From positions 1-20,540 of IMG/VR virus record IMGVR_UViG_3300025769_001088: a stretch of 20,540 bases of DNA. One strand, written 5' to 3'. Source of the DNA: a virus. Below are positions 1 to 20,540 of this stretch, one piece after another. The notes beneath the pieces were generated by a model that saw only the letters and a list, made by a program, of their open reading frames with translations, made no database searches and was not told the DNA's origin. Position 1 is the first letter of the stretch. Every line of letters begins with the position of its first letter. Position numbers and translations under genes: made by a program.

Positions 1-103
1 ATCCCCACACCGCACCCGACCGAATGAGGTTGGAGAAAAGGCGCAGGGTTTGGGCATCGTTGAGCCTACCCTCTTCGTACTTGATGATGTCTTCGATGTT
101 CAT
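1..103 (-). CDS. Small phage protein of unknown function, cut by window edge
   Basis: The first 34 residues are visible, starting MNIEDIIKYEEGRLND. This opening (M-x-I-x-DII-x-[FY]E-x-G-x-L, then a TLxLFxxLIxSGxxW stretch) recalls a short protein family often found among tailed-phage accessory genes and never assigned a function to my knowledge; that match is from memory. The start ATG (103-101) shares a base with the stop TAA of the gene upstream (TAATG junction), so translation is likely coupled. It is the last visible member of the leftward operon; the C-terminus lies beyond the left edge. Confidence 0.7.
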   Translation of the reverse strand, partial: MNIEDIIKYEEGRLNDAQTLRLFSNLIRSGAVWG

Positions 104-306
104 TACCAATTAATTGTTTCGTGGTGATTGATAGCGGTGAGCCGCAGTTCGTATTGAGGTTTTTGAGTTGCAAATCCACTCATATGTACAGCGTCAAACG
201 TGAAGTCGTAGAGGTCTTCGGCCAACATGGTGTCGTGTACCTCGATTACTACGAGTGCGTCGTCGGGGTATTCCGCCATTGCGTCAATCAATTCAGCTTT
301 AGTCAT
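103..306 (-). CDS. Hypothetical small acidic protein, 67 aa
   Basis: A 67-residue acidic protein with an early L-I-D-A-M-x-x-Y-P-D-D-A-x-V-V-I segment, a pattern (helix, PDD turn, beta strand) seen in many short phage proteins of unknown function. No catalytic motif, signal peptide or membrane span is visible. The start codon at 306 lies inside the end of the upstream gene (8-bp overlap, 299-306), and its stop overlaps the next start as TAATG, so it sits in a tightly coupled leftward operon with 299-508 and the partial gene at the edge. Function unknown. Confidence 0.75.
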   Translation of the reverse strand: MTKAELIDAMAEYPDDALVVIEVHDTMLAEDLYDFTFDAVHMSGFATQKPQYELRLTAINHHETINW

Positions 307-508
307 CTTCTTCGATTTGTGTGTAGTTAAAAATAAATTCTTCGAGTTCTTCGGCGAGGTTCTCCATGTCGGAGTGAAGCATCACCTCTTCGCTGACAAC
401 GAGTAGCTTGTACAGGGCGGAGTATGCACCTGTCTCGTTGAGCACGTCGCTGATACGATTGATTAGCTCTTGCTTTTGCTCGTCGTCAAAGTTGATTGTG
501 TTGTTCAT
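299..508 (-). CDS. Hypothetical acidic helical protein, 69 aa
   Basis: A 69-residue, strongly acidic, probably all-helical protein ending E-E-D-D. I do not recognise the family. It is the first gene of a three-gene leftward operon (with 103-306 and 1-103). The leader upstream (509-601) carries no other gene but does hold a perfect 6-bp inverted repeat at 563-577. No membrane segment or cysteine motif is visible. Confidence 0.7.
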   Translation of the reverse strand: MNNTINFDDEQKQELINRISDVLNETGAYSALYKLLVVSEEVMLHSDMENLAEELEEFIFNYTQIEEDD

Positions 509-562
509 GATGTATATTTCCGCCTTTATAGCTCAAATTAGAGGTTAATGATGGTTTTTGAC

Positions 563-577
563 ATCACAGATTGTGAT
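563..577. promoter_or_regulatory. Short perfect palindrome ATCACA-GAT-TGTGAT
   Basis: ATCACA and TGTGAT are exact inverted repeats with a 3-base spacer. The element lies in the 93-bp gap between the stop of the 190-aa gene (602) and the start of the gene at 508, so it could be an operator or a small hairpin of the same style as those further right. No promoter box could be recognised beside it. Confidence 0.35.
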
Positions 578-601
578 TCCATTTTACACTTTGAGGCGTT
601 T

Positions 602-1174
602 TCATTTGACACTTTGTGGTTTGGGGATACGGAAAGCGTGCATCACGTAGTCGTCCACGTCGATGAAGGCATGGTCGCTGTAGTACACAGCGTTGGTGAA
701 CTCGGTGAGTTGTTCGAGGCCGTGAACCGATGGGTCGTTGTCAATCACGTCGCTTGATACACGAGCCACCAAGGACATACACAAGGGGTAGTAGTCCCAT
801 GCTTGAGTAGTATCCTGTTGGTCCCACGTCATCCAACATGACTCGGTTGTGTCTTTGCGGTAGGCATTGTCAATCTCGATGATGCGGAAGACCTCGACAC
901 TACAATCGTCGCCGTTCTCGGCAACCCAATCGTCATGCTCCATGTCTGATGGGACGCAAGCGTGGTAGTCCTCGTAGTCACGAGTCATAGTCACCTCGGC
1001 ATCACCGCCTTCTTGGTGTTCGATGTTGACACACATCTCGTCCTCTCGGTAGTCGTCGAGGAATTGCTTGATGTGCTTCTCTGCGGCCTCCCTTGTAGGA
1101 AAGAAATCGCAATTTGTGTCGGAGTACCCTTCGAAGAGTCCTGCGACAGCGTGGATTACTGCATATTGTTTCAT
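602..1174 (-). CDS. Hypothetical acidic protein, 190 aa
   Basis: The longest gene of the left half apart from the Lys/Ala-rich protein. It is rich in Asp, Glu, His, Trp and Cys, with no recognisable fold motif. I place the start at the ATG 1174-1172 (MKQYAVIHAV) rather than the upstream GTG at 1261, because the upstream extension would be encoded by the long palindrome 1215-1257 and because TCAAACTTCAA sits 11 nt before this ATG exactly as in other leaders. An early A-A-E-K-H-I-K-Q-F-L-D-D helix follows a beta-like N-terminus. It stands alone as a transcription unit in the leftward block. Function unknown. Confidence 0.7.
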   Translation of the reverse strand: MKQYAVIHAVAGLFEGYSDTNCDFFPTREAAEKHIKQFLDDYREDEMCVNIEHQEGGDAEVTMTRDYEDYHACVPSDMEHDDWVAENGDDCSVEVFRIIEIDNAYRKDTTESCWMTWDQQDTTQAWDYYPLCMSLVARVSSDVIDNDPSVHGLEQLTEFTNAVYYSDHAFIDVDDYVMHAFRIPKPQSVK

Positions 1175-1185
1175 GTTGAATTGAA

Positions 1186-1196
1186 TTGAAGTTTGA
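1186..1196 (-). promoter_or_regulatory. Leader motif TCAAACTTCAA before gene 602-1174
   Basis: The 11-mer reads TCAAACTTCAA on the coding strand and ends 11 nt before the ATG at 1174. The same 11-mer stands 11-12 nt before the starts at 3377, 4499, 4738 and 4971. No Shine-Dalgarno sequence is present, so it may be an initiation enhancer or a protein-binding leader element. Confidence 0.55.
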
Positions 1197-1214
1197 ATTT
1201 GAGTTGAAGTGTTC

Positions 1215-1257
1215 GTGTATATCACCTTCTTCGTAAACTCAGAAGGTGTATATACAC
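1215..1257 (-). promoter_or_regulatory. Long palindromic leader element, copy 1
   Basis: The left arm (1215-1230) and right arm (1241-1257) pair over 16 bp with a single bulged base, closing a 10-nt loop. The outer part is GTGTATAT, the inner part CACCTTCT. It lies 40 nt before the start of 602-1174. The same kind of element, with different arms, occurs before the genes starting at 3377 and 4971, so it is probably a leader hairpin or a hairpin-dependent promoter. There is no U-tract, which argues against an intrinsic terminator. Confidence 0.6.
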
Positions 1258-1268
1258 TCACACATAAG

Positions 1269-1381
1269 TAGGCAGAGGAGGATTCGAACCTCGTTGGATA
1301 CGCAATATGCCAGCCACATGGCGTATCAATAACGACGCGATGAATGGCTTAACGCCGCCCGACCATCGGGATTCTCTGCCT
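1269..1381 (-). other. tRNA-like element 1 (113 nt, not a standard tRNA)
   Basis: The 5' end AGGCAGA pairs perfectly with TCTGCCT at the 3' end, followed by a discriminator-like A. Directly before the 3' acceptor strand is a T-arm with the diagnostic loop G-TTCGAAT-C (4 of 5 stem pairs). A short CCC/GGG arm with GATGGTC loop could be a D-arm. The middle is too long and contains an extra 7-bp hairpin (GATACGC/GCGTATC), and no normal anticodon arm can be drawn. It could be a degenerate tRNA, a tRNA with a small insertion, or a tRNA mimic. Confidence 0.4.
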
Positions 1382-1590
1382 ATATAGAAGGGAGGTCGAG
1401 GTTGGGTGGGGCCTGAACGTCTATTTGTCACCCGTTCAGTGGCATTGCTCCCCTTGCCCATCCTCTCCCCTGATTGTTAACTGCCCACAGGGTATCGGGT
1501 GGCATGGAATATATCTCGGCCTCATCCTCATCCACGCGCTTTTGGGTGAGGCCACTTTAGTAATATGCGTTTAACGTCCGCCGACTAATA

Positions 1591-1656
1591 GAAGGGAGGT
1601 TGGGATTCGAACACAACTGCCACTCGATCGAGTGTACGCACCGACTGCGCTCCCTT
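1591..1656 (-). other. tRNA-like element 2 (66 nt, degenerate)
   Basis: AAGGGAG at the 5' end pairs perfectly with CTCCCTT at the 3' end. The T-arm has the loop TTCGAAT with one stem mismatch, and GCGC-AGTCGGT-GCGT forms a plausible D-arm. The anticodon position is occupied by a 14-bp palindrome (CACTCGATCGAGTG) that cannot give a normal 7-nt loop, and positions 8-9 are missing. I read it as a shortened or decayed tRNA, not a functional one. Confidence 0.4.
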
Positions 1657-1816
1657 GAAAAGCGATGCTCGTCTTTCCGAGCCGTCAGTCATTGATAGCC
1701 ATAACGGGTCAACATGACTACCCTCCCAATCGCCCCGACTTAATCATCGTTGATGACTGGCTACCCCACCACACCTGACAAGGTAATGTTCCAAATAGAT
1801 TGAGAGGGGATGGGTC

Positions 1817-1847
1817 GAGGGGGGCGTGACGTTACACGCCACCCCTC
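1817..1847 (-). other. Strong hairpin after the leftward operon 1863-3377
   Basis: GAGGGG-GGCGTG pairs with CACGCC-a-CCCCTC (12 bp, one bulged A, loop ACGTTA). It starts 16 nt past the stop of the gene 1863-2084, the last gene of its operon, which fits a transcript end or RNA-stabilising hairpin. No U-run follows, so a standard intrinsic terminator is not supported. Confidence 0.5.
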
Positions 1848-1862
1848 TTGGTCAAACTTCAA

Positions 1863-2084
1863 TTAACCATTCTCTGCGTTCTCTTCGATGCACTCAACAA
1901 TCATGTCCGTTAGGTCTGACTCTACACGCGCTATGATGTCGTTGATTTGGAAGTAGTTCAACCCGTGCTTTCTGCACACATTAACGAGGTTAACGTAACC
2001 GCTTTGATTGGATGCGGTTCTCTCGTTGAGGGCGATGCTCACGTCGAGCAACACCTCGGTGTCGATGTTCAGTGGTAGTTTCAT
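1863..2084 (-). CDS. Hypothetical protein, 73 aa
   Basis: A 73-residue soluble protein with alternating helices; the middle (YVNLVNVCRKHGLNYFQIND) could be a small helix-turn-helix-like unit, but this is not strong enough for a functional call. It is the last gene of the seven-gene leftward operon 1863-3377, joined to its neighbour by an ATGA overlap (2081-2084). A 12-bp hairpin lies just downstream. Unknown family. Confidence 0.7.
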   Translation of the reverse strand: MKLPLNIDTEVLLDVSIALNERTASNQSGYVNLVNVCRKHGLNYFQINDIIARVESDLTDMIVECIEENAENG

Positions 2085-2341
2085 GAGTATTTGTCTTCGA
2101 TTCGTTGCATAGTTTCTTCACAGCATGACACCCATGCTTTCATGTTGATGAAAGACATCTTGCCTGCTTCTCGGTCTGCCTTGTCGGCGGCGAGGATTTC
2201 ATCTTTGTGTGAGATGTAGTGGTCGAGGCCACGTTGAAGGCAGTCGAGGACTACCATTTGCACGAGTGGGCCGTGGTTGTTGTACCCCGTCATGAGATGG
2301 CTCATGAACTCGTCGTTCGTCATTTTCTTTACGTTCTTCAT
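2081..2341 (-). CDS. Hypothetical protein, 86 aa
   Basis: An 86-residue, mostly helical protein starting MKNVKKMTNDEFMSHLMTGY, with two adjacent cysteines (S-C-C-E-E) near the C-terminus. No known domain is recognised. Both ends overlap their neighbours by ATGA, so its expression depends on the operon. A 7-bp perfect hairpin with a 4-nt loop (2290-2307) lies within its 5' coding part. Confidence 0.7.
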   Translation of the reverse strand: MKNVKKMTNDEFMSHLMTGYNNHGPLVQMVVLDCLQRGLDHYISHKDEILAADKADREAGKMSFINMKAWVSCCEETMQRIEDKYS

Positions 2342-2508
2342 GCCATGTATGCGATTTGTGATGTGTTGTATCCGAGTTGTTCGAGGGCTTCCTCCAAGTC
2401 CTCTACTTCATCGAGGTTGTCGATAGTCACGATGTCAACCTCCCGTGTGTTGAAGTCGAACACGGCTACTTGGTTGTCCATTAGTGTGATTGATGTTGTT
2501 TCTTTCAT
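2338..2508 (-). CDS. Hypothetical small acidic protein, 56 aa
   Basis: A 56-residue acidic protein: a beta-hairpin-like N-terminus (ITLMDNQVAVFDFNTREVDI), then an acidic helix (DEVEDLEEALEQLGY), ending NTSQIAYMA. The C-terminal pattern LEExGYNxSxxxxM is one I associate with short phage proteins of unknown role. I choose the ATG at 2508 because it gives an ATGA overlap with the upstream gene; the open frame extends further upstream to 2619 but reads through another gene. Confidence 0.7.
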   Translation of the reverse strand: MKETTSITLMDNQVAVFDFNTREVDIVTIDNLDEVEDLEEALEQLGYNTSQIAYMA

Positions 2509-2708
2509 TGCTTTTCGTTTTGTTGTTCGTCGTAGTATTCTGCCCACCAAGTAATCTCTTCGTCGTGGATGCGGAAGTAGTGGGTATCGAGCAGGTCGTG
2601 GTTCCACACCAAAATCCACACACCGACGTCTTCGGCTGATTGCTGAACGATGGAGGAGTCATGCGCCGCAAGGGCTAACCCTGCAACGGCTTTCTCGTAG
2701 ATGTTCAT
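2505..2708 (-). CDS. Hypothetical Trp-rich protein, 67 aa
   Basis: A 67-residue protein with a helical, alanine-rich start (MNIYEKAVAGLALAAHDSSI) and an aromatic acidic second half containing four tryptophans (WILVW...WW). No membrane span is convincing. It is coupled by ATGA overlaps to both neighbours (2505-2508 and 2705-2708). Family unknown. Confidence 0.7.
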   Translation of the reverse strand: MNIYEKAVAGLALAAHDSSIVQQSAEDVGVWILVWNHDLLDTHYFRIHDEEITWWAEYYDEQQNEKQ

Positions 2709-2851
2709 TGCTTGCTCTTTGAAAGGTTAAACGTAGATGGCTTGTCGTTCTTTGACAACTGCTCCGCAAGGGACTTGTTGTGCTTGACAAGCTCCGCCTC
2801 TTGCATACGGGAGAGTTCGATGATGATGTTGAAGATGTCTTTGCTGTTCAT
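2705..2851 (-). CDS. Hypothetical small helical protein, 48 aa
   Basis: A 48-residue charged helical protein (MNSKDIFNIIIELSRMQEAE then a Lys-rich tail ending SKSKQ). It fills what would otherwise be a 140-bp gap and joins both neighbours by ATGA overlaps (2705-2708 with the downstream start, 2848-2851 with the upstream stop), the main reason to believe it is real. The heptad-like spacing of the hydrophobic residues could allow coiled-coil pairing. Function unknown. Confidence 0.65.
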   Translation of the reverse strand: MNSKDIFNIIIELSRMQEAELVKHNKSLAEQLSKNDKPSTFNLSKSKQ

Positions 2852-3129
2852 AGGTCAATGATTACGCCCTTCTCTTCGAGGGCATTGATGATGTATTCGG
2901 GTAGTTCGTAGCATCCGTCGTACCCTGTGAGCACGACAGCTTCGTTGCCTTCTCCGTCAGAGGAGTCCTCTGTTTCGAGCGCACCTTCCACATAGATGCG
3001 GTTGCCACCCGTGGCTTCATCCCAAATTTCGTACCCTCCACCATAACCGATGTCAGGGTCTAACCAAATCTTGGCGCACACAACACTGCCTCTTGGCGTT
3101 TGTGTCTTGAATTCGTGTTCGAATCTCAT
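2848..3129 (-). CDS. Hypothetical beta-rich protein, 93 aa
   Basis: A 93-residue acidic protein, probably mostly beta strand: it opens RFEHEFKTQTPRGSVVCAKI, then G-Y-G-G-G-Y-E-I-W-D-E-A-T-G-G, and ends with G-Y-D-G-C-Y-E-L-P-E-Y-I-I-N-A-L before a short helix. The E-I-x-D-x-x-T-G-G and YDGxYxLPxYI pieces recur in small phage proteins that I cannot assign a role. ATGA overlaps join it to both neighbours. A 6-bp hairpin with a 3-nt loop sits inside it at 2958-2972. Confidence 0.7.
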   Translation of the reverse strand: MRFEHEFKTQTPRGSVVCAKIWLDPDIGYGGGYEIWDEATGGNRIYVEGALETEDSSDGEGNEAVVLTGYDGCYELPEYIINALEEKGVIIDL

Positions 3130-3377
3130 CCCTTTGGGTTTTTGAGCCGTCCGCCCACCGCGTCATTTGCGTAGTCGTAGAGCAGGTTGATGATGTCCTG
3201 AACTTGGTCTGCACTGATGTTAGGAGTATTTGCTACGAGAGAGGCAAATCCCTTCACGTCGTCAGGCACAAGCCGAGCGGCTTGGTTGAGCACGGAGAGG
3301 TTTCGACCGAAGTGGAAGTCGTTGAGGTAGAGCACCGCCGCACCGACGGGGCGTTGGAAAAAATTGTCTTTTACCAT
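3126..3377 (-). CDS. Hypothetical protein, 83 aa; first gene of operon
   Basis: An 83-residue protein with a basic N-terminus (MVKDNFFQRPVGAAVLYLND) and a helical remainder ending GGRLKNPKG. I place the start at 3377 and not at the in-frame GTG 3464, because the longer form would be encoded by the long palindrome 3416-3458, and because TCAAACTTCAA lies 12 nt before this ATG as in parallel leaders. It is the promoter-proximal gene of an operon of seven leftward genes (3377 to 1863). Function unknown. Confidence 0.7.
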   Translation of the reverse strand: MVKDNFFQRPVGAAVLYLNDFHFGRNLSVLNQAARLVPDDVKGFASLVANTPNISADQVQDIINLLYDYANDAVGGRLKNPKG

Positions 3378-3389
3378 TGTGGTAGAGGT

Positions 3390-3400
3390 TTGAAGTTTGA
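3390..3400 (-). promoter_or_regulatory. Leader motif TCAAACTTCAA before gene 3126-3377
   Basis: An exact 11-mer match ending 12 nt before the ATG. Here it is preceded by ATG, so the leader reads ATGTCAAACTTCAA, the same 14 bases that begin the gene 3468-3656; this may be a duplicated gene start turned leader, or a short upstream reading frame. Confidence 0.55.
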
Positions 3401-3415
3401 CATTTGAGAGGTGTT

Positions 3416-3458
3416 GTATATATACTCTCTTCACTACGTTCAGAGAGAGTATATATAC
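3416..3458 (-). promoter_or_regulatory. Long palindromic leader element, copy 2
   Basis: Arms GTATATATACTCTCT (3416-3430) and AGAGAGTATATATAC (3444-3458) pair perfectly over 15 bp around a 13-nt loop. The core of 43 bp is identical to 5018-5060. Outside the core, GTGTT and AACAC continue the stem with a bulge, whereas the other copy has GTCC/GGAC there. It lies between the stop of 3468-3656 and, 38 nt further, the start of 3126-3377. A hairpin promoter, processing site or regulatory leader is possible; no U-run follows. Confidence 0.7.
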
Positions 3459-3467
3459 TAACACTCT

Positions 3468-3656
3468 CTATTCGGGGAAGTCGGCAGTTCCGATGCCGAA
3501 ATCACGCAAGTCCATGTAGATGTCCTCGTTGTACGCGTCACCCACAAGGGAGACCGCTTCGCTGTCTTCGACGGCAGAAAAGTACAGGTAAGATTCGATG
3601 AGTTCGTCCAAGGACAGGCCGCGGAACGGGTTGAAGTGTTTATTGAAGTTTGACAT
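3468..3656 (-). CDS. Hypothetical acidic protein, 62 aa
   Basis: A 62-residue acidic protein starting MSNFNKHFNPFRGLSLDELI and ending GIGTADFPE; unknown family. It is the last gene of the operon that begins at 4499, 6 bp after the stop of the small membrane protein 3663-3776. The first codons (ATG TCA AAC TTC AA) contain the same 11-mer that serves as a leader motif elsewhere, so this gene start may be the ancestor or a relative of that motif. A 6-bp hairpin with a 7-nt loop is at 3481-3499. Confidence 0.7.
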   Translation of the reverse strand: MSNFNKHFNPFRGLSLDELIESYLYFSAVEDSEAVSLVGDAYNEDIYMDLRDFGIGTADFPE

Positions 3657-3662
3657 TGTAAT

Positions 3663-3776
3663 TCACTGATTTTCAGCGTTGAACATTTCGATAATCATGC
3701 TGATGAGCATGAACATTCCCGTGCCGAGCACGGACACCGCCAAGCCTACGTTGGCGTACAAAAGGGCTTGAATCAT
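3663..3776 (-). CDS. Small single-span membrane protein, 37 aa
   Basis: A 37-residue protein that is mostly one hydrophobic segment: MIQALLYANVGLAVSVLGTG and MFMLISMIIEMF, followed by a short polar end NAENQ. One transmembrane helix is likely, with the C-terminus charged. The ATG at 3776 overlaps the upstream stop as ATGA; an upstream in-frame extension to 3914 overlaps another gene and is not used. Two hairpins of 6-7 bp (3695-3712 and 3719-3733) fall inside the coding sequence. Function unknown; small phage membrane proteins may act in host takeover or lysis, but nothing here shows which. Confidence 0.65.
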   Translation of the reverse strand: MIQALLYANVGLAVSVLGTGMFMLISMIIEMFNAENQ

Positions 3777-3961
3777 TTGATGAATTTGTTGAATGAAAAT
3801 TCTTTGTCTTCGGCAAGTTCGACCTTCCAAAGGTTGTAGCCGTAAGGCACCATGTGCGTGGCTCGATCGAGTGCGCTCGTGAGGTCGTGGGCCGCGAAGT
3901 CGCGCGACATCCAATCGTCTCGGTCTCTACCATAGTAGAAGTATGCTCGGTAAAGGTTCAT
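3773..3961 (-). CDS. Hypothetical protein, 62 aa
   Basis: A 62-residue protein rich in Tyr, Arg and Asp (MNLYRAYFYYGRDRDDWMSR), then a helix (AAHDLTSALDRATHMVPYGY) and a strand (NLWKVELAED). The layout (strand, helix, strand with a late LWKVEL) suggests a small alpha/beta protein. ATGA overlaps at both ends (3773-3776 and 3958-3961) tie it to its operon. Unknown function. Confidence 0.7.
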   Translation of the reverse strand: MNLYRAYFYYGRDRDDWMSRDFAAHDLTSALDRATHMVPYGYNLWKVELAEDKEFSFNKFIK

Positions 3962-4314
3962 ACCTCGATGGATTTTGCGTTAGCAAAGTCGTAGATGGCC
4001 TTCTCGCCGCGCGCTTCTGCGAGTTCGAGGGCAACCGACTTTGACTTGATGATGTCGGAGACCTCAAGGTAGACGATTCCATCGTCAACCCATCCGCCAA
4101 TCACTTGTGATTCGTCGGGTAAGTATGACGCAAGCCGAGCCATTTGAGCGGAGAACACATTGAACGAAAGAATTTCGTTTGCCATCGTGAAGACCTTGCC
4201 GCCCTTCACACCACCAACGGCGTAGCCGTCGCCTACATAGGTAAGGTATCCGTCTGGGCGGACGCTGAAGCCCTCACCGCTTTGGATGAGGAAGTAAAGA
4301 GATTCGATTTTCAT
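3958..4314 (-). CDS. Hypothetical alpha/beta protein, 118 aa
   Basis: A 118-residue protein. The N-terminal half is beta-rich (YFLIQSGEGFSVRPDGYLTY), and the C-terminal part shows G-G-W-V-D-D-G-I-V-Y-L-E-V-S-D-I-I followed by a helix (ALELAEARGEKAIYDFANAK) ending SIEV. The VYLEVSxxIxxxxxALELAxxRGExAIYDxxxxxxIEV pattern is one I know from tailed-phage accessory proteins of unknown role. The start at 4314 gives an ATGA overlap with the upstream gene. Several mini-hairpins (4072-4086, 4099-4112, 4163-4179) lie within it. Confidence 0.7.
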   Translation of the reverse strand: MKIESLYFLIQSGEGFSVRPDGYLTYVGDGYAVGGVKGGKVFTMANEILSFNVFSAQMARLASYLPDESQVIGGWVDDGIVYLEVSDIIKSKSVALELAEARGEKAIYDFANAKSIEV

Positions 4315-4499
4315 TGCTTGAGAGTTTTGGTAAGTGCATCGAAGATGCAATCTTGAAGTTCAAAAGTTTCGGCTGTGTATGTGAGGCCACCGAATTCATC
4401 GCGCACCTCAAGGACACATTCGCCCAAGAGATGCGGGGCATTGTCGAGCAGTTGCTCGGTGACGAGGATAGCCACGTCACGGATGTCGTCTTTTGTCAT
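4311..4499 (-). CDS. Hypothetical protein, 62 aa; first gene of operon
   Basis: A 62-residue acidic helical protein starting MTKDDIRDVAILVTEQLLDN and ending LTKTLKQ. It heads a five-gene leftward operon (4499 to 3468) joined mainly by ATGA overlaps. Its leader is copy A of an 84-bp repeat carrying a 7-bp hairpin, a second 4-bp hairpin and TCAAACTTCAA 12 nt before the ATG. A 6-bp C-GAA-G triloop hairpin is inside the gene at 4335-4349. Function unknown. Confidence 0.7.
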   Translation of the reverse strand: MTKDDIRDVAILVTEQLLDNAPHLLGECVLEVRDEFGGLTYTAETFELQDCIFDALTKTLKQ

Positions 4500-4580
4500 C
4501 GTAGATGAGGTTTGAAGTTTGATACAGACACCACTTTCGTGGTGTTTCGCCTACTCAAGGCTCGTCAGTGTACCTTGAAT
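4497..4580 (-). repeat. 84-bp leader repeat, copy A
   Basis: It matches 4736-4819 at 77 of 84 positions. It contains the start codon of the gene 4311-4499, TCAAACTTCAA (4512-4522), hairpin 1 ACACCAC-TTTC-GTGGTGT (4528-4545), hairpin 2 GCCT-ACTCA-AGGC (4549-4561) and the last codons plus stop of the upstream gene 4565-4738. Compared with copy B, hairpin 2 carries a C-G pair where B has G-C, and hairpin 1 differs only in its loop. It is probably a structured leader controlling the gene at its left. Confidence 0.8.
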
Positions 4581-4738
4581 GCCTGTTGAAACAAATTGCC
4601 CATCACTGAGCAATCAGCCTCCGTGAGAGGCCCGTAGTGTTCGAGTTGGCGGTCGTAGAAAAACTGCACCTTGTCCCAGTTACCTTTGGTAATGTGGTGC
4701 ACAATCTTGGGCAGGTAGCCGTTTGGGTATTTTTTCAT
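4565..4738 (-). CDS. Hypothetical small basic protein, 57 aa
   Basis: A 57-residue protein starting MKKYPNGYLPKIVHHITKGN and ending FQQAFKVH; basic and aromatic, soluble, family unknown. It is supported by coherent composition, by a leader (copy B of the 84-bp repeat) in the same arrangement as copy A before the next gene, and by the TCAAACTTCAA motif 12 nt before its ATG. Its last codons lie inside repeat copy A; the equivalent bases in copy B (GTACACTGA) are a non-coding relic, so the duplication included a gene end. Confidence 0.65.
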   Translation of the reverse strand: MKKYPNGYLPKIVHHITKGNWDKVQFFYDRQLEHYGPLTEADCSVMGNLFQQAFKVH

Positions 4739-4819
4739 CGTAGATGAAGTTTGAAGTTTGATACAGACACCACTAAAGTGGTGTTTCGGCTACTTAAGCC
4801 TCGTCAGTGTACCTTGAAT
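4736..4819 (-). repeat. 84-bp leader repeat, copy B
   Basis: The second copy lies between genes 4565-4738 and 4825-4971. Hairpin 1 is ACACCAC-TAAA-GTGGTGT (4767-4784), hairpin 2 GGCT-ACTTA-AGCC (4788-4800), and TCAAACTTCAA is at 4751-4761. Stems are retained while the loop of hairpin 1 and one stem pair of hairpin 2 have changed, the latter on both sides. This is what selection for pairing would give. Confidence 0.8.
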
Positions 4820-4836
4820 TGATATTACATATCAAT
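4818..4836 (-). other. 8-bp triloop hairpin at the end of gene 4825-4971
   Basis: ATTGATAT (4818-4825) and ATATCAAT (4829-4836) pair perfectly around TAC. The stop codon of the gene (4827-4825) is inside the structure. It abuts repeat copy B and may mark the transcript end or be part of the general mini-hairpin pattern. Confidence 0.55.
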
Positions 4837-4971
4837 CAAATCCTCAAGGGTCATCTGCTCAAGGCAGGTGAGTTCGTCCCACTCAGCGCAAGCACGCACT
4901 GCGTCGAAGGAGAGGTGGCTGTCGAGGATGTCAGCAATCAGCTGACGGCGGATGTCTGCAAAGGTCTGCAT
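4825..4971 (-). CDS. Hypothetical acidic helical protein, 48 aa
   Basis: A 48-residue acidic, helical protein starting MQTFADIRRQLIADILDSHL and ending LEDLIDM; family unknown. I choose ATG 4971 over the upstream TTG at 5007 because TCAAACTTCAA (4983-4993) would otherwise be coding, and it sits 11 nt before this ATG as in parallel leaders. The long palindrome copy 3 lies 46 nt upstream. A 6-bp hairpin (4930-4946) is inside the gene. Confidence 0.65.
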   Translation of the reverse strand: MQTFADIRRQLIADILDSHLSFDAVRACAEWDELTCLEQMTLEDLIDM

Positions 4972-4982
4972 AGGTTGATGAA

Positions 4983-4993
4983 TTGAAGTTTGA
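4983..4993 (-). promoter_or_regulatory. Leader motif TCAAACTTCAA before gene 4825-4971
   Basis: An exact match to the 11-mer, ending 11 nt before the ATG. It sits between the long palindrome (5018-5060) and the start codon, the same order as at 1186-1257 and 3390-3458. Confidence 0.55.
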
Positions 4994-5017
4994 AAAATGT
5001 TTGTCAAAGAGTGTCCA

Positions 5018-5060
5018 GTATATATACTCTCTTCACTACGTTCAGAGAGAGTATATATAC
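5018..5060 (-). promoter_or_regulatory. Long palindromic leader element, copy 3
   Basis: Identical over all 43 bp to 3416-3458: 15-bp perfect arms, 13-nt loop. Beyond the core the stem continues with GTCC and GGAC, different from copy 2 (GTGTT/AACAC), so both sides of the outer stem changed together. It lies just after the stop of 5076-5189 and before the leader of 4825-4971. Exact conservation of the loop as well as the arms suggests recognition by a protein or polymerase. Confidence 0.7.
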
Positions 5061-5075
5061 GGACTCTCTAATGGT

Positions 5076-5189
5076 TTAGCCGTTGACGAAGAAGTCGATG
5101 GCGTCCCAAATCACGTAGGCCGCACAAGGCACAACTGCGAGAGCACACAGGAAGACGGGGACTGACTCAAAATAATCGTAGAAGTTCAT
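5076..5189 (-). CDS. Small single-span membrane protein, 37 aa
   Basis: A 37-residue protein: MNFYDYFESV, then a hydrophobic stretch PVFLCALAVVPCAAYVIW, then DAIDFFVNG. One transmembrane helix of about 18 residues is likely. It begins 11 bp after the stop of the Lys/Ala-rich gene and shares the catcgtagatga start-region sequence with the genes starting at 4499 and 4738. It is probably co-transcribed with 5201-5725. It is the same length as the other small membrane protein at 3663-3776, though the sequences differ. Function unknown. Confidence 0.65.
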   Translation of the reverse strand: MNFYDYFESVPVFLCALAVVPCAAYVIWDAIDFFVNG

Positions 5190-5200
5190 CGTAGATGAAT

Positions 5201-5725
5201 TTAGAGTTGGAATGGCAATTCTTCAATGCTAACTTCGTTAGCATTCACAGGCAGGGCTGACTGCATATGCACTGCGAGGGCCGCAGTCAGAGCCTCAATC
5301 TTTGCTTCCAAGGAAGCAATGCGAGAGTCGTCTTCAACCTTTGGTTGAACACCGCGAGCCACCTTCTTGACGGCCACCTTCTTGGCTTTAGCCAAAGCCC
5401 GCTTCTCATCCATCTCTTGCAGAGATGCTTTAGCGGCTTCTACTGAAGCCGTCTTAGCCTTCGAAGAAGGCTTCACGGGGGTGTCTGCCTTGCCGTGGAA
5501 GGCCTTCTCCTGCTTGTCAGCAACTCGTTGCTGTGGGGTGGCCCGCTTCGTCGTCTTACGACGACGCTTGGCCTTTGGCTTTGCCGCTTTGACCTCTTCG
5601 AGGTCATTGATGAAGTTGATGGCCTCCATCAGCAGTTTCACTGCTTCCTGCTTCCGCTCTGCGGTTGGACGGAAGATGGCTTGGTTTGCCGCTTTGCGGC
5701 AGTCGTTGAAATTGAACTTGTTCAT
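5201..5725 (-). CDS. Lys/Ala-rich basic protein with C-terminal helix, 174 aa
   Basis: Residues 1-45 are a mixed helical domain (MNKFNFNDCRKAANQAIFRP). Residues about 47-125 are very rich in Lys, Arg and Ala (AKPKAKRRRKTTKR, later AKKVAVKKVARG), resembling histone-H1-like or other nucleic-acid-compacting tails. Residues about 132-150 form a likely coiled-coil helix (RIASLEAKIEALTAALAVHM), and the end is acidic (VSIEELPFQL). Nucleic-acid binding is a reasonable inference from composition, not proven. It is the right-most, promoter-proximal gene of the leftward block. Its coding DNA is filled with 14 or more short perfect hairpins, which is not expected from the protein sequence alone. Confidence 0.75.
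   Translation of the reverse strand: MNKFNFNDCRKAANQAIFRPTAERKQEAVKLLMEAINFINDLEEVKAAKPKAKRRRKTTKRATPQQRVADKQEKAFHGKADTPVKPSSKAKTASVEAAKASLQEMDEKRALAKAKKVAVKKVARGVQPKVEDDSRIASLEAKIEALTAALAVHMQSALPVNANEVSIEELPFQL
5225..5701. other. Mini-hairpin array, coding half
   Basis: Perfect stems (left arm start to right arm end): 5225-5245 (9 bp, loop TTC), 5302-5319 (7-8), 5333-5349 (7, TTT), 5382-5395 (5-6), 5411-5427 (7, TGC), 5434-5451 (7, TACT), 5456-5472 (7, GAA), 5518-5533 (6-7), 5549-5566 (7, TTAC), 5590-5606 (7, TTC), 5617-5631 (6, CCT), 5631-5645 (6, TTC), 5654-5664 (4, TCT), 5687-5701 (6, TTT), plus an 8-bp stem with an 18-nt loop at 5257-5290. Random sequence should give about one stem of 6 bp or more with a 2-5 nt loop per kb (my estimate). 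Stems are unrelated in sequence. Confidence 0.85.
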
Positions 5726-5751
5726 CGGAGATGAAGTTTGAAGGTTAACCC

Positions 5752-6229
5752 AATCGGCGACTTCTCAAAACCGATTAGGAGTTAGTAGGAAGGAAGAGAA
5801 GTCATAGACTTCCCTTCTCTTTCTTCCTACAACTCTACTTTGACCGAATTTATTACTTACTTGTAAGTAATCCTTGAGCCAAATCTCGGAACTCACAGGA
5901 AGCCAACAAGTTGGCTACGTGGTGTTCGGTGTACCTACGCCGCTCCGCCAAGGGAATTTTTGTGTTGGATTTCAAACCTCAATACGAAGTATTGAATAGT
6001 TAACAGAACTTGGCAGAGTCACCCCGTTAAGGGGTGGAAGATGTTGGAGTTTACCTTTAGGTAAGGGATTGTTCCGACCTTCGGTCCAACACGTTACCAA
6101 GCTTCGCTTCGACCATCGGTTCAACCAATCGGCTCTAACTGACTGAAAGTCAGGGGGAAAAAGCTGAAAAGTTAGCGCAAACTCGTAAGAGTTTGAGGGG
6201 GAGGGGGTTTTGGAATCCGTTTCGGATTC
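5752..6229. other. Mini-hairpin array, non-coding half
   Basis: Hairpins in order: 5752-5776 (6 bp, loop 13), 5785-5830 (17 bp), 5852-5871 (8-9), 5901-5916 (6-7), 5979-5995 (7, GAA), 6020-6036 (6, GTTAA), 6051-6064 (5-6), 6076-6086 (4, TTC), 6099-6109 (4, TTC), 6111-6121 (4, ATC), 6139-6153 (6, GAA), 6163-6176 (5), 6178-6195 (7, GTAA), 6213-6229 (7, TTT). Several carry the extra-stable C-GAA-G triloop on one strand. They are set almost end to end from 5979 on. Taken with the coding half, about 28 hairpins occupy 1 kb. Confidence 0.85.
5785..5830. other. 17-bp stem hairpin in the divergent region
   Basis: Arms 5785-5801 and 5814-5830 pair over 17 bp with a single G-T wobble, closing a 12-nt loop; an alternative inner hairpin GAAGTC-ATA-GACTTC is also possible. 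One arm is pure purine over most of its length. It lies 60 bp upstream of the Lys/Ala-rich gene. No U-run on either side, so not an ordinary terminator; it is the strongest single structure of the array. Confidence 0.75.
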
Positions 6230-6378
6230 AACGCGCGCACGTTCACATATACATATAATCCCCACGATCGGTATTTCTCACGATTTTTTGCGGGTTTTTG
6301 GGGCGTGTTTACTTAAATGACCCTTAAATATCGTAAAAACAGTGCTTTAGGCGGTTCACTTAAAGTTTTGCTTGAATC

Positions 6379-6409
6379 TTGACTTTTCAAATTTTTGTTT
6401 ATACCTTTG
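6379..6409 (+). promoter_or_regulatory. Bacteroidetes-type promoter for the rightward genes
   Basis: TTGA at 6379-6382 and TACCTTTG at 6402-6409 match the -33 (TTG) and -7 (TAnnTTTG) boxes of Bacteroidetes primary-sigma promoters with a 20-nt spacer. Transcription would begin near 6415, leaving a leader of roughly 90 nt before the gene at 6503. A five-codon frame (6426-6443, MKKGC) lies in that leader; whether it is translated is unknown. Confidence 0.6.
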
Positions 6410-6502
6410 CGATATCGAAGCAATCATGAAAAAAGGCTGTTAAGATTGTTTTTTTGGATGTTTGATTCGGTTTTAATGTTTAAACGCGAGGATAGCTGTG
6501 CC

Positions 6503-6631
6503 ATGATCGTTAAAAAGAAGGACGGGTACTACGTAAAGAGCAAAGAGGGCAAGAATTTAGGCGGTCCTTACGCCTCTAGGCTGGGGGCTGCTAGGCGTTT
6601 ACGCCAAGTAGAGTACTTTAAACACAAATAA
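6503..6631 (+). CDS. Small conserved phage protein, 42 aa
   Basis: A 42-residue basic protein: MIVKKKDGYYVKSKEGKNLG, then G-P-Y-x-S-R-x-x-A-x-x-R-L-R-Q-V-E-Y-F-K-H-K. This whole pattern is one I recognise from many marine tailed phages, where it is annotated hypothetical. The hairpin of strands followed by a helix resembles small single-domain folds that bind nucleic acid, but no role is known. In-frame upstream starts exist (6476); 6503 is preferred because the family begins MIVKKKDGY. First gene of the rightward block. Confidence 0.75.
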   Translation: MIVKKKDGYYVKSKEGKNLGGPYASRLGAARRLRQVEYFKHK

Positions 6632-6632
6632 G

Positions 6633-6640
6633 TATATTTG
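6633..6640 (+). promoter_or_regulatory. TATATTTG box 4 nt before gene 6645
   Basis: A perfect Bacteroidetes -7 box, separated by only 4 nt from the ATG at 6645. If it is used, the transcript would begin at or next to the start codon (leaderless). The -33 side is weak. The same spacing occurs before 11696 and nearly before 14481. Confidence 0.55.
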
Positions 6641-6644
6641 CCTC

Positions 6645-7151
6645 ATGGCAAACATGGCTTCCAGAGTTGGCGCGGCGGTAGATTCCGCTAAAGACAAGTT
6701 CAACCTTGAAAAGAGGTTTGCCGACATGCCCGGAAGCGGGGGAGGATTCGACAGAAAGGAGCTGAGAGAGCTCAGAAAGAAGTCTCGGGAGTTCGACGGT
6801 AAGATCTCACCCAAAGAGCAGGACCGCTTGAAGTATCTGCAAGAGGTGAACAGGGCTAAGCTTAAGAGGGCGGGTAAGATTGCGGCCGTAGCGGCGGCCA
6901 CCGTGGCAACGGCAGGCGCAGCGCCGGCTATCGGGCAGGGTGTTTCAGGGATCGGGGGCGCTTTGAAGGGCGCGGCACCCAAAGCCCTTGACGCATTGAA
7001 TAAAGCAAGGAAGGCCAAGAAGGCCCTCGACGCAGCACAGACCATCGGCGACGCCATAACCCCACCAGAAGATGTGGAATCGGGGGATTTCGGCCAAGCC
7101 GACGTTTACGGTAAAAACGGGATGAGAGTCCTTAAGAGAAAACGCAGATAA
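6645..7151 (+). CDS. Probable virion protein with Ala/Gly-rich hydrophobic segment, 168 aa
   Basis: Residues about 1-75 are charged and helical (EKRFADMP..., RKELRELRKKSREF). Residues about 78-110 are Ala/Gly-rich and hydrophobic (IAAVAAATVATAGAAPAIGQ), long enough to span or disturb a membrane. Residues 111-140 are basic and Ala-rich, and the end is NGMRVLKRKRR. This layout fits an internal head or DNA-ejection protein, but I recognise no family. It shares a stop/start TAATG junction with the next gene and a similar basic C-terminus with the protein encoded at 7582-8529. Confidence 0.6.
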   Translation: MANMASRVGAAVDSAKDKFNLEKRFADMPGSGGGFDRKELRELRKKSREFDGKISPKEQDRLKYLQEVNRAKLKRAGKIAAVAAATVATAGAAPAIGQGVSGIGGALKGAAPKALDALNKARKAKKALDAAQTIGDAITPPEDVESGDFGQADVYGKNGMRVLKRKRR

Positions 7152-7582
7152 TGGCAACTATTACAGTGACAATAAAGGAGGAGGTCACCCTCAACGGCAA
7201 AGACCGCGGTTCTGAGAACGTGATGTCTATCTCTGGGATTAACCAGACAGACAACCGCATCGTTACGGTGCCTACCGCGTCTGAAGTGTCCATCGTTAAG
7301 TTTGGTACGGCAGTGGACGCCGGACAGTTCGAAGACGCAACCACGGAGTACCTCCGGATCACGAATTTGGACGATACCAACTACGTCACCCTGCGTATTT
7401 CAGGGAGCTCTGAGGAGTACATGCTGAAGTTGGAGCCAGACGGGACCTTCATGATGAATAACAGCCTTATGGACGCTTACGCGTCAAACAGCAACACCGC
7501 CACGTTGGCGGCCATAGATGAAATCAAAGCGCAGGCTAACTCAGCCGACGTTGACGTAGAAATATTCGTAGCCACAACCTAA
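7151..7582 (+). CDS. Beta-rich structural protein, 143 aa
   Basis: A 143-residue beta-rich acidic protein: MATITVTIKEEVTLNGKDRG, later TEYLRITNLDDTNYVTLRIS and an ending VDVEIFVATT. Regular strand-turn patterning, TNLDDTNYVTLR in particular, recurs in marine phage virion proteins of unknown place (decoration or minor tail protein). It is joined by TAATG to both neighbours, so the three genes 6645-8529 form one coupled operon. No catalytic residues seen. Confidence 0.65.
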   Translation: MATITVTIKEEVTLNGKDRGSENVMSISGINQTDNRIVTVPTASEVSIVKFGTAVDAGQFEDATTEYLRITNLDDTNYVTLRISGSSEEYMLKLEPDGTFMMNNSLMDAYASNSNTATLAAIDEIKAQANSADVDVEIFVATT

Positions 7583-8529
7583 TGAAGCTAAGAAGTAAAA
7601 AAGACCGCCTTAGAAACTACCTTAAGGCGAAGTACGGGATGAAGTTCGAGAACGGAGGCGCCACAGGCGGCGAAGGAGGCGAAGACACCGAGGCGCTGAT
7701 CGCGGCCCTGAAGAGAGCCACGAGTGAGCCCCCAGCGGAAGAAAGACCGAGTAGAATGGGCGGGGCCGAGATACTTAGCGGAGACCCGATCAAAGGGGAT
7801 CTTCTCGGCACCAGATTGGCCAGCGAGACGACCCAAGCGGGCGCAGGTATGGCTCCAGTAGGGTACGGCGAGAGATACAGCGACGTTGGTGGAGGCGAGC
7901 CAAGAAGGGAGGTGGTTCAAGAAGATGTTCCAGAACGCCCAGAGGACATGGTCCCGCTCGACCCAAGGCGCCCAAGGGTCGGTCAAGACATAGATAAGGA
8001 GCTTATCCCTCCCGGGGAAAGAAGGGAAGGCGGTCCGTCCCCTCAGCGCAACATACTATACGAGCAGCTCCGCAACAACCGCTTTACATACGACAGGCCT
8101 AAGTCTATTATGACCCGCGATAATTACGACAAAAAGTGGTCAGTGGTTCAAGATCCTGCGACGCTAGAGTCAGTGGCGTACGATATCGGTCAACAAAGAG
8201 ATCAGTCTTTTGGGGCGTTTGCTAGAGACATTCAAAAAGAAAAAGGGTGGGACGATCAAGAAACAAACCTTAGGCTTGCCCTTATGGCCAAAGGTCGTAA
8301 AGATTGGAAAGACATCTCTTCTGACGATCTCTACGACATGGCCCTTGACTCAGAAGGCATTGACATTAGGAAGTTTCTGGAGGGTAGGGCCACTGGTAAT
8401 ATTGCCCCAGCGCGTGCAGTTTATCAGAATTACTACCCTACGGGAAAACCAGAAAATATTCAAGGGAAATTTAATACGGATTTCGCCAAGGGCATGTCTG
8501 GAATGAAACTCTTGAAAAGAGGCAGATAA
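7582..8529 (+). CDS. Probable internal virion or tail protein, 315 aa
   Basis: Starts MKLRSKKDRLRNYLKAKYGM, followed by F-E-N-G-G and a Gly/Glu linker; residues about 45-160 are low-complexity, rich in Pro, Arg, Glu and Gly, so largely disordered. Residues about 165-290 look folded (Tyr/Asp-rich helices, e.g. KEKGWDDQETNLRLALMAKG), and the C-terminus is GMSGMKLLKRGR. The architecture suits an ejected or internal protein, perhaps with a processed N-terminus, but no family is recognised. It ends just before a bidirectional terminator. Confidence 0.6.
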   Translation: MKLRSKKDRLRNYLKAKYGMKFENGGATGGEGGEDTEALIAALKRATSEPPAEERPSRMGGAEILSGDPIKGDLLGTRLASETTQAGAGMAPVGYGERYSDVGGGEPRREVVQEDVPERPEDMVPLDPRRPRVGQDIDKELIPPGERREGGPSPQRNILYEQLRNNRFTYDRPKSIMTRDNYDKKWSVVQDPATLESVAYDIGQQRDQSFGAFARDIQKEKGWDDQETNLRLALMAKGRKDWKDISSDDLYDMALDSEGIDIRKFLEGRATGNIAPARAVYQNYYPTGKPENIQGKFNTDFAKGMSGMKLLKRGR

Positions 8530-8557
8530 AAAAAAGGGGCGCGAGCCCCTTTTTCTT
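8528..8557. terminator. Bidirectional intrinsic terminator
   Basis: GGGGC (8536-8540) and GCCCC (8545-8549) pair around GCGA, with an A-run before and a T-run after the stem, so it works on both strands. It separates the convergent genes 7582-8529 (+) and 8572-8751 (-), ending the first virion operon. Confidence 0.9.
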
Positions 8558-8571
8558 TTCTTAGACTTCTA

Positions 8572-8751
8572 TTATTTACGCTCCCACGGCATTGGTGAGT
8601 TGAGGTGGTTCACTGCGGCAACAATGTCCGTCATTTGAGCTGAGTTGCTACGGATGATGAGGCGGTTGTTCACCGCGGCTTCGTCATCAATGAACAGGCA
8701 CATGATTCCGAAAGCTGCGCCGAGGAGGAGGGTTTTTTGAAACTTCTTCAT
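8572..8751 (-). CDS. Small membrane or secreted protein, 59 aa
   Basis: A 59-residue protein starting MKKFQKTLLLGAAFGIMCLF: two lysines then a hydrophobic segment of about 14 residues, i.e. a signal peptide or membrane anchor, followed by a short soluble part ending MPWERK. No lipobox cysteine in the usual place, though a Cys lies at residue 18. It is a lone leftward gene between two rightward operons, convergent on the shared terminator at 8528-8557. A holin-like or spanin-like role beside the endopeptidase 9165-9635 is conceivable but not shown. Confidence 0.65.
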   Translation of the reverse strand: MKKFQKTLLLGAAFGIMCLFIDDEAAVNNRLIIRSNSAQMTDIVAAVNHLNSPMPWERK

Positions 8752-8756
8752 AACGA

Positions 8757-8784
8757 TTGAATTATACTGGTTTTTGTAACTTTG
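8757..8784 (+). promoter_or_regulatory. Putative Bacteroidetes-type promoter before gene 8860
   Basis: TTG at 8757-8759 and TAACTTTG at 8777-8784, spacer 17, match the TTG/TAnnTTTG pattern. It would give a leader of about 70 nt before 8860 and serve the pair 8860-9165 and 9165-9635. Confidence 0.45.
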
Positions 8785-8859
8785 AGCTGTTTCCTGATCT
8801 CATTGTAAGGTGGATTTTCGGAACATCCAAATTTTAGAGTGTAAAAAACTGTTAACACC

Positions 8860-9165
8860 ATGCCAAACACACCAAAAGTCACGGTAAAGAAAGACGCCGC
8901 TGGCAGCCAGAAGAAAGTTAAGGTCACGGCCAACGGCAAGACCGTGGCTAAAGCTAAGAACAGAGGGGCGATAGGGAAGGCCCTAGGAATGGCCGACACC
9001 AAGGCTTCTTTCAATATGGGCGGCAAAACCCCTCCGAAAACCTACTCTTCACCTGAAGCTGCCGCTAGAGCCAAGCTCGAAGGCGAGATCGCAAAGGTTA
9101 AGGGGACCCCAGCCGCCACCCCTCTTGTCAAAAAGTACAGAGCCACTTACGGGGGCGGTAAGTAA
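8860..9165 (+). CDS. Small basic protein, 101 aa
   Basis: A 101-residue Lys/Ala-rich protein. Residues 1-50 read as a beta-hairpin-like repeat of K-V-T-V and K-V-K-V-T-A-N-G-K-T-V-A; the middle is Gly/Pro-rich (FNMGGKTPPKTY), followed by an Ala-rich helix and the end YRATYGGGK. Probably a virion or DNA-binding protein; family not recognised. The stop and the next start form TAATG, so it is coupled to the endopeptidase. Confidence 0.6.
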   Translation: MPNTPKVTVKKDAAGSQKKVKVTANGKTVAKAKNRGAIGKALGMADTKASFNMGGKTPPKTYSSPEAAARAKLEGEIAKVKGTPAATPLVKKYRATYGGGK

Positions 9166-9635
9166 TGAATCTTTCTAAAAACCTGACGCTCGCGGAAGTG
9201 ATTAAAAGCACCACCGCAAAGCGACTCGGCATAGATAACACGCCAGATGAATGGACTACAGAAAATCTCCGCCAAGTTGCGGTCAACGTATTTCAACCTC
9301 TTAGGGAGGCTTTCGGAAACCCTATATACGTGTCTTCAGGCTATAGGTCGGCCGAGCTCAACACTGCGATCGGTGGCTCAAGCCGCAGTCAGCATGTGGA
9401 GGGAAGAGCACTCGATCTCGACGCAGACGTATACGGAGGTTGTACGAACGCTCAGATCTTCAACTGGATTAAAGACAATCTGGAGTTTGATCAGCTCATT
9501 TGGGAGTTTGGCGATTCAGATAATCCTGATTGGGTGCACGTCTCTTATGTTTATGATGGGCATAATCGTAAGAGGTGCCTCAAAGCTTGCAGAGACGATA
9601 ACGGGAAGACGTATTACGAAGTGATGTTCGACTGA
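9165..9635 (+). CDS. Endolysin, M15-type zinc peptidase
   Basis: A 156-residue protein that fits a single peptidase M15 (D-Ala-D-Ala carboxypeptidase-like) domain of normal length. Visible motifs: S-G-Y-R-S (58-62), S-Q-H-x-x-G-R-A-L-D-L-D (H77, D84), L-I-W-E-F-G (E114) and W-V-H-V-S-Y (H125). H77, D84 and H125 are the expected zinc ligands, with E114 a likely catalytic base. In the family such enzymes cut peptide crosslinks of peptidoglycan; here it is probably for host lysis, or entry if it is virion-borne. No signal peptide, so a holin would be needed. It ends head-on, with no gap, against the leftward gene 9636-10061. Confidence 0.9.
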   Translation: MNLSKNLTLAEVIKSTTAKRLGIDNTPDEWTTENLRQVAVNVFQPLREAFGNPIYVSSGYRSAELNTAIGGSSRSQHVEGRALDLDADVYGGCTNAQIFNWIKDNLEFDQLIWEFGDSDNPDWVHVSYVYDGHNRKRCLKACRDDNGKTYYEVMFD

Positions 9636-10061
9636 TCACATCGACTCTAAGTATCTGTAGAAGGCCTGCACTAACAAGCGGGCCTTTTGCGTTATAGCAT
9701 ATCGCACGCGGTAGTTATACTTGGTCTCTTCCCTGAAAAGGTGAGATTCTAGCGTGTCCGACGGGGTCAGTCTATCGAAATGCTTGTATATGTACCCCTC
9801 TTTAACGAGGGGGTATACTATGCGCTCGGCCAGCTTCTTCTCAGAATACTCGTACTTATCTGCCGCGTAGCGTAGCGTAAAGAACTCTAGATCGTACGCC
9901 CATAGCAAAAAATTAAGCTCCCTTTCGAACATGTCGTGGTCCGAACAAAAGTTAGAGGTGGCGACACGTATGTTCTTGAGGTAGTTTCTTTTTACGTACC
10001 TTTGATTCAACGGAGAAAAATCTCTAAAGAGCTTTTTCTTATCTACTAAACTTTTAGGCAT
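9636..10061 (-). CDS. Winged-helix-like DNA-binding protein, 141 aa
   Basis: A 141-residue basic protein starting MPKSLVDKKKLFRDF. Residues about 40-75 (a helix with LNFLLWAYDLEFFTLRYAAD) and then E-K-K-L-A-E-R-I-V-Y-P-L-V-K-E-G-Y-I-Y-K look like the helix-turn-helix and wing of a MarR/winged-helix fold, and the end ITQKARLLVQAFYRYL is a terminal helix typical of that fold. A regulatory or packaging-related DNA-binding role is inferred. I use ATG 10061; an upstream start (10121) would overlap the divergent gene. It is the only long leftward gene inside the virion block. Confidence 0.65.
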   Translation of the reverse strand: MPKSLVDKKKLFRDFSPLNQRYVKRNYLKNIRVATSNFCSDHDMFERELNFLLWAYDLEFFTLRYAADKYEYSEKKLAERIVYPLVKEGYIYKHFDRLTPSDTLESHLFREETKYNYRVRYAITQKARLLVQAFYRYLESM

Positions 10062-10067
10062 AGCATC

Positions 10068-10364
10068 ATGGAAGAACACGAAGATAGCATTTATGAGGAG
10101 AGTTTTTGGTTCGAGGTGCAAGAAATGGCCTTAAACTTCAAGGAAATAGTCGCTAAATACGATATGGAGGACAAGGTAATGTCTTGCATCGTTATCGGCG
10201 TCCTTGAGCCAGAAACGGACGAAACCAGCCGTATGAAAGCGCTGTTTCACTATAATTTAGAAAACAAAGCTGAGCTCGACATCATTAAGGACTTCATGAC
10301 GGACACGTTTGAAGACCCAGATATAGACGACCTAATAAAAGGGCTCGGCATATCACTAAACTAA
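10068..10364 (+). CDS. Hypothetical acidic protein, 98 aa
   Basis: A 98-residue very acidic protein starting MEEHEDSIYEESFWFEVQEM and ending IKGLGISLN. Mixed alpha/beta prediction (FKEIVAKYDMEDKVMSCIVI then a long acidic helix). Function unknown. It starts only 6 bp from the start of the opposite gene (10061), so its promoter must lie within that gene. Next gene follows after a single base. Confidence 0.65.
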   Translation: MEEHEDSIYEESFWFEVQEMALNFKEIVAKYDMEDKVMSCIVIGVLEPETDETSRMKALFHYNLENKAELDIIKDFMTDTFEDPDIDDLIKGLGISLN

Positions 10365-10365
10365 A

Positions 10366-10605
10366 ATGGACGGAATTATTAGGAAGATCATCATCGGGAG
10401 AGACCCGAAGGATGCCATGGCTTATTTTGTAGGGATGCGCGCGGGGAACGGTGAGGTTTCCACCATAGTAATGGACGAAGAGCACCTTTATAGGCACGGG
10501 AAAAAGAGATACTTGATATATTTGCATCAGAAAGACGACTCGCAGGTGTTATGGAAGTCGGTAGACGAAATGCCCTGCATCATCGAGTATGACTGCAATT
10601 TTTAA
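10366..10605 (+). CDS. Hypothetical phage protein, 79 aa
   Basis: A 79-residue protein: MDGIIRKIIIGRDPKDAMAY, then a beta-rich part with D-E-E-H-L-Y-R-H-G-K-K-R-Y-L-I-Y and W-K-S-V-D-E-M-P-C-I-I-E-Y-D-C. The I-x-I-G-x-D-x-K-D-A-M-x-F/Y-x-V-G and RYLIY/W-K pieces recall a short conserved hypothetical protein of marine phages. No enzymatic motif. A TATATTTG sequence at 10517-10524 lies inside the gene and could be an internal promoter for the co-chaperonin gene that follows. Confidence 0.65.
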   Translation: MDGIIRKIIIGRDPKDAMAYFVGMRAGNGEVSTIVMDEEHLYRHGKKRYLIYLHQKDDSQVLWKSVDEMPCIIEYDCNF

Positions 10606-10608
10606 TTC

Positions 10609-11208
10609 ATGAAGACATTGGATCTCTTTGTCGTTGAGCTAGAAAAGAAGCTCAATGATACTATCGTCACGGACGGCGGTTTGGAGCTCTACGTGGACAG
10701 CAAGTTCAACGCTTTCGAGCATAGGGTCACTGAGGGCCCCGTAGTCGCTTCTCCTTTAAAACACGATACCGGGGCCGAGGAGGGCGACACCCTCTATTTC
10801 CATCATTTGGTGGTGCTTAATGAGGGCCAGCCGCTAACGGGGCACGAAAACCACTATTTGGTAAGGTATGACCCCGTAAACACGGTTAACAACCAAGCCA
10901 TAGCGTATAAGAACAAAAAGGGCGAAATCAAGCCCTTGGCGGGGTGGACGTTACTCTCTCCGGTAGATGAGGGCTCCCCCGGAAAGCAATCAGACCTTAT
11001 AGAGGTGGTGAAGCTCGTAGAATCCCCAGTTAGAAAAGCCAAGGTGGCGTTTGAATGCGCTTCTACCGACGAACTAGGGCTCAAAAAGGGTGACGTCGTG
11101 GGATTAAAAAAGAACAGGGATTACGAGATAACTATAGACGGTAATAAGTACTTTAGAGTTCGCGCAGAAGATATTCTCTATGTCGAAGAAGAAGTTCACA
11201 ACGATTGA
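10609..11208 (+). CDS. GroES-like co-chaperonin, 199 aa
   Basis: The C-terminal part (about residues 153-192) reads LGLKKGDVVGLKKNRDYEIT then I-D-G-N-K-Y-F-R-V-R-A-E-D-I-L-Y-V, the classic GroES ending (G-D-x-V ... D-G-x-x-Y-x-x-x-R-x-x-D-I-L-x-V). The N-terminal half holds a second strand-rich GroES-like part (EEGDTLYFHHLVVLNEG, later WTLLSPVDE). At 199 aa it is about twice the length of bacterial GroES, like some phage-encoded versions. Such proteins cap the host GroEL and assist folding of phage capsid proteins (as gp31 does in T4); here it sits in the virion operon before TerL. The mobile loop is not identifiable by eye. Confidence 0.75.
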   Translation: MKTLDLFVVELEKKLNDTIVTDGGLELYVDSKFNAFEHRVTEGPVVASPLKHDTGAEEGDTLYFHHLVVLNEGQPLTGHENHYLVRYDPVNTVNNQAIAYKNKKGEIKPLAGWTLLSPVDEGSPGKQSDLIEVVKLVESPVRKAKVAFECASTDELGLKKGDVVGLKKNRDYEITIDGNKYFRVRAEDILYVEEEVHND

Positions 11209-11470
11209 AGCCGCCGAGCGCCTTATGGGCAGCATGGAGGTGGCGATCAACAATATGATCGACGAGGTTCGGAAGCCGGTAGACCCTGAGGCTGGCGGTT
11301 CGGCACGTAAGGCCGAGCTGCAGTCCATTAAACAAACTGCTATAGACTGCAAGGAACTGTTGCTTGAAAGGCAACGGTTGGAGCAAATGATAAAAGACCT
11401 ACAGACAAATGGAGAGATCGAACAAGCAAAAGACTACAGCGGAGGTTTCGCTGAAAGATTCTCTAAATGA
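11180..11470 (+). CDS. Hypothetical helical protein, 96 aa
   Basis: A 96-residue charged, helical protein: MSKKKFTTIEAAERLMGSME at the start, a central LQSIKQTAIDCKELLLERQR coiled-coil-like helix, ending GGFAERFSK. It overlaps the end of the co-chaperonin gene by 29 bp. Position shortly before TerL would fit a small terminase subunit, but size and sequence do not allow that call. Possibly a small assembly or scaffolding protein. Confidence 0.6.
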   Translation: MSKKKFTTIEAAERLMGSMEVAINNMIDEVRKPVDPEAGGSARKAELQSIKQTAIDCKELLLERQRLEQMIKDLQTNGEIEQAKDYSGGFAERFSK

Positions 11471-11552
11471 TTGGCAAGAAATAGTGTACCAAATGAATAA
11501 ACAAGACTTTAAGTTCTGGGAGGAATCTTGGAACGACGAGTTCGAGGATTAA
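11409..11552 (+). CDS. Hypothetical small acidic protein, 47 aa
   Basis: A 47-residue frame starting MERSNKQKTTAEVSLKDSLN and ending W-N-D-E-F-E-D. It overlaps the previous gene by 62 bp; the non-overlapping part (SLNDWQEIVYQMNKQDFKFW and EESWNDEFED) has a coherent acidic, aromatic helical composition, so I think it is real. A shorter start at 11493 (MNKQDFKFW) is possible. Function unknown. Confidence 0.5.
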   Translation: MERSNKQKTTAEVSLKDSLNDWQEIVYQMNKQDFKFWEESWNDEFED

Positions 11553-11601
11553 GCTTCTTTTTTCGTCAGGCGGCCCTCTACGCATAATAGGGCAATCACA
11601 C

Positions 11602-11675
11602 TGGGGCGTAGTTCAGTTGGTTAGAGCGTCTGTCTTATACACAGGAAGTCGTGGGTTCAAGTCCCACCGCCCCAA
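11602..11675 (+). tRNA. tRNA-Ile (anticodon UAU)
   Basis: A 74-nt full cloverleaf: acceptor TGGGGCG/CGCCCCA, D-arm GTTC-AGTTGGTTA-GAGC, anticodon stem TCTGT/ACAGG with loop CTTATAC (anticodon TAT), T-arm GTGGG-TTCAAGT-CCCAC, discriminator A. No encoded CCA. It reads AUA codons, rare in many hosts; the phage genes here do contain ATA codons frequently (e.g. in TerL and portal). Confidence 0.9.
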
Positions 11676-11683
11676 CAATTTAT

Positions 11684-11691
11684 TATATTTG
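11684..11691 (+). promoter_or_regulatory. TATATTTG box 4 nt before gene 11696
   Basis: A perfect -7 box between the tRNA-Ile 3' end (11675) and the ATG at 11696, with only 4 nt to the start codon. It has the same arrangement as 6633-6645 and suggests leaderless initiation. Confidence 0.5.
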
Positions 11692-11695
11692 TACC

Positions 11696-11923
11696 ATGAA
11701 GCTCAAGAAAAGAGACTACAAAGAGGAATACGCCAAGTACGGCAGCGGCGGCAAAGCCAAGAAGTACAGGGCTAACCTCAACCGTATCAACCGCCGCAAG
11801 GGGACGTACGGGAACGGGGACGGTCTCGACGAAGCGCATGTAGGGTCGTCTGACAGAACTGAGAAGCAGCCTGAATCTAAGAATAGAGCCAACAACCGCC
11901 CCTCCGTTAGGAGGAGCAGGTGA
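11696..11923 (+). CDS. Small basic phage protein, 75 aa
   Basis: A 75-residue, Lys/Arg/Asn-rich protein: MKLKKRDYKEEYAKYGSGGK, then A-K-K-Y-R-A-N-L-N-R-I-N-R-R-K-G-T, a G-N-G-D-G-L-D-E-A-H motif and a basic tail ending RRSR. The pattern (DYKxEYxxYxG, xRAxxNxxRR, GDGxDxxH, then Ser/Arg/Asn-rich end) is a common small protein near head genes of marine phages; HNH-like residues appear but the fold is not assured. I use ATG 11696 because the upstream alternative (11651) lies in the tRNA. Confidence 0.7.
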   Translation: MKLKKRDYKEEYAKYGSGGKAKKYRANLNRINRRKGTYGNGDGLDEAHVGSSDRTEKQPESKNRANNRPSVRRSR

Positions 11924-11929
11924 GGGAAC

Positions 11930-12003
11930 GCCCTCGTAGCTCAACTGGAGAGAGCATTTGCCTTCTAAGCAAACGGTTACAGGTTCGAGTCCTGTCGGGG
12001 GTA
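11930..12003 (+). tRNA. tRNA-Arg (anticodon UCU)
   Basis: A 74-nt cloverleaf: acceptor GCCCTCG/CGGGGGT (with G-T pairs), D-arm GCTC-AACTGGAGA-GAGC, anticodon stem TTTGC/GCAAA with loop CTTCTAA (anticodon TCT), T-arm ACAGG-TTCGAGT-CCTGT, discriminator A. No encoded CCA. It decodes AGA, frequent in the virion genes around it. It starts 6 bp after the previous gene's stop. Confidence 0.9.
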
Positions 12004-12018
12004 CTAAATTAAATTGAC

Positions 12019-12147
12019 ATGAAACAACAAACTCAAACGCTGATCAAAAAGCGCGTCAGAAGAAAAGGGGTTCACGCCAAGACCCGTACGTCAAACATTA
12101 AGACGTCGAAGTACTACAAGAAGCCGTACAAATCTCAAGGTCGCTAA
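12019..12147 (+). CDS. Very basic small protein, 42 aa
   Basis: A 42-residue protein with about 16 Lys/Arg residues: MKQQTQTLIKKRVRRKGVHA, then K-T-R-T-S-N-I-K-T-S-K-Y-Y-K-K-P-Y-K-S-Q-G-R. The R-K-G-V-H-A-K-T-x-T-S-x-x-K-x-S-K-x-Y-K-K-x-Y-x-x-Q-G-[RK] pattern is widespread in marine phages directly before terminase genes; its role is not known but RNA/DNA binding is likely from the charge. It starts 16 bp after tRNA-Arg and ends 2 bp before the next start. Confidence 0.75.
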   Translation: MKQQTQTLIKKRVRRKGVHAKTRTSNIKTSKYYKKPYKSQGR

Positions 12148-12149
12148 CC

Positions 12150-12332
12150 ATGGCTGATTACATCTGCGAGTGTAAGGACCACGAGGAAGCTAAAAGCGGC
12201 GTCACTATTAAGTTCGGATCTGAAGGGGCTTACCACGACATTAAATGTCCGTGTGGCAAGTACATGGAGCTTAAGACCCCTAAGACTGGCGCCCCGAGCT
12301 TTAGAAGCAATCGGTACGGTCAGGTTTTCTGA
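12150..12332 (+). CDS. Small zinc-ribbon protein, 60 aa
   Basis: A 60-residue protein with two Cys-x-Cys pairs: Y-I-C-E-C-K near the N-terminus (C6, C8) and I-K-C-P-C-G-K (C33, C35), separated by a beta-hairpin-like stretch. This fits a small zinc ribbon, though the histidines (H11, H29) could also bind metal. It is joined to TerL by a TGATG stop/start overlap, so it may act in packaging, but no small-terminase similarity is visible. Confidence 0.65.
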   Translation: MADYICECKDHEEAKSGVTIKFGSEGAYHDIKCPCGKYMELKTPKTGAPSFRSNRYGQVF

Positions 12333-14452
12333 TGTCCTCCCTAGTAAACATAGAATATTATGATGCGCCTGCTGTCTCAATTTGTCCCAAGGGTACGAAA
12401 GGTGAACTTATTGAACTTGGTTCACTACTCATTATGCTTCCCGCTCAGCCTCCCGAGGAAGAAATTGCGGGATATGGAAAGCCAGACGACATGCAGGTGT
12501 GGGAGAGGGTTCCTATGCCTCAGGAACTGTCTCGTATTAAGTCTATGGATGAGTGGGGGGAGATGCCAAGGGAGTTTCGACAGAAGTTTTCTCCGTATAT
12601 CGAGGAGGAATTTCGCCGTAGGCGTGAGGGCTTTTGGTTTTATAATGCGGGTAGGCCTGTTTATATAACCGGGAGGCACTATATGATGCTCCAATGGACC
12701 AAGATGGACGTTGGTTATCCTGACTTTTTAGAGTTCCAAAGAAATATTTTCTTACATTTAGCCGCGTGTGAGGCGGATCCGCGATGTATTGGCCAGTTGT
12801 ATACGAAGTGCAGGCGTAGCGGATATACTAATATCTGCTCCGCTGTGCTTCTAGATGAAGCGACGCAGGTCAAAGACAAACTCCTAGGAATCCAGTCCAA
12901 GACTGGTAAGGACGCGCAAGAAAATATATTCATGAAGAAGGTGGTGCAAATGTTCCGCCACTACCCCTTCTTCTTTAAACCTATACAGGATGGTACCACT
13001 AACCCACGCATGGAGCTGGCTTTTCGCGAGCCGAGTAAGAGAATCACGAAGAAGAATAAGACTGCGCAGACGGGAGAGGCTCTTAATACGGTAATTAACT
13101 GGAAGAACACTACTAACAACGCGTATGATGGGGAGAAGCTCCACATACTCTATTTAGACGAAGCTGGAAAATGGGAAAAACCTACAGACATAAGGGACGC
13201 TTGGAGGATTCAGCGGACATGTTTGATCGTCGGAAGAAAAATCGTGGGAAAGGCCATGGTTGGGAGTACGGTGAACCCGATGGACAAGGGTGGGAAGGAA
13301 TACAAGGAATTGTGGAGGGATTCGAATCCGGAAGAAAGAAACGCAAACGGTAGGACCCGAACAGGACTGTACCGATTATTTATACCCGCATATGAATCAC
13401 TTGAAGGATTTTTTGACAAACACGGACGACCCATCGTTGATGACCCTGATCACCCTGTGGACGGTCTTGACGGCGATAGTGTTGTTCAAGGCGCAAAGAC
13501 GTATCTCAAAAACGAAAGGGAGAGCCTCAAGTCTGACCCCTCGGAGCTAAACGAGGTAACGCGCCAGTTCCCATTTACCACCGACGAAGCCTTCAGGGAT
13601 AGTATCGACGGAAGCCTATTCAACATCGGCAAGATATACGAGCAGATACAGCATAACGACGACCTATACCCAAACCCTATAGTTGTAGGGAACTTCGTTT
13701 GGAAGAACGGGCAAAAGGACACGGAAGTAGTATTTAAGCCAGACCCTAAGGGCCGGTTTAAGGTGGCGTGGATGCCGCCTAAAGAGATCCAGAATCAAAA
13801 GAAATTTGATCGAGGAAAACGCGTAGCACCTAATGCAGAGCTGGGGGTAGGCGGGGTCGACTCTTATGACCTTGACGCCACCGTCGACGGACGCGGTTCT
13901 AAGGGAGCGCTACACCTTTACAACAAGTTCCATATGGAGCACCCATCGAACATGTTTGTAGTGGAGTATGCGTCCCGCCCGCCTTTAGCTAAAATCTTCT
14001 ACGAAGACGTGCTTATGGCTGCCGTCTTTTATGGGTACCCTGTGTTAATTGAAAACAACAAGTACGGGATTGCAAGGTACTTTGAATCAAGGGGTTATGA
14101 CGGCTACCTTATGGATAGGCCAGCCCACCTCACCGCAGCTAACAGCTCTATAAAAACAAAGACGAAGGGTATACCTTCAAACTCGCAAGACGTCATCCAA
14201 GCTCACGCCCACGCCATAGAAGCTTACATCCACGACCATGTTGGGTTTCATCGTGAGACCGGAGACATGGGAAAGATGTATTTTAACAGCACGCTTGAGG
14301 ATTGGATAGGTTTTAAAATAAACGACAGAACCAAGTTTGACCTTACGATAAGCTCGGGGCTTGCGCTACTAGCCGCCCAAAAGGCAAAGAAAAAGGAGGT
14401 TGTAAAGTTTGACGAGAAGAAATTTTTCCGCAGATATAACCCGATCGGCTAA
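12332..14452 (+). CDS. terL: Terminase large subunit (DNA-packaging ATPase/nuclease)
   Basis: 706 aa, within the range of large terminases of crAss-like and related phages. Residues about 100-140 hold the F-W-F-Y-N-A-G-R-P-V-Y-I-T-G-R-H-Y segment typical of that branch. The ATPase site: a deviant Walker A (K-C-R-R-S-G-Y-T-N, about 158-166) lacking the usual GK[ST], and a clear Walker B L-H-I-L-Y-L-D-E-A-G-K (about 270-280). The C-terminal RNase-H-type nuclease: G-V-D-S-Y-D-L-D-A (about 508-516), V-L-I-E-N-N-K-Y-G (about 570-578) and a late acidic/His-rich helix. It cuts and pumps DNA into the prohead through the portal, which is the next gene. Confidence 0.9.
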   Translation: MSSLVNIEYYDAPAVSICPKGTKGELIELGSLLIMLPAQPPEEEIAGYGKPDDMQVWERVPMPQELSRIKSMDEWGEMPREFRQKFSPYIEEEFRRRREGFWFYNAGRPVYITGRHYMMLQWTKMDVGYPDFLEFQRNIFLHLAACEADPRCIGQLYTKCRRSGYTNICSAVLLDEATQVKDKLLGIQSKTGKDAQENIFMKKVVQMFRHYPFFFKPIQDGTTNPRMELAFREPSKRITKKNKTAQTGEALNTVINWKNTTNNAYDGEKLHILYLDEAGKWEKPTDIRDAWRIQRTCLIVGRKIVGKAMVGSTVNPMDKGGKEYKELWRDSNPEERNANGRTRTGLYRLFIPAYESLEGFFDKHGRPIVDDPDHPVDGLDGDSVVQGAKTYLKNERESLKSDPSELNEVTRQFPFTTDEAFRDSIDGSLFNIGKIYEQIQHNDDLYPNPIVVGNFVWKNGQKDTEVVFKPDPKGRFKVAWMPPKEIQNQKKFDRGKRVAPNAELGVGGVDSYDLDATVDGRGSKGALHLYNKFHMEHPSNMFVVEYASRPPLAKIFYEDVLMAAVFYGYPVLIENNKYGIARYFESRGYDGYLMDRPAHLTAANSSIKTKTKGIPSNSQDVIQAHAHAIEAYIHDHVGFHRETGDMGKMYFNSTLEDWIGFKINDRTKFDLTISSGLALLAAQKAKKKEVVKFDEKKFFRRYNPIG

Positions 14453-14467
14453 GAATCCTATTATTTC

Positions 14468-14475
14468 TATATTTG
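14468..14475 (+). promoter_or_regulatory. TATATTTG box before the portal gene
   Basis: A perfect -7 box in the 42-bp gap between terL and portal. The next ATG (14481) is 5 nt away and opens a four-residue frame MPPR (14481-14495), whose stop overlaps the portal start as TAATG. A separate transcript start for portal and downstream genes is likely. Confidence 0.55.
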
Positions 14476-14494
14476 CAAAAATGCCGCCACGGTA

Positions 14495-16942
14495 ATGCAT
14501 AGCAACGAAAGAAATAAGTCCCGTAGTTTTCCAGACCCGTTAGCTTCACAAGAGAAGAAGGCTTCTAAGAAGTATGGGCTGGACTACGCCAAGGCTATAG
14601 AGAACCAGTGGGGTAAGATACAGGACTCCGGCTCTATGTATAAAAAGAGAGCTAAGCTGTTTGAAAGAAACAGGGATTACGCCAACGGAACTCAGGATAC
14701 TAGCATCTACAAGAGAATACTTACGTCTCTTGACCCTAGCAGCGGTGACGGCAGCCTTGTCAACCTCGACTACACTCCCGTACCTATCCTGCCTAAGTTT
14801 GCGAGGATCATTGTAAACAAGATCCTCTCTAGAAACCCCTACCCTAATCTTGAGGCGGTAGACCCGCTCTCTTCTTCGGAGAAGGATAAGGAGAAGAATC
14901 GCATAAAGACTCAGGTTCAGATAAAGCCTCAGCTCGAAGAGCTAAAGGCCATGACCGGTGGCCTCGTGCTGGATAAAGACCCAGCCGAGCTGCCGGACAC
15001 CCTTGAGGAAGCGGAAATCTTCCTCGAAACGAACATCAAGACGGACGCGGAGATAGCGGCCCAGATAGCCACGAACATGACGCTAGAGTGGAATAGCTTT
15101 AGCGACAACGTGTACAGACGCTGCGTAAACGACCTCGTCGCCTGCGGCATGGCGGTCGTAAAAAGAAATAACGACCCGTCGTATGGCATTGTAACTGAGT
15201 ACGTTGACCCCGCTATGTTCATTCATAGCTACACCGAAGACCCATCTTTTGACGATTTGGTGTACGCCGGACACATCAAGCGCATGAAGATTCAGGACCT
15301 CAGGCGCTACGCGAACGAGGAAATGACGGAGGAGGAGTTTAAGAAGATCGCAGAGCACGCGGCTAGAACCAAGGGGTACGATATGTCCAAGCTCAACCAG
15401 AGCTACTACGACTCACACCTTGAGCGCAACGTGTACGGTTACGACGAGTATACGATAGAGGTTATAGACTTTGAGTTCTTGGGCGTCGATTGCATGTACT
15501 TCGAGGAGAAGGAGAACAGATACGGAAACACTAATTTCTACTACGAAGGGTACAGCTACAAGGAGCGCCAAGGAGGCGTGTTTAAGCGCACCCCTCGCAA
15601 GATGGATATGGTTAACGTGTACGGCGGCATCTACATCCCGGGCACCGAGTTCATTATCGGGTACGGGCTGAAGAACAACATGCCCCGCAATATGCACGAC
15701 CTCAGCCGCACGCGCATGTCTTACTCCGTGGCCGCCACGAACATTAGGAACATGATGCCTAAGTCGATGGTGGATAGCTGCGTAGGATTTGCGGACATGC
15801 TGCAGCTCACGCACCTCAAGATCCAGCAGGCCATCGCCAAGGCAAAGCCAGACGGGCTGATTATCGACATTGAGGGGTTGGAGAACGTACAGCTCGGGAA
15901 GGGAGGCGACCTGCAGCCCCTTGAGCTCCACGACATCTATGAACAGACGGGTGTCTTCTACTACAGAAGCAAGAACCCAGAGGGCGGCTTCCAAGGGGCG
16001 CCTATCCAGCAGATCCCGAACAGCATCCGCAACATCAACGAGCTAATCGGTATTTACAACCACTACCTTGGGTTGATCCGCGACACCACGGGCATCAACG
16101 AGATGATGGACGCGTCGACGCCTAAGGGCGACACGCTGGTCGGGGTTCAGCAGCAGGCTATCGCGGCTGGCAATAACGCCACGTACGACATCACGAACTC
16201 CGCGATGCTCTTGTTTAAGCGCGTCTGCGAGGACCTCGTGAAGTGTTTGCAGATACTTCCGACCGACTCAATCGTGTTCCAAGCGTACCAGAGGGCTATC
16301 GGAAACGAAAACATGAAGGTGCTGTCCTCGTTTAGCGAGCTCCCCATGTTCAATTTCGGGGTCCAAGTCCGCAAAGAAATGGAGGATCAGGAGCGCCAAT
16401 ACCTTGAGCAAAACATACAGATGGCCCTGTCTCAAAAGGAGATAGACCTTGAGGACGCCGTGGCCATCCGTAACCTGAAAGACATCAACCAAGCGGAGCG
16501 TTTGCTTATCGTGCGCCGAAAGAAACGCATGGATAAGCAGCAGGAGATGGCGCAACAGAACTCTCAGATGCAAGCTGAGCAGCAGGCCCAAGCGGCTCAG
16601 GCCGCTTCGCAGGCCCGCCAGCAAGAGCTTCAGATGGAGGCGCAGCTGAAGGCTCAGGAGTTGCAACTCAAGGCCCAGCTCGAAATACAGTTGGAGCAGG
16701 CTAAACACCAGATGAGAAAAGAGATCGAGATGATTAAGGCTCAGGCTACGCTTGGCTTTAAGACGGACGATCAGGAATTCAAGGAGAAGCTGGAGGTGCT
16801 CAAAGAGGACCGCAAGGACGACAGGGTCGACATCCAAGCTTCTAAGCAAAGTAAATTGATATCTCAACGTCAGGGCCAGCGCGGCGAGCTTCAGGAGGCT
16901 GAAGAAAACAATCAATCAGACATACTTAGCATACTTGAATAA
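14495..16942 (+). CDS. Portal protein (head-tail connector)
   Basis: 815 aa. Residues about 1-660 form the portal body: an N-terminal helical part, a region with V-L-P-K-F-A-R-I-I-V-N-K-I-like wing sequences (PILPKFARIIVNK), a central Y-V-D-P-A-M-F-I strand region, and the typical T-P-K-G-D-T-L-V-G-V-Q-Q-Q-A-I-A-A-G-N-N-A-T segment (about 545-565). Residues about 680-760 are a Gln/Glu/Ala/Lys-rich coiled coil (QAEQQAQAAQAASQARQQEL and so on), then an acidic tail. Twelve copies should form the ring through which DNA passes. The long coiled tail is common in podovirus-type and crAss-like portals. It is directly after terL and joined to the next gene by TAATG. Confidence 0.85.
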   Translation: MHSNERNKSRSFPDPLASQEKKASKKYGLDYAKAIENQWGKIQDSGSMYKKRAKLFERNRDYANGTQDTSIYKRILTSLDPSSGDGSLVNLDYTPVPILPKFARIIVNKILSRNPYPNLEAVDPLSSSEKDKEKNRIKTQVQIKPQLEELKAMTGGLVLDKDPAELPDTLEEAEIFLETNIKTDAEIAAQIATNMTLEWNSFSDNVYRRCVNDLVACGMAVVKRNNDPSYGIVTEYVDPAMFIHSYTEDPSFDDLVYAGHIKRMKIQDLRRYANEEMTEEEFKKIAEHAARTKGYDMSKLNQSYYDSHLERNVYGYDEYTIEVIDFEFLGVDCMYFEEKENRYGNTNFYYEGYSYKERQGGVFKRTPRKMDMVNVYGGIYIPGTEFIIGYGLKNNMPRNMHDLSRTRMSYSVAATNIRNMMPKSMVDSCVGFADMLQLTHLKIQQAIAKAKPDGLIIDIEGLENVQLGKGGDLQPLELHDIYEQTGVFYYRSKNPEGGFQGAPIQQIPNSIRNINELIGIYNHYLGLIRDTTGINEMMDASTPKGDTLVGVQQQAIAAGNNATYDITNSAMLLFKRVCEDLVKCLQILPTDSIVFQAYQRAIGNENMKVLSSFSELPMFNFGVQVRKEMEDQERQYLEQNIQMALSQKEIDLEDAVAIRNLKDINQAERLLIVRRKKRMDKQQEMAQQNSQMQAEQQAQAAQAASQARQQELQMEAQLKAQELQLKAQLEIQLEQAKHQMRKEIEMIKAQATLGFKTDDQEFKEKLEVLKEDRKDDRVDIQASKQSKLISQRQGQRGELQEAEENNQSDILSILE

Positions 16943-17415
16943 TGGCCACTAAGAAGATAAACCTAGACATATCTGAACGGCTCAACATCACCTGCAGGAG
17001 GGGTGACACGTTTAACATGGTCGTCACGCTTAAGGACTCGACCGGCACGGGGCTTGAGCTCATTCAGGGCCAGTACACCTTCGTCATGCAGGTCAGGGAC
17101 GCCGCAGATAGCGACGGGGTCACTGGCATGATACTTAGCACCTTGGAGGGCAGGCCCTCTGGCGCCGGAGGCGGTACTATAGGTTCTATGAAGTCCGACG
17201 GAACTGAAGGTAACACTTACAATGTTGATGATAGTGGAAACGTCACCATCTACATTGCGGACACCACGATGAAAGCTGTGGCCGCTGGCCGTTACGTTTA
17301 TGACCTTCAGTACGTGATACCAGACTCCGCGAACGGAGGGCTCGACGACACGCATACAACCATTCTTAGGGGTTCTTTTGTAGTAAACGAGGACGTCACT
17401 GAATATTCCGCTTAA
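16942..17415 (+). CDS. Beta-sandwich tail or baseplate-like protein, 157 aa
   Basis: A 157-residue protein, mostly beta: ISERLNITCRRGDTFNMVVT, then L-K-D-S-T-G-T and Y-T-F-V-M-Q-V-R-D-A, ending with Y-V-Y-D-L-Q-Y-V-I and T-I-L-R-G-S-F-V-V-N-E-D-V-T. The series RRGDTFxxxxxLxDxxGxxxxLxGxxxxMQVR...G.YxYDLQ...VxTxLxGxFxVxxDVT is typical of phage Ig-like baseplate or tail-attached proteins (BppU N-terminal type). It is coupled to the portal gene by TAATG and likely attaches fibres or decorates the tail. Confidence 0.7.
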   Translation: MATKKINLDISERLNITCRRGDTFNMVVTLKDSTGTGLELIQGQYTFVMQVRDAADSDGVTGMILSTLEGRPSGAGGGTIGSMKSDGTEGNTYNVDDSGNVTIYIADTTMKAVAAGRYVYDLQYVIPDSANGGLDDTHTTILRGSFVVNEDVTEYSA

Positions 17416-17424
17416 GTCGTAGCT

Positions 17425-18372
17425 ATGGCAGAGGCAACGACATTAACGGTAAGCACGACGACCCCGGGGGCATCAATTACGGTGTCCTCAGGAAACACTA
17501 CTGTCGCCACTGTAGTAGAGCAGTTCAACTCCATTGAGGTAAAGGCCGCCATACCTTCTGGCGGTGGTTCGAGCTCTTTTAAATACACGAACGCCGAGGC
17601 CATGCCTGAGGCTGTTGGTGGGTGGGATGCGGGCTCTACTTTCGATGCAAAAACGTTGCAACAGATGTTCGACGGATTGCTTTACCCGTATCAAACCCCT
17701 AGCTTTACTGCTTTTTCAGTTTCAAACGAATCAACGCCTATAGAGGTAGGCGATTCTTTCGCCGCCAACAGGACGTTTACGTGGAGCGCAACCAACGACT
17801 CTAACATCGCCGCAGCCTCTGTGGGCATTACTTACTCTGGAGGTGCCTCCGGAACGATCGCCACGGGCCTGTCTTACGGCGCCTCCCCGTACACCGCAAC
17901 GCATTCTGCCATAACGCTCACCAGCCCCGGCTCCGTCGTGTTTACAGTTACAGCTACGGACTCTAACGGAGATTCTCTTACACGAAACAGAACCTATAAC
18001 TGGTACTGGAGAATGTATTACGGAACCTCCTCTTCTACCACTCTTGACGAGTCTGGAATAGAGGGGTTAACTAGCAGCCTTCTGACTAGCACAGAGACAG
18101 GGACAAAGTCTTTCGCGTCGGGCGGGTACAAGTATTTCGCTTGGCCAGACTCTTTCGGGTCGCCTACGGCCACCACTGGCTTTAAGGATACCTCAACAAA
18201 CCTTGCCGTGGCTATGGCCGACAGTACAGACAACGCGTTCTTTTCAGAAGTTGAGAACGGGTGGTATTACGGAACTGTTAGCGTAACGAATGCTTACAGC
18301 CAAAACACCACATACAGGGTTTACAGAACCAAGAACGTCCTCGGCGGCTCCATAAACATACAAGTAAGCTAA
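17425..18372 (+). CDS. Ig-like tail or fibre protein, 315 aa
   Basis: Thr/Ser/Gly-rich, beta-rich protein. Residues 1-45 are strands, then a Gly/Ser linker (S-G-G-G-S-S-S). Residues about 85-195 form an Ig-like domain (FSVSNESTPIEVGDSFAANR with an ending T-D-S-N-G-D-S-L-T-R-N-R-T-Y-N-W). Residues about 200-315 form a final compact domain with Y-K-Y-F-A-W-P-D-S-F-G and Y-R-V-Y-R-T-K-N, a type found at tips or attachment parts of marine phage tail proteins. Host recognition is likely. The following gene starts 1 bp after its stop. Confidence 0.7.
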   Translation: MAEATTLTVSTTTPGASITVSSGNTTVATVVEQFNSIEVKAAIPSGGGSSSFKYTNAEAMPEAVGGWDAGSTFDAKTLQQMFDGLLYPYQTPSFTAFSVSNESTPIEVGDSFAANRTFTWSATNDSNIAAASVGITYSGGASGTIATGLSYGASPYTATHSAITLTSPGSVVFTVTATDSNGDSLTRNRTYNWYWRMYYGTSSSTTLDESGIEGLTSSLLTSTETGTKSFASGGYKYFAWPDSFGSPTATTGFKDTSTNLAVAMADSTDNAFFSEVENGWYYGTVSVTNAYSQNTTYRVYRTKNVLGGSINIQVS

Positions 18373-18373
18373 C

Positions 18374-18910
18374 ATGGCAGCGATATCTGGAGGCATAGCG
18401 ATTACCGGTTTCGTCTCACCGACGGACTCTACCGATACGTACGCAACTCACGTAGACACCTACGGGAAGGGCGGCTTGCGCTCCGTGGCCGACACCACCG
18501 CCAGAGACGCAATATCTACGGATAGGAGGAGCGAGGGTATGTTCGTGTACGTTAACTCTAACGCTACCCTGTACGTGCTCGGAAGCGACCTTACGACGTG
18601 GACTGAGTTTTCTCACGACGCCGATACGAACATCACCGACGACCTAACCTTTGACGCGAACGCTACGACGGATCTTTCAACGTACGGGTTCACCATACAG
18701 TCTAACGGTCTGGCGGCTCTGGCCTATTTCGACGGGACTAACGATAGGGTCGGCATAGGGACCGCCTCCCCTTCGAGCCTGTTCCACGTAGCGGGGGATA
18801 CAAAGGTGGACGGTGTTTTGAAGCTTACGCCGCAGTCCGAGCCCACGGCCGTGGAAGGGGGTCTGTACGCGAACCAATCTGACGAACTGTTCTTCGGGGT
18901 TAGCTCGTAA
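18374..18910 (+). CDS. Tail fibre or spike component, 178 aa
   Basis: Starts MAAISGGIAITGFVSPTDST and has a strand-rich N-terminal half including G-L-R-S-V-A-D-T-T-A-R-D-A-I and a segment G-M-F-V-Y-V-N-S-N-A-T-L-Y-V-L. This pattern (short repeat: VADxxARDAI, then GMxVYV...LYxL) is a common module of phage fibre proteins and carbohydrate-binding tails. The C-terminal half has R-V-G-I-G-T-A-S-P-S-S-L-F-H-V-A-G-D, the typical beta-helix-like repeat of trimeric fibres. No chaperone domain follows. Confidence 0.7.
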   Translation: MAAISGGIAITGFVSPTDSTDTYATHVDTYGKGGLRSVADTTARDAISTDRRSEGMFVYVNSNATLYVLGSDLTTWTEFSHDADTNITDDLTFDANATTDLSTYGFTIQSNGLAALAYFDGTNDRVGIGTASPSSLFHVAGDTKVDGVLKLTPQSEPTAVEGGLYANQSDELFFGVSS

Positions 18911-18930
18911 ATAGATATTATTTTTCTATA

Positions 18931-18938
18931 TATATTTG
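18931..18938 (+). promoter_or_regulatory. TATATTTG box before fibre gene 18972
   Basis: A perfect -7 box in an AT-rich 61-bp gap between two fibre genes, 33 nt before the ATG. The intervening bases are A-rich with no Shine-Dalgarno, the usual Bacteroidetes leader. It probably gives the fibre gene its own transcript. Confidence 0.6.
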
Positions 18939-18971
18939 CAACAAACAAAAACTCTCAAAAAATTTTAAGCT

Positions 18972-20048
18972 ATGGCTGGATGGAAAAAGGTCGTCGTTGA
19001 ATCGACGTCGGGAACGATTGCTCAAGACACTACTGGTAACGCCGGTACAGCAACCGCGCTCGAAACAGCACGCACTATCGGGGGCGTATCATTTGATGGT
19101 ACGGCGAACATTAACCTCCCCGGTGTCAATACTACTGGTAACCAAGATACGTCTGGTAACGCGGCTACCGCTACGGCTTTGGCAACTGGCAGAACGATTG
19201 CTTTGTCTGGTGATGTTACGGCGACTGGCGTTTCTTTTGATGGTACGTCAAACATCACGATCAGCGGAACTAACATCGGCTCTAACGTTGTTGGCGCCAA
19301 CGAGCTGAACGTTACTGGCAACGGAACCAGCGGTTATTACCTCGCCTCGGATGGTGACGGTAGCTTTAGCTGGACCGCGCCAGCTTCAGGCACGGTGGCC
19401 GGTCTCTCTGATACTGACATTAGTTCTCCGGCTTCTGGGCATATCTTGATATATGATGGAACTGACTCGTTTGACAACTATGCAATAAGCGGCGATATTT
19501 CTCTCGGCTCAACGGGGGCCGTGACGGTAAACTCTGTGCAGGCTAACTCAGTAGTTCTCGGCACAAGCACCACTGGTGATTATGTGGCCGCTATCACTGG
19601 TACGACCAACGAGATTGAGGTCACTGGTTCTGGTACTGAATCGGCATCTGTTCAGATTGGTCTCCCTAGCAGTGTCTCTATTACATCTAACCTTACTGTT
19701 GGTGGTAACTTGACTGTTAATGGAACGACAACCACCATTAACTCGACAACGATTTCCGTTGACGATAAGCAAATTGAGCTTGCAGCTACTGCTTCTCCAG
19801 ACGAAGCCACGGCTAACGGAGGTGGTATCTTGATTCATACTGGCGACGCAACCCAAGACCCGGTCATCGCTTGGAACTCTACTGAGAAGCTCGGTGGGTT
19901 TGAAATCTACAAGCAAGGAACGGCCACCGCGGCAGGATGGGTTTCATTGATGACGTTTGGTACCGGCGCCCCTTCAGGCGCTCCAACTGCGGGTGATGGC
20001 ACGCTTTACTGTGATTCAGGGGACAACTTCTACATATACTTCGCATAA
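18972..20048 (+). CDS. Tail fibre protein with tandem repeats, 358 aa
   Basis: Starts MAGWKKVVVESTSGTIAQDT; the short MAGWKxV start is shared with the partial fibre gene at 20368. Residues about 17-90 hold two copies of a T-G-N-A-x-T-A-x-A-L-x-x-x-R-T-I-x-x-x-G-x-V repeat, each ending V-S-F-D-G-T-x-N-I. Later come G-N-L-T-V-N-G-T-T-T-T-I and D-K-Q-I-E-L-A, typical of trimeric fibre shafts. The end is compact (AGDGTLYCDSGDNFYIYFA). The DNA is richer in GGT/ACT/TCT codons than its neighbours, which may indicate separate acquisition. Probable receptor-binding or shaft protein. Confidence 0.75.
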   Translation: MAGWKKVVVESTSGTIAQDTTGNAGTATALETARTIGGVSFDGTANINLPGVNTTGNQDTSGNAATATALATGRTIALSGDVTATGVSFDGTSNITISGTNIGSNVVGANELNVTGNGTSGYYLASDGDGSFSWTAPASGTVAGLSDTDISSPASGHILIYDGTDSFDNYAISGDISLGSTGAVTVNSVQANSVVLGTSTTGDYVAAITGTTNEIEVTGSGTESASVQIGLPSSVSITSNLTVGGNLTVNGTTTTINSTTISVDDKQIELAATASPDEATANGGGILIHTGDATQDPVIAWNSTEKLGGFEIYKQGTATAAGWVSLMTFGTGAPSGAPTAGDGTLYCDSGDNFYIYFA

Positions 20049-20197
20049 TGAGCCTTCTTTCTAAACCAAGAAAGCAAGAATCATTTACCGATCAAGAAAA
20101 GGACTTTTTGTTAAAAGTCCTTTCTTCTTGTAAGTTCGATGGAAAAGATGTATTTTTGCTTAGCGCGATCGTAAATAAGCTCAGCGATCAAGCTTAA
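20048..20197 (+). CDS. Hypothetical small protein, 49 aa
   Basis: A 49-residue helical protein: MSLLSKPRKQESFTDQEKDF, then L-L-K-V-L-S-S-C-K-F-D-G-K-D-V-F-L-L-S-A-I-V-N-K-L-S-D-Q-A. Its start overlaps the fibre stop (TAATG). The frame F-x-x-Q-E-x-x-F-L-L-x-x-L-x-x-C-x-F-x-G-x-D-V is one I know from other marine phage tail regions without function. An 11-bp hairpin lies inside it (20098-20123). Confidence 0.65.
   Translation: MSLLSKPRKQESFTDQEKDFLLKVLSSCKFDGKDVFLLSAIVNKLSDQA
20098..20123 (+). other. 11-bp hairpin inside gene 20048-20197, terminator-like
   Basis: AAAGGACTTTT pairs perfectly with AAAAGTCCTTT around TGTT, followed by TTTCTTCTTG. It resembles an intrinsic terminator but lies within the codons for residues about 17-26 of the small protein. 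It may act as an attenuator between the fibre gene and those downstream, or be chance. Confidence 0.45.
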
Positions 20198-20208
20198 TTT
20201 AATATACC

Positions 20209-20358
20209 ATGAAACTAGAAATTAACGAAGTGTACTTCCTCACGGAAGCGCTCAAGAGCGTAAGCATTAAAGCAACCGACGCTCCTGCGGTGTCTAAAGT
20301 TATTGACAAACTCGAAAAAGAATTTGCAAGACTGCAGAAGCTGGAGGAGGCGAAATAA
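20209..20358 (+). CDS. Hypothetical small helical protein, 49 aa
   Basis: A 49-residue helical protein: MKLEINEVYFLTEALKSVSI, then K-A-T-D-A-P-A-V-S-K-V-I-D-K-L-E-K-E-F-A-R-L-Q-K. The pattern (EVYxLxxALxSVxIKAxDAPAVxxxIxxxxxE) is familiar from phage tail-fibre clusters, with unknown function. It is 11 bp after the previous stop and 9 bp before the next fibre start. Confidence 0.65.
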   Translation: MKLEINEVYFLTEALKSVSIKATDAPAVSKVIDKLEKEFARLQKLEEAK

Positions 20359-20367
20359 TAGAACGAT

Positions 20368-20540
20368 ATGGCAGGCTGGAAGCAGGTAATTACCGATGAT
20401 GGATCAGGGAACGTTACCGTCACCGGGACGTTCAGGGCTGCCTCAAAGTCGTTCGACATACCACACCCCACGCAAGAAGGCAAACGCCTCGTGTACGGCT
20501 CCTTGGAGGGCCCTGAGCATGCGGTGTACGTGAGGGGCGA
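20368..20540 (+). CDS. Fibre protein, cut by window edge
   Basis: The first 57 residues are visible: MAGWKQVITDDGSGNVTVTG, T-F-R-A-A-S-K-S-F-D-I-P-H-P and G-S-L-E-G-P-E-H-A-V-Y-V-R-G. The segment K-S-F-D-I-P-H-P-x-x-E-G-x-R-L-x-Y-x-x-x-E-G-P-E-H-x-V-Y-x-R-G is well known at the end of trimeric fibre and structural proteins of phages (and some giant viruses), where it caps the fibre. The MAGWK start matches the fibre 18972-20048, so the two may share an anchoring point. Confidence 0.75.
   Translation, partial: MAGWKQVITDDGSGNVTVTGTFRAASKSFDIPHPTQEGKRLVYGSLEGPEHAVYVRG

Follow-up and report, generated by a model that had tools for sequence, protein, structure and literature searches.

That secondary structure can be under selection is well established for RNA. 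In DNA, hairpins guide replication proteins at single-strand initiation signals, at primosome assembly sites (the PriA and DnaG hairpins of single-stranded DNA phages and plasmids) and at mitochondrial OriL, and the cruciform-forming plasmid origins of the pT181 type carry a single nicked hairpin that is bound by the Rep protein. To our knowledge there is no case in which dozens of neighbouring, sequence-unrelated hairpins in double-stranded DNA, including hairpins inside a protein gene, are kept by compensation at the DNA level, and we found no description of such an array in the literature, where coverage of subscription papers was thin. The early promoters P1–P3 of phage N4 are three hairpins, extruded under supercoiling, that the virion RNA polymerase reads. 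Their DNA stems are 5–7 bp, and their 3-nt loops are closed by a C-G pair and begin and end with G and A; this closing pair and these loop ends are required for extrusion at physiological supercoiling (PMC4496689).

The array described here, which is shared by a group of marine bacterial viruses, lies in a virus record of 20,540 bases, the whole of which was analysed and is called the window below. It resembles the N4 promoters in these stem and loop features, in that stem identity is largely free, and in its place beside the early genes of a podovirus, but it comprises 20–40 hairpins on both strands and runs through a coding gene, without shared bases, without an RNA polymerase that we could find, and in a different phage group. 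PriA/DnaG-type sites and OriL are one or two specific structures, whereas the array is a dense set of unrelated hairpins in a double-stranded DNA phage, with a putative function. Like the pT181-type origins it places inverted repeats in or beside a site of duplex opening (a putative one in the array), but the hairpins are many and no Rep nickase was found. REP/BIME elements and tandem hairpin repeats also bring many palindromes close together; all of these, however, share sequence, while the array stems do not and compensate individually.

Hairpin excess and distribution among relatives

Counting as a hairpin any perfect Watson-Crick stem of at least 6 bp with a loop of 2–6 nt, without overlaps, we found 24 stems at positions 5180–6230, compared to 1.19 ± 1.13 (maximum 5) in 200 dinucleotide shuffles; for stems of at least 7 bp, the corresponding numbers were 14 and 0.34. 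The gene at 5201–5725 on the minus strand contains 13 stems vs 1.04 (maximum 5) in 1000 synonymous-codon shuffles. The excess claimed in a sequence-only reading of the window was thus confirmed, with a density far above both dinucleotide and codon-preserving shuffles. Of the two counts given in that reading, about 20 was about right (by the same definition, 5225–6229 holds exactly 23), while about 28 was slightly high. The proposed bounds of 5225–6229 capture a real core, but the array continues to the left of 5225, with 10 stems in 4000–5180 where 1.3 were expected. Hairpin density in the other ~18 kb of the window is near background. All nine hairpins of 7–9 bp that had been listed exist, although one sits at 5548–5564 rather than 5549–5566, and a reported 17-bp stem at 5785–5830 turned out to be imperfect, having a perfect 6-bp core (5798–5812) and mismatched extensions. 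Stem comparison agreed with the earlier observation that the stems are unlike one another, so that the shared repeat sequence that defines REP/BIME is missing, and the array indeed passes from non-coding to coding DNA without change. The single-stranded gaps between hairpins would be short (median 25 nt). The parts of the array are as follows.

5180–6229, no strand assigned: dense array core, 24 perfect stems of 6–9 bp with loops of 2–5 nt
Core stems, first 12: 5185–5199, 5225–5245, 5271–5287, 5302–5319, 5333–5349, 5382–5395, 5411–5427, 5434–5451, 5456–5472, 5518–5533, 5548–5564, 5590–5606
Core stems, last 12: 5617–5631, 5687–5701, 5721–5735, 5798–5812, 5852–5871, 5901–5916, 5979–5995, 6020–6036, 6051–6064, 6139–6153, 6178–6195, 6213–6229
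4072–5179, no strand assigned: fading array tail, 10 stems starting at 4072, 4099, 4163, 4335, 4445, 4528, 4734, 4767, 4818 and 4930
5726–6239, minus strand: non-coding leader between the conserved block and the array gene, 9 stems; relatives have stems in the same places with different sequence

In the window, leftward genes lie to the left of the array and rightward structural genes to its right. Both the terminase and the portal have matches in podovirus families of PHROG, and the nearest annotated relatives are Elemovirus, Pachyviridae and Callevirus (Pervagoviridae) phages of Flavobacterium, Cellulophaga and Maribacter, with terminases 35–50% identical; an uncultured 60.8-kb podovirus is another near relative. 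We considered membership of the Crassvirales and rejected it, as gut crAss-type terminases were only ~22–27% identical over part of their length in most records. Judging from the hosts of the annotated relatives and from a promoter box of Bacteroidota type (see below), the host is presumably a member of the Bacteroidota.

Using the array gene and its divergent homologues as queries, we obtained ~45 related phage contigs, all with this array where the genes diverge and each having 20–40 hairpins within about 1–2 kb, and the larger array-bearing records contain one array each. Every array-bearing record tested has a homologue of the 5201–5725 gene; none of four large relatives that lack this gene has the array, and we found no other protein that marks array-bearing genomes. 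Among the cultured relatives, Flavobacteriia podoviruses of the Pachyviridae, Pervagoviridae (Callevirus) and Elemovirus that are related in terminase and portal, the array was also absent from the examined parts of elemoA, phi46:3, phi38:1, Panino and MW202828. On a terminase tree, in which some array labels were set by a crude threshold, the array is patchy even among close relatives, suggesting that it was gained, lost or exchanged several times. Amplification chimeras are ruled out, since the hairpins are conserved and compensated in many metagenomes that are independent of one another. Seven contigs from different relatives (L130, L136, L139, L140, L156, L162 and L163) end in or beside the array, seemingly more often than is likely, which might reflect assembly trouble caused by hairpins, strain variation or a physical end.

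Selection on base pairing

In close pairs of relatives, the stems are strongly conserved relative to the spacers between them. Between L130 and L131, 2 of 308 stem positions have changed (0.6%) vs 71 of 655 spacer positions (10.8%; p 1.5e-10), and the two stem changes together make up one compensated pair; between L168 and L170, the numbers are 4 of 273 and 81 of 855 (p 1.2e-6). The pattern is not uniform, as the stems of L005 and L029 have changed faster than their spacers, with five compensated pairs. In total, 341 distinct compensated pairs were found in conserved hairpins among 67 locus pairs, a count of distinct sequences rather than of independent evolutionary events. Changes in conserved hairpins are isolated single pairs and not replaced arms, and a codon alignment shows hairpins in the same place rebuilt from different codons, for example CAACTC-aga-GAGTTG in L005 and CAACCC-aga-GGGTTG in L029, or TGACCTC-gaa-GAGGTCA in the window and CAACCTC-gaa-GAGGTTG in L029. 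The comparison of relatives did not bear out the refuting outcome named in the sequence-only reading, stems broken without compensation. The hairpins are under strong selection, mutated stems being restored by compensation.

Because structures that act as RNA can accommodate G-U pairs but not A-C, we counted one-sided changes in otherwise conserved hairpins. In the array, the two mismatches were equally rare (30 G-T and 38–40 A-C), as opposed to 65 G-T and 6 A-C in the tRNA stems of related phages (Fisher p = 3e-10 against the array; the tRNA stem positions are approximate, which weakens the contrast and does not create it). Imperfect array stems agree with this outcome. The G-U-tolerant covariation expected of an RNA element is thus lacking, and Rfam gave no match in the array, two tRNAs being its only matches.

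The loops also have distinctive features. In the non-coding leader, 62% of the loops are 3 nt and 31% are 2 nt, and 139 of 148 (94%) are closed by a 5'-pyrimidine/3'-purine pair vs 33 of 57 upstream, a preference that nearest-neighbour energy models fail to account for. GNA or TNC makes up 47 of the 92 leader triloops, where 12.4% would be expected; with 19 GNA and 28 TNC they occur in either orientation, and this symmetry fits a structure formed on both DNA strands. A strand bias toward GAA loops (66 vs 25 GNA/TNC) is confined to the coding part and was treated as codon bias. Similarly, we discarded a spacing signal of 10.75 nt as evidence of helical phasing, since it is found only in the coding part, where recurring homologous spacings or alpha-helix periodicity (3.6 residues) give the same value. 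The leader has no helical (10.5 bp) phasing, and thus nothing points to a lattice of protein on the duplex. In summary, the selected form looks like DNA rather than RNA, and we are highly confident that the hairpins are selected at the DNA level.

The conserved block and the gene inside the array

The array has one sharp edge, marked by a conserved block, and it overlaps a gene.

6240–6294, minus strand: conserved block at the sharp array edge, reading leftward GCAAAAAATCGTGAGAAATACCGATCGTGGGGATTATATGTATA; single copy per genome
6402–6409, plus strand: TACCTTTG, by its consensus a rightward host-type -7 box of the Bacteroidota, ~145 nt beyond the block
5201–5725, minus strand: array gene encoding a basic, helical protein of 174 aa with a predicted C-terminal helix and an SSB-like tip, ..EVSIEELPFQL

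The block has the core GTGGGGATTATATNTA and, toward the array, the fuller consensus GAAAAAA..GGGAG.AAT.T..A..GTGGGGATTATATATA. When 34 non-redundant loci were aligned on it, hairpin density was 1.2–2.9 per kb over the 1 kb upstream, 10–14 per kb in the first 500 nt downstream and 17–25 in the next 500, staying at 10–25 per kb across the first 1.1 kb and reaching background by ~2 kb. The array is thus on one side only, and most first stems start 20–70 nt past the block. Being AT-rich and single copy with an upstream A-tract, the block has the features of an opening element, but a promoter could look alike. We regard it as a candidate for an origin or an element for unwinding, or else for a leftward promoter of non-host type, which is equally possible because a host-type promoter is missing near the leftward operon, none being found near the array in most relatives. 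Many relatives have a rightward -7 box like that of the window, located at about -145 to -175. There was no clear flip in GC skew at the block, most loci lack DnaA boxes, and eight loci inspected for iterons had none. The block is common to the array-bearing loci examined and to array-less relatives, so the array is dispensable for the role of the block in the latter.

The array protein has no family or PDB match (Pfam, PHROGs, PDB). Its AlphaFold model is all-helical and partly disordered (pLDDT 71, pTM 0.27) rather than an OB fold, and PF00436 gave no match above the cut-off. A D/E-rich C-terminal tip ending in [ILV]PF is found in the majority of 20 aligned homologues, some with two extra residues; most end in DELPF, SDLPF, DEVPF or INVPF, and the tip is missing or altered in the divergent homologues of L121, L126 and L109. 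The SSB tip is DDDIPF (PMC5872125, PMC7145534). A separate conserved protein of ~100 aa with such a tip (EDIPF, ADLPF or DDMPF) is encoded in the early operon, near replication genes, in eight of nine genomes examined (G001, G002, G004 and G010–G014, but not G005), which makes the resemblance of the array-protein tip meaningful. This protein is probably the phage's own unrecognised SSB; searches for a phage SSB domain found none above the cut-off. A phage family-A DNA polymerase was not found either, and the phages do have a primase-helicase, a ribonucleotide reductase and an endonuclease I-like protein.

Possible functions of the array

The structural claim is strong. The excess, conservation, compensation, lack of wobble tolerance, DNA-like loops, one-sided position and linked gene come from the computations; origin function, protein binding and recruitment are inferred. 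For an array of DNA hairpins selected to fold as DNA on either strand, we tentatively favour, at somewhat less than an even chance, a zone of strand opening and loading, probably at a replication origin. Among the functions put forward in the sequence-only reading, a replication origin or single-stranded DNA landing region is the best; selection at the DNA level speaks for it, as does the SSB-like tip of the array protein, but neither GC skew nor DnaA boxes lend it support; taken by itself, an origin or loading-zone function is possible rather than probable. In such a zone the duplex would open at the block, most likely a replication origin, and the inverted repeats would extrude as small cruciforms or fold when the strands are apart. 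Folding after strand separation is more plausible than simultaneous extrusion, which is unlikely because 24 cruciforms per kb would absorb much superhelicity. Tight loops of 2–3 nt, often GNA, would hold the hairpins folded, and hairpins on both strands would prevent the 1–2 kb zone from re-annealing while short single-stranded gaps stay free. The array-encoded protein, basic, oligomer-like and with its SSB-type tip, would bind the zone, and the tip would recruit SSB-tip-recognising members of the host replication machinery (primase, PriA or the clamp-loader chi), after which the phage primase-helicase and host polymerase would load.

We consider it conceivable, though somewhat doubtful, that the array is a new DNA element: a zone of 1–2 kb in a double-stranded DNA phage genome, in which both strands have been selected into dozens of sequence-free micro-hairpins, overlapping the gene for its own SSB-tipped partner and holding the duplex open to load replication proteins at a defined site. 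If true, this may be a novel means of opening a duplex and keeping it open, and the paired SSB-tipped protein makes the loading-zone idea directly testable. The array also provides a natural experiment, with a great many replicates, on whether small cruciforms, or hairpins in separated strands, arise in living cells and function there.

The main competing idea, which we regard as unlikely, is that early transcription is controlled in a supercoil-dependent way. The block would then be a leftward early promoter, and extruding hairpins would serve as a torsional switch or sink, or as polymerase sites in the manner of N4 with an injected or host polymerase. The sharp onset of the array 20–70 nt past a promoter-like block, the lack of a host-type leftward promoter nearby and loops that obey the N4 extrusion rule (PMC4496689) are consistent with this idea, and the hairpin chemistry does fit the N4-type promoters suggested in the sequence-only reading. 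The full rule (C/G-GNA on one strand) is, however, followed by 32 of 92 leader triloops, about a third and not all, and the hairpins, 20–40 per genome, lie in both orientations without the fixed recognition bases of N4 or a strong stem or flank consensus, so that true N4 promoters are disfavoured. Pfam, PDB and motif searches of the giant proteins found no RNA polymerase; a Pfam search for the T7 type (PF00940), in which the control gave no match either, carries no weight. A giant virion-region protein (G001 33946–43257 and equivalents; 1,700–3,900 aa, near the end of the late operon) has no known domain and is very variable in length and sequence; as a candidate polymerase it was rejected, being poorly conserved and without an RNA polymerase motif or a Pfam or PDB match.

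It is improbable that the array serves in protection or counter-defence, with hairpins hindering host nucleases, recombination proteins or defence systems on the region expressed first. Patchy presence among close relatives together with a linked accessory gene does resemble an accessory module, but the linked protein has no homology that hints at defence (Pfam, PHROGs, PDB), and the position at one conserved block, instead of at genome ends or dispersed, would be left unexplained. An action of the hairpins in the leftward mRNA (its leader and first genes), for instance against Rho, nucleases or R-loops, is quite improbable as well. The array does lie only on the side of the leftward operon, beginning after the putative promoter and fading with distance, but the wobble test (30:40 in the array vs 65:6 in tRNA) disfavours this as it does the structured leader RNA proposed earlier, the leader loops are strand-symmetric and favour 2–3 nt GNA/TNC over RNA tetraloops, and Rfam has no match. 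Lastly, a mutational by-product of template switching by the replication enzyme, perfecting imperfect palindromes as the earlier reading had also considered, would suit an array that spans coding and non-coding DNA alike, same-place stems that differ among relatives and the fast-changing stems of L005/L029, but it is very improbable and as the origin of the array largely refuted, given that spacers in the closest pairs have changed up to 18 times as much as stems, that changes in conserved hairpins are isolated compensated pairs, and that the array occurs at a single site and only in genomes where the linked gene is present.

Several further elements were observed in and around the array.

5077–5190, minus strand: small ORF of 37 aa, MNFYDYFESVPVF..., with its start codon inside the hairpin at 5185–5199 (TTCATC-tac-GATGAA); conserved in L003
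5013–5064, no strand assigned: long imperfect palindrome GTCC-GTATATATACTCTC...GAGAGTATATATAC-GGAC, downstream of the array gene; kept in L003
4767–4784, minus strand, second copy at 4528–4545: intergenic hairpin element CGAAACACC-loop-GGTGTCTGTATCA, both copies just upstream of minus-strand ORF starts

Hairpins of the form TTCATC-nnn-GATGAA contain the start codons of ORFs on the minus strand at 5185–5199, 5721–5735 and 4734–4748, and do so in relatives too; they could influence translation. The palindrome is AT-rich (TATATACTCTC..GAGAGTATATA) and is a possible terminator, promoter or recombination site; in a similar place, near locus position 3370, L121 has a 10-bp TCTCTCTATA hairpin. The intergenic element also occurs in L003, L005, L029, L108, L109 and L110, with a conserved outer stem and a freely rebuilt apex. 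On the rightward side, a protein with a GroES-like co-chaperonin domain is encoded upstream of the packaging genes (10609–11208), and relatives also have GroES/GroEL genes. Between the first rightward genes and the terminase are tRNA-Ile(tat) at 11602–11676 and tRNA-Arg(tct) at 11930–12004, the latter being common in relatives.
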